Assembly: GCA_028866655.1 (NCBI GenBank)
Contig: JAGWHQ010000002.1
Location: 1 to 64,000, forward strand
DNA from: Nitrososphaerota archaeon
GTDB lineage: Archaea; Thermoproteota; Nitrososphaeria; Nitrososphaerales; Nitrosopumilaceae
Direction of reading: 5' to 3'
Length of the DNA stretch: 64,000 nt
Part shown: positions 1-64,000 of the stretch, in pieces
Position numbering within the stretch: the stretch's first letter is position 1
Layout: every line of letters begins with the position of its first letter
Position numbers and translations under genes: made by a program
Notes under the pieces: model-generated
The model's input: the letters and a program-made list of their open reading frames with translations, nothing else
The model's database searches: none
What the model was told of the DNA's origin: nothing

Positions 1-166
1 GGACTGCAGTAAGACGTAGATAAGATCCAGGCGTAATACCCTGATCATTCCTTTTTCATTTTTATGTTAATTCTAAAACATGGTGGTGTGAGTCTGAAAA
101 TTTCTGATGATTATCTAGTCTTGGCAACTTGTGATATTTAATAAAAAATCTAAATTCATCATGTGA
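1..166. other. left-edge non-coding stretch
   Basis: No gene can be supported here. On the + strand one frame is open from the window edge to a TAA at 21-23 (ending T-A-V-R-R-R). This could be the last codons of a gene outside the window, but it is too short to judge. The rest is AT-rich with stops in all frames. Confidence 0.4.
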
Positions 167-283
167 TTATCTATTTTTTCCAAACGCTCCCAAGTGATCT
201 GACATGCAACACTTGCATTCTTTATTGAAACACTCTTCTGTAGTTTCATGTCCGCAAGAACCACATTCGCAATTTTTTGACAT
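167..283 (-). CDS. 38-aa Cys-rich mini-protein
   Basis: A 38-residue ORF starts at ATG 283 and reads MSKNCECGSCGHETTEEC at its N-terminus. It carries CxC, CxxC, CxxxxC and CxCC spacings, giving seven cysteines and two histidines in 38 residues, which suggests a bound metal (zinc or copper). A longer ORF on the same strand in another frame (115-336) has no such composition and looks like a shadow. Small Cys-rich proteins are common in ammonia-oxidizing archaea. The function is unknown. The call rests on composition and on the clean start and stop. Confidence 0.6.
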   Translation of the reverse strand: MSKNCECGSCGHETTEECFNKECKCCMSDHLGAFGKNR

Positions 284-465
284 TTTCTTGCTTTGACATG
301 ATTTAAGATATAAATAAATTCAATCATCATTATCAATCATGATTTTATCGTCTGCATGTTCTTCATACGTAAAAGTGTTACATGCTATTTTCATCAAATG
401 AAACCATATCTACTGGGCTAAAATGAATAAATTACAGATTCTGGTAAACCCTTATAGATTATCTG

Positions 466-588
466 ATGTTTGAAAAGATATTGAGAATCTGGAATCGGAT
501 AAGATATTTGGAAGAGCAGTTCTTGTCCCATGAAATGGAAGCTCAGTTCTCAGAATTAAAATTCAAAAGGTTTCAGCAGCATGATTGA
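466..588 (+). CDS. possible 40-aa ORF overlapping the stress protein start
   Basis: An ATG at 466 opens a 40-residue reading frame (MFEKILRIWNRIRYLEEQ...) rich in charged and aromatic residues with no low-complexity runs. It ends at TGA 586-588, overlapping the ATG at 581 of the following universal stress protein as ATGATTGA. The overlap would suit translational coupling. A TATA-like stretch at about 452-459 lies too close to serve this start well, so the region may instead be a leader of the stress protein gene. It is uncertain whether the ORF is translated. Confidence 0.35.
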   Translation: MFEKILRIWNRIRYLEEQFLSHEMEAQFSELKFKRFQQHD

Positions 589-1003
589 ACAACGAATGAA
601 AAAAATATTGGTACCGTTGGATGGTTCTAAGAATTCTATACGAAGTTTGAACAAGGCAATTTATCTTGCTAGGGAACATGAGGCAACACTTGTGTTTGTA
701 CATGTGGTACATCGTCTTCCGAAAAAGGAAGGGAAAATTGCTCCAGAAAAAGGAATATCACAGGATGAACCGACCTTTTTGTTAACGGCTAGGATGCTTG
801 CTAAAAAGAATGGAATCGCATCCAGTGGTAGAATATTAACAGGTGATCCTGGTCATGTTATTGTAGATTATTCTCATACACATAACGTTGATTTGATAGT
901 GATTGGTTCTAGAGGTCTTGGCACTTTTAAGAAGGTCTTTCTTGGGAGTGTCTCAAGTTATGTCATGCAAAAGGCAAATATGGCAGTAATGGTAATCAAG
1001 TAA
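581..1003 (+). CDS. universal stress protein, UspA family
   Basis: This 140-residue protein has the single UspA domain with an alpha/beta Rossmann-like fold. It opens with the beta strand KKILVPLDGS (residues 7-16) and ends with the ATP-binding signature GSRGLG at 109-114 followed by GS at 122-123, matching the G-x2-G-x9-G(S/T) pattern of ATP-binding Usp proteins. The role is generic stress response; partners are not evident. The start could be ATG 581, which has a weak purine-rich site upstream, or ATG 596, directly before the conserved first strand. It lies alone between a possible small upstream ORF and a phosphoribosyltransferase on the opposite strand. Confidence 0.9.
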   Translation: MIEQRMKKILVPLDGSKNSIRSLNKAIYLAREHEATLVFVHVVHRLPKKEGKIAPEKGISQDEPTFLLTARMLAKKNGIASSGRILTGDPGHVIVDYSHTHNVDLIVIGSRGLGTFKKVFLGSVSSYVMQKANMAVMVIK

Positions 1004-1132
1004 AATTCCTGTAAAATAAAACTAGTTTGACCTACATTTTATTGCAAAAATGATTTCAAGTTTATTGATACTGTCATCTCAAAATTTCGATCATATGAAA
1101 TAGTTTTCAAATCAATATGCTCTCCTGAATTG

Positions 1133-1774
1133 CTATTTTTTATTACTAGAATATTTGCTCATGATCTCTTGCACTTTTTCATCACTTACTTGATCAAACT
1201 CTTCATAAAATTCACCGACTGCACTAAAACTATAAGGCGATTGTAAAACAATCACCTCGTCTGCTATTTGATCCAGTTTGTCAATGGTTTCCTTTGGACC
1301 TACGGGAACTGCTATGATGAGTTTTCTTGGTTTTTGTTTTCTTATCCACATGGCAGCTACAAACATGGTTGCCCCTGTGGCAATCCCATCGTCAACTAGA
1401 ACAACAGTCTTTCCTGACAAATCATATTCTTTACTTCCTCTAAACTTCATCAGTCTGCGCTCGATTTCCGTTCTCTGTCTTGCAATCTCATCTTCTATGA
1501 AACTTTCTGGAACATTTAACATTCTGGTAATTTCCACATTTGGAAAATAGCTGCCATCGTGTAATACTGCTCCTATTGCAAGTTCTGGATTCTCAGGAGA
1601 ACCTACCTTTCTTGAAACTATGATATCCAAATTACAACCTAACATCGAAGATATCATGTCGCCAGTAACTACTCCGCCTCTAGGTATTGCAAGGATTATT
1701 GGGTTTTCTTTTTTCAACCATGACAATTTCTCAGCAAGTTTTCTTGCCGCATCTATTCTGTCTTTAAAAATCAT
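1133..1774 (-). CDS. phosphoribosyltransferase family protein
   Basis: This 213-residue cytosolic protein contains the type I phosphoribosyltransferase fold. The PRPP-binding loop is VVLVDDGIATGATM at residues 124-137: two acidic residues followed by the small TGAT loop. An early PRGG (31-34) and the SRKVGSPENPELAIGAV stretch (54-70) match the COG1926-type predicted phosphoribosyltransferases rather than purine or pyrimidine salvage enzymes of assigned substrate. It may act on a nucleobase, but the substrate cannot be told from sequence. The promoter region is shared head-to-head with the small membrane protein at 1890. Confidence 0.85.
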   Translation of the reverse strand: MIFKDRIDAARKLAEKLSWLKKENPIILAIPRGGVVTGDMISSMLGCNLDIIVSRKVGSPENPELAIGAVLHDGSYFPNVEITRMLNVPESFIEDEIARQRTEIERRLMKFRGSKEYDLSGKTVVLVDDGIATGATMFVAAMWIRKQKPRKLIIAVPVGPKETIDKLDQIADEVIVLQSPYSFSAVGEFYEEFDQVSDEKVQEIMSKYSSNKK

Positions 1775-1889
1775 GTCTCATTATTTTCCATTAAATACTT
1801 GAACCGCAATTTTGCTACCTGGAAATCATTCATGATTCCATCATATATTGTAGCAACTGTTTAACAATGGTTGATTCTAGTATAATTTT

Positions 1890-2108
1890 GTGAAGCCATT
1901 TAAAAAGATCTTGTTTATCGATATTGTTGTTCTAGTGGGGTGTTTTTTTCTAATCTGGACTCTGTCTACAGGGTTTAATTTTTTGATTCCAAATGCTACT
2001 GATTATGTAAAATCACTGCCATTAGCATTGATGTATACCACACTTGTTGGAGTTCTTATTGTGTTGGGTACTGTGATTTTATTTCTACCACGAATGAAAA
2101 AACAATAA
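1890..2108 (+). CDS. small two-helix membrane protein
   Basis: A 72-residue protein starts at GTG 1890. It has two predicted membrane helices (about residues 7-29 and 44-66) separated by a short polar loop with N-A-T-D, and a basic C-terminus (RMKKQ). No family is recognised. It is divergent from the phosphoribosyltransferase gene and followed by a gene-poor stretch. The hydrophobic pattern and the lysine-rich ends support a real membrane protein. Confidence 0.6.
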   Translation: MKPFKKILFIDIVVLVGCFFLIWTLSTGFNFLIPNATDYVKSLPLALMYTTLVGVLIVLGTVILFLPRMKKQ

Positions 2109-2574
2109 CTAGGTTCTATGTTGTCTTTGGTCTCTTACTTCTACTGTGTTGTTGTTATTGATATTAGTCATCCTCTTCATCATCGTCATCAAACTCATAA
2201 TCGTTAGAATATAACACGAATAACTTTCTGAACAAGGACGATTTTTTCTCATATAAAATAAAGGACACAAGTTAATGGTAGCCTGTCTTTGGTATTCCAA
2301 CCTTTGGATCCTTGTCTGATGTTGGATTTGTACAGAATTTTTTGTTGATGTAACCAGATCGTAGATTTTAAAACATAAAAAGAAATTGAATTTCAAATAA
2401 AAACTTAAAATGAGATTTACAAACATTCTCTTTTCAATGATGGTGTTTCTTATCAAGTCAATTACTCCATTGTGATAATTTTTACCATTGTCTTAATCTT
2501 GTCATTTGTTTATCAGTTTCTGGTTTGTCAAATATGAACACAAATTATAACAAGATCTACATTGATACTATTGT
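2109..2574. other. gene-poor stretch with possible gene remnant
   Basis: No convincing gene. The - strand frame ending at TAA 2272-2274 encodes a C-terminus with gene-like composition (KFCTNPTSDKDPKVGIPKTG then YH), but it has no start codon. It is interrupted upstream by an in-frame TAA two codons after an ATG at about 2373-2375, so it could be the relic of a small protein. A 115-aa open frame covering 2109-2456 on the - strand is low-complexity and looks spurious. The 3' part is presumably the promoter region of the 2575 gene. Confidence 0.3.
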
Positions 2575-3054
2575 ATGAAGATTCTGATGATTGGATTAGC
2601 TATTGTTTGCATTATCGTAGTTGGGATTATACTTTATCTAGATATTCCAAAAACTACCACTGTTGTGTTTCAACTAAGTGCCACTGCAGAAACGACTCCT
2701 GGAAATGTAAAAATCCACACACAGCAAGATCTTTTGAATATGGATAGTGATACTACAATTCTTGATAATTCTACTCTGGATGATATCCCTGTACTGAAAA
2801 ATGCAATTGATCAGGCCTTTAGTAAATTTACACCCCCACCATTCCCTAATTCGCATACCTTTACAACTGGTATCAGCCAAAATGATGTTGATTCCATACT
2901 GCAATTAGCAGGTGGCAAGGCAGAGCAGTTGCCTGAAACACAAACAAATGACACTAATTTTGGAGTAAATTTCATAACTGATACATCCTCAATGGAATTC
3001 AAACTAAACAATTTCTATTATCACATTACTATAGAACAGATGACTCCATCATAA
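2575..3054 (+). CDS. membrane-anchored exported protein, unknown function
   Basis: This 159-residue protein has one N-terminal hydrophobic segment (about residues 3-23, ILMIGLAIVCIIVVGIILYL), then a polar domain with many Thr, Asp and Asn residues. It is either a signal-anchored outside-facing protein or a secreted one; there is no lipobox cysteine. No cysteines or metal motif occur in the polar part. A proline-rich turn (TPPPFPN) splits it. I recognise no family. It stands alone and is not part of an operon. Confidence 0.6.
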   Translation: MKILMIGLAIVCIIVVGIILYLDIPKTTTVVFQLSATAETTPGNVKIHTQQDLLNMDSDTTILDNSTLDDIPVLKNAIDQAFSKFTPPPFPNSHTFTTGISQNDVDSILQLAGGKAEQLPETQTNDTNFGVNFITDTSSMEFKLNNFYYHITIEQMTPS

Positions 3055-3181
3055 AGCAAGTAAGCAACATAATCTTATAGTAAACATATGAGGTGAGGGT
3101 TTAGCTCATTTTGTAATCACATGGTCTTAAATAGAAAAAGAGGATTTTGGGATGTTTATAACAAAGGCAAGATCTGAATTT

Positions 3182-3361
3182 TTAAAATTCTATCTTGTCT
3201 TTTTCATTGAGCAGAAATTTTTTTGATTTTCTTACTCCTTTTAGATCAAACCAGCTTATTTTTAGGGTGACTTTTTTGCCCTTGATCTCATCTATTGTTA
3301 TCTTGTCGGCTGTCTTTACAAGATCACTTAATGTTTGACTTGACATTTTTTTACTTGACAT
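3182..3361 (-). CDS. small basic protein, unknown function
   Basis: A 59-residue ORF (ATG 3361; a second ATG at 3346 would give 54 residues). It begins MSSKKMSSQTLSDLVKTAD and contains K-KVTLKISWFDLKGVRKSKK. The composition is highly charged with alternating hydrophobics, like a small beta-rich protein, and looks coding rather than random. It lies between two + strand genes in a stretch that otherwise appears empty. Function unknown. Confidence 0.6.
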   Translation of the reverse strand: MSSKKMSSQTLSDLVKTADKITIDEIKGKKVTLKISWFDLKGVRKSKKFLLNEKDKIEF

Positions 3362-3531
3362 TATTTTTCAATTTGATTCTTGGGACGAAATTTTATACAC
3401 ATGTAGTTCAAAATATTCCACGCTGTAATTTTTTTTCAGGCTAGTTTGTCTGATCGATTAAGCTAGTTTTATGATAAATCAGCTATATTGCTGAGTATGC
3501 ATAATATGTAAAAACCGTCTTCATTCTATTT

Positions 3532-3798
3532 ATGCTCCAAACATCACAATTTGATAGGAATGTTGAAACAACATGCGTCATGATAAACTGTGAATCAGGT
3601 TCTGAATGGCGAATAATTGACGAGATACGGGAAATCAAGGGAGTAAAAGAATGTGTTAGAACAACTGGCCCATATGACATTCTGGCTATTGTAGAATCAA
3701 ACACAGTTGAATTGCTCAAGGAAATCATTGAAAACAAGATTCGTAAGATTCCAAATGTTACTGCCACAACAACACTGGTTATAGCAACCAGGTTCTAA
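3532..3798 (+). CDS. stand-alone Lrp/AsnC effector (RAM) domain protein
   Basis: This 88-residue protein is only the alpha/beta ligand-binding domain of the Lrp/AsnC family; there is no helix-turn-helix. Typical features are a hydrophobic first strand (VMINCESGSEW), the helix, V-x-E-C-V-R-TTGPYDILAIVES, and a C-terminal strand ending TTLVIATRF. Such SAM-like proteins form ring-shaped dimers of dimers that bind amino acids and may modulate full-length Lrp regulators. A second copy of the same type lies at 60247. The ligand is unknown. Confidence 0.85.
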   Translation: MLQTSQFDRNVETTCVMINCESGSEWRIIDEIREIKGVKECVRTTGPYDILAIVESNTVELLKEIIENKIRKIPNVTATTTLVIATRF

Positions 3799-3862
3799 GA
3801 ATTAATTCTCTAGTGATATTGTAACACAAAACTACTTGTGTAAGTGTATTGTATCTTACATC

Positions 3863-4033
3863 ATGAAGGCAATGAGCTATAAAAAATTCCGAGAATCAAA
3901 AGCTACTCATTATGATACCATAGAGGGAAGGATGGAAAGGGCTCAAATAATAAAAAAACTGGAATCATTTCTGACTCAAAAACTAGGTGAAGGTCAAGAC
4001 TTTTTTGATCAATACCGGGTTCGAGAGGAATAA
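3863..4033 (+). CDS. small conserved-looking hypothetical protein
   Basis: A 56-residue protein using ATG 3863 (ATG 3872 and the upstream 3836 are alternatives in the same frame). The sequence MSYKKFRESKATHYDTIEG and a helix with ERAQIIKKLESFL give a charged, helical, soluble protein. It ends one base before the stop of the convergent SNF2 helicase gene. I do not recognise the family. Composition and position argue for a real gene. Confidence 0.5.
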   Translation: MKAMSYKKFRESKATHYDTIEGRMERAQIIKKLESFLTQKLGEGQDFFDQYRVREE

Positions 4034-4034
4034 A

Positions 4035-5753
4035 TTATTTTATCATGCTGTGGGTTAGCTTGTCATGAATCTGTGCTAGGATAAGCTCTGCTTTTTCCTT
4101 GTTCTCAAATGTCTCTACCTTTTCATCCATGATTGCATCAATTTCATAACTCTTGTCTACCAAAACATTTGCCACATGATCATCTAGTGTGCCATTACCC
4201 ATGAGATAATATGCAAAGACCGTATTTTTCTGTCCAATTCTGTGTAGTCTGTCTTCTGCTTGTCTGTGTATTGCAGGACTCCAATCAAGTTCTGCAAATA
4301 TTACATATCTTGCTCTGCTCAAATTTATGCCGACATTTCCAGCTCTGAGGCCTGCGATTATTAATTTGGTCTCACCATTTTGAAATCTGTCTATTCCTTC
4401 TTGTCTTTCCTTATCGCTCTGACCTCCAATAATTGATGCAGGTGAATATTCTGAAAGACTTCTATGAAGTAATTCGTGGATTGCCTTGTGATGGCAAAAT
4501 ACTACTACACTCTCTTCAATCTCCATTATGTTTTTGACAAACTCTATCACATGGGGGACTTTTGCAACGCCGGCAGCCTGTCTTTCACTTTGTATTGCTC
4601 TCTTGTATGATGAAAATTTGTCAAATGCACTTGTTGCATTTTTTTGTTCTGCCTCCAATCTTTCCCAAATTTTGCCAAGCTCTGCTTGGTAATAGTTGAT
4701 GTCTGAATCAATAAGTTCCTTGTATCTAACTTTGTCCTTTAGTTCCTTTAGAACATCAGATTTTTTTCGCCTCAGCATGACATGTTTGCGCAATTCTTCT
4801 CCCAGACTTGCACGCTTGTTTTCAAGAACTATTGCTTTTCCTTTTTCATTTACATAACAGAAATATTCGCAAAACTCTTCAAATGTTCCCAACAGACCAG
4901 GTCTTAGTATGTCTACGATTGGCCATATCTCAGAGCCTCTGTTGTAAATTGGTGTTCCGGACAGACCGACTCTGTATTTGACAGACTCGAGTGCAGCAAG
5001 TTTTTTTACAGCTGTGTATTTTTTGGTTGTCTTTGATCTTAGATGCTGTACTTCATCACAGACAACTGTCTTGATGTTTAGTTTGGCAAGATCATCTATT
5101 CTCTTGTGGAGCAAATCATAATTTATGATGTAAACATCATATTTTCCAAGTTCTTGTGCTTTGCCTGTTCTTATCAAGACTGATGATGGGTATTCATTAT
5201 CTGAAATTTTTCCATTACGGCTGCGTTTTTTGAGGAATTTTTGAGTTTCTCTCTGCCAGTTGTTTAGTGTAACAAGTGGGGCTACTATCAGTACAGGAAA
5301 TGTCTTCTTTTCTGTTGCAAGGTATGCAAGGGTCTGGACCGTCTTGCCCAAGCCCATCTCGTCTGCTAGCAACGCATTACCATATGATTTCAGTAAAAAA
5401 TCAAGACCTTCTCTCTGAAAATCAAGCAAATTTCCGCGAAATTGTGGTCCTGGGCTTGCCTTGCGGAGTTTTTCAATTCGTGTCCATTTTTTTTGTGGAA
5501 CTATGACCTTGCGAACTTTTCTATGCCATATTGATTTTGATCTTATTTCAAGTGGATATCTATCCATTATCCATTTTATCTTCTCTACGTTTTGGATTGT
5601 ATCTGGTACTATGGCTTCTTCTGGACCGTTACCATACCATGCATGTGGTATGACGCGTGCCACCATGCTTACTGCTCTTGGGCCCGTCAGTTTCCATGTC
5701 CAGTTTTTTGAATATGTGTCCAGAACATATTCCAAGGTGCCGAATTCTTTCAT
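4035..5753 (-). CDS. SNF2-family DEAD-like helicase/translocase
   Basis: This 572-residue superfamily 2 ATPase translocates on double-stranded DNA. An N-terminal segment of about 105 residues precedes the core. Motif I is DEMGLGKTVQ (131-140), motif II reads DEVQ (233-236) instead of the usual DEAH/DEGH, and motif III is GLSGTP. In the second RecA domain the QAEDRLHRIGQ motif typical of SNF2 proteins is present. The length fits a minimal archaeal/bacterial SNF2 protein without an obvious C-terminal accessory domain. Roles for such proteins include chromatin-protein or repair-complex remodelling; the partner is unknown. It is a lone gene, convergent with 3863. Confidence 0.9.
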   Translation of the reverse strand: MKEFGTLEYVLDTYSKNWTWKLTGPRAVSMVARVIPHAWYGNGPEEAIVPDTIQNVEKIKWIMDRYPLEIRSKSIWHRKVRKVIVPQKKWTRIEKLRKASPGPQFRGNLLDFQREGLDFLLKSYGNALLADEMGLGKTVQTLAYLATEKKTFPVLIVAPLVTLNNWQRETQKFLKKRSRNGKISDNEYPSSVLIRTGKAQELGKYDVYIINYDLLHKRIDDLAKLNIKTVVCDEVQHLRSKTTKKYTAVKKLAALESVKYRVGLSGTPIYNRGSEIWPIVDILRPGLLGTFEEFCEYFCYVNEKGKAIVLENKRASLGEELRKHVMLRRKKSDVLKELKDKVRYKELIDSDINYYQAELGKIWERLEAEQKNATSAFDKFSSYKRAIQSERQAAGVAKVPHVIEFVKNIMEIEESVVVFCHHKAIHELLHRSLSEYSPASIIGGQSDKERQEGIDRFQNGETKLIIAGLRAGNVGINLSRARYVIFAELDWSPAIHRQAEDRLHRIGQKNTVFAYYLMGNGTLDDHVANVLVDKSYEIDAIMDEKVETFENKEKAELILAQIHDKLTHSMIK

Positions 5754-5931
5754 AAGCTATAATTCTTCGACATTGGTAATCTCGATTTATGAATCTTTTA
5801 CTTTGTGCATTTGATCGCAGTTTTATTGATTTATGATGTCTTTGAATAATTTTTAAAAGAAATTATGATACTTTTACAAAAAATTAGGTTTAAAACTAAT
5901 AAATACCTGAAAAGACGCGTTCACAAAAAAC

Positions 5932-6975
5932 CTATTGGGTCGATTGTTTTCGGAACTTTTTTAGTTTATTGAATCCTAGGCTCTGACCAAAGAATTTTTT
6001 CACATAAAAATAGGCAACAGCAGTTGCCAGTGCAGCGGATGTAACTACAGTAGTAACAATGGGCCAAAATACTGTCTCGTGGTTTGGATATAATCCAAAA
6101 ACTGTGGCAATTGTGTTTGGTACAAGTTCAGCTGTTCCAGCTACTGTCCACCAGATAATTAGAATGGTTACCTTGTTTGTAACTTCGGTCTGGACTACAT
6201 TGACTCCTGTAGCAACCATCTGCATAATGTTTTCTGACATTTGTATCTGCCTGTCAAGTCTTCCAAGAATTACTTCAAATTTTGCAAGAATTACTTCGTT
6301 GTCTGAAACCATCTCGGCATCACCATACTTTAGATTGTGCACTGTGTCATAACTTGCCCATGTTGCATTCAAAAAAGTCAATAATGATGTTCGCACGTTT
6401 GATAGTTCCAAAGATATGTCTCTTGTAACTTGTCTTGAACCTGCAATATCTATCTCAAATTGTTCTGCTCTTTCTACTATGAGACGTAATATAGAAAAAT
6501 TAGATTCACTGATTTCATCTATGATTCTTGCTAAAAGTATTGTCTGTCTATCTGCCCAGCTGTCAGCTTCTTTTGGGAGTTTTCGTAAAAGTGTGGGGGC
6601 GTAATTGTACAAACGCGTAATCTTGCCGCCGTAATCGTCATGAATTGTCACAATGAGATCTTTTTTCATAAAAATCAAAATGGGTGCAGTCAAAGTTTTG
6701 TTGTTTCCAGGTACGACAAAAGGTATCATGAGTCCTAATGTGTCCCCTCTATCCTCATAACTTGATACATATCCTGATAATAGTACGGAAGGGTCCATGG
6801 TGATGTTTAATTTTTCTAAAATTTTTGGCGTTTCTCCTATGATGTTGTCTACTACACATTCGATCCAAGTAAGGTGTACTGGTGATGCTATGTCTTTCAG
6901 TTCTTCTAGGGTTACTGTTGGTTTCTTAAACGGCGTTCCTTCTTGCAATCCTGCAACACTTATTGTCTTGATCAC
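5932..6975 (-). CDS. CorA-like transporter protein lacking the GMN motif
   Basis: This 347-residue protein has the CorA layout: a large soluble N-terminal domain (1-170), long helices (170-265) and two C-terminal membrane helices (about 268-296 and 303-325) followed by a basic tail. The defining G-M-N selectivity motif after helix 1 is absent; G-L-Y-P-N (294-298) occupies its place. Canonical CorA conducts magnesium or related divalents. With the changed pore motif the substrate is uncertain, and the protein could be a distant relative with another ion or a regulatory role. It is divergent from the exported protein gene at 7165. Confidence 0.75.
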   Translation of the reverse strand: MIKTISVAGLQEGTPFKKPTVTLEELKDIASPVHLTWIECVVDNIIGETPKILEKLNITMDPSVLLSGYVSSYEDRGDTLGLMIPFVVPGNNKTLTAPILIFMKKDLIVTIHDDYGGKITRLYNYAPTLLRKLPKEADSWADRQTILLARIIDEISESNFSILRLIVERAEQFEIDIAGSRQVTRDISLELSNVRTSLLTFLNATWASYDTVHNLKYGDAEMVSDNEVILAKFEVILGRLDRQIQMSENIMQMVATGVNVVQTEVTNKVTILIIWWTVAGTAELVPNTIATVFGLYPNHETVFWPIVTTVVTSAALATAVAYFYVKKFFGQSLGFNKLKKFRKQSTQ

Positions 6976-7164
6976 ATCTTAGATGAAAATTTGGACTTAT
7001 ATACACTTATTCGTGAACAAAAACTTACCCAATATTTTTCATAATCTATGGGTGTTTGCAAAAAAGTTTGTAAGATAAGATAAAATCATAACTTTGGCAT
7101 CTACTGTAAAACCTAGTGATGAAATCATAGTAATGTCTAAAACAGGTATGCCGCCAAATCTTGT

Positions 7165-8160
7165 ATGAAATCTATAACCAGAATTGCCGTGATCATAATT
7201 TTTCTAATGTTTGGATTGTTTGTTCAACTTGGTAATGCTTATGCTGATGCAACAACAAATCTTGTCCCTGCATGGATAAAGAAGGTTGCATTATTGTGGT
7301 CTCAGGCAGAGATCTCTGATGCTGATTTTGTAAATGACATGAGATGGCTTGTCGAACATAGGATTATTCCAGTGGAGGATCTAGTGGAAAATGTAGATAG
7401 TTCTATAATGCCTGATTCTGTGAAAAAAATTGCGTATTCTTGGAGTGCTGGAAACATTCCTGACAGTGAGTTTGTTCATGGAATTGAATATTTAATTCAA
7501 AATGGTGTAATAGAATTAGATGACAATTTTGTGTCAAGGACACAACAAGAAAAAATATCTCAGATTTCAGTACAAAATGATACCAAAAAGTCTGTAGTCA
7601 TTATTCCTGTTTTTACTGCGTCTGCATACTCTGAACGTGGGTTTTATTCGTATTATGCAGGTGATTGTGATTCAATTTGTCTTACATCTATAATCTACAC
7701 TAATGTGCCTCTAGGATACACTTCGAGTGGAAAAGCTGTGAGTGTTTTAGAGTCCTTGGGATATTACACTCTTACCGATATTGATGTGGACAAAAATCCA
7801 AAGGTTTTGCTACAGTACGATAAAGTAATTTTATTGCACAATGAATATGTCACACAAAAAGAATTTGACGCAATTACTACACATCCACATGTAGTTTATC
7901 TTTATCCAAATGCATTGTATGGCAAAATAGTTGTGAATTATCCTGCTAACACAATTACACTTGTTCGTGGTCATAATTATCCTGATGTAAAAATACGTAA
8001 TGGTTTTGACTGGAAATTTGACAATTCTAATCTAGAATATGATACACAGTGTAATAACTGGAAATTTTATGACATAACGAACGGAATAATGCTTAATTGT
8101 TATCCTGAAAACCACCTGGAACATAATATTGGATTGCTTAAGGCAATAAAAGACTATTAA
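7165..8160 (+). CDS. exported protein with two W-rich repeats and an unknown domain
   Basis: This 331-residue protein has a signal peptide (about 1-28, ending ...NAYADA). Residues 33-75 and 80-122 form two repeats of the type (V/M)P-x-(W/S)-(I/V)-K-K-x-A-x-x-W-S...I-x-D-x-(D/E)-F-V...I, a repeat seen in many exported thaumarchaeal proteins (commonly as P-x-W-V-K-N-x-A-x-W-W). The C-terminal 190 residues hold paired cysteines (CDSIC; later C...C) and a Tyr/Asn-rich beta-like domain I do not recognise. The protein is probably extracellular. It is a lone gene. Confidence 0.7.
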   Translation: MKSITRIAVIIIFLMFGLFVQLGNAYADATTNLVPAWIKKVALLWSQAEISDADFVNDMRWLVEHRIIPVEDLVENVDSSIMPDSVKKIAYSWSAGNIPDSEFVHGIEYLIQNGVIELDDNFVSRTQQEKISQISVQNDTKKSVVIIPVFTASAYSERGFYSYYAGDCDSICLTSIIYTNVPLGYTSSGKAVSVLESLGYYTLTDIDVDKNPKVLLQYDKVILLHNEYVTQKEFDAITTHPHVVYLYPNALYGKIVVNYPANTITLVRGHNYPDVKIRNGFDWKFDNSNLEYDTQCNNWKFYDITNGIMLNCYPENHLEHNIGLLKAIKDY

Positions 8161-8226
8161 ATATAATATGTCAGAAGGTCTCGTATTTAACATCCTAACA
8201 TAATAATATGAGTTTCAAACGGAGTA

Positions 8227-8514
8227 TTGACATTGAAAGTTTTAGTTGATGAGATGTATGATGGATTTGATACAAAACTCAAAGAATTTGGCTATGATGC
8301 ATTTAGCGTAAAAAAATTAATAGCTGAAGGAAAAAAACTGTCAAGTGACTATTCTGTGATAAAATATGCACATGAAAATGGGATGATTGTTGTAACAGAA
8401 GATGTGGAGATTGGAAATGCGTGTAAGGAAAATGATATCAGATGTGTACTACTTGATAGTGAAACAATACTTAAGATAATTCTAGAAGAATTGAGCAAGT
8501 ATAAAGATCGTTAA
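8227..8514 (+). CDS. PIN-like DUF5615-type protein
   Basis: This 95-residue protein starts at TTG 8227. It opens with KVLVDEMYDGFDTKLKE, has D at the end of the first strand, and continues with HENGMIVVTEDVEIGNACKEN and IRCVLLDSET. This pattern of spaced acidic residues (LVDE, TEDVE, LLD) matches Mut7-C/DUF5615 PIN-like proteins, which may be RNases and often occur as toxins. No antitoxin gene is visible next to it. Its TAA overlaps the stop of the convergent DedA gene (shared TTAA at 8511-8514). Confidence 0.7.
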   Translation: MTLKVLVDEMYDGFDTKLKEFGYDAFSVKKLIAEGKKLSSDYSVIKYAHENGMIVVTEDVEIGNACKENDIRCVLLDSETILKIILEELSKYKDR

Positions 8515-9134
8515 TTGTTATTTGGTTTAGCAATTCTTTTTTTGGCTATGATTATTATGATTATGACCAACCCTATTATGACTGCACCATCAATGTAGTC
8601 TGAATAGTGTCTTATCTTGGTCCATTGATCCCCTAATGTGGTACCGACATATGTCAACATGGTGCTCCATATGATGGAACCAGCAAAAGTGTAGATTGAA
8701 AATTTTTTCAAGTTCATCTTTGCCACACCTGCTGGCAATGAAATGTATGTCCTAATGGCAGGCAATAGCCTGCTTACAAATGTGGATCTATCGCCGTATT
8801 TTTTAAAGTATGATTCTGTCCATTCAAGGTGAGATTTTTTCAAGAGCACATATTTTCCATATTTAACAATAAACTCTCTGCCAAGCTTTACGCCAATGAA
8901 ATATGCTACAAGCGAGCCAACTAGGTTTCCTACCGAACCTGCAAGTATTATCAAAATTGGGTTAAGTTTTCCTGTTGATGCTAGATATCCTGAAAATGGC
9001 ATGATTATCTCACTTGGAATTGGTATGAGAGAACTTTCTGCCACCATTAAAAAGAAAATTCCAATATAGCCTGTATTTGATATTGTTTGGATCACAAAAT
9101 TTGCCAAATTATTGATAATGTCTAATGCAACCAT
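8511..9134 (-). CDS. DedA-family membrane protein
   Basis: This 207-residue integral membrane protein has the DedA/SNARE-associated pattern: an early ESSLIPIPSEIIMPFSGYLA with the conserved E/P residues, a second conserved block around FVSRLLPAIRTYISLPAGVAKM, and a C-terminal helix. Family members are proposed to move or flip lipids (including undecaprenyl-type carriers in bacteria) and to support membrane homeostasis. The archaeal substrate is unknown. The gene is single, and convergent with and overlapping the PIN-like gene. Confidence 0.9.
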   Translation of the reverse strand: MVALDIINNLANFVIQTISNTGYIGIFFLMVAESSLIPIPSEIIMPFSGYLASTGKLNPILIILAGSVGNLVGSLVAYFIGVKLGREFIVKYGKYVLLKKSHLEWTESYFKKYGDRSTFVSRLLPAIRTYISLPAGVAKMNLKKFSIYTFAGSIIWSTMLTYVGTTLGDQWTKIRHYSDYIDGAVIIGLVIIIIIIAKKRIAKPNNN

Positions 9135-9177
9135 GTTTTGTCAATCTGCCTCATTTTGTAGCAATCCTATTGTATCC

Positions 9178-9345
9178 TTACCACATTCCGCCAGTGCTGG
9201 TTCCTGGTTCGTCGAAGTTTCTCTGTGGTGCATGTTTGTGTGCTTTTTTCATGTGTCTGTCTAGTCTTACTGGATCGTGTAGTTCAAGACCGCATTCTTT
9301 ACATTTTGTTTCAGCAGGTCCTTCTTTTTTCTTGAAAAGTCCCAT
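9178..9345 (-). CDS. 55-aa C2H2 zinc-finger protein
   Basis: The preferred start is ATG 9345 (MGLFKKKEGPAETKC); an ATG at 9360 in frame would add five residues. A single classical C2H2 finger, C-K-E-C then L-x2-H and H-x4-H (CKECGLELHDPVRLDRHMKK then AH), is followed by a His/Pro-rich tail ending in GGMW. Single-finger mini-proteins of this kind occur elsewhere in the window (41318 and the end of 49490). They may bind DNA, RNA or protein; the target is unknown. Confidence 0.75.
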   Translation of the reverse strand: MGLFKKKEGPAETKCKECGLELHDPVRLDRHMKKAHKHAPQRNFDEPGTSTGGMW

Positions 9346-9420
9346 GTTTTTATGGTACAATTTGAGATAATATTTCTTACGGAAAAACTTGCCAAAATAT
9401 GTTTATAAAAATTAAGAGGC

Positions 9421-9474
9421 TCTGCGTAGAGAGAACCTACGCAGAATAGCAACCAGACGGAATTGGTATGCTAT
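9421..9474. other. two abutting hairpins, possible structured RNA or 3'-end element
   Basis: A perfect 9-bp inverted repeat, TCTGCGTAG (9421-9429) with CTACGCAGA (9437-9445) and a 7-nt loop, is directly followed by a second hairpin. ATAGCAACCA (9446-9455) pairs with TGGT-A-TGCTAT (9464-9474) with a single bulged A at 9468. The two stems touch, which would allow coaxial stacking. On the - strand the element lies 33-86 bases past the methyltransferase stop and is followed by a T-rich tract, so it may be its 3' structure or terminator. On the + strand a TTTATAAAA box lies just upstream (9402-9410). Confidence 0.45.
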
Positions 9475-9506
9475 GAAAAGTTATAGATTTGTTATATTGA
9501 TAAGGG

Positions 9507-10355
9507 TTACTTTGTGCATTTTATCAAGACATATTCAATGGTATGATCTGTAGATGTCTGTTTCATTTTTAACATTGATCTGAACAATATTTTTTCTACG
9601 TATGATGGATATCTTTTTAGGATCTCTGATCTCAAGTACTGGCGATTTTGAATGTAATATTCTGCCAGAGGCAAGTACACATTTGATCCAACAAGTTTGA
9701 TTTCTGTAATCTTGAGACCTGCATCTTGGATTGTTTTTTTGATTGTCTCCATGTCATAGTGCTCAGAAGACCATGTCAACTTTAAAATGCCAATTTTTAA
9801 AATGTTAAACTTTGATGGTTTTAAGAGTACTGGTATTGCAAGGATGATGACTCCGTTTTTTTTTAGAATTCGTCGTGTTTCTGATATGAAATCCTTGATT
9901 GGTTTAAAGTGCTGTGCCGATTCCAATGCTATAATTCTATCACACGATTCATCTGATATTGGAATTTTCACTGCTGTGGCATTTACCAAGTTTATTTCAG
10001 GGGTGTCTGTCTGCATATTTGCAAATTTGAGTTGATTGCGGTTTATGTTGACACAGGTGATTGTAATGTTTTGATGTGTTTTTTTCCAAAGAAACGCTGG
10101 TTCTGAAAAACCACTGCCTATATCAAGAACATGTCTTGCCTTTTCAAGTTCTGCCATATTTCCTACTAGATTACACAAGTTTGTTTGAGCCTTAGCAGGA
10201 TCTCTTGTTGCATCATCCCAATATCCAAAATTAAGAAAATTTTTTCCAGTTGAAACCTGCATTAATCCTGCAAGGTAATTGTACATGTTGACAGTATCAC
10301 CTTCTCCACGTCGTAGTGTCCATAGGATGACATCTTTGGGATTAGGATTGTTCAA
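9507..10355 (-). CDS. SAM-dependent methyltransferase (class I)
   Basis: This 282-residue protein has the Rossmann methyltransferase core. Motif I is VLDIGSGFSEPAFLW (about residue 75-90), the acidic second-strand residue lies in CVNINRNQL, and the motif III/post-I stretch is SDESCDRIIALESAQHF. The order resembles small-molecule methyltransferases (ubiquinone/sterol/phosphoethanolamine type) rather than RNA or DNA enzymes. The substrate is not assigned. The C-terminal third is Ile/Lys rich. It is a single gene with a structured region just after its stop codon. Confidence 0.85.
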   Translation of the reverse strand: MNNPNPKDVILWTLRRGEGDTVNMYNYLAGLMQVSTGKNFLNFGYWDDATRDPAKAQTNLCNLVGNMAELEKARHVLDIGSGFSEPAFLWKKTHQNITITCVNINRNQLKFANMQTDTPEINLVNATAVKIPISDESCDRIIALESAQHFKPIKDFISETRRILKKNGVIILAIPVLLKPSKFNILKIGILKLTWSSEHYDMETIKKTIQDAGLKITEIKLVGSNVYLPLAEYYIQNRQYLRSEILKRYPSYVEKILFRSMLKMKQTSTDHTIEYVLIKCTK

Positions 10356-10459
10356 TATGAAAAATGGTCACGTACTGGTGTATTAAGATGTGACTTATCA
10401 CAGGGCGCCTTTCAAATAATTGATCTTTTTATTTAGCTTGCATATGTGATTTACATACA

Positions 10460-10711
10460 ATGGAAAAATGTGATTCTCGAACACATGCATACAAGAATGG
10501 AAAGACTTTTGATCAATGTAGGGATATTGCAAAGACCATTACTTTACAGATGAAAGAAAAGATCAACCAATCTGGTCAAGTGAGATGGGATGAAATCCTA
10601 CAGACTGTGGAACATGATGAACTAGTGTACAAACTCACTCTGAAATATCTTCGGCAAGATGGCTATGATATTGGAGACTGGAAAAATCCCCGTGTAATAA
10701 AATCTATTTAG
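10460..10711 (+). CDS. 83-aa hypothetical protein
   Basis: This soluble, highly charged 83-residue protein begins MEKCDSRTHAYKNG and ends in a winged-helix-like stretch (VRWDEILQTVEHDELVYKL...YLRQDGYDIGDW). It has helix-turn-strand character but no clear recognition helix. It overlaps the stop of the convergent membrane-protein gene by eight bases. I do not recognise a family. The base and codon use resemble those of its neighbours. Confidence 0.55.
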   Translation: MEKCDSRTHAYKNGKTFDQCRDIAKTITLQMKEKINQSGQVRWDEILQTVEHDELVYKLTLKYLRQDGYDIGDWKNPRVIKSI

Positions 10712-11540
10712 AATCTATTGCACAACTCTCGTTTTGTGATTTTATTTTTTTGGCCATTATGACGGGCGTTACAAAAAGAATTGGGATGGATATTGCAATG
10801 AAGATTGTCTGGATCTGGGCCTCAAAGCTTGTTAAAAATAACGTAAACGTTGTGGCTCCTGCTCCAAAACCAAACAACATTGTAAAAACTGTACCAGCGC
10901 ATGTGGGACAACCGACAAACAATCCAGTCACTGCTCCAAATGCACCCAGTTTTCCACCACTTTTTGCAATGGAAAATACTGCTGATGATAATGCAAAGTT
11001 CAAACCCACCAAAAATGATACCATGACTAGCAGAAGCAAGTTCAATGGGATTATTTGCAATCCTATGTGTTCTGTAAAGAATGCAAAAATCATTGGCATG
11101 TAACCTGGGAGATCACAACATGGTGAGAGCTCTATGTGGGGAGGTTGCGGGAATCCATAATCTGTGGCATTGATGTCTGGTTTGTAGATTATTGTTCCAG
11201 ATGTAAACGCAAAAAATAATCCGTATCCTATTGCGCTAATGATAAAAATTTGTTTTGATCTTTTGTTGTGTATTGCATTTGCAATAATTGATGTGATGGT
11301 AGAATCTGTAGATGAAATCTTTGTCTTGTACATCTTGTACAGTCCCCAACCTATTGATACAAACGATGCAAATAGTACAATATATGTCGCAACTGCAAGG
11401 TTCTGTAATGCAGGCATTGCAGCTGGAGTGATTATCAAATTGCTATTTTTCGCATATGCCAAAAATGATATGGCAATAGCCAAAAAACCAACTAGTATGA
11501 GCGCAAAATGGGAACGACTAGATGTTTTTTGTTTTTCCAC
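10704..11540 (-). CDS. polytopic membrane protein with CC and CPTC motifs
   Basis: This 278-residue integral membrane protein has about six or seven helices. Two cysteine features stand out: SPCCDLPGYMP in an extra-membrane loop near the middle and GLFVGCPTCAGTVF at a helix start in the C-terminal half. The C-P-T-C spacing (CxxC) could bind a metal or form a redox disulfide. I do not recognise a named family. A copper, heme or redox-related membrane role is only a guess from these motifs. The promoter is shared with the divergent gene at 11630. Confidence 0.65.
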   Translation of the reverse strand: MEKQKTSSRSHFALILVGFLAIAISFLAYAKNSNLIITPAAMPALQNLAVATYIVLFASFVSIGWGLYKMYKTKISSTDSTITSIIANAIHNKRSKQIFIISAIGYGLFFAFTSGTIIYKPDINATDYGFPQPPHIELSPCCDLPGYMPMIFAFFTEHIGLQIIPLNLLLLVMVSFLVGLNFALSSAVFSIAKSGGKLGAFGAVTGLFVGCPTCAGTVFTMLFGFGAGATTFTLFLTSFEAQIQTIFIAISIPILFVTPVIMAKKIKSQNESCAIDSK

Positions 11541-11629
11541 CTGTAAAAAATTTTCATCCTGACATTAAATTCTATCTCATATTTTCTCCAAAGTGTTTAT
11601 CTTGGGTAATTTTGTATCTTTATCTAGTC

Positions 11630-12055
11630 GTGAAGATCGACGAGCCCCTAGATTCTGATTATGCTGAAACCAAGATAACACATGTTGGTTTTGTAGACCC
11701 CTATGGCGTTGAAGGACTCTTGATCTTACGTTCCGATGATGGAAAAGAATTCCACATGCGCGCATTTTCAGGTGAAGTTGCAAGACACATATCTAATTTT
11801 ATTGAGGGACAAAGAGGTGCAATTCCGACCATCTACAACATGGTAGAAGAGATTGCCGAACTAAACGAGCTTGTACTTGTAAAGATCAAAGTATATGAAA
11901 GTGGTAGTGTTTTGCGCGCCAATGTTTACTTTACTGGAAAACATGATCTTGTAATGCGTAATTATCGAGCATCTGACTCTATAGCGCTTGCAACGTTTTA
12001 CAATATTCCAATATTGGTTAGGAAAAATCTCTTAAAGGAAAAAATGGAAGCCTAG
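11630..12055 (+). CDS. bifunctional nuclease (BFN/DUF151) domain protein
   Basis: I prefer GTG 11630 as start, since the conserved sequence begins there (VKIDEPLDSDYAE) and the 36 upstream residues are hydrophobic and atypical. This gives 141 residues. The BFN/DUF151 domain is recognisable from GLLILRSDDGKEFHMRAFSGEVARHI and the later DSIALATFYNIPILV, where D and A line the proposed active site. Family members have been reported to show RNase/DNase activity in other organisms; that is unproven here. The TAG stop shares CTAG (12052-12055) with the convergent purP gene. Confidence 0.8.
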   Translation: MKIDEPLDSDYAETKITHVGFVDPYGVEGLLILRSDDGKEFHMRAFSGEVARHISNFIEGQRGAIPTIYNMVEEIAELNELVLVKIKVYESGSVLRANVYFTGKHDLVMRNYRASDSIALATFYNIPILVRKNLLKEKMEA

Positions 12056-13143
12056 GTTAGTACTTGTGCTAGTTTTCCTTCTTGCTGGGCAATTTTTAAC
12101 TCCATGGCAATTCTACGCCCGACCCCAAAAGTTTCTCCATACTTGTATTTTGTATATGGACTTGTTGTAGCAAGAATTGGATTTCCTGGAACTCGTAGTG
12201 ATACATCGTATACTATGATATCTAGATCACGAGTTATCACGCTCTGTAGGGAAAATGGACCGATAATTCCTGGAGCATATTCTTTTTTCACCGCATTGAC
12301 AAACTTATCTCCGATGTCTATGACTTTTTCAAGTAATGATTCTCTGATGCTTGCAGGTGTATGACCTACCTCGATATTTTGTAATTCAATATTTGTTTCA
12401 AGTTGTTGTTTTGCTGGAAGTGAGACAAAGTCGTGAAGATTTGTCTGCAATCTTCTTTCTATTCCAAGAAAATCCACCTCTTTTGATATCGGGGTATGGA
12501 AATAATTGAAATTGAAATAAGTTCCTATGACAAATTCCTCTATGCTTGCAGTCTTGAGCGCCTCTCTTGAAATCAATCCTTGTTTTATCTTGATCTCTGT
12601 CTTGTCTTTGTACTCTGCATATGATGATACGTTGAAAAAAGCACGTTCAAGCTTGCGTTTTTTTTCCTGAACTTTTACTATGACTGGACGGTCAATGTCT
12701 TTTGGATCTTTGAACAGTCTTGGAAATCGTATCTTTGCTTTTTGTAACAGGTAATACTGGTTTTTCTTGTTGGCTCGTTCTTCTGCCTGGAATAATGCCC
12801 TGTTTCCAAACAATGGTATTCTAAACTTGTTCTCAACACCTTCGTATCCTAGATATGCTGTAAGTGCTCTATGTGGAACGACTATTGTACTAGAATTTCT
12901 CAGTTTCAATTGGATCTTGGAAGATAACATGTCTTGGAATTTTTTTACTATTATGATCTCGTCTGCAAGTCTTGAAAATCTTCTATACGGCACTTCTCTT
13001 CCTTTTTGGCAAATTACCACTGTTTTGAAATTTTCGTCTTTTGCACCATCCATTATTTCAAGTGCAGAATGACTCCCAAGTGCACCAATGGTTAGTTCTG
13101 AATAGTTATTCACAATATCAACAATATCAGATTTTTTTATCAC
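12052..13143 (-). CDS. purP: formaminoimidazole-carboxamide ribonucleotide synthetase, PurP type
   Basis: This 363-residue ATP-grasp enzyme is predicted to convert AICAR and formate to FAICAR in archaeal purine biosynthesis, replacing the folate-dependent bacterial step. Visible features are an N-terminal SHSALEIMDGAKDENFKTVVICQKG, the RPVIVKVQEKK strand, and the C-terminal DUF1297 part with VSLRVPGNP and YTKYKYGETFGVGRRIAMEL. The length agrees with the family. Paralogs within PurP groups exist in archaea, so the exact substrate is slightly open. It is a single gene transcribed leftward with its own promoter above 13143. Confidence 0.9.
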   Translation of the reverse strand: MIKKSDIVDIVNNYSELTIGALGSHSALEIMDGAKDENFKTVVICQKGREVPYRRFSRLADEIIIVKKFQDMLSSKIQLKLRNSSTIVVPHRALTAYLGYEGVENKFRIPLFGNRALFQAEERANKKNQYYLLQKAKIRFPRLFKDPKDIDRPVIVKVQEKKRKLERAFFNVSSYAEYKDKTEIKIKQGLISREALKTASIEEFVIGTYFNFNYFHTPISKEVDFLGIERRLQTNLHDFVSLPAKQQLETNIELQNIEVGHTPASIRESLLEKVIDIGDKFVNAVKKEYAPGIIGPFSLQSVITRDLDIIVYDVSLRVPGNPILATTSPYTKYKYGETFGVGRRIAMELKIAQQEGKLAQVLT

Positions 13144-13248
13144 GTCGTATCTATTTTATCTGGGTAAAAAAGCGTTATCTAATGTAAGCGTGAATTATTT
13201 CTTATTGTAAATAATGTAGTAAAAAGGGAATTGAATTTTTGAAAAAAA

Positions 13249-13425
13249 CTACTTTAGGTCTTCCTTATCTTTGAAATCCTTGAGCTCTTTTTCAGATTCT
13301 AACCTGCCTTTCTCATATTCGCCCTTTGCCTTTCCAAACGTCTTTGCAAGTTCAGGGATCTTTTTGGCACCAAATATTAAAACCCCGATTATCACTACTG
13401 CGATTATTACATTTTCGTATGCCAT
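13249..13425 (-). CDS. tatA: twin-arginine translocase subunit TatA
   Basis: A 58-residue protein starts at ATG 13425. It has an N-terminal membrane helix ENVIIAVVIIGVLIFGAKK, the F-G hinge, then an amphipathic helix IPELAKTFGKAKGEYEKG and a charged tail. This is the classical TatA/E layout: ring-forming subunits that open the path for folded proteins across the cytoplasmic membrane. It follows tatC by 20 bases on the same strand, so the two form an operon. It is under 60 residues, at the small end for TatA. Confidence 0.9.
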   Translation of the reverse strand: MAYENVIIAVVIIGVLIFGAKKIPELAKTFGKAKGEYEKGRLESEKELKDFKDKEDLK

Positions 13426-13445
13426 AGTGGCTTAAATGCGGCAGA

Positions 13446-14243
13446 TCAAGATTTAAGTGTTCCAATATTTTTTGCCTGTCTCTCTGATAATGCCATACCT
13501 ATTAGGTATAGTACAATCATTGGGACCGCAACAAACCACATTGTAACTCCGCTACCGTCTGGCGTTATTGCTGCACCTAGTATGATCATTGCAATGATTG
13601 CATATCTGATGTTGTTTCTCCAAAATTTTGGATCAATCAATCCTGATGCAGTAAGTGCATACATTATCAATGGTAACTGGAATGATACGCCAAACGCAAG
13701 AATGAACTGGAGTACAAATGTGATGAAATCCATTATGTTCAAAAATGTAAGCAAATCTGCGGACTGGCCATATTTGTAAAGGAATCCTAGTATGTATGGA
13801 GTGACGAAAAAGTATGAAAACAATCCTCCTATTATGAAAAGTACAATGGCAGGAATTGTTATGTTTCTAATTATCTGGATCTCTTTTCTATGCAATGCTG
13901 GAGCTAAAAATCCTACAAACTCTTTTACTATGATAGGCATTGAAAATACTATTCCAAGCAATATTGCAATGTAGAACTGGGAGAAAAATGCCTGTCCTGG
14001 AGCTGTCTGGATTAATTGAACGGTAGATGGTAGCAAATGGTGTTTCATTGATATCGTTGCTTGTGCTGCCATGTTGTTAAATGGACTAAATGTTGGATAG
14101 TAGAGTTTGATTCCGTTGTACATAAATGATGTAAGATGAAAACTTAGGATGAAAAATGAGATTATTCCTACTGCAATAATTGATCTGAATACTCTTTTTC
14201 TCAAGTCTTCAAGATGCTGACTTATGGTCATAGACTTGTCCAT
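13446..14243 (-). CDS. tatC: twin-arginine translocase subunit TatC
   Basis: This 265-residue protein has six membrane helices. The N-terminal motif MTISQHLEDLRKRVFRSI carries the conserved H-L-x-E/D-L-R-x-R of TatC that recognises the twin-arginine signal. Other family hallmarks are FVGFLAPALHRKE and the later FQLPLIMYALTASGLI. TatC is the receptor part of the translocase and works with TatA, encoded just downstream. The length is normal. Confidence 0.95.
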   Translation of the reverse strand: MDKSMTISQHLEDLRKRVFRSIIAVGIISFFILSFHLTSFMYNGIKLYYPTFSPFNNMAAQATISMKHHLLPSTVQLIQTAPGQAFFSQFYIAILLGIVFSMPIIVKEFVGFLAPALHRKEIQIIRNITIPAIVLFIIGGLFSYFFVTPYILGFLYKYGQSADLLTFLNIMDFITFVLQFILAFGVSFQLPLIMYALTASGLIDPKFWRNNIRYAIIAMIILGAAITPDGSGVTMWFVAVPMIVLYLIGMALSERQAKNIGTLKS

Positions 14244-14298
14244 TGTAGATTATGAAATGGGCAGATCTGTATTAATAGTATTTTTTCTAATGTGTCTT

Positions 14299-14757
14299 CT
14301 ATAGCCCTGGAATTGGAAGTATTTTGCTTGAAGGCAAGTTACTTTTTTCTTGTTCTGGCACCGTAAAGTTTTCTAGCTCTATTGTTAGTTCTGTACTTAC
14401 TTCAAAGTTATCCCCTAGCTGGACTGCAAGATCTGCAATATCTTTTGGTGTGTATACCTCACGTGAGCCCTTTAGGAATATTCTTGAACCCTTTTCTGCT
14501 GGGTCTCCACCAAATTTTTCCTTGAGGAATTTTGTTAGTTTGTCTACCTCTTCCTTTTCTATCATGTTGTGATAAAATACAATACCTTTGATTAAATCGT
14601 AATCCCATGGGGTTCCATTTCTATAAGAGTATACTCCAAAGACTGCGCCCTTGTCATCTTTTGGGCATTTTATTTCCCAGATCAATACTTTTTTTGGGTC
14701 ATACTCTGCTTTTCTAACATCATCTACAGTGAGTTTCCAGTATCTCAAACGGCTCAT
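14299..14757 (-). CDS. conserved hypothetical protein, 152 aa
   Basis: This soluble protein begins MSRLRYWKLTVDDVRKAEY and has strands around VLIWEIKCPKDDKGAVFGVYS and DIADLAVQLGDNFEVSTE. No cysteine pairs, membrane helices or catalytic motif stand out; the single Cys is in KCPKDD. I do not recognise a family, though the balanced composition argues for a folded protein. It sits just upstream of tatC on the same strand (56-base gap), so co-transcription is possible. Confidence 0.6.
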   Translation of the reverse strand: MSRLRYWKLTVDDVRKAEYDPKKVLIWEIKCPKDDKGAVFGVYSYRNGTPWDYDLIKGIVFYHNMIEKEEVDKLTKFLKEKFGGDPAEKGSRIFLKGSREVYTPKDIADLAVQLGDNFEVSTELTIELENFTVPEQEKSNLPSSKILPIPGL

Positions 14758-14951
14758 GTTCTAGTCAATCGGTGAATATTCATCGTTAATGAGCCTTACT
14801 AGACACAAACTATGGTGTATCGGGTGTCCACATTCTCATAATTTGATATTTTTAATAATTTTTGTCCAGTTTTATTTGATATTGTAAATTCATACGGATC
14901 AAAACTAGACTCTTTTTTATATTGTTGATATGATCTGAAACGCAAGCGACA

Positions 14952-15377
14952 ATGGATAGAACATTTGATTTTCATGGTACCACTATGACAATCAAGTCAT
15001 TAACTTCTGAGACTGGTGGCATCTATACAATACTTTATGCCGTTCATCCTCCAAATGTGGGGCCTGCACTACACCTACATCCTAGAGGTAGCGAGTGTTT
15101 TTACATTGTCAAAGGTAGATACAATTTTGTACTTGGAAACCGGATGATGGATGCTATATCTGGTGATCTAATCGTTGTACCAAAAAATATTCCTCATAAA
15201 TTCACTGTGGGAATTGAAGGTGGAGAGGTATTGATAATCAGTCCGCCTGATTTGGAGAATTATTTTTCTCAGGTAAGTGAATTGTTGCAAAAGGGTTTGG
15301 TTACATGGGAACTAGAATCTGAAATAGCCCAAAAATACGGACAAGTTTTCCTAGAAAACACTAATCATTGGAAGTAG
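14952..15377 (+). CDS. cupin-domain protein
   Basis: This 141-residue single-domain cupin has motif 1, PALHLHPRGSECFYIVKGRYNF, supplying H-x-H and E as metal ligands, and motif 2, GDLIVVPKNIPHKF, supplying the last His. Cupins hold a divalent metal and serve as dioxygenases, isomerases or storage-like proteins; the substrate cannot be read here. It is followed after six bases by a glycosyltransferase gene, so the two are probably co-transcribed. A TATA-like stretch (tttttatattg, about 14910-14922) lies about 30-40 bases upstream of the ATG. Confidence 0.85.
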   Translation: MDRTFDFHGTTMTIKSLTSETGGIYTILYAVHPPNVGPALHLHPRGSECFYIVKGRYNFVLGNRMMDAISGDLIVVPKNIPHKFTVGIEGGEVLIISPPDLENYFSQVSELLQKGLVTWELESEIAQKYGQVFLENTNHWK

Positions 15378-15383
15378 ATTGTT

Positions 15384-16850
15384 TTGAGTAATAAATTTCC
15401 ACAAATTAAAACAATATACATTTTGGGAATAATTCTGACACTGTCAGGTTTTACACATCTTTGGAATACTGTGGGATTTCCAGATATTTTCTATGATGAG
15501 GGAGTGTACATGGAGCGTGCAATGCATGTGCTAAATGGTCTTGGACTACAAGATAGATATTTCCATGATCATCCTTATTTTGGTCAAATTTTTCTTGCTT
15601 CCATCTTTGGACTAATTGGATTTCCAAATTCATGGCATCCTTCAATTGATACAAATTTCATTGCGTCACTTTATCTTGTACCTAGACTGATCATGGGGTT
15701 ACTAGCAGTTTTGGATACTTTTCTTGTCTATCAAATTGCTAATACAAAATATGGCAAAAAAATAGCACTTGTTTCATCTCTTTTGTTTGCAGTGATGCCT
15801 TTTACTTGGATAATGAGGCGAATACTTTTGGATTCTATACTGTTACCGTTTCTTCTTACATCCATACTGTTTGCACTCAAGACAAAAGACTCTAACAACA
15901 AGTATGTGTTGGCATCTCTCTCAGGGATTTGTCTTGGCGTTGCCATCTTTACAAAAATTCCTGTCTTTACAATGATTCCATTGGTTGCAGGTCTTGTGTA
16001 TTTCAATACTGGAAAAAATGTCAAAGCTCTTGTGCTGTTGTTAATTCCGATAGTTTTGATACCTATGATGTGGCCACTTCAGGCAGTTAGCGCGCATCAA
16101 TTTGATGTATGGTTGAGAGATGTCATAGGTCAGACACAAAGACAAAGTTTTGGATTGCCATACATATCGCTAGTTTTTCTCAAGCTTGATCCGGTTCTAT
16201 TTATTCTTGGAATTGGCGGAACTATATTTGCAATTTTGCGAAGACATTATTTTATCTTGTTTTGGTTTGTTCCATTTGTAATATTTCTTCTTATGATTGG
16301 ATACAACCAGTATTTCTACTGGATTCCAATACTTCCAGTGTTTTGCATATCTGCATCCGTATTACTTGCGAATGTCTTGGAACGCGCCAATAAGAAAAAT
16401 TTGAACAAAATTTTGCCTTCTGTTGTGGTTTCTGGGATTGCTACGTTCGGTCTGATAAGCACCTTTCTTGTTATGAGTGTAAATGTTACACACTCCGAAT
16501 TTCAGACTACTTCATTTATTCTACAAAATGTAAATGACAATGATACTACAGTGCTTGCCAATCCAACATATGAGTGGGTTTTACACTATGTATTTCATAA
16601 AAATAACACGCCAAATGATTATTCGTTTATACTGTTTAATCATCTCAAAACTGATAAAATATTACTTGTAGCCGATCCACATTTTATGATAGATCTTGGT
16701 AGGGGAAAACAATTGCAGCAAATCTATAATGACTCTAAAACAATAGCAACATTCGATGAGGATCTATCAAAATATGACTTGTCCGTATACCCATATTCGA
16801 ACATAAAGATGAATGTTGATGGGGAACATATTCAAGTTAAAATGAAATGA
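15384..16850 (+). CDS. GT39/PMT-like membrane glycosyltransferase
   Basis: This 488-residue protein starts at TTG 15384. It has about eleven membrane helices. An acidic pair DE occurs in the first outside loop (GFPDIFYDEGVYMERA), followed by HDHPYFGQ, as in the GT39/ArnT/PMT_2 fold that transfers sugars from a lipid-phosphate carrier. The C-terminal 120 residues form a soluble outside domain with NPTYEWVLHYVFHKNN. It probably glycosylates surface proteins using dolichyl-phosphate sugars. The target is unknown, but the glycan-rich surface protein at 17135 is close by. Confidence 0.85.
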   Translation: MSNKFPQIKTIYILGIILTLSGFTHLWNTVGFPDIFYDEGVYMERAMHVLNGLGLQDRYFHDHPYFGQIFLASIFGLIGFPNSWHPSIDTNFIASLYLVPRLIMGLLAVLDTFLVYQIANTKYGKKIALVSSLLFAVMPFTWIMRRILLDSILLPFLLTSILFALKTKDSNNKYVLASLSGICLGVAIFTKIPVFTMIPLVAGLVYFNTGKNVKALVLLLIPIVLIPMMWPLQAVSAHQFDVWLRDVIGQTQRQSFGLPYISLVFLKLDPVLFILGIGGTIFAILRRHYFILFWFVPFVIFLLMIGYNQYFYWIPILPVFCISASVLLANVLERANKKNLNKILPSVVVSGIATFGLISTFLVMSVNVTHSEFQTTSFILQNVNDNDTTVLANPTYEWVLHYVFHKNNTPNDYSFILFNHLKTDKILLVADPHFMIDLGRGKQLQQIYNDSKTIATFDEDLSKYDLSVYPYSNIKMNVDGEHIQVKMK

Positions 16851-17021
16851 GTCCAGGTTACCTCAAAATATGTTCCAAAATTTGCTTGAAATTGGTATTG
16901 CAATAAAGTTGGTGTCTTTTCTATGCCAATATTGTGAATCTTAATCATGATCTCATATTCGAACTAGGAGAAAACATACGTCAGTCTTTTAAACCAGTGT
17001 GAGACCGTACACTTCAAGGGC
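16851..17021 (+). promoter_or_regulatory. promoter region of the Ig-repeat surface protein
   Basis: No gene fits in these bases. A TATA-like TTTTAAAC at 16987-16994 lies about 28-35 bases upstream of a small open frame starting at ATG 17022, a normal archaeal promoter spacing. This suggests that transcription of the surface-protein gene starts near 17015-17020 and that the mRNA has a leader of about 115 bases. Confidence 0.4.
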
Positions 17022-17138
17022 ATGAATTATGTGCATACTATGTTAAATGTAAAATCTATTCGTGATATGGATGACATTGTTCCTGAACAATGTATATCAA
17101 TTCTTTATTTATTGAATGTGGGGAATCATGTGAAATGA
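17022..17138 (+). CDS. possible 38-aa leader ORF
   Basis: ATG 17022 opens a 38-codon frame (MNYVHTMLNVKSIRDMDD...) ending at TGA 17136-17138. The TGA overlaps the ATG at 17135 of the giant surface protein in an ATGA arrangement. The protein has no hydrophobic segment and no known motif. Its position right behind the likely transcription start and its tight overlap suggest a translated leader coupled to the main ORF. The alternative is that it is unused and the giant protein starts further upstream at ATG 17090. Confidence 0.35.
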   Translation: MNYVHTMLNVKSIRDMDDIVPEQCISILYLLNVGNHVK

Positions 17139-20100
17139 ATCTAAGAATTCTACTCTTCCTTTCTGTTATGGCAGTACTGGTCTTTCCACAATATGCCTTT
17201 TCTATCGAGCCTATCTCCAACAGTTCCAATACTGTCGTTTCTAACAGTACAAACTCCAATACTGTTATTCCAAATAATGTAAACTCCAATACTGTCGTTT
17301 CTAACAGTACAAACTCCAATACTGTTATTTCCAATAATGTAAAATCAAATACCGCAATTTCTAATAATACGAATTCATCTATAGTGCCTAAAACGACCAT
17401 CACGATTGATTCAACTTCTAGTACCATTACATCAAACTCTGGTATTGCGAAACAAGATTCTCCTGTATCATTCACTGTGCGAGTCATGGATACATCCACC
17501 TTGCCAACTATTACTACTGGAACTGTGACTTGGAGCGACGGTAACCTTGGTGGCACATTCAATCCATCTTCCTGCATCCTTTCATCTGGAACTTGTACTG
17601 TGACATACACTTCTCCTACAAATTATGGTGGTACAATAACGATAGTCACTAGTTATAATGGAGATGGAACACACTCTGGTAGTACTGGCACATCAACTTT
17701 GACTGCAACTACTATCCGTAGTGTTACTACAACTATCACATCTGCCACAAGTTCAGGATCTCAAGTGCAATTCACAGCAACACTTGCAGATGTATCTAGT
17801 CCACAAATTACTCCAACTGGAACTGTGACCTGGAGTGATGGTAATATTGGAGGAACATTTGATCAATCTTCCTGCATCCTTTCGTCTGGAATTTGTACCG
17901 TGTCATACACCCCACCTGCAAATTATGGGAACAACATATTGATAACTACTAGCTATACAAATAACGGGTCATTTTCCACAAGTACTGGAACTTTTACTCT
18001 TATGGCACATGCTCTACCTAATACTAGTACTACAGTAATACCAAGCGTTTCTACTGTAAACCGAGGATCTCAGGTACAATTTACTGCGAAAGTGGATGAT
18101 GCCTCTAACTTGCCAACAATTCAAACTGGAACTGTGACTTGGAGCGACGGTAACCTTGGTGGCACATTCAATCAATCTTCTTGTACAATTTTATCTGGAA
18201 CTTGTACTGTATTGTACACACCACCTGCATCTACAACAAACTTGGTCACAATCACTGCTACATATGGTACAAATAATGAATATTCTGGCAGTACTGGAAC
18301 ATCTATTTTGACAGTAAATTCTCTACCTAGTACTACTACCACTGTGACACCGGCAACTGGTACGATAAATCAAGGATCCCAGATACAATTTACTGCTACA
18401 GTAACTGGTGCATCCAACCAACAAATTATTCCAACTGGAACTGTGACTTGGAGCGACGGTAACCTTGGTGGCACATTCAATCCATCTTCCTGCATCCTTT
18501 CGTCTGGAACTTGTACTACTACATACACGGCACCTCTGAATTATGATGGCGCAATAACCATAACCACCAGTTACGGTGGGGATACTGCCAATTCTGGCAG
18601 TACTGGAACATCTGCTTTAACACTGGACGCTTTGCATAATACTGTAACCACTGTTACTCCAAATGTTGCTACTGTGGCACAAGGATCTAAGATACAATTC
18701 ACAGCAACACTTGCAGATGCTTCAATCTCATCAATCGTAACTGGAAATGTATTGTGGAGTGACGGAAACGCGGGAGGCTCATTTGATAATGCTTCATGTA
18801 CGCTTTCATCTAATACATGTGCTGTATCATATACTCCATCTAAATATTCTACAAATGCTGTGACAATCACTGCTAAATATGGTGGTGACAGTGCTCATTC
18901 TGGTAGTTTTGGTACTGCTCAGGCAACAGTAATTGTACTTCCATCATCGCTCTTGTTGAACACTGATCAATCATATTATGCATATGGGGATGTGGTTACG
19001 CTCTCTGTACTTCTTCCAGGTCAAAGTCTGCAGAACATTGCTGTTGGAGTGTCAAATCCAAGCGGTGACAATATTATATCAAGAACAATAACTACTGACG
19101 AAAATGGAACTGGTTCTTTACAGTTCAAGATTCCTAATACGTATCAGACTGGTGTATATCAAGATACAGTAAATGCAATTGTTGATGGTAGAAACTATAC
19201 AAATTCAACCGAGTTTAATGTAATAAAATCTAGGGGTGTTACTATTGACTCGGTACAAATTACAAATCAGCAAGGAAATCCAGTGTCAATTTTACCACAA
19301 GGTCAAAATGGATTTGTCAAAGTCTCCCTTTCATCAGGAGAAAAAATGCCTACACTCTTGACACTTAACCTCTTTGATGCAAACCAAAGTAGTCTTGGTA
19401 CGACATCTATCAAGTCAATCTTGAATCCTGGAACATCTCAGATGACGCTCTCGTTTTTCATCCCATCTAATGTGCAAGTAGGAGTGGCAAATGTCTTCAC
19501 TGATGTATATTCAGACTGGCCAAATAATGGTGGAACACCGCTTACTGCAGAATCTTGTCTTGCAGCAGATCTTCAAAATGTGTCTACGCTTCCTGCTTCG
19601 TATGTCCCATCCACGCCACACAGTTGTACCGGCGCTACCAGTGGAGCATCTGGAGTTGGAAATGCGATATCTACTGCAATGACAAATAACCAAGCTGAAG
19701 TTACACTTGGAGTTGCAATTCAAAATGATTCAATGACGTTTATGAGTCCAACGCAGGCACATCTTCTTGCTCTTGCATATGCAAATAACACTGGACAAAA
19801 TGTTGCAAACAATTCTGTTGGAACAGTAAATGTAAATCTGAACAGTCTTGGTACAAATGGAACAAGTGCTGGAATTGTCGGTAATGTTACTGGAATTAGT
19901 TCAGCGCAATTTACAACCCTGGCAGGCCCTGATCTTCAGAACAATCCTGTGGCACTGAAAATTTTACAGGAAATTCAACAATCAAAGCAACAAGTGGCAA
20001 ACATAATTGGAAATCAGACTGCTGCACGACTTAACCAACAATTGGTTTTACAGCAGCGACAAGCAGCTGCTAGTCAACTCAAACAAGACCTTAATACGCT

Positions 20101-20818
20101 TGCAACAGCAAGTGCATCTACTACTCCTGATGCTGCATATGCCAGTTTTCTTACAACCGTTGGCAATAACAAGACTCAATCCGTATTTCAAGATGAATTT
20201 AATTTCATGAAACAAAGAATCACGGTTGCAAATACTGCCATGCAGTCCGTCATCACTAGTGGCGGAAGTTTGGATCAAGCACTTGCAACATTTAACCAAT
20301 ATGCAACCGTAAATCATGTTCAAATGGTTGGCCTGAACAATGAACTAAATGTTGAATATGGTCTTGCAGATAGTAAAATACAATCTTGTTTTAATAATGA
20401 AGGACAGCTAACTGTTGTAAACGGAGTAAACCCGTGTATTTCAAATATAGAAAATAATTCTACTGGACCAACTGGAATTTCAATTGCATCTGTACAACCT
20501 ACGGACGAACAAGGAAATCCAGTATCTTTAATCCAACGAGGACAAACTGGATATATCAAAGTGATAATTGATTCTAATGTAAATACTCAATCTCTTATTA
20601 CCGTAAACCTCTTTGATTCAAATGCGAGCAGTCTTGGTACTGCGTCTGCCCAGTATACTCTAAATCCGGGACAATCTGAAGTAATCTTACCTTATTACGT
20701 TCCAGCTCAATCTGGAACTGGACTTGCTAGTGTTTATGCAAATGTATTTACCGACTGGCCAAATAAAGGAGGAATACCACAATCCAATGAACTATCATAT
20801 TTTGTCGGTCTTTCATAG
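17135..20818 (+). CDS. giant Ig-like repeat surface protein
   Basis: The start at ATG 17135 gives a clean signal peptide (MNLRILLFLSVMAVLVFPQ...); ATG 17090 would add 15 residues before it. The mature protein of about 1200 residues opens with an Asn/Thr/Ser repeat (NSNTVVSNST units), then five Ig-like (Big_3/5-like) domains of about 100 residues. Each carries TGTVTWSDGN-x-GG-x-F and a C-x5-7-C pair (SSCILSSGTC). A sixth beta domain follows, and then two copies of a domain with QGNPVS...G-x-x-x-V-x-L flanking a long helical Gln-rich insert (about residues 760-1060). Many N-x-S/T sequons suggest heavy N-glycosylation. No C-terminal anchor is seen, so it may be held by partners or secreted. Confidence 0.85.
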   Translation: MNLRILLFLSVMAVLVFPQYAFSIEPISNSSNTVVSNSTNSNTVIPNNVNSNTVVSNSTNSNTVISNNVKSNTAISNNTNSSIVPKTTITIDSTSSTITSNSGIAKQDSPVSFTVRVMDTSTLPTITTGTVTWSDGNLGGTFNPSSCILSSGTCTVTYTSPTNYGGTITIVTSYNGDGTHSGSTGTSTLTATTIRSVTTTITSATSSGSQVQFTATLADVSSPQITPTGTVTWSDGNIGGTFDQSSCILSSGICTVSYTPPANYGNNILITTSYTNNGSFSTSTGTFTLMAHALPNTSTTVIPSVSTVNRGSQVQFTAKVDDASNLPTIQTGTVTWSDGNLGGTFNQSSCTILSGTCTVLYTPPASTTNLVTITATYGTNNEYSGSTGTSILTVNSLPSTTTTVTPATGTINQGSQIQFTATVTGASNQQIIPTGTVTWSDGNLGGTFNPSSCILSSGTCTTTYTAPLNYDGAITITTSYGGDTANSGSTGTSALTLDALHNTVTTVTPNVATVAQGSKIQFTATLADASISSIVTGNVLWSDGNAGGSFDNASCTLSSNTCAVSYTPSKYSTNAVTITAKYGGDSAHSGSFGTAQATVIVLPSSLLLNTDQSYYAYGDVVTLSVLLPGQSLQNIAVGVSNPSGDNIISRTITTDENGTGSLQFKIPNTYQTGVYQDTVNAIVDGRNYTNSTEFNVIKSRGVTIDSVQITNQQGNPVSILPQGQNGFVKVSLSSGEKMPTLLTLNLFDANQSSLGTTSIKSILNPGTSQMTLSFFIPSNVQVGVANVFTDVYSDWPNNGGTPLTAESCLAADLQNVSTLPASYVPSTPHSCTGATSGASGVGNAISTAMTNNQAEVTLGVAIQNDSMTFMSPTQAHLLALAYANNTGQNVANNSVGTVNVNLNSLGTNGTSAGIVGNVTGISSAQFTTLAGPDLQNNPVALKILQEIQQSKQQVANIIGNQTAARLNQQLVLQQRQAAASQLKQDLNTLATASASTTPDAAYASFLTTVGNNKTQSVFQDEFNFMKQRITVANTAMQSVITSGGSLDQALATFNQYATVNHVQMVGLNNELNVEYGLADSKIQSCFNNEGQLTVVNGVNPCISNIENNSTGPTGISIASVQPTDEQGNPVSLIQRGQTGYIKVIIDSNVNTQSLITVNLFDSNASSLGTASAQYTLNPGQSEVILPYYVPAQSGTGLASVYANVFTDWPNKGGIPQSNELSYFVGLS
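17217..17340 (+). repeat. 60-nt tandem repeat coding for Asn/Thr stretch
   Basis: Two near-identical copies of a unit of about 60 bases (starting near 17227 and 17287, CCAATACTGTCGTTTCTAAC...) encode NSNTVVSNST-type repeats at the N-terminus of the mature surface protein. The second copy drifts into a third degenerate unit. Tandem repeats of this kind change copy number by slippage. Confidence 0.7.
17515..18890 (+). repeat. five ~300-bp Ig-domain repeats, mosaic identity
   Basis: The Ig-domain codons repeat about every 300 bases. The block around ACTTGGAGCGACGGTAACCT is identical in repeat 1 (about 17515), repeat 3 (about 18125) and repeat 4 (about 18434), while repeat 2 (about 17818, ACCTGGAGTGATGGTAATAT) and repeat 5 (about 18740) differ. 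Repeats 1 and 4 agree almost completely over about 85 bases. Non-adjacent copies being most alike suggests gene conversion or recombination within the gene. Confidence 0.7.
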
Positions 20819-21287
20819 GAAATCCCTCCGTGGATTCCTGTTTTTTGCAGTAATTGCACTGTTAGCATTACCCGGAATCTTGAATTCCTTTGCTCAGGAG
20901 GAACAGTCAATTGTGATTACCACAAACAAGAATAGTTATCTGCCTGGTGACACTGTTATGATAAATGGTACTGTAACAGGACAACCAAATGCACTTGTTG
21001 CTCTGCAAATAAAAGACTCGTCTGGAAACTTGATATTAATCAGGACTGTATCATCTGATCAAAACGGGAACTTTGTACTGCAGTTCAAACTTCCTCCAAC
21101 TGCTACATCTGGAAATTTTAACATTATTGCTAGTGCAAAAGTAAATGGATTTACTGTCACACAAACCAAGACCATGGCTGCAACAGTTCCTGAATTTGGT
21201 CCACTTGCGATGATATCGTTTGGGGTATCTTTTATCATGATAATTACATTGTTTACTTTCTCAAACAAATTCCACAATCATATCTAG
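20787..21287 (+). CDS. PEFG-CTERM surface protein
   Basis: This 166-residue protein uses ATG 20787, overlapping the giant surface protein by 32 bases in another frame; that start puts the N-terminal helix (RGFLFFAVIALLALPGILN) in signal-peptide position. The core is one Ig/FN3-like domain (NKNSYLPGDTVMINGTVTGQ...). The C-terminus has VPEFGPLAMISFGVSFIMI, then basic residues: the PEFG-CTERM tripartite sorting signal (motif, helix, basic tail) of thaumarchaea. It is the predicted substrate of an archaeosortase such as that at 55763. Gene order suggests a shared transcript with the giant protein. Confidence 0.85.
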   Translation: MNYHILSVFHRKSLRGFLFFAVIALLALPGILNSFAQEEQSIVITTNKNSYLPGDTVMINGTVTGQPNALVALQIKDSSGNLILIRTVSSDQNGNFVLQFKLPPTATSGNFNIIASAKVNGFTVTQTKTMAATVPEFGPLAMISFGVSFIMIITLFTFSNKFHNHI

Positions 21288-21330
21288 CATAATCCGTAAA
21301 ATCTATTACAAACGTAGACATTACTATTGC

Positions 21331-21450
21331 ATGAATTTTGGTCTCTGTTTTATGTGTAACAGGCATCGAGAACTTGGCGCACATTATTCTAATAAATATG
21401 CAAAAACAGTTGAGATTTGTATTGACTGCTATAAATCAAAACCGCTTTAA
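21331..21450 (+). CDS. 39-aa zinc-knuckle mini-protein
   Basis: A complete 39-residue frame runs from ATG 21331 to TAA 21450. It carries LCFMCNRHRELGAHY and VEICIDCYK, that is CxxC plus a distant CxxC, with two histidines between. This is the layout of a zinc ribbon. It is convergent with another zinc-ribbon mini-gene at 21479. Function unknown; the two cysteine pairs with coding-like composition are the main support. Confidence 0.65.
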   Translation: MNFGLCFMCNRHRELGAHYSNKYAKTVEICIDCYKSKPL

Positions 21451-21478
21451 TAAATCAGAAAAAAGTTGGAAAGTTTTG

Positions 21479-21562
21479 TTATCCGTATGTCTTTCCACAC
21501 GTACTGCACTGCCAATGTCTTGATGTGATAGTCCATTGGTGTTTGTGTTGTGATTTGATCAT
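21479..21562 (-). CDS. 27-aa HxxH/CxxC mini-protein
   Basis: ATG 21562 opens a 27-residue frame with HKHQWTITSRHWQCSTCGKT, which combines histidines, aromatic residues and CxxC as in half of a zinc ribbon. An AT-rich TATA-like stretch (cttatatgc on the - strand, about 21594-21602) lies roughly 35 bases upstream. It is divergent from the HxlR gene and convergent with 21331. Whether so short a frame is translated is uncertain; its motif is better than chance. Confidence 0.45.
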   Translation of the reverse strand: MIKSQHKHQWTITSRHWQCSTCGKTYG

Positions 21563-21610
21563 GTTCTTTCTTATATTAGATATACAAAGGTAAGCATATA
21601 AGTCAGAAAG

Positions 21611-21627
21611 TGATAGTATAGTTATCA
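21611..21627 (+). promoter_or_regulatory. inverted repeat in HxlR promoter, possible operator
   Basis: The sequence TGATAGTATAGTTATCA ends 17 bases upstream of the HxlR start. Its outer arms TGATA/TATCA are complementary, and its core GTATAGTTA resembles half of the 17-bp palindrome in front of the TFB gene (22147-22163). An autoregulatory operator for the HxlR protein is a reasonable inference. The match between the two sites is partial. Confidence 0.4.
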
Positions 21628-21644
21628 AGTGAGTAGATGGTAAG

Positions 21645-22052
21645 TTGAAAGAAGAAGAGTGCAAAGTTCTCCTTGAATCCTTGAAGGCATGCCCTATTGA
21701 TAATACTTTTAAAATTATTGGAAAGAAATTCACTGTCCATATTTTACGTAACATGACAAAACTAGGCCAAAACAGGTTCAATCAATTTTTGGACTCTGTG
21801 GAGGGAATAAACCCAAAGACCTTATCCGCAAGACTGCGCGAGATGGAGAAAAATGGTATAATTGAGAAGAGAGTCTATGCTGGAACACCTGTGAAAATTG
21901 AATATGCTATAACAAAAAAGGGATTGGCACTAAATCCCATACTTGAATCCATGGCTGCTTTTTCCATGCAGTATTGTGCTAAAGATATATTCAAGGATGG
22001 TAAACCGCGACTCTTAAAAGAGATCTATTCAAAACCAATAGAAACTGCATGA
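21645..22052 (+). CDS. HxlR-family transcriptional regulator
   Basis: This 135-residue protein starts at TTG 21645 (the nearby ATG 21637 runs into a stop after three codons). The winged helix-turn-helix of the HxlR family is clear: CPIDNTFKIIGKKFTVHILRNM, then NRFNQFLDSVEGINPKTLSARLREMEKNGIIEKRVY, then YAITKKGLAL. Cys16 in the KACPI motif is the position used as redox or electrophile sensor in several HxlR proteins (HypR, YodB). The upstream IR and neighbouring TFB-pirin and MFS genes suggest a stress-response regulon. DNA binding is expected as a dimer. Confidence 0.9.
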   Translation: MKEEECKVLLESLKACPIDNTFKIIGKKFTVHILRNMTKLGQNRFNQFLDSVEGINPKTLSARLREMEKNGIIEKRVYAGTPVKIEYAITKKGLALNPILESMAAFSMQYCAKDIFKDGKPRLLKEIYSKPIETA

Positions 22053-22146
22053 GTGTTGTTAATTTTCAAACAAAAGATCTTGGTGCAGATTACTACTAGT
22101 TAATCTGCTTTCCATCTGCTCACTTGATATTTTAAATACTTTCCTG

Positions 22147-22163
22147 TGTATAGTAACTATACA
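22147..22163. promoter_or_regulatory. 17-bp perfect palindrome upstream of TFB
   Basis: TGTATAGTAACTATACA is a perfect inverted repeat with arms of eight bases around a central A. It ends one base before the TFB ATG (22165), and a TATA-like TTTTAAATA lies at about 22131-22139. At this position a bound protein would block transcription start or translation. The HxlR promoter holds a related sequence (GTATAGTTA, 21616-21624). An operator is the best reading; the binding protein is inferred to be the neighbouring HxlR. Confidence 0.55.
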
Positions 22164-22164
22164 A

Positions 22165-23100
22165 ATGATATCTAATAAACAAAAACTTGTGATTGAAAAA
22201 GATAAAACATGTTTACATGATGGTAAATCACACGGACCATTTGTAACTGATAGCGCTCGCGGAGAAATCATATGTGCAAGATGTGGTGCAGTTCTTGCAG
22301 ACAAGGTAGAAGATTATGGTCCTGAACAAAAGTCGTTTACAGTAGATGATTACAATAATAGTACTAGAACTGGACTTGGATCTGCATTATCAATTCATGA
22401 CAAGGGATTGTCTACTATAATTGGAAATACAGATCGTGATGCATCAGGAAATTCAATATCTACCTACATGAAGTATACCTTCAATAGATTACGAACATGG
22501 GATAGTCGTAGTAAATCAAATTCAACTGAAAGGAATTTGCGTTCTGCATTTGTAATAATGGGTGCAATCCAATCAAAGATTGATATTTCTGATGCAGTGG
22601 TTGAACGAGCTGCATATTTGTATAGAAAAGCATTGACAAAAAACATCATCAGAGGAAGAACAATCTCTGGTATGATTCTTTCTGCATTATATGTCGCATG
22701 CAGAGAATCTGGAGTGCCAAGAACTTTGCAGGATATATCTAGTGCTGGAAATATTTCATTCAAGAATCTGTCTAGACACTATAGGGTATTTGTCAAGGCA
22801 TTGGAATTACAAGTTGATTCGTTGAATCCATCTGAATTTGTCACAAAGATAGGAACTTCTGTAGGTCTTAGCGAAAAGGCACAAAGGGACGCACTTGGTA
22901 TAATAGAAATGGCCAAGAAAAAAGGCATTGCTGATGGGAAAAATCCTTTATCGCTTGCAGCAACCGCATTATTCGTGTCTGCACTGATGAATGGAGAAAA
23001 GGCGACCCAAGACCAGATAGCCAAAGCCTCTGGCATCAGCAGCGTGACAATACGCAATGTTGCAAAGGTGTTTCGAAAAAAGATGGATATTGAGAAATAA
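22165..23100 (+). CDS. tfb: transcription initiation factor IIB (TFB)
   Basis: This 311-residue archaeal general transcription factor recruits RNA polymerase to TBP-bound promoters. The N-terminal zinc ribbon has C16 and H18/H23 in the first knuckle, and C37-x2-C40 (EIICARCGAVLADKVEDYGPE) in the second. The first knuckle departs from CxxC. A B-finger/linker region follows, then two cyclin-like repeats, the first with RTISGMILSALYVACRESG and the second with LSLAATALFVSAL and a final HTH (DQIAKASGISSVTIRNV). Thaumarchaea carry several TFB paralogs. This one overlaps a pirin gene (TAATG), so it is probably a specialised copy. Confidence 0.95.
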   Translation: MISNKQKLVIEKDKTCLHDGKSHGPFVTDSARGEIICARCGAVLADKVEDYGPEQKSFTVDDYNNSTRTGLGSALSIHDKGLSTIIGNTDRDASGNSISTYMKYTFNRLRTWDSRSKSNSTERNLRSAFVIMGAIQSKIDISDAVVERAAYLYRKALTKNIIRGRTISGMILSALYVACRESGVPRTLQDISSAGNISFKNLSRHYRVFVKALELQVDSLNPSEFVTKIGTSVGLSEKAQRDALGIIEMAKKKGIADGKNPLSLAATALFVSALMNGEKATQDQIAKASGISSVTIRNVAKVFRKKMDIEK

Positions 23101-23828
23101 TGGGCATAAAGATAATCAGGTCCGATGAACACTATGAAAACAAGACTGACTGGCTTAGAACATTTCATCATTTTTCATTTGCAGACTATCAAAACCCTGA
23201 CAAGATGAATTTTGGACCGTTACGTGTATTCAATGATGATGAAATACAACCTAGCACCGGATTTGACTTTCATCACCATCGTGACATGGAGATTGTAACA
23301 TATGTCATAGATGGAGAACTAGAGCACAAGGACAATCAAGGAAATCATGGCATCATACATCCAGGCGAAGTCCAAAGGATGACTGCCGGATCCGGAATAA
23401 TGCACGCTGAATCAAACTCCTCAAATGATAAATCCTTGAGACTGTTACAAATGTGGGTTCTTGCAAACAAGAAAAATCTTACACCCTCTTGGGAACAAAA
23501 AAAGTTTACAAAAAAAGAAAGAACAAACAAGCTAGTGCCAGTAGTTGTATCTGAAGATGATCCTAATACCAATGCATTACACCTGCATCAAGATGTTACC
23601 TTTTACCTCTCTACCTTAACTGCTAATGGTCAAGTACAACACAAGTTGAAATCTGAAAGAAAATCATACTTGTTTGTAATCGATGGTAAAATAAAACTAG
23701 GAAATCATACCATGCAAACAAGAGATGCTGCAATGATATCACAAGAGGACAATTTGGTAATGCGTGCTGAAGAACCAACGGAATTAATCTTAATCGATCT
23801 GCCCGAACAATATGCAGTCAATATGTAA
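23100..23828 (+). CDS. pirin-family bicupin
   Basis: This 242-residue bicupin starts at ATG 23100, overlapping the TFB stop by one base (TAATG). The pirin signature is present: FDFHHHRDMEIVTYVIDGELEHKD, then GSGIMHAESN, which supply the His, His, His, Glu metal ligands of the first cupin. Family members are metal-dependent quercetinase-like dioxygenases or redox-sensing regulatory cofactors. The C-terminal cupin lacks a clear second metal site. Direct translational coupling to a TFB suggests a link to transcriptional stress control; the substrate is unknown. Confidence 0.9.
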   Translation: MGIKIIRSDEHYENKTDWLRTFHHFSFADYQNPDKMNFGPLRVFNDDEIQPSTGFDFHHHRDMEIVTYVIDGELEHKDNQGNHGIIHPGEVQRMTAGSGIMHAESNSSNDKSLRLLQMWVLANKKNLTPSWEQKKFTKKERTNKLVPVVVSEDDPNTNALHLHQDVTFYLSTLTANGQVQHKLKSERKSYLFVIDGKIKLGNHTMQTRDAAMISQEDNLVMRAEEPTELILIDLPEQYAVNM

Positions 23829-23854
23829 AATTCTCAATTTTATTTAAAATCATT

Positions 23855-23881
23855 TTGTTATCAACATGAGATTTATAACAA
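23855..23881. promoter_or_regulatory. inverted repeat in the MFS promoter
   Basis: TTGTTAT (23855-23861) and ATAACAA (23875-23881) form 7-bp arms around 13 bases, just upstream of the MFS start at 23900; the right arm overlaps a TATA-like TTTATAA. GTTATCAA here also occurs in the HxlR promoter (21621-21628). A regulatory site, possibly for HxlR, is suggested but weaker than the palindrome in front of the TFB. Confidence 0.3.
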
Positions 23882-23899
23882 TTAATTTGAATCAAGACA

Positions 23900-25324
23900 A
23901 TGCAGTACAAGTGGATAGCACTAACAAATACCACGATCTGCATATTGATGGCATCACTTGATGCTAACATCCTCATCATAGCTCTGCCTAGACTTGTACC
24001 AGATCTGCATGTTTCACTGATTGAAACAATATGGATAATTCTTTCATATGGCCTTGTTACCTCCTCAGTTCTTCTCAGTTTTGGTAGGTTAGCAGATATG
24101 TTTGGTAGGGTCAAACTCTACAACTTTGGCCTGATACTTTTCACTATTGCATCCTTTCTTTGTAGTCTTGCGCAGACTGGGACTGAACTTATACTATTTA
24201 GGATACTCCAAGCATTTGGAGCTGCATTTCTTTTCTCTAATAGTGCTGCTATCTTGACTGATGCTTTTGATGAGAAAGAAAGGGGCAAAGCCCTTGGGCT
24301 GAATCAAATATCCATTGTGATTGGCTCTGCATTGGGTCTAGTGCTTGGAGGTATCTTGACTGAAATGCTTGGCTGGAGAGCAATCTTTTGGGTCAACATC
24401 CCAATAGGAATTTTTGCAATTGTTTGGTCCAAGGCAAAACTTCGGGAACTTGGAACTATAGTGAAAGGCAAGATAGACTGGATTGGAAATTTAGTTCTTG
24501 TTGTAGGTCTAGTTATGGTAATGCTTGGAATAACTTTTGGTTCTTTGCAGGTTATACCTTCTTTTGCTGCAATGTTTCTCTTGGCTGGAGGATTTTGTAT
24601 GTTGCTATTGTTTGGTTATGTTGAATCCAAAGTCAAAGAGCCAATGTTTGATCTATCTCTTTTCAAGCTTAGATTTTTCTCTGCGGGAAACATCACTATA
24701 TTTCTAAACGCATTGGCAAGGGGGGCGCTTGTGTTGATAATGGCATTTTATCTCCAAGGGCCATCAATGAGACTTAATCCGTTCACAGCTGGTCTTTACT
24801 TGATACCTGTCTCTTTTACAATTGCAACATTTGGACCAATAAGTGGATGGCTATCTGACAGATATGGTTCTAGGTTTCTTACAATACTTGGATTGTTAGT
24901 GTCTGCAATTGGATTTCTAATGCTTTCACAGATTGGACCTGTTACAAGCTTTAATGATTTGGTTTTACCGCTTTCACTAGTTGGCGCAGGGATGGGACTA
25001 TTTGCATCTCCAAATAGATCATCGATAATGAACTCGGTTCCACCTCAAAGACGTGGAGTTGCAGCTGGCATGAGTACTACCCTTGTAACACTAGGCAACA
25101 TAATTAGTCTGGGAGTGTCATTTGCACTACTTGCTAGCACCGTTCCACTGTATGAACTAGAATCAATTTTTCTGGGCTCTTCTAGTACCTTGAATGCTGG
25201 AGCAGCAATACCGAGTTTTATAAAATCAATTCACCTGATATTTTACATCTCTACCTTTGTCTTGATCGCATCAATTATTCCTGCTATCGTACAACGTTCT
25301 CAAAAGGAACGTGTGATATACTGA
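23900..25324 (+). CDS. MFS transporter, DHA2 drug-exporter type
   Basis: This 474-residue major facilitator has about fourteen helices. Motif A (GRLADMFGRVKLYNFG) and the motif-C-like GSALGLVLGGILTEMLGWRAIFWVNIP are those of DHA2 drug:proton antiporters. An acidic residue in helix 1 (SLDANILIIALPRL) and a second motif A-like stretch (GWLSDRYGSRFL) complete the pattern. It likely exports a toxic organic compound. It follows pirin by 71 bases, with a separate promoter region. Its position next to HxlR and pirin fits inducible efflux. Confidence 0.9.
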   Translation: MQYKWIALTNTTICILMASLDANILIIALPRLVPDLHVSLIETIWIILSYGLVTSSVLLSFGRLADMFGRVKLYNFGLILFTIASFLCSLAQTGTELILFRILQAFGAAFLFSNSAAILTDAFDEKERGKALGLNQISIVIGSALGLVLGGILTEMLGWRAIFWVNIPIGIFAIVWSKAKLRELGTIVKGKIDWIGNLVLVVGLVMVMLGITFGSLQVIPSFAAMFLLAGGFCMLLLFGYVESKVKEPMFDLSLFKLRFFSAGNITIFLNALARGALVLIMAFYLQGPSMRLNPFTAGLYLIPVSFTIATFGPISGWLSDRYGSRFLTILGLLVSAIGFLMLSQIGPVTSFNDLVLPLSLVGAGMGLFASPNRSSIMNSVPPQRRGVAAGMSTTLVTLGNIISLGVSFALLASTVPLYELESIFLGSSSTLNAGAAIPSFIKSIHLIFYISTFVLIASIIPAIVQRSQKERVIY

Positions 25325-25438
25325 CAATACGTTTTTTATGTTGCAAAAATCATGACTTGGGATGGTATCACTGTCCATTTTTATGCTGAAATAATCCGGC
25401 GCTAGACATAAAGAACCTCATTTCCTTGTTGCTCTCAG

Positions 25439-25900
25439 ATGCATTCCAAGAAAACTGATGTTTTTGAAACAATGACATCTAAGATAACAAATGAATTTCC
25501 ACAGTACTCCAGAATTCATGCTAATTGGGAGTTTGTGTTGACTGATAAAAAAACCAAGCAAGTAAAAAATACCAAACAATTTCAAATAATGGCCATTCAG
25601 AATGATGATAAAAAACACAAACACATTGGGATAATAATTTCTGAACTAAGCAATGAATATGTACAACTTCCTGATCTGGTAGCAAAATTTCTGCTGGAAC
25701 TAGAAAAATACACTGATTCCAGTGTTGATGATATAATGAAAGACGAAAAAATACATGATATGCCTACCTTTGAATTTACAAAAAATGTTTACTTGTACAC
25801 TGACAAGTTACTTGTATCAGAAGATGCATTGTACAAATATTTTAAAAAATATGATTTAATCTTGCAGATTAGAGTGGCAAAACCAAATTTATCTTTATGA
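25439..25900 (+). CDS. hypothetical protein, 153 aa
   Basis: This soluble, Lys-rich protein has a strand-helix pattern: MHSKKTDVFETMTSKIT, the WEFVLTDKKTKQVKNTKQF strand pair, a long helix YVQLPDLVAKFLLELEKY, and a C-terminal EDALYKYFKKYDLILQIRVA. There are no cysteines and no membrane helix. I recognise no family. A promoter gap of about 115 bases precedes it, so it is not part of the MFS unit. Its composition supports a genuine gene. Confidence 0.55.
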   Translation: MHSKKTDVFETMTSKITNEFPQYSRIHANWEFVLTDKKTKQVKNTKQFQIMAIQNDDKKHKHIGIIISELSNEYVQLPDLVAKFLLELEKYTDSSVDDIMKDEKIHDMPTFEFTKNVYLYTDKLLVSEDALYKYFKKYDLILQIRVAKPNLSL

Positions 25901-25975
25901 TATTCTAAACACTAGTGAAATGAAGATGATTGATTGCATCCTCTGTGAGAAACGTCAATAACGACTAAATATTCG

Positions 25976-26482
25976 ATGATAAAAGTCGAATGCATGGAAG
26001 TCATTCCAATTGGACGTCTTGAACTCTTGTCTGAGATGGAAGAAAAATATGAAAAAAAAGACAAGGAATATTTTGTCGGCTTGTTGGGTGACCGAGATTT
26101 TGTGATAAGATGCAGGGCAGTATGCATTCTTGTAGATATGGGCGGTGAAGATGTTGTTCCACATGTTGCCAGTGTACTAAAAAATGATTCAAATGAATTG
26201 GTACGACACGAGGCTGCCTTTTCCTTGGGACAAATGTGCCTAAGAAGTGGTATCAAACCATTAGAGGATGCAACAAGAAACGATCCGAGTCTATTTGTAC
26301 GACACGAGGCTGCTGTTGCACTTGGGGTGATTGGCTCTCAGGATGCAAAGGCGACATTGCAAAAAGCCTTGGAGGATTCAAGTGAGCAAGTTCGAGACTC
26401 GGCAGTGGTTGCACTGTCAAATCTGAAATTCATGGAAAGCCTATCAAAGAATGAAAAGTTTGCCAAGCTGACTGGCGGCTAG
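25976..26482 (+). CDS. HEAT-repeat protein (PBS lyase-like)
   Basis: This 168-residue alpha-helical protein contains at least three HEAT/PBS-lyase repeats (VIRCRAVCILVDMGGEDVVP, LVRHEAAFSLGQM, FVRHEAAVALGVIGSQDAKATLQ, VRDSAVVALSNL). ATG 25976 is used; ATG 25994 (MEVIPIGRL) is an alternative. Such scaffolds mediate protein-protein binding, and some members modify deoxyhypusine (HEAT-repeat deoxyhypusine hydroxylase). This protein has no clear HE iron-binding pairs at the expected spacing, so I call only the fold. Its stop shares CTAG with the convergent rad50. Confidence 0.8.
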   Translation: MIKVECMEVIPIGRLELLSEMEEKYEKKDKEYFVGLLGDRDFVIRCRAVCILVDMGGEDVVPHVASVLKNDSNELVRHEAAFSLGQMCLRSGIKPLEDATRNDPSLFVRHEAAVALGVIGSQDAKATLQKALEDSSEQVRDSAVVALSNLKFMESLSKNEKFAKLTGG

Positions 26483-28554
26483 ATTGGTGTAACGACGGTT
26501 CCTTCTGATGTTGACTTGAAATCATAGATTGCATCAATGTTTGAATTCTCAAATATGTCAGAGTCATGTGTGATTATGATAAATTGAGAAGTTGCATCAA
26601 TATTTGATTCAAATGCTTGTGCAAGTACATTTACAAGTGATTTTCTTCTCTCTTGGTCCAAGTGAGTAGTTGGTTCATCTAGAATAATGAAATTCAAATT
26701 TGATGATCCCATAAAATGAGCCATTCCAAGGCGTAATGCCAGTGCAACACTTACTTTTTCTCCTCCACTCAGAGATTCTAGATCAAGTTCTAAACTACCT
26801 GCATGACATGTAATTCCAATGTCTCTTGTCTTGTCTTCAAGTGTGATTCTCTGAATTTTTACATTAAATGTTGAAAGATATTCAGAGGCTTTTTGTGAAA
26901 TTGTGCCCAATGCCCAAGAGCGAAGGCTTGTAGCAACAGGACCATCTCTGTTGTAAATCTGATTACGTATTGTCTCAAGGTTTGAAACATATTGTTTTAC
27001 TTCTCGTAATTCTAGTAATACTTGAGAAATTTTTTCAGAATCATCCTGGTATATCTTTAATTTGGTATTTACAGAAACAATCTCTTGATCTAATGTGTTT
27101 AGTTCTCTTCTTTTTTGTTCAGTCTTTAATTTTAGTTCTCTGAAAGAGGTTATGCTAAAATCTCTAGTCTCTTCAGCTAGTATTGATATTGATTTTATCA
27201 CATTAGTTGAATACTCATCAATTGCATATTGCATGAGGTTGCCAGTGTTTATCTCATGAGGTATGTCTCTTGTATTGACCTGTAATCGTGATATCTCTTC
27301 TTCCAGTTTGACTAGGTCTCCTTGGTTTTTGATATTGTTTGAAGACAAAATTCCTTCTGCTTTTATAATTTGTTGAAGTTTTGTATCTAGTTCTCGCTTC
27401 TTGGTCTGCGTCATGATGTTCTCTTTTGTAATTGTCTCTGTTTTCTTTTTTAGTATATCAAGTTCAGATGTGATGTATTTTTCGTCAAACAAGGGGTTTA
27501 GCTTGTCGACTTTAGAGTCACAGACAGGGCATTTGCCGTCAACCAAGTGAAGTCTGTTTGCAATGTCTTGCTGGCTTTGTATTGATGCAATTTTTTCTCC
27601 TATCTGCCTTAGTTCTGTATTGATTCTATCAATGTATGATTGTGTCTGATTTGCATCTAATTCTACTTGTGATTTGGCAGATGCGATTGACAAGCTGTCT
27701 GAACACTCGACAAGTCTTTTTTCTTTCTCTACAAGATCTCGTTTCATTTTTACTATCGAGTCTCTTATGTGTCTGAGAAGATCTTCTTTTTTATTCTCTA
27801 TTTCTTTTATCTTTAGTTCTTTAGGTATGCTTGATTCTATATTCTGCTGTAAAATGGAAAACTCGTTTTCTTGTAATATCTTGTCTGCCTCTAATTTTCT
27901 TTTTTGTGGCTCAAGCGATGTTATGTCTTTTGATAATGTATCAATTCTATTTTGAAGTGCATCAATGTTTGTATCATCATAATTTAGTCTTGATCTGATT
28001 ATAGTTCTAAAATTGTCTATTGATTTTTTCATTGATTCATATGCAATGTCTAGTTTGTCTATGCCAATTATTGCATTGACTAGTTCTTTGAATTTTTTTG
28101 GGTCTGCCTCAATTATTGCTTGCAGTTCACCTTGCTGTACAATGGATGCAACTTTGAGTTTTTCAAAATCTAATCCGATCAAGTCCTCAATTGTTTTTGT
28201 CATTGACTCTCCAAACTGTCTTCGTTCTCCTGCTGCAAGAGGAATTGCCTCACCATTGATTTTTTCGTGAAGAATTGCTCCAACAGTTCCCTTGGAGTCT
28301 ATCTTCCGAACTGCCTCAAACTGTCTATTTCCTATGGAAAACTCTACTTTGACATATGCCTGGTTGTTTCCTCTTCGTAAGAGTCCTTTTGTTGATTTTC
28401 TTAGGTGTTCACCGAACAACGCAAATGTTATAGCATCAATAATGCTTGATTTTCCTGCACCGTTTTGTCCGACAAATACTGTTACGCCTTTATCAAATGT
28501 TAATTTTGTACTTTTGTGAGATAAGAAATTCTCTAGCTCAACTGATTGTAACAT
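26479..28554 (-). CDS. rad50: DNA double-strand break repair ATPase Rad50
   Basis: This 691-residue SMC-like ATPase works with Mre11 on DNA ends. Walker A is GQNGAGKSS (29-37), followed by a Q-loop (VASIVQQG). Long coiled coils are interrupted by the zinc hook CPVC (342-345), and the ABC signature LSGGEK is near residue 605 with Walker B FIILDEPTTHLD. At 691 residues the coiled coil is shorter than in many archaea. It overlaps mre11 by 17 bases and ends the nurA-herA-mre11-rad50 operon. A HEAT-repeat gene meets it tail to tail. Confidence 0.95.
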   Translation of the reverse strand: MLQSVELENFLSHKSTKLTFDKGVTVFVGQNGAGKSSIIDAITFALFGEHLRKSTKGLLRRGNNQAYVKVEFSIGNRQFEAVRKIDSKGTVGAILHEKINGEAIPLAAGERRQFGESMTKTIEDLIGLDFEKLKVASIVQQGELQAIIEADPKKFKELVNAIIGIDKLDIAYESMKKSIDNFRTIIRSRLNYDDTNIDALQNRIDTLSKDITSLEPQKRKLEADKILQENEFSILQQNIESSIPKELKIKEIENKKEDLLRHIRDSIVKMKRDLVEKEKRLVECSDSLSIASAKSQVELDANQTQSYIDRINTELRQIGEKIASIQSQQDIANRLHLVDGKCPVCDSKVDKLNPLFDEKYITSELDILKKKTETITKENIMTQTKKRELDTKLQQIIKAEGILSSNNIKNQGDLVKLEEEISRLQVNTRDIPHEINTGNLMQYAIDEYSTNVIKSISILAEETRDFSITSFRELKLKTEQKRRELNTLDQEIVSVNTKLKIYQDDSEKISQVLLELREVKQYVSNLETIRNQIYNRDGPVATSLRSWALGTISQKASEYLSTFNVKIQRITLEDKTRDIGITCHAGSLELDLESLSGGEKVSVALALRLGMAHFMGSSNLNFIILDEPTTHLDQERRKSLVNVLAQAFESNIDATSQFIIITHDSDIFENSNIDAIYDFKSTSEGTVVTPI

Positions 28555-29692
28555 TTTTCACTCCTTTCTTGAATTTCTCAAAATTCTCAATCACTGCTTG
28601 ATTTGCATCATCTGTGTTACCTTTTGATAATGGTGGCAAGAGTTCGTTTATTGCAAAGTTTGCCATGTCATTAGAACCAAGTATCTCTTTTGCAATGCGG
28701 TGCATCTCTTCTTCTATATTCAGTGGCTTGTTAACAAAGACTGATCCAACAGATTGCTCCTTTGAAACATGTTTCCAAAAACAACGTAATGTCAGATCTG
28801 ACAATTTGGAAATCTGTGCTTGTACAAGTCCTGGCTCTAAAATCTCACCTGTGATCTTTAGTTCTATCACAGGTTTTCTTGCAAGTGACCTGATCTTTTC
28901 AGATAATGTTTCAACATCCTTTGAAATGTTATCCATTGAAGTATTGATGGAAAACTGTGGCCTGGTGTCAAGTTTTAGCCATGTTGGCTGTGCCTCGGAT
29001 CCTGAAATATCTACTTGGTAAAACCCCTTTTGTGTCTCTTTTATTCCCTCACTTGATGTAAGTTCAATGGATCCTGGATATGCCAAAGGACCTCCGAGGT
29101 GGGAAAAGTGTTTTAGCTCATGCTCATGAAGATGACCCATTGCATAATATGTGAAATTTTTTGGAAGATCTGTGGAATTCAACTCGCCTGCAAACTTGTT
29201 GATTTCTGCAATTCCTTGATGCAGCACCAATATTTTATGTCCTTGGTGTCTCTTTGCCTCTGAATCTATCTGAGCAAAATCGTTTTCAAATGATTCTATC
29301 TCTGCCTTTCTGCGCTTGTCAAATCCTGCAATTAGGACATCTTTGTAGATGATTGGCTTGCCATTTCCAATGTACTTTGAGAATTCTAGATTGTGATACA
29401 CCCAGGGAACTGGGGTTGCTCTGATTCTGCTAATGTCATGCTCTCCAAGAATGAAGTATGATTCGATGTTGTTTTTCTTCAGACGCTTCAAAGCGTTTGC
29501 CAGAACGACAATTGCCTTTCCGCTTGGATTTGGGACATGGAACAAGTCTCCTGCTAGTATAACAAAATCAACATGATCTTTTATTGATGTATCAATTGCT
29601 TCATCAAATGCAGTGTACACATCGTTTTCACGTTCTTCCGAATGATATTGCACAAAACCCAAGTGCATGTCTGAAATATGTGAAAAGATCAT
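28538..29692 (-). CDS. mre11: DNA repair nuclease Mre11
   Basis: This 384-residue calcineurin-type phosphoesterase carries the family metal ligands: SDMHLG (D, H), LAGDLFH, GEHD, the HQG histidine, and GHLHEHE. It processes DNA ends by 3'-5' exonuclease and endonuclease activity within the Mre11-Rad50 complex. The C-terminal part (after about 270) carries a Rad50-binding helical region. The start codon ATG 29692 lies one base from the herA stop. Its length is normal for archaeal Mre11. Confidence 0.95.
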   Translation of the reverse strand: MIFSHISDMHLGFVQYHSEERENDVYTAFDEAIDTSIKDHVDFVILAGDLFHVPNPSGKAIVVLANALKRLKKNNIESYFILGEHDISRIRATPVPWVYHNLEFSKYIGNGKPIIYKDVLIAGFDKRRKAEIESFENDFAQIDSEAKRHQGHKILVLHQGIAEINKFAGELNSTDLPKNFTYYAMGHLHEHELKHFSHLGGPLAYPGSIELTSSEGIKETQKGFYQVDISGSEAQPTWLKLDTRPQFSINTSMDNISKDVETLSEKIRSLARKPVIELKITGEILEPGLVQAQISKLSDLTLRCFWKHVSKEQSVGSVFVNKPLNIEEEMHRIAKEILGSNDMANFAINELLPPLSKGNTDDANQAVIENFEKFKKGVKNVTIS

Positions 29693-29693
29693 C

Positions 29694-31214
29694 TCAATCT
29701 AGTAACAGGTCTTTTTGAATCATTGACTTGGTAGATTCTTTTGCAACTTGTTTGAATTTGTCAGTCTGATTCCATTCTGATACTGCATTCAAGTCAGATC
29801 CTGATTTCTTACTCTTGACTTCATCTACATGTACGATTGATGGTAGATTTACCCACTGCCCAATCAAAACAGCATCACCAATATTTAACGATGAAAGTTG
29901 TGATAGCAGGTCTTTGCTTAGTGATTCAGCTGCTGATGCAATCTGTTGTTGATCATCATCTTGCACTATCTTCATTATTGCAAGTGAGCCCATTTGACTT
30001 AGTACATTTGGGTCAATGTTTCGTGGTCTTTGTGATACCACGCCAAGACCAATTCCAAATTTACGTCCTTCTCTTGCTACTTTTGATGCCCAATACTTCG
30101 TGTCAGTGTGTTCGCCTTTTGGAATAAAGACATGAGCCTCTTCTATTATCACAAATATGGGTGCAAGGAATTTGTTGCTTCTTTTGTTTGAAGACTTGCC
30201 CTTTTTCTCCCAGACTGCATCTTTTCTGTGTTGCAATAACTCTTGTAAATAATATGATAATCCTGCATTTGCTTGTCTCTCGCTGAGTTCTGATATGTTC
30301 AGTACATTGACTCTGCCTTCCTTGATTAGGTCTACTGGGTCTCCACAATCTGGGTCTAGTATGTCTGAAAATCTGTGTTTTGCATCATCTATCTTGTCTA
30401 AAACTCTGCTGGCACTGTCTGCATAACCCTTGGTAGTACGACCAAAAGATGATGTACTCTCTTCTAGGGCTTGCCAGAAATCCTTTGATTGTTTCACTGA
30501 TTCTGTAAGGGATTCTCGTAATGCTCTTTGTTGCTTGTCGGCATTCTCTCTTAATTCAATTACTTCTGCTAGCTTGTCTGCAGGTAAAAGTCTGGGATTT
30601 ATCTTTGCCAGCATGTAATTCATCTTGGATACATCAAGATTCTCATAATCATTGTGATAATCAAAAATAATCAAGGTACCATTTAGTGATGCAACATGTC
30701 TTGCAATTAGAGATACTAGGTTGCTTTTTCCCATGCCTGTCATTGCAAGTATGGCTAAATGTCGTGATACAATTTTGTTCACATTAATCTTGGCCTCGAT
30801 GCTAGAGTTTCTCAAAAGAGCACCAATTCTTACCCATTCTTCTGTTGTAGGTCCAAATATCACACCAAGATCTTTCTGGGTTGCTTCAAGAATTGAAGTG
30901 CCAGGCAATGGGGGAACTGCAGGCAAAATCATTTGACCCTTTTGCAATTTATCCAAAAATCCTAGTATTCCTATCTTTACTTTGTAGTTTTTATCTCGTG
31001 AATTGATATCTGCAACTTCCCTGCTTTCTACAGCTTCATCAAAATTTCTAACATCTGTTAATGCTTCGCTTGATATGATTGATTTCTCAACAAGTCCTAG
31101 AATCTGTCCGTCTTGTGAATCAATTATTACATATTCTCCAACTGAAAGTGGCTTGGATGATTGAGCTGTAACATCTGTAGGTCTTGATTCGCCTATTACT
31201 ACACCTATTGTCAA
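29694..31214 (-). CDS. herA: HerA hexameric DNA translocase
   Basis: This 506-residue FtsK/HerA-type AAA+ ATPase has an N-terminal HAS barrel (about 1-110), Walker A MTGMGKSNLVS (about 155-166), Walker B FVIIEEAHVFI, and the C-terminal arginine-containing segment near VVSQRPRNIDPNVLSQ. HerA pumps DNA through NurA rings to resect double-strand breaks with Mre11-Rad50. The start overlaps the nurA stop by four bases. The third gene of the operon (mre11) follows after one base. Confidence 0.95.
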   Translation of the reverse strand: MTIGVVIGESRPTDVTAQSSKPLSVGEYVIIDSQDGQILGLVEKSIISSEALTDVRNFDEAVESREVADINSRDKNYKVKIGILGFLDKLQKGQMILPAVPPLPGTSILEATQKDLGVIFGPTTEEWVRIGALLRNSSIEAKINVNKIVSRHLAILAMTGMGKSNLVSLIARHVASLNGTLIIFDYHNDYENLDVSKMNYMLAKINPRLLPADKLAEVIELRENADKQQRALRESLTESVKQSKDFWQALEESTSSFGRTTKGYADSASRVLDKIDDAKHRFSDILDPDCGDPVDLIKEGRVNVLNISELSERQANAGLSYYLQELLQHRKDAVWEKKGKSSNKRSNKFLAPIFVIIEEAHVFIPKGEHTDTKYWASKVAREGRKFGIGLGVVSQRPRNIDPNVLSQMGSLAIMKIVQDDDQQQIASAAESLSKDLLSQLSSLNIGDAVLIGQWVNLPSIVHVDEVKSKKSGSDLNAVSEWNQTDKFKQVAKESTKSMIQKDLLLD

Positions 31215-32050
31215 CTCAATACCTCTCTTGAACCGATTTCATTTCCTAGTCCATATAGACTAACAAGTCTTGCAAGATCTGAGTTGGATATTTTACAGTT
31301 TTCATGTGCAAGCTTTAATGAGTATGGATATCCGCCTACACTATTTTTTGTTATCATGTCAAGAAGTGATTTTATTTCATTTTCCATGTGGTTTGATCCT
31401 AAAAGTTCTATCTTGATAAGTGGAGTAGAGTCTCTTAGTCTTGCATAGACATATGACACTATTTTTCCAGGTCCAAGACTTGAATCAACAAATATCTTGC
31501 TAAAGCCTGGTGTTTTTACTGCATGGTTGTAATAGAAAATATCCCCTGCCATGGAACCAAATTTTTCAAATTGTTTTCTTGCAGATGATGTCTTTGATAT
31601 GAATATTACATTATTCCTTTTTTTTATTGCAGATGTGATGGAATTTCCAAGTGATGTCTGTCTAGTCAGAAATTGTGAATATAGAGAACCATCCAATATC
31701 ACCAAATCTGCACTATCTACTGAGTTGATACATGCCTCAACCTCCATCTTGCTTGCCTGTGTCTCAAGTTCAGGCGTGGGCTGACCTAGTCCCTGATTGT
31801 GATTCTCAGTTATTATCTTGCCATCTGATTTTATTGATACTCCAGTTACTACCCATAATTCTAGTCCTTGAAACTTTGTACTGTTGTAGCTACTGTCTAT
31901 TCCTGCAATCTCGGCGTCTTTTTTCTCAGGGATATACTCTATCCAATTCTCCCTAGCGGTTTTAATTATCTGATCAAATTTCTCACCCTTGAAAATTGAT
32001 CTTGCCTCCTCGCGCTTCTTTATTGCATCACGATATACCGTATTGAGCAT
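31211..32050 (-). CDS. nurA: NurA 5'-3' nuclease
   Basis: This 279-residue nuclease forms the cap of the HerA ring. The RNase H-like core carries the metal-binding aspartates: IAGIDSSYNS, LVILDGSLYSQFL and FVDSSLGPG. It belongs to the NurA family by layout and by position directly before herA. It starts the four-gene operon and has a separate promoter region facing the 1-pyrroline-5-carboxylate dehydrogenase gene. Confidence 0.9.
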   Translation of the reverse strand: MLNTVYRDAIKKREEARSIFKGEKFDQIIKTARENWIEYIPEKKDAEIAGIDSSYNSTKFQGLELWVVTGVSIKSDGKIITENHNQGLGQPTPELETQASKMEVEACINSVDSADLVILDGSLYSQFLTRQTSLGNSITSAIKKRNNVIFISKTSSARKQFEKFGSMAGDIFYYNHAVKTPGFSKIFVDSSLGPGKIVSYVYARLRDSTPLIKIELLGSNHMENEIKSLLDMITKNSVGGYPYSLKLAHENCKISNSDLARLVSLYGLGNEIGSREVLS

Positions 32051-32169
32051 AAAACACCTTTGCCTGCAGAGATAAAATGTTTCTCGTTTGAAATAGATTT
32101 GTTCCCAAGCTAACGCAAATTCAACACAAATCTAACTAGTTAAAATGGTAGTACGATGTAATACTTGAT

Positions 32170-33735
32170 ATGTTTGAAAATGAGCGAACATGGGCACGGT
32201 TTGCTGAAAACAATTCTATTGATGAATTTCATAAAAAATTTGACAGTGCTGTAGATCAAGTGCGCAAAGACTTTGGAAAAAACTATCCAATGCTAATAGG
32301 GGGAAAAGAGATCTTTTCAAGTAATCAGTTCCAAGTTAGATCTCCTGCAGACAAGAGTCTGGTATTGGCAAATTTTCCTCTTGCTACAAAGGATGACACT
32401 TTACATGCGATTGAAGCTGCAAAGGAATCATTTTACAAATGGTCTCTGGTACCATATCAAAAAAGAGTCCAGATATTTCGAGAGACTGCGGACCTTTTTT
32501 CTCATGACAAGTTCAATCTTGCAGCAATCCTTAGTTTTGAAAGTGGAAAGAACAGGCTTGAGGCAATGGGTGACCTCGATGAATCAATGGACTTTATGAG
32601 ATTTTATGCTGAACAACTTGAGGTAAATGAAGGGTTCTCAAAAGACACCAAAAGTGCTTCTCCAAACGAGAAGACAAAAAGCACTCTCAAACCATATGGA
32701 GTTTGGGGAATAATTTCTCCATTTAATTTTCCTTCTGCAATTGCAATAGGGATGACATCTGGGGCTTTGATAACTGGAAATACTGTTGTATTGAAACCAT
32801 CAAGTGATGCACCAATATCTGGATTCAAATTTGTAGAGTTGATCTACCGCAAGGTTTTTCCCGCTGCAATAAATTTTGTAACAGGTGCTGGAAGTATAGT
32901 TGGAAAAACAATACTTGAAAGTAACATGGTTGATGGTATTGCATTTACTGGCTCAAAAGAGGTTGGGATGTCTGGATATTCTACATTTGAATCAAGTCAT
33001 CCTAGGCCATTTATCTCTGAAATGGGGGGAAAAAATCCAACCATAGTCTCTTCATCCTCTGATATTGACAAGGCAGCAGATGGTGTCATGCGTGCAGCAT
33101 TTGGGTTTAGTGGACAAAAGTGTAGTGCATGTTCTAGAGTCTATGTCCACAAATCTGTTGCGCCCAAGTTTTTGGAAAGACTTGTTGCAAAGACTGGCGC
33201 ATTAAAAATTGGCAAGCCATGGGAACGGGATTCATACATTGGACCTGTCATAAATGATGCTGCAGTAAAAAAATTCCAAAAGGCATCTGAGATTGCAAAA
33301 AAAGATGGCAAGATATTATATGGTGGTTCTCTTGTCTCAGATGAACAACATAAAAATGGAAACTTTGTCATGCCAACAATTGTAGTAAACCTTCCACAAG
33401 ATCATGAGTTGGTACGCGAAGAGCTATTCTTGCCGTTTCTATGTGTAGAAGAATTTGAAAACTTTGATGAGGCACTTGCCTTGGCAAACAAGAGCAGTTA
33501 TGGATTAACAGCTGGAGTCTTTAGCCAAGACAAAAACGAGATTGAAAAGTTTTTTGAAAAAATAGAGGCTGGTGTTACGTATGCCAATAGAGCGGCTAGT
33601 GCTACGACTGGTGCGATGGTTGGGGCACAACCATTTGTGGGATGGAAAGATTCTGGAATATCTGGCAAGGGTGCAGGAGGTGCATACTATCTTTTACAAT
33701 TCCTACGAGAGCAGACTCAGACTCGATGTGAGTGA
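32170..33735 (+). CDS. 1-pyrroline-5-carboxylate dehydrogenase (ALDH)
   Basis: This 521-residue aldehyde dehydrogenase has the catalytic Cys in GQKCSACSRVYV and the Glu in ISEMGGKNPTIV, with the NAD-binding FTGSKEVG. The close match to the P5C dehydrogenase branch and the convergent proline dehydrogenase next door identify the pathway: proline to glutamate. It probably runs in the cytosol. The last 19 bases overlap the 3' end of the proline dehydrogenase gene on the other strand. Confidence 0.9.
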   Translation: MFENERTWARFAENNSIDEFHKKFDSAVDQVRKDFGKNYPMLIGGKEIFSSNQFQVRSPADKSLVLANFPLATKDDTLHAIEAAKESFYKWSLVPYQKRVQIFRETADLFSHDKFNLAAILSFESGKNRLEAMGDLDESMDFMRFYAEQLEVNEGFSKDTKSASPNEKTKSTLKPYGVWGIISPFNFPSAIAIGMTSGALITGNTVVLKPSSDAPISGFKFVELIYRKVFPAAINFVTGAGSIVGKTILESNMVDGIAFTGSKEVGMSGYSTFESSHPRPFISEMGGKNPTIVSSSSDIDKAADGVMRAAFGFSGQKCSACSRVYVHKSVAPKFLERLVAKTGALKIGKPWERDSYIGPVINDAAVKKFQKASEIAKKDGKILYGGSLVSDEQHKNGNFVMPTIVVNLPQDHELVREELFLPFLCVEEFENFDEALALANKSSYGLTAGVFSQDKNEIEKFFEKIEAGVTYANRAASATTGAMVGAQPFVGWKDSGISGKGAGGAYYLLQFLREQTQTRCE

Positions 33736-34601
33736 ATAAACGAACTTCCAAGAAGAAGTATGTTGCGTTTTCTTTCCCTCAGTCTTCTAATTGAATAAGG
33801 AAGCCAGTTGGTACCATATGGAATGTACTCTGAAACAGAAAATCCACTTTTTACCAAAACAGGCTTTATCTCATCACGTATTCCCTTTAGCATTTGAAAC
33901 TCAAATTTTCGTTCATGTTTTTTTGATAGTTTCATTGCAGCATCAATTAGCTTGGAATCATGTGTTGCAATTGCAAACTCATTTCCTTGTTCAAATAGAA
34001 CACTCATCAATTTTCCATAGTTTTCATCCACTGCGTGTCTTGTTCTGTATGCATTTGATGAGTTTTCATGATATGCTCCCTTAACAAGACGAATCTTGGC
34101 GCCTTTTTTCAAAAGCATGTCCAAGTCATTCCAAGTACGTTTTAGGTTAGCCTGTATGACTATTCCTAATCGCTCATATTTTTCAAAGAGGTTTTGATAT
34201 ATTTTAAAAGTGGCATCCGTATACTCTGATGATTCCATGTCTATCCAAACAAAAGACTGGGACTGGAGGGCTTTTTCTATTATGGTATCAAGATTTGAGA
34301 TGCACTCTTTTGCACTGATTGCCAGTCCAACTTGAGTTGGCTTGATTGACAATCCTCCAGTAATCTTTGATCTTCGCAAGTTTGAAACAAGAGTGAGATA
34401 ATCTGAGACTGTCTGACTAACCTGTGATTTTGATGTCATGTGTTCTCCTAGCTTGTTTAGGATTGCATTCATTCCATGTGTATTTGCCTGGTGTGCTGAC
34501 TTTAAAGCATCATCCATTGTATCTCCTGCTATCCACTGTTTTGCTATCTTGAAGAGGACTTTTTCAATTAATGCTGATTCATGTTTTTCCAATTTGCTCA
34601 A
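33717..34601 (-). CDS. proline dehydrogenase
   Basis: This 294-residue FAD enzyme oxidises proline to 1-pyrroline-5-carboxylate. It shows the TIM-barrel PRODH pattern: SITGGLSIKPTQVGL-like strand (K-ITGGLSIKPTQVG), FVWIDMESSEYTD, KIRLVKGAYHE, AIATHDSKLI and the C-terminal YIPYGTNWLPYSIRRLRERK containing the R-R-x-x-E-R type substrate contacts. The length matches short monofunctional PRODH. The enzyme pairs with the dehydrogenase at 32170, which completes the route to glutamate. Confidence 0.9.
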   Translation of the reverse strand: MSKLEKHESALIEKVLFKIAKQWIAGDTMDDALKSAHQANTHGMNAILNKLGEHMTSKSQVSQTVSDYLTLVSNLRRSKITGGLSIKPTQVGLAISAKECISNLDTIIEKALQSQSFVWIDMESSEYTDATFKIYQNLFEKYERLGIVIQANLKRTWNDLDMLLKKGAKIRLVKGAYHENSSNAYRTRHAVDENYGKLMSVLFEQGNEFAIATHDSKLIDAAMKLSKKHERKFEFQMLKGIRDEIKPVLVKSGFSVSEYIPYGTNWLPYSIRRLRERKRNILLLGSSFIHSHRV

Positions 34602-34690
34602 CTTGTGTTAGTTACTTTGATAATTCAATATTTTGCTAATTTGAAACCTGATAACAGATTTAACGAGGCCACGCTAATGAAAAATTTAGA

Positions 34691-35509
34691 TTGAAACGAG
34701 TGGGATTACTTGGATGCGGTGCAATAGGATCAGAGATCGCATTTGCAATAGATTCTGGGAAAATTTCTGCAAAACTTACTCATATCTATGATTTCTCAAA
34801 AGACAATTCTGGTAAACTTGTTAACATGTTGCAAAATAAACCGATAGTGACAGAAAATGTAGGTCTACTTGCTGCATCTCCAGTAGATCTGATAATAGAA
34901 GCTGCATCACAAGATGCAGTAAGAGATGACATACTGAGCATATTACAAAATAGAAAAGATGTAATGATAATGAGTGTAGGTGCACTGCTAGATGAATCAA
35001 TATTTGATATTGTGATGGATGGCTGTAAAGATTTCAATAAACGCGTCTATCTTCCATCTGGTGCAATAATAGGGCTTGATGGTATCAGGGCTGTACGGGA
35101 TGAGCTTGACTTGGTAACTTTGGTGACTACAAAAAATCCTAAAGCATTGAAAGGTGCCAAGTTTTTTGAGACATCAAATATTGACCTTGATGGAATAACA
35201 CAATCAACTATAATCTATGAAGGCAGTGCACAAGAAGCAGTAAGGTTGTTTCCCGCAAATATCAACGTCGCGGCACTTCTTAGCCTTGCAGGAATTGGTA
35301 GTCAAAAGACTAGGGTCAAGATAATTGCAGACCCAAGTACCGACAAGAACACTCATGAAATACAGGCGGAAGGCAAGTTTGGCAAGTTCTCAATCAAGGT
35401 GGAAAATATGCCCAGTCCGAGCAACCCAAAGACAAGCAGGCTTGCAACGCTTGCTGCAATAGAATGCCTCAAAAAGATTTGTGGTACCTCGTTGAACATC
35501 GGTACTTGA
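34691..35509 (+). CDS. nadX: L-aspartate dehydrogenase
   Basis: This 272-residue protein starts at TTG 34691. It has an NAD(P)-binding fold (RVGLLGCGAIGSEIAFAI) followed by the aspartate dehydrogenase C-terminal domain (LPSGAIIGLDGIRAV; VRLFPANINVAALLSLAG). It makes iminoaspartate from aspartate, feeding NadA two genes on, in place of the oxygen-dependent NadB. Only 94 bases separate it from nadA on the same strand. No NadB is seen here. Confidence in the family is high. Confidence 0.9.
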   Translation: MKRVGLLGCGAIGSEIAFAIDSGKISAKLTHIYDFSKDNSGKLVNMLQNKPIVTENVGLLAASPVDLIIEAASQDAVRDDILSILQNRKDVMIMSVGALLDESIFDIVMDGCKDFNKRVYLPSGAIIGLDGIRAVRDELDLVTLVTTKNPKALKGAKFFETSNIDLDGITQSTIIYEGSAQEAVRLFPANINVAALLSLAGIGSQKTRVKIIADPSTDKNTHEIQAEGKFGKFSIKVENMPSPSNPKTSRLATLAAIECLKKICGTSLNIGT

Positions 35510-35603
35510 TTGGTAAATTTTGCCGTCTGGATCGATTATTGCCGATAAATTTGTCAACATCATGACGCTTTAAAGATGAATCACTTCTATAGTTAGTTTG
35601 TAA

Positions 35604-36542
35604 ATGGATATCAAGTCAGAGATACTAAAACTCAAAAAAGAAAAAGATGTACTCATTCTTGCTCATAATTACCAGTTGCCTGATGTACAAGATGTTGCAG
35701 ATTATGTAGGGGATTCGTTAGGGCTCTCAAGACAGGCTGCAAAGACTGAACAAAAGACGATTCTTTTCTGTGGGGTTCATTTTATGGCAGAAACTGCTGC
35801 AATAACATGTCCTGATAAAACCGTATTAATTCCAGATCTTGGGGCTGGCTGTTCGCTTGCAGATACCATCAATGCCGAAGAGTTACGAAAATGGAAGTCA
35901 GAGCATCCGAAAGCAATTACCGTGGGCTATGTCAACACGTCTGCAGAGGTCAAGGCAGAACTTGATTATTGTTGTACGTCATCTAATGCTGTAAATGTCG
36001 TAAAATCTATTCCGGAAGACCGGGAAGTTTTATTCTTGCCTGACATGTTTCTTGGCTCATATGTTGCAAAGATGACAAACAGAAACAACATGTTCATCTG
36101 GGCAGGTGAATGTCATGTTCATGCAGGTATTCGCTCACAAGATGTACAAGAGAAACTTCGAGAACATGCAAATGCTGAATTCTTGGTCCATCCTGAATGC
36201 AGTTGCACCTCTTCAGTAATGTATGATGTTGCATCGGGTGACTATGGTTCAAGACAAGTCCAGATTTTGTCAACCGAAGGAATGATGAATCATGCCAAAA
36301 ATTCTCCATCAAAGGAATTTGTAGTGGCAACAGAGACCGGCATATTGTACAGGATGCAAAAACAAAATCCTGACAAGAAGTTTATTCCAATGTCCGAGAA
36401 TGCAATATGCCGATACATGAAGATGATTACACTAGACAAGGTGTATGCATCATTGCAAGAAAACAAGTATCAAGTCAAAGTTCCAAAAAACATTGCAGAA
36501 AAGGCTCATCTTGCAATAGAGCGCATGCTTGCAATCAATTAA
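35604..36542 (+). CDS. nadA: quinolinate synthase
   Basis: This 312-residue iron-sulfur enzyme condenses iminoaspartate with dihydroxyacetone phosphate. The three [4Fe-4S] cysteines can be placed in ITCPDKT/GAGCSL (near residue 80-95), HPECSCTSSV (near 197) and ENAICRYM (near 266). The family motifs HNYQLPDVQDVADYVGDS and DMFLGSYVAKMT are present. It is convergent with nadC, overlapping by eight bases. With nadX and nadC the cluster covers the route from aspartate to nicotinate mononucleotide. Confidence 0.95.
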   Translation: MDIKSEILKLKKEKDVLILAHNYQLPDVQDVADYVGDSLGLSRQAAKTEQKTILFCGVHFMAETAAITCPDKTVLIPDLGAGCSLADTINAEELRKWKSEHPKAITVGYVNTSAEVKAELDYCCTSSNAVNVVKSIPEDREVLFLPDMFLGSYVAKMTNRNNMFIWAGECHVHAGIRSQDVQEKLREHANAEFLVHPECSCTSSVMYDVASGDYGSRQVQILSTEGMMNHAKNSPSKEFVVATETGILYRMQKQNPDKKFIPMSENAICRYMKMITLDKVYASLQENKYQVKVPKNIAEKAHLAIERMLAIN

Positions 36543-37362
36543 TTTCTAGACTCAGATCAAGGCCTATTACTGCACTTGTCAGTCTTCCAATGGATATCAT
36601 GTCTATTCCTGATCTTGCATATTGTGCTACGTTTGAATGATTTATTCCACCTGATGCTTCTATCTTTACTCTATCTCGCAAGCCAAGACGCTTGAGTTCT
36701 TGGATTATCTTTTTTATTTTTGGTGGTGACATGTTGTCAAGCATGATTATCTGTGCACCCTCTATTGATGCAGTAATTGCATCCTCTAGGCTCTCCACTT
36801 CAACCTCGATTTTTTCATGCTTTAGTTTTGCACGCTTGATCAACTGAAACAGCGAGTCTGATACTGCAATATGGTTGTCCTTTATCATGACCATCTGGTC
36901 AAGGGACATTCTGTGCTTGTGTCCCCCGCCAATCTCTACTGCGTCTTTGTCAAAAATTCTAAGACCTGGAGCTGTTTTTCTTGTAGAATACAATCCAACT
37001 TTGGGATTTGCAGCACGGATTTTTTTTACATACTGGTTTGTCTGGGTAGCAATTCCACTCATTCTTGACATTAAATTCAATGCAGTCCTCTCACATGATA
37101 ATATTGGATAGGTGTCACCTGAAATTGTCATTATCTTTTGGTTTGGAGTTACAGTCTGTCCGTCTTTTTTGTGTATTGTAACATTGCATCCTCTTGATGA
37201 AAAAATTTCCTTTGCATATGATACACCTGCCACTAGGCCATTTTCACGAGATATTATGGTTGCAGTAATTTTCTTTCTTGGAAGTAATTTGCTTGTAATG
37301 TCGCCACTTTTGATATCTTCTGCAAGAAATCCATCTAGTTGTTTTTTTGCACTTGATTGCAA
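36535..37362 (-). CDS. nadC: nicotinate-nucleotide pyrophosphorylase
   Basis: This 275-residue phosphoribosyltransferase decarboxylates quinolinate to form nicotinate mononucleotide. It carries ERTALNLMSRMSGIATQT, STRKTAPGLRIFDKDAVEIGG (PRPP and quinolinate contacts), KDNHI and EVEVESLEDA, closing with EASGGINHSNV. It is the last gene of a leftward unit with spt4 and rpo7, while its partner nadA comes in from the other side. The coding ends overlap. Confidence 0.95.
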   Translation of the reverse strand: MQSSAKKQLDGFLAEDIKSGDITSKLLPRKKITATIISRENGLVAGVSYAKEIFSSRGCNVTIHKKDGQTVTPNQKIMTISGDTYPILSCERTALNLMSRMSGIATQTNQYVKKIRAANPKVGLYSTRKTAPGLRIFDKDAVEIGGGHKHRMSLDQMVMIKDNHIAVSDSLFQLIKRAKLKHEKIEVEVESLEDAITASIEGAQIIMLDNMSPPKIKKIIQELKRLGLRDRVKIEASGGINHSNVAQYARSGIDMISIGRLTSAVIGLDLSLEIN

Positions 37363-37363
37363 C

Positions 37364-37552
37364 CTATGTTACCTTGAGTGCGTACTTGCCTTTCTCTTTT
37401 ATTCCAAGAGATTTGGCAACAAGAGAATTTGTTGGGTCTACAACAAGAACTGAGCTACTCCAATCTGGGCTAAGGTCAGATGACTTGCATATTGGACAAA
37501 CTTTTCCTACTGTTACAAACTTGCATTTACGGCAAGCCAATTCTCGTACCAT
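37364..37552 (-). CDS. spt4: Spt4 / RNA polymerase subunit E''
   Basis: This 62-residue zinc protein carries the four ligands in CRKC (residues 7-10) and CPIC (19-22), followed by DWSSSVLVVDPTNSLVAKSL, which is the dimer interface with the Spt5 NGN domain. Spt4/5 increases RNA polymerase processivity. It lies between rpo7 (six bases) and nadC (one base), a common arrangement in archaea. The length is normal. Confidence 0.95.
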   Translation of the reverse strand: MVRELACRKCKFVTVGKVCPICKSSDLSPDWSSSVLVVDPTNSLVAKSLGIKEKGKYALKVT

Positions 37553-37558
37553 TTTTTA

Positions 37559-38158
37559 TCACTTGGACTCCGCTGTCTTTTTGGTTTTCTCTGGAGTTGC
37601 AGCAGCTGGTGTTTTAGATTTTTTAATTTCCTCTTCAATCCATTCATCTGCACCAAGGAATGGTTGTCTGCATGTAATGCCGACCTTCATTGCTGCAGTC
37701 TTGCCAATTGACACTGCGGTAATTCTTGCACGAAGTGTTGTTCCAATCTTCATTGTTCTTCCACTCTGGTTTGCAAGGATCATGCCAGACTTGACATCGC
37801 TCTTGAGATAGTCGTCCATAATTTGTGACAAGTGTAATAGTGCATCTGTTGCACCAATTCTGACAAATGCTCCAAAGTCTGTAATCTCGACAATTTCTCC
37901 ACGGACAATTTCCTGGAGTTTTGGTGAAAATGTTAATGCTGTAAATTCTACTCTGTGATATGTTCCGCCGTCACCTGCAATTACTTTGCCCATTTTTTCT
38001 ACCTTGGTTTCAAGTATCATGATGACATAGCCAAGTTCTGGATTTATCATGCTCTCATACTTTTCACGTAAAATGGTGATTGCGGCCTTTTTGAGAGACT
38101 CTCCAAATAGTTTAGGAGGTATTCTAACTACATCAGTAAGGGTCGATATAGAAAACAT
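37559..38158 (-). CDS. rpo7: RNA polymerase subunit Rpo7 (RpoE)
   Basis: This 199-residue subunit forms the stalk of archaeal RNA polymerase with Rpo4. The N-terminal RNP-like part (residues 1-78) carries the DVVRIPPKLFGESLKKA tip, and the S1 domain (82-160) has VRGEIVEITDFGAFVRIGATDALLHLSQI. A Lys/Ala-rich C-terminal extension of about 25 residues is unusual in length but low in complexity. It starts the rpo7-spt4-nadC unit. Confidence 0.95.
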   Translation of the reverse strand: MFSISTLTDVVRIPPKLFGESLKKAAITILREKYESMINPELGYVIMILETKVEKMGKVIAGDGGTYHRVEFTALTFSPKLQEIVRGEIVEITDFGAFVRIGATDALLHLSQIMDDYLKSDVKSGMILANQSGRTMKIGTTLRARITAVSIGKTAAMKVGITCRQPFLGADEWIEEEIKKSKTPAAATPEKTKKTAESK

Positions 38159-38255
38159 CCATAAAACGACATAAAATTTGAATTTATGAATCTTTGGATA
38201 ACTAGAATATTATTTTTGCCTATGTTTAAATATTGTATTCGGGATTTTTTACATT

Positions 38256-39344
38256 ATGGTTTCAGTTGATCAAGTACTTTCTACGTTATCTACTGTAATC
38301 GATCCAGATCTCAAAAAGGATATCGTCTCAATGGGCATGATAAAAGACATTGAGATAAACGGCGGTGATCTGAAATTTACACTAGAACTTACTACTCCTG
38401 CTTGTCCTTTTAATGATGAAATCGAACAAGATGTTCGAAACGCAATAGCCAAGATAAAAGAGGTTTCAAAGTTTGATCTCAAAGTTACTGCCAAAGTCAT
38501 GGAGGGCCGTTCACTTAGCATGGACGAGATGCTACCTACAGTCAAAAACATCATTGGTGTCGCAAGTGGAAAAGGTGGAGTGGGTAAAACTACGGTCTCT
38601 GTAAACTTGGCACTTGCATTGGCACAGACTGGTGCTAAAGTTGGGTTGCTTGATGCAGATATCTATGGACCCAGTGTTCCACTGATGCTTGGAATGGGAA
38701 AATCTGCAATGGAAGTTGACAATAATAAATTACAGCCTGCTGAATCACACGGACTCAAAGTTGTATCATTTGGTTTCTTTGCAGAGCAAGCCCACCAGGC
38801 TGCAATTTACAGGGGGCCAATCATTTCTGGAATTTTAAAACAGTTTCTTGTTGATACCAACTGGTCTGACCTTGATTATCTTATTGTAGACTTGCCACCT
38901 GGAACTGGAGACATTCCTCTTACACTTGCACAGACCATACCAATCACTGGTATAGTTGTTGTAACAACACCACAAGATGTTGCAAGCAATATTGCGGTCA
39001 AAGCATTTGGAATGTTCCAAAAGCTAAACATCCCCATCATGGGAGTGATAGAAAACATGAGCTACTTCAAATGTCCAAACTGTGCAACAGATCATTACAT
39101 ATTTGGAAAAGAGGGCGCAAAAAGAATGAGTGAGACACACAACTTGCCATTCTTGGGTGCAATTCCTCTAAATCCTGGTATCATGGAAGGCTCTGACAGT
39201 GGCAGACCAGTGCTTGTAACTGATCCAAATTCGACCATGTCACAAGCATTCATGGTTGTGGCAAAGAATGTTGCAGCAAGATGTAGTGTACTTGCATCTC
39301 AGCTAGGCGATGAACTAAAAGCTGAGGTCGCAACTCAAAAATAG
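38256..39344 (+). CDS. Mrp/NBP35-type iron-sulfur scaffold ATPase
   Basis: This 362-residue protein joins an N-terminal MIP18/DUF59 domain (1-85, with TPACPFND) to a ParA/MinD-type ATPase. The deviant Walker A is GVASGKGGVGKTTVSVNLA (about 100-118). The Fe-S motif is CPNCATD (CxxC), late in the protein. Family members insert or carry Fe-S clusters in the cytosol; the archaeal role is presumably Fe-S assembly. It is followed after 19 bases by a dephospho-CoA kinase gene. It starts with ATG 38256, after a long intergenic gap. Confidence 0.95.
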   Translation: MVSVDQVLSTLSTVIDPDLKKDIVSMGMIKDIEINGGDLKFTLELTTPACPFNDEIEQDVRNAIAKIKEVSKFDLKVTAKVMEGRSLSMDEMLPTVKNIIGVASGKGGVGKTTVSVNLALALAQTGAKVGLLDADIYGPSVPLMLGMGKSAMEVDNNKLQPAESHGLKVVSFGFFAEQAHQAAIYRGPIISGILKQFLVDTNWSDLDYLIVDLPPGTGDIPLTLAQTIPITGIVVVTTPQDVASNIAVKAFGMFQKLNIPIMGVIENMSYFKCPNCATDHYIFGKEGAKRMSETHNLPFLGAIPLNPGIMEGSDSGRPVLVTDPNSTMSQAFMVVAKNVAARCSVLASQLGDELKAEVATQK

Positions 39345-39363
39345 TTCAAAACAAAGGTAAATT

Positions 39364-39858
39364 GTGCACCTTCCTGAACATTTACGCTCTGCATTAAAAG
39401 AACCACTTGGTATCCTCATACCTGATTATAAAGTAACTAGGGGAAACGTTTCAAAAAATATTCCAAAAGATGCATCTGTGATTACTGTAGGTGATGCCAC
39501 CACAGAAAAAATGATATCATTTGGTCTCAGTCCATCACTGCAAATTGTAGACTCGCTTGAAAAAAGAAACAAGAGAGACTTGCCAGGTGGATATGTAAAA
39601 ACAATACTTGAATGTAAAAATCCTGCTGCAGAAATTACAGATGAAAGCATCTTGACAATTCGCAAGGCACTTGACATGGCGCCTCCTGTGAGAATAATTG
39701 TTGACGGGGAGGAGGACTTGCTTGTTCTTCCTGTTGCAGTTTATGCGCCAGATGGTTCTGTGATATTATATGGCCAGCCAAATGAAGGACTGGTTTTTGT
39801 ATCCCTGACAGAGGAGGTAAGAAATAAGGCTAGATCTATAATGAGTTCAATGAGTTAA
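39364..39858 (+). CDS. GTP-dependent dephospho-CoA kinase (DUF359)
   Basis: This 164-residue protein starts at GTG 39364. The DUF359 family replaces CoaE in archaea and makes CoA from dephospho-CoA with GTP. Recognisable elements are VGDATTEKMISFG, QIVDSLEKRNKR and the VDGEEDLLVLPVAVYAPDGS stretch with GQP. It shares a transcript with mrp (19-base gap). Assignment rests on the family pattern. Confidence 0.85.
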   Translation: MHLPEHLRSALKEPLGILIPDYKVTRGNVSKNIPKDASVITVGDATTEKMISFGLSPSLQIVDSLEKRNKRDLPGGYVKTILECKNPAAEITDESILTIRKALDMAPPVRIIVDGEEDLLVLPVAVYAPDGSVILYGQPNEGLVFVSLTEEVRNKARSIMSSMS

Positions 39859-39996
39859 GCGGGGAATGAGGAGACGGTGGCTGTATGATTTGTGATTAAA
39901 CTAATGAATTTCTGACCCTACTTACCACTATAATGGTTGAAACAAAAAAATCCACAACTATCAACACGAATTTTGACAACATAAATTAAACTTGGA

Positions 39997-40377
39997 ATGG
40001 TATCCTTTGATTCTGTGAAGCTAGACTCTGATCTGCATTTTAAGATACTTGAAAAAGTTGGAGTCTATTCTGCAAGATTTAGTATTTCAGAGCCCAGGAT
40101 ATTGATGACAACAAAGGAGGTGCTAGAGATGCCAAAACAAGTAACTGAAGGGAGGAGAACCTCTGCCTACAAGTATCTGGGGGTATCATACATTCAGGAT
40201 AATGTGGTCTTTATCAATGTCAGAAAGATACCTGATGAGAAGACACTTGAAAATACTATTGTGCATGAATTGATTCACATGAGATTTCCATACCTCAGTC
40301 ATGGAAGGAGATTTAACAAGATGGTAAGACGGGGCCTTGCAGGCTGGACATTCAAACCATATTCAAAAAGACGCTGA
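39997..40377 (+). CDS. small HExxH metallopeptidase-like protein
   Basis: This 126-residue protein has a zinc-binding HELIHMRFPYLSHGRRF motif (about residues 89-105) with the third His a few residues later, like YgjP/SprT-type minimal gluzincins. The N-terminal half is beta-rich (FSISEPRILMTTKEVLEM). It starts at ATG 39997. Substrate unknown. It is convergent with the small zinc protein at 40383 (ends five bases apart). Confidence 0.8.
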   Translation: MVSFDSVKLDSDLHFKILEKVGVYSARFSISEPRILMTTKEVLEMPKQVTEGRRTSAYKYLGVSYIQDNVVFINVRKIPDEKTLENTIVHELIHMRFPYLSHGRRFNKMVRRGLAGWTFKPYSKRR

Positions 40378-40382
40378 AAAAC

Positions 40383-40574
40383 TTAGGCCTTTTCTTCTAT
40401 TACTCGAGTCATGTCAAGCTTGTCTATCTGGGATTCTATTGTATGCTTCATGGCTTCGTTATGCTCTGGGCAAAACTTGAAAAAACCATCTACTGTTTCA
40501 AAGCAGCCGCATATCCATTTTGTTTGCATATCGCCTTCTACTGTTAATCTGTTATAGTCGCTTTTCTTTGTCAT
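40383..40574 (-). CDS. 63-aa small zinc-binding-like protein
   Basis: This small protein has ICGCFETVDGFFKFCPEHNE: CxC, then CxxH, which suggests one zinc site. The rest is helical (HTIESQIDKLDMTRVIEEK). No family is recognised, but such short Cys/His proteins are frequent in this window. Its ATG lies about 75 bases downstream of the DUF2024-type gene's stop on the same strand. Confidence 0.65.
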   Translation of the reverse strand: MTKKSDYNRLTVEGDMQTKWICGCFETVDGFFKFCPEHNEAMKHTIESQIDKLDMTRVIEEKA

Positions 40575-40649
40575 GAATTAGTATCATATGCATTACGCTA
40601 AAAAGAGTTTTTAAAAATAACGGTTGGATTAAAAAATTGAGATTAGATC

Positions 40650-40907
40650 TTACGGACAGCCTTCCATCTTTTGGATGAAGTAGCCTTTCTTTTGGATCTC
40701 GTTGGCAATTGGTTCTGGTGCACCTTGCGAGTGGCAGAATTGGCACTCTTCGGTTGAAACCTTTGACTCGGCTTCTCCGATTGTCTTGAGCCATTCTTTT
40801 GCATACTGGATTGCCTTTTGGTGATCCTTCTGGCTTGTAATGACATCAAAATGCATCGTATGGCCATCTTTTGCCTCTACGTATGTATCGTATACGTGAA
40901 TTTCCAT
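40650..40907 (-). CDS. DUF2024-like small protein
   Basis: This 85-residue soluble protein begins EIHVYDTYVEAKDGHTMHFDV and has a C-x2-C pair in ECQFCHSQGA. The YDTYV-x-A-x-D-G-H-x-M-H-F-D pattern is that of DUF2024, a short alpha/beta protein of unknown function. The GYFIQKMEGCP ending fits too. A metal role is possible from C-x2-C-H. Transcribed leftward, with an AT-rich promoter above 40907. Confidence 0.75.
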   Translation of the reverse strand: MEIHVYDTYVEAKDGHTMHFDVITSQKDHQKAIQYAKEWLKTIGEAESKVSTEECQFCHSQGAPEPIANEIQKKGYFIQKMEGCP

Positions 40908-41317
40908 AATTGCTATTCGAAAAAAGGGATATTTAATCTAATTTGGACAAGTTTTTAACATAACGTGCAAAGTAATGGTCGATCGTAAAATCTGAGACTC
41001 TGATCGTCATTTATAGAACTATTACTTTTGAAAACTTCCTAACTCTGGTGAATATGCGATCAAAAATAATGTACAATGTACAATTTTACGAGGATTCATC
41101 TTTAAGATCATCTAATATCGGTAAACACGTTTTTGCTGTATCGTTGGTTTTTTTAAATAGGAAAAAAATAGGAAATTTTTGCCTATTTTGTGCCTAAGGT
41201 ATCAATAATTCTTTCAAAATTGTTGCGAAACCTTTGGTTCTGACTTGGTAATGTCTAAAATCTTCTAAAACCGACCTGTATTCTGATAAATCCTTTTACA
41301 CAAGTTCGTACCAATAA
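40908..41317. other. 410-bp non-coding stretch with an inverted repeat
   Basis: No strong gene. The notable structure is AAAATAGG (41165-41172) and CCTATTTT (41182-41189), an 8-bp inverted repeat that could form a hairpin with a 9-nt loop, preceded by the partial direct repeat AATAGG near 41156. A 47-codon frame from ATG 41054 (MRSKIMYNVQFYEDSSLR...) spans this repeat but looks weak. The region ends with the promoter of the small C2H2 gene at 41318. Confidence 0.35.
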
Positions 41318-41422
41318 TTGCCGTTGTGGGGCGCTAAAACCGAGCTAAAATGCAAGGACTGTGACACTACTTTTACAGATAGAGAGCACTTTGAACGACA
41401 CAAAAAAGTTCATAAAAAATAG
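41318..41422 (+). CDS. 34-aa C2H2 zinc-finger mini-protein
   Basis: The frame starts at TTG 41318, right after an in-frame TAA, and ends at TAG 41420-41422. The protein is essentially one classical zinc finger, C-K-D-C then 12 residues and H-K-K-V-H (LKCKDCDTTFTDREHF...). The C-x2-C-x12-H-x3-H spacing is exact. No ATG is available, so the TTG (or TTG 41324) must serve as start. A DNA- or RNA-binding role is likely, but the target is unknown. Confidence 0.6.
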   Translation: MPLWGAKTELKCKDCDTTFTDREHFERHKKVHKK

Positions 41423-41423
41423 G

Positions 41424-41837
41424 TCACAATACCTTTACAGGAACTGGGACTATACCTGAATTGTAAATATACGCCTTGAATTCATCATTTATGTTTGAAA
41501 AAATTATCCATGGCACTGGATTGATTTCCATGTATTTCTTGTCTGTTGATGATGGATATGGAACAGAATCTGGATGGGAATGAAATATTCCACTGATATC
41601 TAACTTCATCTTCTCTGCTGTACTATATGCCGATATCAGTTCTTCATTTGAAATGGTAAAATTTACTGGAGATACATCAATGTTTTTTGCAAGAAAAATT
41701 TCCTTTATGGTAACTTGATCATCAATATTATTCCCAAACAAAATTGCACATGCTTCATTCGGTGAGTTTTGTTCTGAATGTTTTTTTAATGTCTCTGTTT
41801 GACTCTTTGAAAGAATTATTGCTTTGGGTATTGTCAT
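41424..41837 (-). CDS. JAMM/MPN-domain metalloprotease
   Basis: This 137-residue protein uses ATG 41837, which overlaps the upstream gene's stop (ATGA). The JAMM zinc motif is complete: E in SPNEACAILFG, then GIFHSHPDSVPYPSSTDKKY, giving H-x-H-x7-S-x2-D. It is expected to cut isopeptide bonds or remove small ubiquitin-like modifiers (SAMP type). Its coupling to a cupredoxin membrane protein is unexpected. A longer in-frame start at 41879 exists but lies inside the neighbour. Confidence 0.85.
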   Translation of the reverse strand: MTIPKAIILSKSQTETLKKHSEQNSPNEACAILFGNNIDDQVTIKEIFLAKNIDVSPVNFTISNEELISAYSTAEKMKLDISGIFHSHPDSVPYPSSTDKKYMEINPVPWIIFSNINDEFKAYIYNSGIVPVPVKVL

Positions 41838-42946
41838 CCTACTGTAACTTTTCCAGTCATCCATGGGTGGACTGTGCAAAAGTATGATATGTTTCCGGTT
41901 GCGTTAAAGTTCTGCTTGAATGTTTGTCCTGGTTTGATAAGACCAGAGTCAAACAGTGAGCCAGGTGATGTATCGCTAGGAGTACCACTTGTGACTGTAT
42001 GTGCTGCACTGTCTTGGTTTGTCCAGACAACTGTGGTTCCAACCTTTACTGTACTATCCTGTGGGTCGAAGTATTTCTGACCTGCAGCGTGTGTCGAGGC
42101 ACCTTTGGAGATTGTTACATTTGCAAACAATGGTGCTGTTATGGTTATACTTCCTGACATGATTGGGTGTACAGTACAAAGATACTGGTATGTTGTAGCA
42201 TTAAGTTTTGATGTATCAAGACGGAATGTCTTACCTGCTGATATTATTCCCGAGTCCCACGTTGTACCGTCTGCACTTGTTACAGTGTGGCCGACTTTGT
42301 CGTTGTTGGTCCACTCTATAATGTCCCCTTTGGGAACTGTTACTGAATTTGGTGTGAAACTTGGGTTACCCTTGACTGATGCATTTACAGGAATGTTGAT
42401 TGATATGACTGGTGCATTTGAAACAGGTGCTGTTGTTGAGTTGGTTGAATTTTGTTGCATTGAAGTAAGGTGGAATTGCGCGCCTGGTCCAATGAAACCA
42501 AATGCCGTGTAAGAGCCTATTGCCACCACCATTGCTGCAACAAATATTGTCGCCACTGGCTTGAAGTGCTTTGGCATCTTCATTGAGAAAAATGCTAGAA
42601 CTATTGTTGGTATCAAGATGATTAGCAACAATCCGACAAATACTGTCAATGATGTGATTACTTTGTTCAAGCTCAAGGCATATGTTCCAACAGAGCCTGC
42701 TATGCCAAAGATTACAAGTGTAGTTGCCTTGGCACGTCCGCTGGTAGATACTCCTCCACCACTTAGAATTCCTGCTGATAAGAAGATCAAGCCGATAAAC
42801 AAGGTTAAACCTGAAAGAGCTTGCATTCCTGTAAGGAACGTATTTGCAATACCCAAATATGATAAAATTACTCCTGCCAGACCAATCGCCGATAGTCCCA
42901 TTCCTGGCATCATGAGGTCCCAGTCACTCATTTGTGGTTGTTCCAT
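41834..42946 (-). CDS. membrane protein with two cupredoxin domains
   Basis: This 370-residue protein has four or five membrane helices (about residues 12-155), then two plastocyanin-like domains. Each has the copper ligand pattern: first H in GHTVTSADGTTWDSG with C-T-V-H-P-I-M, second H in AAHTVTSGTPS with C-T-V-H-P-W-M. The type 1 copper ligands His, Cys, His, Met can thus be placed in both. It is likely an electron carrier at the outer face, which suits copper-based respiration in ammonia oxidizers. The JAMM gene follows with overlap. Confidence 0.9.
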   Translation of the reverse strand: MEQPQMSDWDLMMPGMGLSAIGLAGVILSYLGIANTFLTGMQALSGLTLFIGLIFLSAGILSGGGVSTSGRAKATTLVIFGIAGSVGTYALSLNKVITSLTVFVGLLLIILIPTIVLAFFSMKMPKHFKPVATIFVAAMVVAIGSYTAFGFIGPGAQFHLTSMQQNSTNSTTAPVSNAPVISINIPVNASVKGNPSFTPNSVTVPKGDIIEWTNNDKVGHTVTSADGTTWDSGIISAGKTFRLDTSKLNATTYQYLCTVHPIMSGSITITAPLFANVTISKGASTHAAGQKYFDPQDSTVKVGTTVVWTNQDSAAHTVTSGTPSDTSPGSLFDSGLIKPGQTFKQNFNATGNISYFCTVHPWMTGKVTVG

Positions 42947-43026
42947 GAAGTGACATACTTAATTCTTTTGAACATGTGGGGTAATCTTCGAAGAAATTAA
43001 ATTCCCTGCAAATCAGCTATAGATCT

Positions 43027-43908
43027 GTGGGATTAAAGGAAGTACTTGAAGTATCTAAACCGAGAATCATAGTTTTACTTGTCATTACAGCAGTTACCTC
43101 AATGTATGCTGCAAGCATACTGATCGCACACAAACCACTTGATACCGTTACACTCCTTCATCTTATAGTTGCAGGTGCACTCTCGTCTGCAGGTTCTAGT
43201 GCTCTGAACCATTTCTATGACAGAGATATCGATCCATTGATGAAAAGAACTAGCACAAGACCTATCCCATCTGGAAGGATGGCTGCTCGCAGTGTTTTGA
43301 TATATGGTCTTGCAGTTAGTTGCATTTCTGTAATTTATGCTTGGTTTACACTAAATCCAGTTTCTACTTTCTTTATTGCGTTGGGAATATTTTTCTATGT
43401 GATAATCTATACAGTCTGGCTCAAACGAAGCAACTGGTCAAACATTGTAATTGGCGGATTTGCAGGAAGCTGTGCATCAATGGCAGGATGGGCTGCAGCA
43501 ACTGGCTCTATGGATATTCTTGGTGCATTGGTTGGTACACTAGTCTTTGTGTGGACACCGTCTCATTTCTGGTGTCTTGCAATGAAGATACGAGATGATT
43601 ATGCTGAAGCCAAAGTTCCAATGCTTCCAGTATTGATTGGCATGCAAAAAACGTCCAAGTATATTTTGCTCAACACTGCGATACTGTTACCATATTCAAT
43701 TGCACTAGTTGCATTTGGATTGGGATATGTGTATCTTGGAGTTGCCCTTGTGTCAGGTGGCCTAATGTTGGTTTACCATTACAAGCTTACAAAGACACCA
43801 ACTTCGGACTTTGCATGGAAAGCATACAAGGTGACTGCCCCGTATCTTACAATCATCTTTGTAGGAATTGCACTTGATGCTGCGTTCCACTTTCCAGTGA
43901 TAAAATAA
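43027..43908 (+). CDS. ctaB: heme O synthase (protoheme IX farnesyltransferase)
   Basis: This 293-residue UbiA-type prenyltransferase starts at GTG 43027. The first Asp-rich motif NHFYDRDIDPLMKRTSTRPIPSG and the second, MKIRDDYAEAKVPMLPVL, match CtaB/CyoE. There are about eight membrane helices. It adds a farnesyl-type chain to heme B for terminal oxidases. Its divergent partner is the two-cupredoxin membrane protein, consistent with a respiratory theme. Confidence 0.95.
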   Translation: MGLKEVLEVSKPRIIVLLVITAVTSMYAASILIAHKPLDTVTLLHLIVAGALSSAGSSALNHFYDRDIDPLMKRTSTRPIPSGRMAARSVLIYGLAVSCISVIYAWFTLNPVSTFFIALGIFFYVIIYTVWLKRSNWSNIVIGGFAGSCASMAGWAAATGSMDILGALVGTLVFVWTPSHFWCLAMKIRDDYAEAKVPMLPVLIGMQKTSKYILLNTAILLPYSIALVAFGLGYVYLGVALVSGGLMLVYHYKLTKTPTSDFAWKAYKVTAPYLTIIFVGIALDAAFHFPVIK

Positions 43909-44223
43909 TTATTCTGAAATCTCTTCTTCTTGGCCTACACCTGGAAATCCTGATTCGTATTCTTTTTCCAAGTTTTCCATGTTCTGTTTTTCTATCTCGT
44001 CTTCATCTTCGATTTTTTCAGATATTTCTATCCTACGTTCGTCTTTTGTCAACCAAGTTACCTTGATGAGGCCATAAATCTCTAGATTGAGCAGAGTCTT
44101 GTTAAACTCATCTTCTGGAATTGAGATGCCTGCCTTGATGAGAGACTTTGATAATTCTGAATCAGTAAGCGAGCCTGCAATCTTGATCTTTTCGTATATG
44201 GTATTTCGTAATGGGATGGCCAT
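43909..44223 (-). CDS. small winged-helix-like hypothetical protein
   Basis: This 104-residue protein has an N-terminal winged-helix-like half (TIYEKIKIAGSLTDSELSKSLIKAGISIPEDEFNKTLLNLEIYGLIKVTW) and a strongly acidic tail (ERRIEISEKIEDEDEIEKQ...). The first half could bind nucleic acid or protein. It is last in the leftward unit with Cdc48 (two bases away). Its stop lies one base from that of ctaB. No family is named with confidence. Confidence 0.7.
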   Translation of the reverse strand: MAIPLRNTIYEKIKIAGSLTDSELSKSLIKAGISIPEDEFNKTLLNLEIYGLIKVTWLTKDERRIEISEKIEDEDEIEKQNMENLEKEYESGFPGVGQEEEISE

Positions 44224-44225
44224 AC

Positions 44226-46394
44226 CTAACCGTAAAATGCCTTGTCCATTGGCTTTGGTAATGCGTATGATATATTATCTTTAACTGTGGAATACCAATC
44301 TTCAACTCCCTTTGTGATTGATGGTTTTACGTTTTTGAGTGCAGCAGAAAAGTCCGCGCTACTTATTTTTTGAATGTTATTTCTCATGGCATTTACTGCA
44401 GCTTCTCTGCATACTGCAACAAGATCTGCTCCACTATATCCCTTTGTTGCTACTGCAATCTCTTTTAGGTTGATGTCTCCTGAGAGTGGCATCTGTTTTG
44501 TAAATAGTTTGATTATCTCAAATCGACCTTTTTCATCTGGCGGTGGGACAAAGATCATCAAATCAAGTCTGCCTGGTCGTATCAGTGATGGGTCGATAAG
44601 GTCTGGTCTGTTTGAAATTCCTAGTACCACAACTCTTGATGCTCCTCCATCTTCCATCTCTGTTAAAAGCTGACTGAGTAATCTCTCTCCGATTCCTCCC
44701 TCTTCATTTGATTTGAATCTTGCAAGTGAATCAAGTTCATCAAATATTATTATACACGGTGATGATGTCTTGGCCTTTCTGAAAATTTCTCTAATTGCTT
44801 TTTCTGATTCTCCCACCCACTTTGATAATATCTCTGGTCCTCTGACAAGTATCATGTTTGCACCACTTTCTGTTGCAAGAGCTCGTGCAAGCAATGTCTT
44901 TCCACATCCTGATGGACCGTACAATAATGCACCCTTTGGAGGCTTGATTCCCATCTTTTGGAATTTAGCTGGCTCTTTTATTGCAGTTATCAAGTTGTCC
45001 TCTAGAGTTCTTTTTGCATCATCCAGTCCGCCCACTTCTTTCCACCATACTTTTGGACTCTCAACATAAAATTCACGCATGGCAGTTGGAACTATCTCGC
45101 GCATTGCATCGTAAAAGTCCTGTAATGTTATTCTCATTTTTTGTAATACGTCTGGTGCTATCTTTTCATTCTCGTTTTCAATCTCTGGCAAGAATGTCCT
45201 AAGTGCCTTCATTGCAGCTTCTCTGCATAATGATTTAATGTCAGCTCCTGTATATCCATGTAATTCTGCAGCAAGTACTTTGAGGTCTACATCTTGAAGT
45301 GGCATACCTCGTGTATGGATTTGTAGTATCTCTAGTCTGCCGTCTGCATTTGGTACTGTGATTTCAATCTCTCTGTCAAATCTGCCTGGTCTTCGCAAGG
45401 CAGGGTCTACACTTTCTGGCCTGTTTGTTGCACCCAGCACTATGACGTTTCCTCTGTCTGTGAGACCGTCCATCAAGGCCAAGAGTTGGGCTACTACTCT
45501 TTTCTCAACATCTCCGTATGCTTCCTCTCTTTTTGGTGCAATTGCATCAATTTCATCAATGAATATTACGCTAGGCGAATTTTCTTTTGCCTCTTTGAAA
45601 ATATCTCGCAGTCTTGCTTCTGTTTCTCCGTAATACTTGTTCATTATTTCTGGACCGTTGATAGAGTAAAAGTTGGCCTCTGATTCGCTTGCTAGCACTT
45701 TGGCAATCAATGTCTTTCCACATCCTGGAGGACCGTACAACAATATTCCGCTGTGGGGTTCTACATTGAGTCTTGTGAAAACTTCGGGGTGCTTTAGTGG
45801 CAACTCTACAATTTCACGCATTCTTTTTGTCTGTGTCTTTAGTCCGCCTATCTCCTCAAAAGTAACTCTAACTTTTTTATCAATTGATGTTTCAGTAAGT
45901 ATTGTAACTGATGTGCTTCGTTCTATTTTTACAACAGCTTTTGGTGAGATCTTGTGAATTTTAAAATCCATGGAATTTCCAAGAATCATCACAGATATCT
46001 CATCACCTTCTGAAAGTGGCAATCCGCGCAGTCTATTTTTTACAAAATCTGTAAATTCCTTATCAACTGTAACATTTCCATTTACTGGCATCAGAGTGAC
46101 AGTCTTTGCAGGCTTGGCAACTATTTTTTTCACATTTACCAAATCATTGATTCCAACACCTGCATTCTTTCTTGTTTGTCCATCTATTCGAATTACGTCC
46201 GGTGTCTTGTTGTCATCATCTGCAGGCCAAACTACAGCACAGCTTGATCTTTTACCAATAATTTCAACCATGTCACCTGCTTCAACTTTTAAAAATTCCA
46301 TTGCCTCTGGTTCTATTCTGGCTCGTCTTTTTCCAACGTCTCTTTGTTTTGCTTCGCCGACCCGCATTTGTAGCAGTTCGTCTTTTTTTACCAT
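44226..46394 (-). CDS. cdc48: Cdc48/VCP/p97-family AAA+ ATPase
   Basis: This 722-residue unfoldase has an N-domain (1-180, double-psi barrel), and D1 with Walker A LYGPPGCGKTLIAKV and Walker B VIFIDEIDAIAPKRE. D2 has Walker A LYGPSGCGKTLLARA (Ser in place of Pro) and IIIFDELDSLA. The last residues are AFYG, whose final F-Y-G fits the HbYX motif that opens the 20S proteasome gate. It likely feeds unfolded proteins to the proteasome. It follows aEF-1 beta by eight bases in an operon of four genes. Confidence 0.95.
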   Translation of the reverse strand: MVKKDELLQMRVGEAKQRDVGKRRARIEPEAMEFLKVEAGDMVEIIGKRSSCAVVWPADDDNKTPDVIRIDGQTRKNAGVGINDLVNVKKIVAKPAKTVTLMPVNGNVTVDKEFTDFVKNRLRGLPLSEGDEISVMILGNSMDFKIHKISPKAVVKIERSTSVTILTETSIDKKVRVTFEEIGGLKTQTKRMREIVELPLKHPEVFTRLNVEPHSGILLYGPPGCGKTLIAKVLASESEANFYSINGPEIMNKYYGETEARLRDIFKEAKENSPSVIFIDEIDAIAPKREEAYGDVEKRVVAQLLALMDGLTDRGNVIVLGATNRPESVDPALRRPGRFDREIEITVPNADGRLEILQIHTRGMPLQDVDLKVLAAELHGYTGADIKSLCREAAMKALRTFLPEIENENEKIAPDVLQKMRITLQDFYDAMREIVPTAMREFYVESPKVWWKEVGGLDDAKRTLEDNLITAIKEPAKFQKMGIKPPKGALLYGPSGCGKTLLARALATESGANMILVRGPEILSKWVGESEKAIREIFRKAKTSSPCIIIFDELDSLARFKSNEEGGIGERLLSQLLTEMEDGGASRVVVLGISNRPDLIDPSLIRPGRLDLMIFVPPPDEKGRFEIIKLFTKQMPLSGDINLKEIAVATKGYSGADLVAVCREAAVNAMRNNIQKISSADFSAALKNVKPSITKGVEDWYSTVKDNISYALPKPMDKAFYG

Positions 46395-46402
46395 GTAGGC
46401 AC

Positions 46403-46684
46403 CTACTTCATATCAACAGATGTTCTGCTCAAGCCTAGCACTTCGAATTCTCCAACTCCTTCAATTCCGCGTATTGCGTTTTCTAGGGAATCCATCTGGC
46501 CTTCCTTGTCGTCTAGGGCAAACTCTGCGCTAATAAAATAAAGGCCAAAAGCAAGCGGCTCTTTTGTATATTTTGAAAGTGTTACACCGTCTGTTAATGA
46601 TGAAGTGATCTTTTTTGCAATGTCATCTAGATTTACCTCGATTCCGGTTGGAAGAATTTTTGCTCTAAGTGAGAGTCGTGCCAA
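46403..46684 (-). CDS. ef1b: elongation factor 1-beta (aEF-1 beta)
   Basis: This 93-residue guanine-nucleotide exchange factor acts on elongation factor 1A. The two-layer alpha/beta fold is seen in ARLSLRAKILPTGIEVNLDDIAKKI, GLYFISAEFALDD (the FGLYFISAEF strand) and the C-terminal VGEFEVLGLSRTSVD. The length is exactly that of archaeal aEF1B. It sits between a zinc-ribbon gene (three bases) and cdc48. Confidence 0.9.
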   Translation of the reverse strand: MARLSLRAKILPTGIEVNLDDIAKKITSSLTDGVTLSKYTKEPLAFGLYFISAEFALDDKEGQMDSLENAIRGIEGVGEFEVLGLSRTSVDMK

Positions 46685-46687
46685 TTT

Positions 46688-46867
46688 TTAAGGTCCTTCA
46701 AATGTGCATGAATTGCATTTGTATACTCTAGCTGATTCCCTGCAACTTTCACATCTCCAGAGCAATAGCGAGCCACAACTTGGGCAATTGAATTTTACAC
46801 ACTTGTCGTTAGGCATTATAGGTCTGTGACAAGAACTGCACACAGGTAATGCTATAGTTGATGACAT
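46688..46867 (-). CDS. 59-aa four-zinc-knuckle RNA-binding-type protein
   Basis: This protein starts at ATG 46867. It contains four Cys pairs (PVCSSCHRPI, FNCPSCGS, WRCESCRES, YKCNSCTFEG), which can build two zinc ribbons. Small proteins with this layout (the haloarchaeal HVO_2753 type) commonly precede aEF-1 beta in archaea. A translation-related RNA-binding role is inferred from that context. Three bases separate it from the aEF-1 beta start. Confidence 0.85.
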   Translation of the reverse strand: MSSTIALPVCSSCHRPIMPNDKCVKFNCPSCGSLLLWRCESCRESARVYKCNSCTFEGP

Positions 46868-46917
46868 GATAAAAAGTCGTTTTCTACCGAATTTATACCT
46901 TGCTTATCATTTTCAAC

Positions 46918-48054
46918 TTAGCTCAGCAATCTTCTCAATTCATTTCCTAAAATTGCCTGCACTGCCTTGACCGATCCTTTTACACCAAGTAGTTTTGCAA
47001 CCGATGTAGTATGAAAATCAAAACTTCCTTCTTTTGAGATCTCATCTAATATCTTGGGTGTAATGGAATCAAATATTGAATCAATTGTCTTGTTGTCCAT
47101 TCTTTCAAGAAGGGAACGAGCAAGAAGCATGTTTTCAAATTCCTTGCCAAATTTTTTATTCCAATTTTTTTGATATTCCTCAAGTTCTGATTTATTTTCT
47201 GATTCTAAAAACTTGGAAATTGCATTGCCTGCCAAAATGCCTCCAATCCCTGATGAATAAATTCCTCCTGCAGTTGTGGGCTTGGCTTGTCCTGCTGCAT
47301 CACCTATTGTGATAACATTTCCAGCAACAAATTCTTTGATTGGTCCTTTTATCCAGATTGGAGCAAATATTTTTCTAATGGTTGAATATTTTCCTTTTTC
47401 CTTGAGAAATTCTTCAATTGCAGGAGCAGGATTGATCCCTCTTCCAGCTACTCCTACTTTGGCCTCGTCTCTTCTAGTGGGTATGACCCACGCAAAAAAT
47501 CCTGGATACTTTTCTTGGTCTAGATACACTTCGATTCTATCCTTGTCTATCCAGTCTGCAAAGACTTCGTACTGTGCTGACTGGAGAGTTCCAGTCCTGT
47601 CTTTTTGAACAAGTGATGTTACACCTCTTGCATCTACTACTATCTTGCATTTTACATCTCCGTCTGATGTTCTGACTCCTTCTTTTGTAATCTCCCGTAA
47701 TGATGTTTTTACTCTAATCTCTGCTCCCTTGACCTGGGCCTGATGTGCAATCTGCTTGTCAAATTCTCGTCTATCCAAAACTATGACTTGTTGTTGTCTT
47801 GCATCAATTGTGAAATCTTTTCCAGATGGTGCTACTAGCTTTGCAGAGCGTATCTTGTTGTCAAGTGTGGCCCTCATTGGTATTATCCCCAAGTCATCTA
47901 TTGCAGGAATGCTGACTACACCACCACAGTGTTCTGGGGTTCCTAGTTCAGAGTCTTCTTCTATCACTAGTACTCGGTGGTTCTTGCTTGCAATCTCTCT
48001 TGCACACAAGAGTCCTGCAACACTTCCACCTGCTATGACTACATCATAATCCAT
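46918..48054 (-). CDS. geranylgeranyl reductase-family flavoprotein
   Basis: This 378-residue FAD enzyme has the dinucleotide-binding start DYDVVIAGGSVAGLLCAREI (the GxGxxG is modified to GGSVAG) and acidic E at strand 2. The second FAD contact is GDAAGQAKPTTAGGIYSSG. Members of this family saturate the isoprenoid chains of archaeal lipids or quinones. The exact substrate (lipid or menaquinone side chain) is open. The gene is on its own with an AT-rich promoter above. Confidence 0.85.
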   Translation of the reverse strand: MDYDVVIAGGSVAGLLCAREIASKNHRVLVIEEDSELGTPEHCGGVVSIPAIDDLGIIPMRATLDNKIRSAKLVAPSGKDFTIDARQQQVIVLDRREFDKQIAHQAQVKGAEIRVKTSLREITKEGVRTSDGDVKCKIVVDARGVTSLVQKDRTGTLQSAQYEVFADWIDKDRIEVYLDQEKYPGFFAWVIPTRRDEAKVGVAGRGINPAPAIEEFLKEKGKYSTIRKIFAPIWIKGPIKEFVAGNVITIGDAAGQAKPTTAGGIYSSGIGGILAGNAISKFLESENKSELEEYQKNWNKKFGKEFENMLLARSLLERMDNKTIDSIFDSITPKILDEISKEGSFDFHTTSVAKLLGVKGSVKAVQAILGNELRRLLS

Positions 48055-48135
48055 GTTTTTTATTTTCCATGTATACTCTATTAATTCAATAGGATTAGAA
48101 AAATCTAGTTTTATTTTATGATAATAAAAAATGGG

Positions 48136-48279
48136 TTAGTGGCTATGACCGCAACCACAAGAGTCATGACTTGCTGCGGCTTCATGATGGCCTCCCTTGT
48201 CTGAACACTTGGAACATTTGTCTGAACCAGTGGCAGAAAAGAATCCAATTCCGCATGATATGCATTTCATACCTGGCAT
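48136..48279 (-). CDS. 47-aa Cys/His-rich metal-binding protein
   Basis: This mini-protein starts at ATG 48279 (MPGMKCISCGIG). It has CISC, CSKC and CGC followed by HSH, together with HH and H in the middle: a zinc-ribbon N-half and a C-terminal C-G-C-G-H-S-H that could bind copper, nickel or zinc. It stands alone. The clean start and stop and the clustered metal ligands support a real gene. Function unknown. Confidence 0.75.
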   Translation of the reverse strand: MPGMKCISCGIGFFSATGSDKCSKCSDKGGHHEAAASHDSCGCGHSH

Positions 48280-48393
48280 GATCTAGTTAGATACTGCCGT
48301 TATTTATGGCTATAATATGAACACCAAATAGTATTTTTTTGTCAAATGCTTGATTCAAAAGTTTAACATGTCCTAATGTGATTCCAAATTAGT

Positions 48394-48750
48394 ATGGGTA
48401 CAATCAAGCAGGTAATTGTTGTAAGAAAAGATCTTGGAATGGGTACAGGAAAAATTGCAGCGCAGGTAGGCCACGCATGTGTTCTGGGGGCTGAACATGT
48501 GAGAAAATCAAAAAGAGAATGGTTTGATCAGTGGGAGCGATATGGGCAAGAAAAAGTTGTTGTCAAAGTATCTAGCATGTCAGAGCTTGAAAAAATAAAA
48601 CGCGATGCAATATCTCATGATTTGCCTTGGTCTGAAGTTACTGATGCTGGTCATACTCAGATAGAACCTGGAACTGTAACTTGCATATCAATAGGTCCTG
48701 CTCCTGAAGAAATGATTGATAAAGTTACAAAGGACCTAAAACTTCTCTAG
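48394..48750 (+). CDS. pth2: peptidyl-tRNA hydrolase 2
   Basis: This 118-residue Pth2 releases tRNA from prematurely ended peptides. It has KQVIVVRKDLGMGTGKIAAQVGHACV with the conserved K, H and A-Q-V-G-H, and the C-terminal DAGHTQIEPGTVTCISIGPAP. The length and motifs are typical for archaea and eukaryotes. It is convergent with the membrane protein gene at 48755. Confidence 0.95.
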   Translation: MGTIKQVIVVRKDLGMGTGKIAAQVGHACVLGAEHVRKSKREWFDQWERYGQEKVVVKVSSMSELEKIKRDAISHDLPWSEVTDAGHTQIEPGTVTCISIGPAPEEMIDKVTKDLKLL

Positions 48751-48754
48751 TCTG

Positions 48755-49018
48755 CTAAATTTTGTGTTCTCTGTCTTTTACCTTTACGTCATATGTTGCA
48801 GTGATGTTATCTCCTGCCTTTGCATTACCGCAAGCAATGCCGCGTATGTCAAAACCATCGTTTGTTTCTACGGTACACTTGCCTCCTCCTTCTACATATA
48901 CAACTTTGACTGTCTCTGTAACCATGGATGGAATGAGATTCCAGAACGGAAATACTATGGTTGACATGACTACTATGGCTGCAATGATTGATCCATAAGC
49001 TAAAAGCTTCTCATTCAT
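48755..49018 (-). CDS. membrane-anchored small protein
   Basis: This 87-residue protein has an N-terminal hydrophobic helix (about residues 7-30) followed by an outside domain with VVYVEGGGKCTVETNDGFDIRGIACGNAKAGDNITATYDVKV. The two cysteines (C-T-V..., A-C-G-N) may form a disulfide. It is a small beta-rich domain, with one N-x-T sequon. Its family is unknown. It ends four bases from the pth2 stop. Confidence 0.65.
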   Translation of the reverse strand: MNEKLLAYGSIIAAIVVMSTIVFPFWNLIPSMVTETVKVVYVEGGGKCTVETNDGFDIRGIACGNAKAGDNITATYDVKVKDREHKI

Positions 49019-49153
49019 ACTCTTGATCGAATTACTCCGTTATTTAGAATTATTGAGTGTACATTGAATCTGACATGATTTGGAGATACGTGTGACTTGC
49101 CATGCATGACAATCTTAGAAATATTATTATTCGTATAATCTCCGTTCAAGCAT

Positions 49154-49438
49154 ATGTTTGTGGTTGCAGCAGAAATTCAACTCAAAAAAGGCTCTGAAGG
49201 CGAGTTCAAAAACTGGATAACTGAATCTAATGGAGAACTCTCAAAATTTGATGGCTTTGTGAGAAGAAGATTGCTAGAAACACGTGCTGGCAAGCATGTA
49301 ATTTTGGTAGAGTTTGAAACCCAGGCCAAGTTTGAAGCAATGCACAAAACACAAGAGCATTTTAGAATTCAATCCCGGGGTCATTCTTTCATGGAAGGAC
49401 CACCCAAGCCGACATTTTATGAAGTAGTGTCACAGTAA
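49154..49438 (+). CDS. antibiotic biosynthesis monooxygenase (ABM)-fold protein
   Basis: This 94-residue ferredoxin-like fold protein has the ABM pattern: an N-terminal strand FVVAAEIQLKKGSEGEFKNW, the F-D-G-F-V turn, RLLETRAGKHVILVEFETQAKFEAM and HFRIQSRGHSFM. ABM proteins are dimeric and include heme-degrading and quinone-modifying monooxygenases; specificity cannot be inferred. A single gene with its own promoter gap. Confidence 0.8.
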   Translation: MFVVAAEIQLKKGSEGEFKNWITESNGELSKFDGFVRRRLLETRAGKHVILVEFETQAKFEAMHKTQEHFRIQSRGHSFMEGPPKPTFYEVVSQ

Positions 49439-49489
49439 ACAAACATCTGTACTATTTATCATCAGATTTACAAATTGTCTGGTTGTACA

Positions 49490-49858
49490 TTACAAATAAT
49501 GAATCTTCATGTGATTGTTGTACACTGCTTCAAATTGTGTGACGTATCCACAATGAATGCATGAGAAAAACTGGTCAGTTGGTTGTGTTGGTTGCGGTTC
49601 TACCTTGAAATCATCTAATGCTACTATTGAGATCAAGTCTTTGTTCTGAATTACTGCAAAATGTTTTGCAATTGATAGTGAATCAAGAAAAGCCTTGATT
49701 GCTTTTATGACACTGGCTGAATCTATTTCTTCATCGCTTATGGGATCAAGTACAAATTCACGTATTTTTAATGCAGGTGCTGCTCCAACTTGGTCTGCTG
49801 TGTAGACTGCAAGAGGAGATTTGAGAGGAAGTATGTCTTTACAGTCTACTGTGATCAT
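49490..49858 (-). CDS. protein with C-terminal C2H2-like finger
   Basis: This 122-residue protein has an N-terminal alpha/beta domain of about 90 residues (DCKDILPLKSPLAVYTADQV...SVIKAIKAFLDSL) and a C-terminal zinc finger FFSCIHCGYVTQFEAVYNNH, continuing M-K-I-H: C-x2-C-x12-H-x3-H. The combination is not one I recognise. A nucleic-acid-related role is likely from the finger. It is transcribed leftward, head-to-head with the regulator gene at 50017. Confidence 0.75.
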   Translation of the reverse strand: MITVDCKDILPLKSPLAVYTADQVGAAPALKIREFVLDPISDEEIDSASVIKAIKAFLDSLSIAKHFAVIQNKDLISIVALDDFKVEPQPTQPTDQFFSCIHCGYVTQFEAVYNNHMKIHYL

Positions 49859-50016
49859 GCTTGTCTCATCTTTGTATGATATTTGAGTCTAACAATCTAA
49901 ATTGTAAAACGTCTTTTTTTGATATGTGTGATTTTTATCAAAACTTGCAAGTGATCATGTTCTGTATAGGATTTGGGTTCGTAAGATTTACATAAATACT
50001 TGGAACCAAATGTGCC

Positions 50017-50817
50017 GTGGGTACAATTTATGAGAATGCTGCAAATGATTTTCTAGAACTTGCAAGCGAACAGAGACTAAAGATAATATTCAAACTATTG
50101 GAACAAAAATCAAAAATTTCAAACATGGCCAAGGAATTGCACGCAACTGTACAAGAAGTGCATAGAAATTTTGAGCGTCTTTCAAATGCCGGACTTATTA
50201 TAAAAGACAAGGATGGATATTATGATCTAACTACATACGGAAAAACAATGTGCACTCAAGTACCGTCTCTGTTATTCTTATCAAAAAATAGAAAATATTT
50301 TGAAACTCATGATTTTGGGGATATTCCGATGAAGTTCATACAACGAATTGGTGCTCTTGCTGGGGGACAACAAATCAAGGGATTTGTCAATGTTTTGGAA
50401 CAATGGAAACTTGTGTACAAGAATGCTGATGAATATATCTATGAATTATTTACTGAAGTTCCATTGGATCTTATCGAGCCGTTGCTTGCAAGAGTAAAAC
50501 ATGGTACGACATTTAACTACATATTTTCTAATAACGTGATTGTACCAAAGGGCAGAAAAGAACTGCTAAACAAGTTGGGAATGAAAGCCTTACTTGACAA
50601 AGGACTAGTTGAAAGAAAGATGAAAGCTGATGTCAAGGTAGTTGTGGTCTTGAACGAAAAGGAGGCATGTGTGTTGTTTCCAACTCTTGAAGGGGATGCA
50701 GATATGCGAGAAATGTTCTATAGCAAAGATCAGCTGTTTCACGAGTGGTGTCTTGATTATTTTAGATATTGTTGGTATAACTCAGGGCCATTCCAAGAGA
50801 ACAAGATTTCAGAATAG
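50017..50817 (+). CDS. HTH regulator with DUF1724/FilR1-like domain
   Basis: This 266-residue protein starts at GTG 50017. The N-terminal winged helix (SEQRLKIIFKLLEQKSKISNMAKELHATVQEVHRNFERLSNAGLIIKDK) is followed by a ligand-like domain of about 170 residues with LLFLSKNRKYFETHDFGDIPMKFI, matching the FilR1/DUF1724 type of archaeal regulators. The ending DQLFHEWCLDYFRYCW is typical. It might sense a small molecule. Regulatory targets are not visible; it could autoregulate. The next gene starts 41 bases later. Confidence 0.8.
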   Translation: MGTIYENAANDFLELASEQRLKIIFKLLEQKSKISNMAKELHATVQEVHRNFERLSNAGLIIKDKDGYYDLTTYGKTMCTQVPSLLFLSKNRKYFETHDFGDIPMKFIQRIGALAGGQQIKGFVNVLEQWKLVYKNADEYIYELFTEVPLDLIEPLLARVKHGTTFNYIFSNNVIVPKGRKELLNKLGMKALLDKGLVERKMKADVKVVVVLNEKEACVLFPTLEGDADMREMFYSKDQLFHEWCLDYFRYCWYNSGPFQENKISE

Positions 50818-50857
50818 ATAGTTATAGATTTAATCTCTTGTTGATTGTTGAACCTTA

Positions 50858-51748
50858 TTGCACGAATCTAGTCTGCAGTATATCCGATGTGTCAAGTGCG
50901 GTCATTCTCTGGAAATGGAAATATTTGAAAAGAAAACTGAGGTTGTTGAAGGATTACTTTATTGTACATCTTGTGGTGGCAAGTATCCTATAATTTTGTC
51001 AATTCCTATTATGGTTGAAGATCTCTCTTCTTTTTTCTCTATTAGAACAAAGCTTGGCGGATATATTTTATTACATGTGCATAGTCAGAAAATAAAATCA
51101 CTTGTAAGAAAATCACTGCAAAATATAAAAAAAATTGGAGACGATACCACTGATTTAGAAAAAAATTGGGTGAGTATTTACAAGAAAAGTAGACATTCTG
51201 TATTTGAGAAAAAAATGACAAAGATTGTTCAGGGACTAGCAAAATGTGATTTTGTAATGGAACATGGTTGTTCCATAGGCACCATGGCTGGTATTATGGC
51301 AAAGCGTCATGGTATGATATTTGGAATTGATAAATCTTTTTTTGCATTGTTGGAAGCAAAAAAACACAAAGCAAAAAACATGGATTTTTTTCTTGCAGAT
51401 TCGCTATCAAAGCCATTTGGCTCTATGAAGTTTGATCTTGTTGTTGCCCTCAATGTTTTAGAGTTGATTGAACCGTTACAATTTTTAAAAACTATTGGTA
51501 TGCAGTCTAGGAGATTTTTACTCTTGTCTGATCCTTATGATTATGAGCGAGGGAAAAGTTCTGTTAAAACTAGACTTGATGGAAAAACACTACGAACAAA
51601 ATTAAAACAAATGAGGTTCAAGTTAATTTGCGGTACTGGCAAACCAAGTTTTATCTCATGGAAATTAAATGTGAATTCTAGACTTGAATTAAGTTACATG
51701 GTAGATCTAATTCTTGCAGTTATATTGAGCAAAGGGCGAATTAAATAA
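50858..51748 (+). CDS. methyltransferase with N-terminal zinc ribbon (Trm112-like)
   Basis: This 296-residue protein starts at TTG 50858. A ribbon of the Trm112 kind, YIRCVKCGHSLEME...LLYCTSCGGKYPII, is followed by IPIMVEDLS, as in fused Trm112-like domains, and then a methyltransferase core: FVMEHGCSIGTMAGIMAKRHG as motif I and KFDLVVALNVLELIEPLQF as motif II. The substrate is unknown. It is followed after two bases by crcB, and the two may be co-transcribed. Confidence 0.8.
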   Translation: MHESSLQYIRCVKCGHSLEMEIFEKKTEVVEGLLYCTSCGGKYPIILSIPIMVEDLSSFFSIRTKLGGYILLHVHSQKIKSLVRKSLQNIKKIGDDTTDLEKNWVSIYKKSRHSVFEKKMTKIVQGLAKCDFVMEHGCSIGTMAGIMAKRHGMIFGIDKSFFALLEAKKHKAKNMDFFLADSLSKPFGSMKFDLVVALNVLELIEPLQFLKTIGMQSRRFLLLSDPYDYERGKSSVKTRLDGKTLRTKLKQMRFKLICGTGKPSFISWKLNVNSRLELSYMVDLILAVILSKGRIK

Positions 51749-51750
51749 AA

Positions 51751-52134
51751 ATGAAGCCCTTGTTGATTATGTTGATTGCTGCCGGTGGACTCTTGGGAAC
51801 TTTTCTCAGATACAAAATAACTGCATCACCATTGCTTTTTGGAAGTCTTCCAGTGAATGTTTTGATTGTCAATATTGTTGGAAGTTTTATTCTCGGATTG
51901 TTTTCAGTCATGTCTCAACAATGGAGTCTTGATCAAAAGTATGCTTTGCTAATTGCAATAGGCTTTTGTGGCTCTCTTACAACAATGTCGTCTTTTGCCT
52001 TGGAGACAAGTAATCTTTTTGAGAGTAGACAACTTGGGCTTGTTGGAATTAACATTCTTACAAATGTGGGATTGTCAATTGGGGCAATATTTGGGGGAAA
52101 AGCACTGATGACTGTAATCTTTCAAGGACTTTGA
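51751..52134 (+). CDS. crcB: fluoride channel CrcB/Fluc
   Basis: This 127-residue protein has four membrane helices and the Fluc motifs GGLLGTFLRYKI, LPVNVLIVNIVGSFILGL and GFCGSLTTMSSFALE, including the conserved N and the G-x-x-x-T-T-S/M-S-x-F segment. It exports fluoride as a dual-topology dimer. Only one copy is seen. A fluoride riboswitch was not recognised upstream, and the gene directly follows the methyltransferase. Confidence 0.95.
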   Translation: MKPLLIMLIAAGGLLGTFLRYKITASPLLFGSLPVNVLIVNIVGSFILGLFSVMSQQWSLDQKYALLIAIGFCGSLTTMSSFALETSNLFESRQLGLVGINILTNVGLSIGAIFGGKALMTVIFQGL

Positions 52135-52272
52135 TGACTGTAGCAGACGTGATATTCAAAATCTATGTGTTTTGCCAATGCTGTACTGTTGATTTAGTGT
52201 AAAAATATTTACCGCGCGCATTATCAGAAATTCTTCTTTTCACTTAAATAGTGATTCCTAAAAGTATGATCG

Positions 52273-52833
52273 TTGAAAATTGATTCGCTGTTAATTGTTA
52301 CGGTGCTTGTTGCTAGTTCTATGATTTTACCAGTTGGCATGTCATATGCACAAACTTATGGAGGTTCAATGCAACCACCGTCATCTGGTAATCCAACTAG
52401 TACCAATCAAACTATGACAATGTCATCTAATTCTACAAACTCAAACTCAACTATGATGATGACTAATTCTACTAGCGCAAATTCAACCTTAACAATTCAA
52501 GGTAACGCAACTATGACAATGCACACCAATTCTACTGGCACAAACTCAACAATGCATGGTAACGCAACTATGACAATGCACACCAATTCTACTGGCACAA
52601 ACTCAACAATGAGTATGCCTCAAAATACTACAAACATGACTGCATCAACTCCTCATACTCCAAATGCTCCAATGTCTCCATTACAACAATTCAAGTCTGG
52701 TGTTTCTGCAAAATCTGTAACCTGCCAATCAGGTTATAGCCTTATCATCAAGGCAGAAGATGGATCTCCTGCATGTGTCCACTCATCCACTGTACAAATT
52801 TTGATTCTACGTGGTTGGGCAACTGCTCAATAA
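52273..52833 (+). CDS. secreted Asn/Thr/Met-rich repeat protein
   Basis: This 186-residue protein starts at TTG 52273. A signal peptide (about 1-26, ending SYAQ) is followed by a low-complexity region of about 95 residues rich in N-S-T and T-M-x-H-x-N motifs, with many N-x-S/T glycosylation sequons. The last 50 residues form a small conserved-looking domain: FKSGVSAKSVTCQSGYSLII and EDGSPACVHSSTVQ, with two cysteines (possible disulfide). Repeat copies are 19 residues each. A cell-surface role is inferred; ligand unknown. Confidence 0.75.
   Translation: MKIDSLLIVTVLVASSMILPVGMSYAQTYGGSMQPPSSGNPTSTNQTMTMSSNSTNSNSTMMMTNSTSANSTLTIQGNATMTMHTNSTGTNSTMHGNATMTMHTNSTGTNSTMSMPQNTTNMTASTPHTPNAPMSPLQQFKSGVSAKSVTCQSGYSLIIKAEDGSPACVHSSTVQILILRGWATAQ
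52501..52614 (+). repeat. 57-nt tandem repeat, two copies
   Basis: Two units with a period of 57 bases begin at 52501 and 52558 and agree over at least 54 bases (GGTAACGCAACTATGACAAT...). They encode the N-A-T-M-T-M-H-T-N-S-T-G-T-N-S-T-M peptide twice. The in-frame period of 19 codons lets the protein gain or lose units without a frameshift. Confidence 0.85.
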
Positions 52834-52932
52834 TATTCTGTAAAGCATCATTGGCTTGCAAACAACACCTATCTTTCTAATTTAAATAAATTCCACAAGA
52901 TATTTTACTAGTCCACAAATTTTACAAATAAA

Positions 52933-53853
52933 ATGAAATCTATTAATTTTACACTTCTTGCTGATGAATCACTTGCAAAGGATTTTGGCAAAAAAGGCAC
53001 GACCACTGATATTGCAATTTATGATAGAAAAGAATCCGGTGTTTTACGCACCTGGACTGTACCGACTTCATTTCCCGACAAGATTCAATCCTTGTTTCAG
53101 GCCATGAATATGGGAGAATATGTAATATTTCATGTAACAAAACTTGATAAATTTACAGGTGAGCAAATAATTGCACTTGATGTCCTTGGTAAAAAACAAG
53201 GAATTCTTTCACACTCGTTTGATGTTGACAAGACCAAGTTGCTTGCCATGATAAAGGGAACCGTTGTCGAGCAATACAAATTGGTGGAACCTGAAAATCT
53301 CAAAAAGGAAATCGACCTACTAGAACCAATCTCAAAAGATGGTAGCCCGCAAATTGTAATAGACCATTGTTTTGATGTAAAGGGTGTTGGTGCAGTAATT
53401 CTTGGCAAGATTGCACGAGGAAAGATCAAAGTATATGAAAATCTAAAACTATTTCCAAAAGGAACAGATGTTGTAGTAAAATCAATTCAAATGCATGACG
53501 ATAGTGTGGAAGATGCAACATGTCCTGCAAGAGTTGGTTTGGCAGTAAAAGGTGTTGTACCAGATGATGTTCAGCGCGGTGATGTGCTCTGCATGCCAAA
53601 TACAATGTTGGTTTCACAAGAAATTGAGATAGATTACGTACAAAGCAAATTCTTTAAAGATGCTGTTTCTGAAAACCAAATGTTTCTTGCAAGTATTGGG
53701 TTGCAAATACGACCTGTCAAAATTGCCTCATTGAATCCTATGAAACTCTCACTTGGAAAATCAGCCGTGTATGAAAAAGGGGATACATGTGTCATCTTAA
53801 AACCTGAATCTACATCCATTCGTATAGTGGGTAGCGGGAAAATCATAAAATAA
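52933..53853 (+). CDS. EF-1A/SelB-like protein lacking GTPase motifs
   Basis: This 306-residue protein resembles the second and third beta-barrel domains of elongation factors: VIDHCFDVKGVGAVILGKIARGKIKVYENLKLFPKG with the typical domain-2 pattern, and VPDDVQRGDVLCMPNTM plus the domain-3-like strand series. The N-terminal 115 residues look like a degenerate G-domain remnant; GHVDHGKT, DxPG and NKxD are all missing. It may be an EF-1A paralog acting as a pseudo-GTPase in translation or RNA binding. The archaeal 'EF-1A related' family is the nearest match. Confidence 0.75.
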   Translation: MKSINFTLLADESLAKDFGKKGTTTDIAIYDRKESGVLRTWTVPTSFPDKIQSLFQAMNMGEYVIFHVTKLDKFTGEQIIALDVLGKKQGILSHSFDVDKTKLLAMIKGTVVEQYKLVEPENLKKEIDLLEPISKDGSPQIVIDHCFDVKGVGAVILGKIARGKIKVYENLKLFPKGTDVVVKSIQMHDDSVEDATCPARVGLAVKGVVPDDVQRGDVLCMPNTMLVSQEIEIDYVQSKFFKDAVSENQMFLASIGLQIRPVKIASLNPMKLSLGKSAVYEKGDTCVILKPESTSIRIVGSGKIIK

Positions 53854-53923
53854 TTTTAAATTTTACTCATGTAATATTCTTAAATTCACTAAAATAGACC
53901 TAGCCAATAACACCTTGTGAGAT

Positions 53924-54049
53924 TTGACTCACCTTGATACTGTTGCTCTTACATCATGGTCTGTTCTTACTGCTGTCTGCATGATATCAATAGGTCTAAT
54001 CTATAGGCGATTTACTAGAGTCAAGAAAAGACAATCACATCAATCATAA
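53924..54049 (+). CDS. possible 41-aa single-helix membrane protein
   Basis: TTG 53924, right after an in-frame TGA, opens a 41-codon frame with a helix TSWSVLTAVCMISIGLIYRR and a basic C-terminal tail FTRVKKRQSHQS. The helix with a positively charged end is a normal small single-pass protein pattern. No ATG is present, and only the composition supports it. Confidence 0.4.
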   Translation: MTHLDTVALTSWSVLTAVCMISIGLIYRRFTRVKKRQSHQS

Positions 54050-54117
54050 ACCAAATATTATTTCGTTTCTAAACCGTTTCAAATTGCATAATTTTTAATC
54101 AAATCTTTGTATGGGTA

Positions 54118-54501
54118 TTATTTTCTCTCTTCCTTTGTTATCTTCCATTCTCCCCGTGCAAATCTTGAAGATTCAAATTCTATTTGACCTACAATTCTAT
54201 CGCCTTTCTTTACCATCCCATACTCATTTTTTGCAACTTTTACCAAAAGCTTTCTTGTCTTGTATCCGCCTTCTATGACTTTGATCTTAAAGCGTTTACT
54301 TGCTCTCATTGTTATCTCTCTTGCAGCCTTTGGGTCTCCAATTAGTGAAAACATTTCAAATGTGCCAAAGTTCTTTGTCTGAATTTCATAATTGTACAAT
54401 CTTGCTTCAAACTTCCAACCCATTCTTTTTGCTTCTTCATTCATCCATTCTGTTGCCTGTAAACCGTATCCTTTTTCAACACCAAAAGTTTCTGAATCCA
54501 T
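54118..54501 (-). CDS. hypothetical protein, 127 aa
   Basis: This soluble protein begins MDSETFGVEKGYGLQATEW and has an alpha/beta look: helix MNEEAKRMGWKFEARLYNYEI, FSLIGDPKAAREITMRASKRFKIKVIEGGYKTRKLLVKV, and a final strand QIEFESSRFARGEW. It is basic and contains no cysteine. I recognise no family. It lies head-to-head with nreA (85 bases between the starts). Confidence 0.6.
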   Translation of the reverse strand: MDSETFGVEKGYGLQATEWMNEEAKRMGWKFEARLYNYEIQTKNFGTFEMFSLIGDPKAAREITMRASKRFKIKVIEGGYKTRKLLVKVAKNEYGMVKKGDRIVGQIEFESSRFARGEWKITKEERK

Positions 54502-54585
54502 TTGATCTGATCTTAATCTAGTTGAATATAACTTGAAATAAATGATCTGAATAATATTATTAGTGCGAGTCAGTTACATGTTTGT

Positions 54586-55746
54586 GTGAAACGTACTGCT
54601 GCGGACATACGAAAATCGATAGAATCAAACTGGAAAGAATATCTTTCGCGTTATGGTAATCTGTTTTCATCTAATCATATTGATGGCTCTACTCCACCAT
54701 CTGTCTTTGTTGGAGCATACGGTTATCCCAAAGTTCTGGTAGGTCCCATGTTACCTCCTGTTCATGGAGATACAATGATCTTGGACTCGCCAGAAAGATG
54801 GACTGGAAAAAGTCTTGAGGATATAGTAAACTATCGACTAAGCTTGGTTCGTGGCATAAAACCTGTAAAAATAGATGATGTCGGACAAAAATACATTGAA
54901 AATCTTCAGGAGATGTCCATGTCTGAAAGATCAACTGACGCAGAAATGGAATTGGTGAAAAATGCGTCCCCCGTTGTTACAGTTGATGGGGATAGTCCAA
55001 TTTTTGGACCCATTGGAGAGATAAAATCTGCCAAATTTACAAATTCCTCATCTGACAAAAACATACAGAGAACATTTTATGATAAAGATCTCTTGGCACA
55101 GGATGCAATGGTTGAACTCTACAACAGGGGCATAGAGATTTCACGAATTCAAAAATGTTTTAGCATTGGAATGTTTGGCAAAAATAGAAAGCTTGTTCCA
55201 ACTAGGTGGAGCATTACTGCAACAGATGATATTGTATCAAAGTCACTTGTAGAGAAAATAACTGAATATGGAATATTGGATACTTCCTTGGTATTTTCAT
55301 ACAATCACTTGGGTAATTTTTTTGCAGTTGTAATGTTCCCAAGCAGGTGGATGTTTGAAATGCAAGAGGCATGGTATGATGAACAGGGAAATGTGGGATT
55401 TGGATCTGATTTTGAAGATATTATGGGCATGAAACATTATCCAGAAACTGCGGGGGCTCACTTTGCTTCAAGGCTTGCAGTTTCGGAATATCTTGCTGAA
55501 AACAAAATTCAAGCGGCAGTCATGGTGCTTCGTGAAATACGACCAGAATATGCAGTGCCTGTTGGAGTGTGGCAAGTGCGAGAAGGAATTCGTATGGCAC
55601 TAAAACAAAAACCATCTGTTGTTTCTAATTTTCAAGAAGGACTCGATCTTGCTTGCAAGGGATTGAGCATTGGAAAAAAAGAATGGCTTGCACACAGTAA
55701 ACTGTATCTGGCGAAAAAACAAAAATCAATATCAGATTTTTTCTAG
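54586..55746 (+). CDS. nreA: archaeal DNA repair protein NreA
   Basis: This 386-residue protein starts at GTG 54586. It matches the two-part Nre family: N-part PPSVFVGAYGYPKVLVGPMLPP and DSPERWTGKSLEDIVNYR, C-part SYNHLGNFFAVVMFPSRWMFEM and FEDIMGMKHYPETAGAHFASR. The last eight residues are QKSISDFF, a PCNA-interacting (PIP) motif. NreA proteins act with PCNA in DNA damage repair in other archaea. An N-terminal zinc finger as in NreB is absent. It starts an operon with the archaeosortase-like gene (16 bases). Confidence 0.9.
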   Translation: MKRTAADIRKSIESNWKEYLSRYGNLFSSNHIDGSTPPSVFVGAYGYPKVLVGPMLPPVHGDTMILDSPERWTGKSLEDIVNYRLSLVRGIKPVKIDDVGQKYIENLQEMSMSERSTDAEMELVKNASPVVTVDGDSPIFGPIGEIKSAKFTNSSSDKNIQRTFYDKDLLAQDAMVELYNRGIEISRIQKCFSIGMFGKNRKLVPTRWSITATDDIVSKSLVEKITEYGILDTSLVFSYNHLGNFFAVVMFPSRWMFEMQEAWYDEQGNVGFGSDFEDIMGMKHYPETAGAHFASRLAVSEYLAENKIQAAVMVLREIRPEYAVPVGVWQVREGIRMALKQKPSVVSNFQEGLDLACKGLSIGKKEWLAHSKLYLAKKQKSISDFF

Positions 55747-55762
55747 TTGCTAGAGTTTTTAT

Positions 55763-56734
55763 TTGACACACTTTGGTCTTAATTTATTGCAAAATAAAAG
55801 CATCATCTTTGCGATAGCAATACTTGCCTCTCCTATATTGTTTGCACTCGTAGTATTTCCAGATACGTTCAGTCTTGGATGGAATCAGGGCAGGGGCGGT
55901 TTTCTTTTTGCAATGGCATTTATCGCAGCAGAATTAATTGGCCTAAAACTTGAAATTCCAAAAAAACGTTTGCTGGCAATAATCCCGCTCGCTGTGATTG
56001 TAATTCTTTATCTAACTGGCTTGGAATTTGGTTTGAAGGCATATCTTGTATCTGCTGCTCCAAGTTTCCATGTATTACTAAAAGACTCTTGGACATGGAT
56101 GTGGGACTTTATTGTAATGGCAATATTTTTCATAGCAAGTCTGACTGTTTTGTTTGGCAAGAGATGGATTAGAATATCTCCTGCAGGCCCAATATACACT
56201 GCAGGTACTGCCATTATTTTATCACTTGATGCCTTTTTCCCGTATGATTCTCTAGGGCCGCTACAGTATGTTGTACCGTATCTCGTACGAATTGATGTCT
56301 TTTTGATAACTCTGTTTCATTTGGGATTGGCTACATCTCATGGGAATGTAATGTTCCTTGATGGCATACATGGTCCATTTGCATTACAGGTATTTTGGCC
56401 ATCTGCAGGTGTACATAGTATCATAATCTATTCGCTTGTGATGATGGCGTTTTTGCTCAAGATGAATATCCCACGGAAGAGGAAAATTGTCTATTTTGCT
56501 TTAGGTGTGGTAGGAACAATAACTGTAAACATAATCAGGATATTGTCATTGTCAATTTTTGTACTCAAGATATCAACCAATGTAAATGAATTCGAGTCAT
56601 TCCATGGTATTGCAGGTGAGATCATGTTTCTACCATGGCTCTTCATATTCTTACTCATTGTAACATATGTTGAAACAAAACGCATCAAAAAATTAGGGGT
56701 TGGAAATGATGGATCAAATCAAAGTAAACCATGA
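55763..56734 (+). CDS. thaumarchaeosortase-like membrane peptidase
   Basis: This 323-residue protein starts at TTG 55763. It has eight or more helices and the layout of exosortases/archaeosortases. In those the catalytic triad is Cys, Arg and His. Here the expected Cys region reads VFWPSAGVHSI with Ser214, the Arg is in TVNIIRILSL (Arg259), and the His is in ESFHGIAGE (His281). Such enzymes cut C-terminal sorting signals (PEFG-CTERM) and attach the protein to lipid. The Ser replacement is notable. It follows nreA and overlaps the peptidase-like gene. Confidence 0.75.
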   Translation: MTHFGLNLLQNKSIIFAIAILASPILFALVVFPDTFSLGWNQGRGGFLFAMAFIAAELIGLKLEIPKKRLLAIIPLAVIVILYLTGLEFGLKAYLVSAAPSFHVLLKDSWTWMWDFIVMAIFFIASLTVLFGKRWIRISPAGPIYTAGTAIILSLDAFFPYDSLGPLQYVVPYLVRIDVFLITLFHLGLATSHGNVMFLDGIHGPFALQVFWPSAGVHSIIIYSLVMMAFLLKMNIPRKRKIVYFALGVVGTITVNIIRILSLSIFVLKISTNVNEFESFHGIAGEIMFLPWLFIFLLIVTYVETKRIKKLGVGNDGSNQSKP

Positions 56735-57194
56735 TGTAGAAAACGGAACATATAGCATTGAAGAAATTTTTGTGAATTTAAAAAACACAGAAATTCTCTT
56801 AAAAATATTTGAAACTAGAGAGAATCTAGATGACGTGTTTGAGAACATATCTGTTATTGTAAATGAAAAAACTCACTATATGCATGTCCAAAATGATGAT
56901 GCGTCAATAGTGATAGGGAAAAACCATCTTCGAAATTCTGAAAAAAAGATTCTCTATCTTGATATTATTCATGAATTGGTACATGTGAAACAACAAAGAC
57001 TAGGGCTTGATCTTTATGACAAATCATATTCTTACGTAGATAGGCCTACTGAGATTGAAGCATATGCAATTGCAGTTGAGGAAGCAAGAAGACTAGGAAT
57101 GAATGATGCCGAGATATTTGATTATCTGCATGTAGAGTGGATATCTGGTGATGAACACAAACGACTTGCTTCTCAAGTAGGCGTATTGGTCTAA
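56706..57194 (+). CDS. HExxH metallopeptidase-like protein
   Basis: I use ATG 56706 (TTG 56700 and ATG 56709 are alternatives); the start lies inside the archaeosortase gene. The zinc motif HELVHVKQQRLGLDLYD is followed by RPTEIEAYAIAVEEA with Glu residues 25 to 30 residues on, as in small gluzincins. There is no signal peptide. It may process proteins in the cytosol; substrate unknown. Its stop overlaps that of the convergent dinB by three bases. Confidence 0.75.
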   Translation: MMDQIKVNHDVENGTYSIEEIFVNLKNTEILLKIFETRENLDDVFENISVIVNEKTHYMHVQNDDASIVIGKNHLRNSEKKILYLDIIHELVHVKQQRLGLDLYDKSYSYVDRPTEIEAYAIAVEEARRLGMNDAEIFDYLHVEWISGDEHKRLASQVGVLV

Positions 57195-58285
57195 AAAAAT
57201 CTTGTAATGTCTACCTGTCCGCTAGGTTGAGAAAAATCTGAAACTCGTACACCGAGTCGTCTTATGAGTAATTTCTGGTCCTCAAGTGATTCTCGTAGTA
57301 ATAGGATCACAGTTTTTTTCAGTTCATCCAAACTTGATGTAGGATTTTTGAGCGTTCTTGATTTTGTTCTATTTGACAAATCTGATTGGACAAACTGGAT
57401 TCCAACTGATTTGAAAAGTATGTTATCTCTTACTATTGCTTTGTGCAAGTCATCACATAGTTTTTCTAAATCATTTACAAGAAAATCCAAATCCTTGGAA
57501 TCTTGCTTTAGTGTCACTATTCTGCTATATTGAATTGGGTCATGTCTTGGAGATACTGGCTCTTCGTCAATTCCTCGTGCTGCATTGTAGATGTATGTTC
57601 CAATTTTTCTTCCAAATAATCCGTTTAGGGTAAAGACGTCTACATTACGAAGTTGTGATATTGTTTCAAGATTCATTTCAGAGAGTTTCTCTTCAGATTT
57701 TTTGCCTATTCCCGGGATTGTTCGTATTGGTAATGGATCTAAAAATGATTCAATTGCCTGTGGTTCTATGATTGTAAGACCGTCTGGTTTCTTGTAGCCT
57801 GATGCAATCTTAGAAACAAGCTTGTTAGAAGATACCCCTATGGTGCTTGAGAGTTTTATTGTACTACGTAGTGAGTTCTTGAGTTGCTGAGCCAGATGTG
57901 CTGCGTTTTTAAAATCATGTCTAGTTCTATTTGTAACATCAAGATAAGCCTCATCTCTTCCAACATATTCAAAGATGTCTGCATGATTTCTTATAATGTT
58001 CATGGCATTTTCTGAGACTTCTGAATAATATTCAAAATCTGTAGGCAAGAAAACTGATTCTGGTATATCTTCAAGTTTCTTCTTTGCAAACTTGATTGGC
58101 ATGCCGGATTTGACGCCATATTTTCTAGCCAAATAGTTGGCGGTTGCAATTGCTCCACTGTCTCCTCCTCTGTCTGAAAAAACACATACTGCCACAGGTC
58201 TTGTCTTCAGGTCTGGTCTGCGTAACTCTTCACACTGGGCATAAAAATAATCAAAGTCAATATGAAATATGACTCTATAACTCAC
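57191..58285 (-). CDS. dinB: DNA polymerase IV (Y-family)
   Basis: This 364-residue translesion polymerase is of the DinB/Dpo4 type. It has palm-domain acidic residues in HIDFDYFYAQCEELRRPDL and VGRDEAYLDVTN, finger GAIATANYLARKYGVKSGMP, and helix-hairpin-helix IPGIGKKSEEKLSEM. A C-terminal little-finger domain follows. The final QVDITRFF is a PIP motif that binds PCNA. It bypasses damaged bases. Length and order are standard. Confidence 0.95.
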   Translation of the reverse strand: MSYRVIFHIDFDYFYAQCEELRRPDLKTRPVAVCVFSDRGGDSGAIATANYLARKYGVKSGMPIKFAKKKLEDIPESVFLPTDFEYYSEVSENAMNIIRNHADIFEYVGRDEAYLDVTNRTRHDFKNAAHLAQQLKNSLRSTIKLSSTIGVSSNKLVSKIASGYKKPDGLTIIEPQAIESFLDPLPIRTIPGIGKKSEEKLSEMNLETISQLRNVDVFTLNGLFGRKIGTYIYNAARGIDEEPVSPRHDPIQYSRIVTLKQDSKDLDFLVNDLEKLCDDLHKAIVRDNILFKSVGIQFVQSDLSNRTKSRTLKNPTSSLDELKKTVILLLRESLEDQKLLIRRLGVRVSDFSQPSGQVDITRFF

Positions 58286-58368
58286 AGTACGTTTATGATT
58301 TGAAATCCTTATTACGTTATTGTTGATACTTTGGGTTTCTCATCGTCAACATCATCTAAATATACTAT

Positions 58369-58626
58369 ATGGGTAAACTTGACATGGATTATCCAATTGT
58401 TGTAGAATCCGAAGGCGTGAAGATCAAGTCTGAAAAGATGGAGGTTGACAAAATGTATTATTGTATATATCAGGAAAAAATATTGCTATTCTATAAAGAG
58501 CAAAACGAAATGCTCAATTGTTATGAAATTGAAGAAAAAGACCTAGTCGAGGAAGTAAAGCAGTCAAAATCAGAAGACATTGAAAAAATCTTACAGCAAT
58601 ATATTGAAAAAAAGAATCTTGACTAG
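58369..58626 (+). CDS. 85-aa hypothetical acidic protein
   Basis: This small soluble protein has a beta-rich start (DYPIVVESEGVKIKSEKMEVDKMYYCIYQEKILLFYKEQNEMLNCYEI) and a helical, charged C-terminus (EEVKQSKSEDIEKILQQYI). No known family. It lies between dinB and alba. ATG 58369 is preferred; ATG 58384 is an alternative. The composition and the unbroken frame support a real gene. Confidence 0.6.
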   Translation: MGKLDMDYPIVVESEGVKIKSEKMEVDKMYYCIYQEKILLFYKEQNEMLNCYEIEEKDLVEEVKQSKSEDIEKILQQYIEKKNLD

Positions 58627-58695
58627 ACGTATTATTGATCAAACAAACGTTTTTTCTTTGCTAACTATTAAATAAAACACAACAAGAGTGGTCTT

Positions 58696-58986
58696 GTGTC
58701 AAGACCACCTAATATTGTCTTTATTGGTAAAAAACCCATTTTGACATACCTTAATGCTACTCTTACACTTCTTGCAAACGAGCCTACTGTGACCATAAAA
58801 GCAAGAGGAAGAAGCATGGTTACGGCAGTGGATGTATCACAAATGATAGTAAAAAGAATGAGTGCAATGGGATACAAAGTAAGTGGTGTGAGGATCTTCT
58901 CTGAGAGACTTGAATCAAATGATGGAAAAGAAAGGAACGTTTCAACTATAGAAGTTGACGTTTCAAGAAGTCAGAATGCTCAATAG
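58696..58986 (+). CDS. alba: Alba, DNA/RNA-binding chromatin protein
   Basis: This 96-residue protein starts at GTG 58696. Its IF3-C-like fold is evident from NIVFIGKKPILTYLNATLTLLAN (with the conserved Lys that contacts nucleic acid), TIKARGRSMVTAVDVSQMIVKRM and VRIFSERLES-NDG. Alba dimers coat DNA or RNA, and the Lys can be acetylated in some archaea. The next gene overlaps its 3' end by 11 bases. Confidence 0.95.
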   Translation: MSRPPNIVFIGKKPILTYLNATLTLLANEPTVTIKARGRSMVTAVDVSQMIVKRMSAMGYKVSGVRIFSERLESNDGKERNVSTIEVDVSRSQNAQ

Positions 58987-59215
58987 ACAACTAAAGTGGA
59001 TTGTGATTATAGTAGCAATTGGTTTGACTGCTTCTATTGTTTCTTATGTGTTTGAATTATCAAATGTGTGTACTGTTAGACAGCTAAACCTTGTAGGAGA
59101 TATTGCACAATATGACAAGACAAAAGATCCACTGCTCTGCGATACTCTGAATTCTAAAATCTCTCAATTTAATGATGAGTGTAAATCAAATATTGAGGAA
59201 TTGGACTGTGGGTGA
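58976..59215 (+). CDS. small membrane-anchored protein with cysteines
   Basis: ATG 58976 lies inside the alba 3' end and gives 79 residues: MLNRQLKWIVIIVAIGLTAS as helix, then an outside segment with NVCTVRQLNL, LLCDTLNSK, DECKSN and LDCG. Four cysteines in the outside part could form two disulfides. No family is recognised. Overlap with alba suggests they are translated from one mRNA. Confidence 0.65.
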   Translation: MLNRQLKWIVIIVAIGLTASIVSYVFELSNVCTVRQLNLVGDIAQYDKTKDPLLCDTLNSKISQFNDECKSNIEELDCG

Positions 59216-59216
59216 T

Positions 59217-59465
59217 CTAGTATGCAAAAATTTTTGATGTTTCATTCATGTGATTTTTCAAAAAGTCAATAACCTCATTTGTACTATTTTTGTAAACAAA
59301 TTCGTCTTTGTTGTTTGTAGATACATCAATGCAGTATCTTTTTGAGGATTTGTTTACAAATATGTGATTTGATTCATTATCTATTCTTACACCCTCGTCT
59401 GAATCTAGAACTTTGAGAATTTTTTCAAGGTTTTCTCTTGAAATTGTTCTTTCTTGAAATCTCAT
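59217..59465 (-). CDS. 82-aa hypothetical protein
   Basis: This soluble, charged protein begins MRFQERTISRENLEKILK and has strands SNHIFVNKSSKRYCIDVSTNN. The start overlaps the stop of the PAC2 gene by four bases (ATGA type), so they share an mRNA. No family known. A role with PAC2 in proteasome handling is only a positional guess. Confidence 0.6.
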   Translation of the reverse strand: MRFQERTISRENLEKILKVLDSDEGVRIDNESNHIFVNKSSKRYCIDVSTNNKDEFVYKNSTNEVIDFLKNHMNETSKIFAY

Positions 59466-60178
59466 CCGTAAATTGCATCTCTGAGAGGACCTGCGTCTTG
59501 TTCTGTTTGTTTCAAGTTCTGTTCAATACCTTCTGCTTCGTTGAGTAATAGCTTGAGGTTACATGATGCTCCTGGAACAAGCTTTGTCATTGCCATGCAA
59601 ATTTCTGCACCTGCTCTAAAATCAGGTCCTGTTTCTCTTGCTTTGCACAATAATACGATGACACTGATGTTTGATATTGCTCCTTCGTTTAACAAAATTC
59701 CTGGAATTCCGGGTATGGTTCCATTTTTTAATATTGGTATGTCTGCATCACGCAGTTTTTTCCTTGCAGCTTCAGTACTGCATACTCCTATCACAGATGG
59801 TGTGCTTTCATCACTTTTGATTGCTGAGCTACTTATGATGAAAGAACATTTGTGATCACTTGCCCACTTTAACATGACCCGTGCAACATCCCGGTGAATT
59901 GATTCGTGAGGGGTAAGATATGACGAAAAGACTGCTACTTTGAGATCTTTGTTGACTAGAATTCGTGCAGGAAAGTTTGGTACTTCATCTCTTACAATGC
60001 TTATTGGAGGGAAAAGTTCAGAGTCAAGTACTCCTGCTAATTCAAACTGAGATGTTGTATTGACAAGTGATTCGGTTGCAATGGCGTTTGCTAAACCTGT
60101 GTATGGAAAACCATCTATGAGATAGCCTTCTTTTATATCGATTGGAATGATTTCTCTTGCTTGTACTTCGTTTCCCAT
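59462..60178 (-). CDS. PAC2-family proteasome-assembly chaperone-like protein
   Basis: This 238-residue protein has the PAC2/PsmG2 fold with YLIDGFPYTGLANAIATES at the N-terminus and CSFIISSSAIK, VIGVCSTEAARKKLRDADIPILKNGTIPGIPGILLNEG in the second half. In eukaryotes PAC2 helps assemble the 20S core; archaeal PbaB-type proteins are relatives. It is a good candidate partner of the proteasome together with the Cdc48 of this window. The 82-aa gene follows in an overlapping unit. Confidence 0.85.
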   Translation of the reverse strand: MGNEVQAREIIPIDIKEGYLIDGFPYTGLANAIATESLVNTTSQFELAGVLDSELFPPISIVRDEVPNFPARILVNKDLKVAVFSSYLTPHESIHRDVARVMLKWASDHKCSFIISSSAIKSDESTPSVIGVCSTEAARKKLRDADIPILKNGTIPGIPGILLNEGAISNISVIVLLCKARETGPDFRAGAEICMAMTKLVPGASCNLKLLLNEAEGIEQNLKQTEQDAGPLRDAIYG

Positions 60179-60246
60179 GATGTGAGTATTGGATATGGAG
60201 TTTTAATTATGGATATCGTTTTATGTGCCCAAAGTGGTTTATACTT

Positions 60247-60492
60247 ATGGAAACACTCTACATACTGATTAGCTGTGATCTAGGTTCTGAAGTAGAAATA
60301 ATCACAGAGCTTGCAAAAATTCCAGAAGTAAAAGAGGTCCGAGGTACATATGGCATCTATGACATCTTTGTAAAACTACAAGCTGATTCAAACTCTGCAC
60401 TAGAGGCACTAATCACACACAAGATACGAAGACTTCCAAAAGTTCGTTCCACTGTGACATTGACTCCGATCCTCTCTCAGGGCGGGCGTTAA
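60247..60492 (+). CDS. second stand-alone Lrp/AsnC effector (RAM) domain protein
   Basis: ATG 60247 gives an 81-residue protein (the longer start at 60223 adds eight non-family residues). METLYILISCDLGSEVEII, VKEVRGTYGIYDIFVKLQ and STVTLTPIL are the hallmark strands of the RAM domain; no DNA-binding half is present. It resembles the 3532 protein. It lies eight bases upstream of the CysRS gene, so the two may be co-transcribed. An amino-acid-sensing role is inferred. Confidence 0.85.
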   Translation: METLYILISCDLGSEVEIITELAKIPEVKEVRGTYGIYDIFVKLQADSNSALEALITHKIRRLPKVRSTVTLTPILSQGGR

Positions 60493-60500
60493 GTCAAAAA

Positions 60501-61673
60501 ATGCTCAAACTTTACAATTCTTTTTCTTTATCCAAAGAAGACTTTGTTCCGTTTGAAAAAGACCTTGTAAAGATGTTCATTTGTGGTCCTACAGTATATG
60601 ATTATACTCATCTAGGACATGCCCGGATATTTTTGATATACGATCTCTTGTCTAGGTGCCTAAATGATCAAGGATTCAAAACTGATGTTCTTGTGAATAT
60701 GACTGATATTAATCAAAACGTGTTTGACAAGGCAAAAGAAAATTCAACAACTTACAAGGATGTTGCAAAGTTTTATGCATCTGCATTTGTAGTGGCACTC
60801 CAATCACTTGGAATACAAAGTGTCAATAGACTTGCATATGTATCAGATTATGTTCCAAGTATAGAGACACAAATAAAAAAATTATTGCAAAAAAAGGTTG
60901 CATACATGGCGCATGGAAATATCTACCTTGATGTATCTCAGGTGCAACATTATGGACAGATTTCACAGCAGACTAGGGAACAGCTAAATTTACACCGACT
61001 GGATATTGGCCCTGGAAAGAAAAATCCTGAAGATATTCTGCTGTGGAACTGTACTGATGATTTTGATTTTTCATGGGATAGTGAATTTGGAACAGGTATT
61101 CCGTGGTGGCACATGCAGGATACTGCAGTTGCTGTAGAAAACTTTGGTGACAATTATGATGTTCATGGAGGTGCACGAGAATTGGTGTATCCACACCATG
61201 AGGCACATCTTGCACAGTACCAGCTCTTGTCAGGTTCAGACAAGCCAATCAAATCATGGGTTCATGTAGGTCTTGTCTTGTCCGATGGGGAAAAAATGTC
61301 AAAATCTCTTGGAAATGTTGTCTGGGTAAAAGACTTGATCAAAAAATATGATTCTGATCTGATACGATTGTATGTCTTTTCAAAACATTATCGCGATGAC
61401 ATGGATTTTTCTGAAAATGACTTGATGTCAAAAAAACCATTGCTTGACTTGATTCGTCTAACTATGGATAAAGCCTCTGACACTACTCATGATACTGTAT
61501 CAAATCTAATGCGTGATTTTATGAAATCTTTGAATGATGATCTTGATTCTCCAACTGCCCTTGCAAAACTGGAAACAATATGTATAGAGGTGAAAAATGG
61601 AAAGGGCATTACTCTTGTTGATTTTAATCACATGTGTAACATGCTTGGTCTAAAACATGATACAACAAATTGA
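60501..61673 (+). CDS. cysS: cysteinyl-tRNA synthetase with unusual zinc site
   Basis: This 390-residue class I synthetase-like protein has ICGPTVYDYTHLGHARIF (Cys28, HLGH 37-40) and the KMSKS motif (265-269). In E. coli CysRS zinc is held by C28, C209, H234 and E238. In this protein the matching positions are C28, Asp207 (WHMQD instead of WHIEC), His232 and His236 (HHEAH instead of HHENE). The C-terminal anticodon part is shorter than usual (about 460 residues is common). It may still charge tRNA-Cys, or it may be a divergent paralog. The GNAT gene overlaps its end. Confidence 0.85.
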   Translation: MLKLYNSFSLSKEDFVPFEKDLVKMFICGPTVYDYTHLGHARIFLIYDLLSRCLNDQGFKTDVLVNMTDINQNVFDKAKENSTTYKDVAKFYASAFVVALQSLGIQSVNRLAYVSDYVPSIETQIKKLLQKKVAYMAHGNIYLDVSQVQHYGQISQQTREQLNLHRLDIGPGKKNPEDILLWNCTDDFDFSWDSEFGTGIPWWHMQDTAVAVENFGDNYDVHGGARELVYPHHEAHLAQYQLLSGSDKPIKSWVHVGLVLSDGEKMSKSLGNVVWVKDLIKKYDSDLIRLYVFSKHYRDDMDFSENDLMSKKPLLDLIRLTMDKASDTTHDTVSNLMRDFMKSLNDDLDSPTALAKLETICIEVKNGKGITLVDFNHMCNMLGLKHDTTN

Positions 61674-62352
61674 ATCAAATGACATTGGCTTTACTGGATT
61701 GTGGAGCAATGCCATCAAACTTGATTGTGGCACACTTTTTTTAAATCAAAAACTTGTAGACGATATTTTCTTTGACAAACTAACAGGTATTACATGTGCC
61801 AGCGAAAGCATGATTGACAAGGCAATAGGATATTTCCAAAAAAACAACTCTATACCATGTGTTTATTCCATGGATTTTCCTGAACTTGATTGTCTACTTG
61901 AAAAAAAAGGGTTTAGACACCATGATGTACAACATGTCCTAAAAAGAACACAACCTGCAGCAAAAACAAATGTCATCAAAATCACACATGATAACATCAA
62001 TCTGTGGACTGGAATTTTTTGTCAAGCATATGATTGCCCAGACTGGGAAAACCCAGTGAAATCTATATTGGAAAATACACTAGATTCAGTTGATTACATG
62101 GTTGATAAATCAAAGAGTTCATGCATGGCTTTGTATGAAAAAGACTCTATCTTGGGACTTTATTGTCTTGGCACTGTTCCATCTAAGAGGCACCATGGTA
62201 CTGCCACCTCGTTGATTGATTTTGCGTCATATCATGCCGTTTCCAAAAACTTGACTTTGATTTTGGAAACATATGGGAAAGACAATCTTTTAGGGTTTTA
62301 TTCAAAATTAGGGTTTGTGAAAGTCTATTACAAAAAAGTTTACACTATTTGA
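61657..62352 (+). CDS. GNAT-family acetyltransferase-like protein
   Basis: This 231-residue protein overlaps cysS by 17 bases. The C-terminal half has the GNAT pattern: LYCLGTVPSKRHHGTATSLIDFASYHA (acetyl-CoA binding R/Q-x-x-G-x-G/A analog, altered), TLILETYGKDNLLGFYSKLGFVKVYY (the N-x-x-x-x-x-F-Y-x-x-x-G-F motif). The N-terminal half of about 110 residues is not recognised. Substrate unknown. Co-translation with cysS seems likely. Confidence 0.75.
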   Translation: MIQQIESNDIGFTGLWSNAIKLDCGTLFLNQKLVDDIFFDKLTGITCASESMIDKAIGYFQKNNSIPCVYSMDFPELDCLLEKKGFRHHDVQHVLKRTQPAAKTNVIKITHDNINLWTGIFCQAYDCPDWENPVKSILENTLDSVDYMVDKSKSSCMALYEKDSILGLYCLGTVPSKRHHGTATSLIDFASYHAVSKNLTLILETYGKDNLLGFYSKLGFVKVYYKKVYTI

Positions 62353-63292
62353 GTTTGGCAAGTAGTGCCAAATAGAGAAATGGTAGAATTGTTGTGGCCT
62401 CTGCATGAATTGTAGTCTGCTTGGCATTCTTTGTAACTTTGCCCCATGATATTGCTTCTCTGACAAGTGCTCCGCTCAAACTTCCATCAAACTCCTGAGC
62501 TGTTGTGATGTACACTGCATAATCTAGTCCCTCACGGTACTGGTTCCACCACAAGGTGTGGTGTTTTGATATTCCTCCACCTATCATCAATGCACCTGAT
62601 TTTTTTGCCTTGAAGATTAATCCTGATAATAAATCTGCGTCTGCTATGACATTTAATCTAAAATCATTATGGCCTTGTGAAAACATCCAGATTTGGCTTC
62701 CCACTGCGCCGTCCATTATTCCTGGAACAATTACTGGGATGTTGTTCTTGTTTGCCCAGTAGAGAAACGAATCTTCACCAAGATTCTCGCCAATCAATTT
62801 TGTTACATCATAAGTTGACATTTCTTTTTTACCTTCACTGTATGCCTTTTGTAGAAAACTTTGCATTTTTTCCTCAATTAATGGTCCATAGCTTTTCAAT
62901 GGGACCAAAACATTTCCTAATCGGTGAATCTCTTTTTCTAAAAGTTCACTATCATCCATGGTAAACGATCCTTCTAAATAATTAGAATAATGTCTTGCAA
63001 TGTCGTGATCTAAAGCGCCACATGTGGTTATCACCACATCACACATCTTGTTTTTTATCATGTCAGTTATCACACCTCTAAGTCCAGTTGAAACAACTGC
63101 ACCAACAAATGACATGAACTTTAGACATTCCTTGTCTTTTATCATGTCAGTCATAATGTTGAGGCCGTCAACAAGATTTTTTGATTCAAAGCCGCCTGAC
63201 TTTGACATTTGATCAAATATTGAATCAATGGTATCATCTTTTTTGATGTGAATATCCTTGACTGGTTTGCCAGGCTCTACCATGAAACCCAA
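62345..63292 (-). CDS. dys: deoxyhypusine synthase
   Basis: This 315-residue NAD-dependent enzyme starts hypusine formation on aIF5A. The conserved NAD and spermidine-binding blocks are VVTTCGALDHDIARHYS, NIPVIVPGIMDGAVGSQIW and ALMIGGGISKHHTLWWNQ, where the Lys of SKHH is the catalytic lysine. TTAQEFDGSLSGA follows. Its 3' end overlaps GNAT by eight bases. The lysine and the overall length are standard. Confidence 0.95.
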   Translation of the reverse strand: MGFMVEPGKPVKDIHIKKDDTIDSIFDQMSKSGGFESKNLVDGLNIMTDMIKDKECLKFMSFVGAVVSTGLRGVITDMIKNKMCDVVITTCGALDHDIARHYSNYLEGSFTMDDSELLEKEIHRLGNVLVPLKSYGPLIEEKMQSFLQKAYSEGKKEMSTYDVTKLIGENLGEDSFLYWANKNNIPVIVPGIMDGAVGSQIWMFSQGHNDFRLNVIADADLLSGLIFKAKKSGALMIGGGISKHHTLWWNQYREGLDYAVYITTAQEFDGSLSGALVREAISWGKVTKNAKQTTIHAEATTILPFLYLALLAKLK

Positions 63293-63369
63293 ATCGGCTC
63301 TGGGCTATAAAATCCTCTGTTCCCGATCACAAGTAATTAATATAATGGATTATTTGGTAGCTATCTAAG

Positions 63370-64000
63370 TTGGGTAAGAAAATAAAAATTGCAATTGCTG
63401 GTGTTGGCAACTGTGCTTCTGCAATTATTCAAGGCGGAAAATACTATACTGAAAATACTCATGATACTATAGGTCTGACCGATTTTAACATTGGAGGATA
63501 TGTACCAGGCGACATTGAAGTGGTTGCTGCATTTGATGTTGCAGATACCAAAGTGGGAAAAGATGTCTCAGAAGCAATCTATGCTAGACCAAACAATACC
63601 ATTACTATAGCTGAGGTACCTCACATGGGTGTAACCGTGCAAAAAGGTCCTACCTTGGATGGAATAGGTAGGCATTTGAGCCGAGTCGTAACCGTTTCTC
63701 AGGAACCAGATGTTAACGTCAAAAAGGTTCTCCAAGATACTGGTGCTGAGATGCTTGTAAATTATCTACCTGTGGGAAGTACTAATGCAGTAAAACACTA
63801 TGCAAGTCAAGCCCTTGAGGCAGGAATAGGATTTCTTAATGCAATTCCTGTGTTCATAGCATCAGAACCAAAATGGCAACAGGCCTTTGCTGACAAAAAA
63901 ATTCCTCTTGCAGGCGATGATGTAATGAGTCAGCTTGGAGCTACAGTTGTTCACAAGACTCTTGTGAAACTCTTTGTAGATAGAGGTGTACAGATTGATG
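63370..64000 (+). CDS. inositol-3-phosphate synthase (partial, runs off the window)
   Basis: The frame starts at TTG 63370 and is open to the right edge. It begins GKKIKIAIAGVGNCASAIIQGG, a Rossmann start with the myo-inositol-1-phosphate synthase pattern, and continues with NIGGYVPGDIEVVAAFDVAD, VNYLPVGSTNAVKHYASQAL and PLAGDDVMSQLGATVVHKTL. The enzyme turns glucose-6-phosphate into inositol phosphate for archaeal lipids. At least 210 residues lie in the window; the C-terminus is missing. A TATA-like TAATATAAT at about 63337 lies about 30 bases upstream. Confidence 0.9.
   Translation, partial: MGKKIKIAIAGVGNCASAIIQGGKYYTENTHDTIGLTDFNIGGYVPGDIEVVAAFDVADTKVGKDVSEAIYARPNNTITIAEVPHMGVTVQKGPTLDGIGRHLSRVVTVSQEPDVNVKKVLQDTGAEMLVNYLPVGSTNAVKHYASQALEAGIGFLNAIPVFIASEPKWQQAFADKKIPLAGDDVMSQLGATVVHKTLVKLFVDRGVQID

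Follow-up and report, generated by a model that had tools for sequence, protein, structure and literature searches.

YodB of Bacillus subtilis recognises a palindromic site and regulates azoR1 and yodC (PMC8063818; PMC6943732); it also controls spx, which encodes a global RNA-polymerase-binding regulator (PMC6057675). The regulon of QsrR includes azoR1 (PMC6798810). In archaea, the binding sites of repressors are mostly downstream of the pre-initiation complex, and those of activators upstream of it (PMC4287449). Mesophilic ammonia-oxidising archaea carry 4-11 copies of the gene for TFB, the TFIIB homologue, per genome (PMC7554672), and TFB switching in biofilms of ammonia-oxidising archaea has been described (PMC12448741). 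Here we describe a locus in which the gene of a predicted redox sensor of the HxlR/DUF24 family stands beside a TFB gene and a detoxification gene, with the same operator-like sequence at both promoters, an arrangement suggestive of a coupling between chemical stress and a dedicated transcription start factor. The locus is probably a stress switch, in which HxlR would act as a thiol-based sensor repressing a dedicated TFB-detoxification operon.

A conserved HxlR-TFB pair with variable neighbours

The window, i.e., the whole stretch of 64,000 nucleotides that was analysed, comes from a genome of Nitrosotalea, a group of acid-soil ammonia-oxidising archaea. An earlier note on this DNA had named four genes (HxlR, TFB, pirin and a DHA2-type MFS exporter), and Pfam matches agreed with all four. 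The genes and their cis elements are as follows.

21572..21590, forward strand: HxlR-promoter copy of the operator, TATATTAGATATACAAAGG, ending 5 bp short of the HxlR TATA box
21596..21601, forward strand: TATA-like box of HxlR (ATATAA), read from the sequence and conserved in the alignment
21645..22052, forward strand: HxlR/DUF24 regulator, 135 aa, TTG start, with Cys6, Cys16 and Cys111 (Pfam HxlR, PF01638, E 5.7e-23)
22099..22138, forward strand: second cis element (UE) with TATA box, GTTAATCTGCTTTCCATCTGCTCACTTGATATTTTAAATA, in the TFB promoter
22130..22138, forward strand: TATA box of TFB, TTTTAAATA, read from the sequence and conserved in alignments
22147..22163, forward strand: palindromic operator TGTATAGTAACTATACA (GTATA-N5-TATAC), between the TFB TATA box and the ATG at 22165
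22165..23100, forward strand: TFB (TFIIB homologue), 311 aa (Pfam TFIIB, PF00382, E 1.9e-31)
23100..23828, forward strand: pirin (quercetinase-type bicupin), 242 aa (Pfam Pirin, E 7.7e-36)
23900..25324, forward strand: MFS exporter, DHA2/EmrB-like (Pfam MFS_1, E 2.9e-48)

The start of the pirin gene overlaps the TFB stop codon as TAATG. HxlR and TFB were paired in 31 genomes of Nitrosotalea and a sister genus, in tandem in 28 and with an AzoR gene between them in the other 3, and the same locus is present in N. devanaterra (L054/L080), a cultured relative. The slot after TFB is occupied by pirin, as in the window, or by an AzoR-like quinone reductase, depending on the species, and about 10 related genomes have AzoR in the cluster. 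The TFB-pirin order was retained in the 12 pirin-type loci and is not general, AzoR taking the pirin slot elsewhere. Pirin as an obligate partner of TFB was ruled out by this exchange and by the existence of HxlR-TFB pairs without pirin. Judged from coordinates, pirin and AzoR genes are also neighbours at other places. The MFS gene is an optional neighbour, missing at this place in four loci (L047, L048, L050 and L055). HxlR-TFB is the conserved unit, while pirin and MFS are lineage-specific.

The best solved relative of the pirin was YhhW, a quercetin 2,3-dioxygenase (E 8e-47). Three histidines and one glutamate (H58, H60, H102 and E104) were invariant in 15 sequences; we take these to be the metal-site positions, as in human pirin. 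For the MFS protein the nearest NCBIfam model was EmrB/DHA2 efflux, with a score just below the cut-off.

A predicted operator common to the HxlR and TFB promoters

The perfect 17-bp palindrome reported earlier between the TATA-like box and the ATG of TFB was found at exactly that position, and its core pattern runs on to 22167, into the ATG. The palindrome was rejected as evidence in itself: the window contained 2 perfect 8+1+8 palindromes, and dinucleotide-preserving shuffles gave 0 to 5, with a mean of about 2. Because such palindromes are common by chance, its support comes from conservation. GTATA-N5-TATAC or a close variant was present just before the TFB ATG in 12/12 pirin-type loci and in 30/30 aligned HxlR-TFB loci. 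Across the latter, which represent about 30 species, the operator stood at both promoters, and the copy in the HxlR promoter was near-invariant at TATA....TATA.AAA.G. In 26 of 28 loci, this copy was a better match to the TFB operator of the same genome than shuffles were (p 0.036 or lower); it was degraded in L119 and L121. A different HxlR-promoter site, GTATAGTTA, had been proposed earlier and was discarded, as the middle of the stretch that holds it is free to vary from one species to another; its conserved equivalent is TATATTAGATATACAAAGG, which had been missed. Similarly, an inverted repeat in the MFS promoter, TTGTTATCAA...TTTATAACAA (23855-23881), occurred in the window only, other MFS-bearing genomes differing there, and was abandoned as a regulatory site. 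The MFS gene has its own promoter-like TATA, without the operator.

In 37 genomes of the genus, the operator pattern had 62 matches, compared with 3 for a reversed control. Sorted by position, these fell in the promoters of HxlR (22), TFB (25), HxlR-B (12) and MFS, SDR or DUF2798 genes (3). HxlR-B is a second HxlR with a DNA-binding region nearly identical to that of HxlR. The exact pattern occurred in the window genome only at the HxlR and TFB promoters; a search of this genome for further operators gave no exact match, and matches with 2 mismatches were below the level of the reversed control. Conserved, common to both promoters, exact nowhere else in the genome and present also before HxlR-B, the operator makes control of the TFB-pirin operon by HxlR, as the earlier note had proposed, a well supported prediction.

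A distinct TFB and a second promoter element

The TFB is one of 6 in the window genome, and the next closest is 50% identical. It has two cyclin-like TFIIB repeats (two stretches of PF00382) and a Pfam zinc-ribbon match (E 2.9e-7) that begins at profile position 11. The ribbon is a variant of the canonical C-x2-C...C-x2-C form, because only the second cysteine pair is intact and the first knuckle is altered to a C-x6-H-like one (CLHDGKSH); the first-knuckle cysteine is lost in L110. Alignment and tree placed the HxlR-linked TFBs in a subfamily with this altered first zinc knuckle and an altered C-terminal helix, SSVTIRNVAK, compared with TEVTIRNRYK in two paralogues. BRE contacts in other TFBs are made at the C-terminal helix.

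The second element, which precedes the TFB TATA box, had 35 matches in the genus and 0 for the reversed control, and the matches were located only at TFB, AzoR, SDR, MFS/DUF2798 or Cys-rich genes. With up to 3 mismatches allowed, the window genome contained the element only at TFB itself, and hence shows no sign of a wider TFB regulon. The AzoR and SDR genes of this genome were considered as targets and carried neither operator nor second element; the same was true of standalone pirins, which had another palindrome instead. The earlier idea of a wider regulon acting through TFB finds concrete, if indirect, backing in related genomes, where the element is common to TFB and detoxification genes, but not in the window genome. 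It is plausible that TFB would read this element. We further propose, tentatively, that the HxlR-linked TFB may be an alternative initiation factor, much as alternative sigma factors are in bacteria. It would recognise CTTAC-N5-GTTAAYYTGNTWT-N8-TYACTT beside the TATA box and drive a small regulon for electrophile detoxification (TFB itself, AzoR, SDR, MFS exporters and a Cys-rich protein). Its level would be set by the neighbouring HxlR, and members may have been gained by copying of the whole TFB promoter, including the start codon.

It is possible, if somewhat doubtful, that the role of HxlR is confined to autoregulation and to the local switching of a detoxification operon, with TFB as a passenger, or as a weak general TFB without promoter preference, and the second element as the site of another activator. 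The restriction of the element to TFB in the window genome is consistent with this. A separate activator could read the element, because the AzoR and SDR promoters that bear it are mostly without an intact HxlR operator, and its direct-repeat-like parts and fixed 22-bp spacing are as for an activator upstream of a TATA box. Against this reading, the HxlR-TFB pair persists in 31 genomes despite changes of cargo, a retention indicating that TFB is the constant part, and the TFB subfamily has a distinct C-terminal helix.

A putative YodB-like sensor and its probable mode of action

The HxlR winged-helix domain scored 81 bits against a cut-off of 20.8, and mean identity among 11 HxlR orthologues was 94%. 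YodB was the best solved relative (E 6.8e-17), and HxlR came second. Cys16 aligned with YodB Cys6, and Cys111 with YodB Cys101. The earlier choice of Cys16 as the redox-sensing position agrees with this alignment and with its invariance among the 11 orthologues. L124 and L126, which are distant orthologues, have Tyr or Phe instead of Cys111, indicating that a two-cysteine switch is not universal. An oxidant or quinone signal, also suggested earlier, is supported by the counterparts of YodB Cys6 and Cys101, and also by the exchange of pirin for an AzoR-like quinone reductase in other species.

The stress switch that we favour would operate as follows. A YodB-like HxlR homodimer would bind GTATA-N5-TATAC in two promoters. 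At TFB the site follows the TATA box and extends across the expected start site as far as the ATG, a position in which bound HxlR would keep RNA polymerase from assembling or escaping; at the HxlR promoter the site adjoins the TATA/BRE region on its upstream side and could mediate autoregulation of either sign. An electrophile or oxidant, at best guess quinone-like, would modify Cys16, perhaps with formation of a Cys16-Cys111' disulfide, and release HxlR. The TFB-pirin message would then be made and the compound detoxified by pirin, or by AzoR in sister species, while TFB with TBP and RNA polymerase would act at a few promoters with the upstream element, its own included, giving positive feedback. 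Repression is predicted because the TFB site covers the expected start site downstream of the TATA box; it is not certain, because B. subtilis HxlR is an activator.

That HxlR is an activator here, in line with the action of its B. subtilis namesake on hxlAB, with an aldehyde or other metabolite and not a quinone as the signal, is unlikely. The B. subtilis protein is tied to formaldehyde (PMC6943732) and in the HxlR promoter the site precedes the TATA box, in the usual archaeal activator position, but the TFB site is in the usual repressor position downstream of the TATA box (PMC4287449), YodB is nearest and HxlR second among the solved relatives, and the partner enzyme AzoR is of the quinone-reductase type. 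Quite unlikely, too, is binding of the palindrome by another protein (HxlR-B, another regulator or TFB itself): HxlR and HxlR-B are likely to cross-bind where both are present, because they share the site and their DNA-binding regions are nearly identical, yet the window genome has both operators and only one HxlR of this group in a search at E up to 1e-12 (the HxlR-B gene may simply be absent from the assembly), and the operator tracks HxlR genes, 34 of 62 matches being in HxlR-A or HxlR-B promoters.

Comparison with known systems

A search of open-access literature yielded no description of an HxlR-TFB-pirin unit, in agreement with the earlier note. If the stress switch is real, it represents a way for an archaeon to make a general transcription factor stress-specific and may show how archaea of acid, phenol-rich soils cope with quinone-like toxins.

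The locus resembles YodB/AzoR1/Spx of B. subtilis and QsrR of Staphylococcus aureus in having an HxlR/DUF24 regulator with the same two cysteines and a palindromic operator; the AzoR-type quinone reductases controlled by YodB and QsrR have a counterpart in the clusters of related genomes. The control of spx by YodB is a functional parallel to the proposed control of TFB by HxlR. For QsrR the site is GTATA-N5-TATAC, and this would be identical to the palindrome of the window. The published YodB operator, TACT-N7-AGTA (PMC8063818), was not matched: the HxlR-TFB operator has the form TATAGT-N1-ACTATA / GTATA-N5-TATAC, and its spacing differs. Unlike the YodB and QsrR systems, this one is archaeal, has a general transcription factor under predicted control in the same cluster and, in the window, has pirin in place of AzoR.

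The principle of a redox regulator repressing a TFB gene is not wholly new, since in Halobacterium salinarum the oxidant-responsive RosR directly represses tfbB via a palindrome and reaches further genes indirectly (PMC4287449). The two regulators are likened by function only: RosR occupies 252 loci as the hub of a network, and the tfb gene that it controls is not presented as a dedicated neighbour (PMC4287449), whereas HxlR adjoins its TFB and has very few operators per genome. The 6 TFBs of the window genome also recall the expanded families of ammonia-oxidising archaea, with 4-11 copies per mesophilic genome (PMC7554672). The descriptions consulted name no signal or target promoters for any single TFB of these archaea; here, one of the many gains a candidate sensor, operator and promoter element.

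Genes and promoter sites of the locus

Profile searches backed all four genes of the earlier note, namely, a tandem HxlR, a TFB overlapping a pirin gene and a DHA2-type exporter, and the perfect 17-bp palindrome was located, as claimed, between the TATA-like box and the TFB start codon. The features, on the forward strand, are as follows.

21572-21590, operator counterpart TATATTAGATATACAAAGG, upstream of the HxlR TATA box
21645-22052, HxlR, TTG start
22099-22138, second element, GTTAAYYTGNTWT-N8-TYACTT with fixed spacing, upstream of the TFB TATA box
22130-22138, TFB TATA box TTTTAAATA
22147-22163, palindrome TGTATAGTAACTATACA, between TATA box and ATG
22165, TFB ATG
22165-23100, TFB
23100-23828, pirin, start overlapping the TFB stop (TAATG)
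23900-25324, DHA2/EmrB-like MFS gene

The host genome, a 1.42-Mb draft assembly of 93 contigs, encodes six TFBs; none of the other five shares more than 50% identity with the HxlR-linked one. As the named HxlR relatives belong to Candidatus Nitrosotalea, including N. devanaterra, the window was assigned to this genus of ammonia-oxidising archaea from acid soils. Upstream of HxlR lie genes for a large secreted repeat protein (17090-20818; 1242 aa) and, next, a small MG2-like membrane protein (20811-21287), a synteny kept in pirin-type genomes.

Conservation and specificity of the candidate operator

Shuffling of the window produced ∼2 perfect palindromes of such size per shuffled window; hence, the palindrome by itself carries little weight, and conservation was the deciding criterion. 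(The sole other perfect 8+1+8 palindrome in the window is TCACAAGACTCTTGTGA, at 63951-63967.) Conservation of the palindrome in relatives, one of the conditions that the earlier note had set for its reading, was observed: the site directly preceded the TFB ATG in 12 of 12 genomes with HxlR-TFB-pirin and was present in 18 additional HxlR-TFB loci, 2 of them with a different gene order. TATA-N5-TATA and a trailing AAATG were near-invariant in the aligned palindromes, the inner 5 bases were GTAAC, GTAGA or similar variants, and the flanking intergenic sequence had drifted between loci.

The related site that had been proposed downstream of the HxlR TATA box, GTATAGTTA, did not hold up, its centre varying between species; the conserved counterpart is instead the upstream site at 21572-21590. 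Locus L126, for example, has TATAGTTACTATACAAAGG at the HxlR promoter and TATAGTTACTATACAAATG at the TFB promoter. For 26 of 28 loci, the best match to the genome's own TFB operator within the HxlR promoter scored above dinucleotide shuffles (P of 0.036 or lower; exceptions, L119 and L121), these loci being mutually related and the tests not independent. Near the expected HxlR start site (21611-21627), TGATA...TATCA arms are kept in most pirin-type loci with 7 varying bases between them, possibly an extra regulatory or leader element.

Exact matches of the pattern TATANTNNNTATASAAANG occurred at two places in the host genome, the HxlR and TFB promoters. Across 37 genomes of the genus, there were 62 matches versus 3 for the pattern read backwards. 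Judged by position, these belong to the promoters of HxlR (22), TFB (25), a second HxlR termed HxlR-B (12) and three others: the DUF2798-MFS operon of L178, the SDR-MFS operon of L180 and the DUF2798-like gene of L181. The DNA-binding region of HxlR-B is nearly identical to that of the locus HxlR. The presence of the same site before each of two HxlR genes is the strongest in silico argument for HxlR as the putative operator binder. HxlR-B is divergent from a gene for a small Cys-rich protein (L177, L186 and others; MECKSGTC...CGCG, ∼112 aa), for which no match was found in Pfam; a DoxX gene lies near this pair, where the operator is the same as in the window locus.

An exchangeable gene slot beside TFB

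HxlR-TFB was a constant pair in 31 genomes (28 Nitrosotalea and 3 of a sister genus). The gene after TFB was pirin in 12 and an AzoR-like FMN reductase in 7 (L112, L113, L116 [interrupted], L117, L118, L123 and L124), a comparable gene was absent in 7, and AzoR lay between TFB and HxlR in 3 (L115, L120 and L179); 2 contigs end too soon for the slot to be read. On the TFB tree, no fewer than three changes are needed to explain the distribution of pirin, and AzoR needs more, indicating that the slot has been refilled. By coordinates, pirin adjoins AzoR at five other places (genomes G002, G015, G019, G022 and G031), which argues that both enzymes form one functional set. An MFS gene follows pirin in 8 of the 12 pirin-type genomes; no operator of its own was found for it in pirin-type loci, although an MFS operon elsewhere (L178) does have one.

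Standalone pirin promoters of the genus (L059, L060, L062, L064, L066 and L070) carry another conserved palindrome, GGTAGTAAATTACTACC or near variants, and a convergent third HxlR, ∼33% identical to that of the window, usually lies just downstream; this is probably a separate HxlR-pirin circuit. In L048 (G036, Nitrosotalea sp. FS), HxlR is present as two overlapping pieces, a frame change divides TFB, and there are two tandem copies of the TFB promoter element (C2:12865 and C2:12988), due to either local duplication or misassembly. In L179 (G017, Nitrosotalea sp. TS), HxlR and TFB seem frame-disrupted, with intact operators at TFB and an SDR-MFS operon, reflecting either circuit decay or sequencing errors.

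A second promoter element and the TFB subfamily

A genus-wide scan for the second element, allowing up to 2 mismatches, detected 35 matches versus 0 for the reversed control: 25 at TFB promoters and 10 at other genes (AzoR, 3; SDR, 3; the rest, DUF2798-MFS, SDR-MFS, DUF2798 and Cys-rich). In the host genome, it was found only at TFB. More distant AzoR and SDR paralogues, which serve well as a negative control, lack it. The AzoR and SDR promoters among the matches have the upstream element and at most a decayed operator. The DUF2798-MFS, SDR-MFS and DUF2798 promoters are similar to the TFB promoter over its full extent, operator and initial codons also, and look like copies of it. The SDR-MFS operon (L180:2838-3730) starts with a short TFB N-terminus-like leader ORF, MIVQTSSNKQEEDNLG, overlapping the SDR start; TFB promoter and first codons were apparently copied to a new operon. 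The simplest reading of these distributions is that TFB, the product of the operon, reads the second element; the main alternative is that an unknown activator does so.

The HxlR-linked TFBs form a single clade in the TFB tree. Their first zinc knuckle is altered (C-x6-H-like; Cys absent in L110), and their C-terminal helix has SSVTIRNVAK in place of the TEVTIRNRYK found in the host paralogues L003 and L004. As the C-terminal helix region contacts the BRE in known TFB-BRE complexes, an altered promoter preference is possible.

Proposed circuit and comparison with known systems

The closest solved relative of HxlR was Bacillus subtilis YodB (E value, 6.8e-17), followed by HxlR, HypR (YybR) and QsrR. 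Cys16 and Cys111 align with YodB Cys6 and Cys101, which form intersubunit disulfides, with quinone adducts on Cys6 (PMC8063818). Both residues were invariant in 11 close orthologues; Cys111 was lost in L124 and L126.

Archaeal repressors bind mostly downstream of the preinitiation complex and activators upstream (PMC4287449). Judging from the TATA box at 22130-22138, TFB transcription is expected to start at about 22158-22164, which falls within the palindrome or at its border; HxlR should, therefore, repress TFB-pirin, presumably by binding at the start region. At its own promoter, upstream of the TATA box, HxlR could serve either as a repressor that covers the BRE or as an activator. HxlR would be released by electrophiles or oxidants, the chemical would be dealt with by pirin or AzoR, and TFB would steer polymerase to promoters with the second element, its own among them.

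Bacterial HxlR sensors controlling azoreductases are already known. For redox control of a TFB gene there is likewise a precedent, the repression of tfbB by RosR (PMC4287449). As far as the literature was searched, with few subscription journals, the dedicated sensor-TFB pair, shared operator, exchangeable detoxification slot and second promoter element appear to be new. YodB targets azoR1 and yodC (PMC6943732) and also controls spx, encoding a global RNA-polymerase-binding regulator (PMC6057675); the archaeal locus appears to repeat this logic, with TFB standing where the YodB circuit has Spx.
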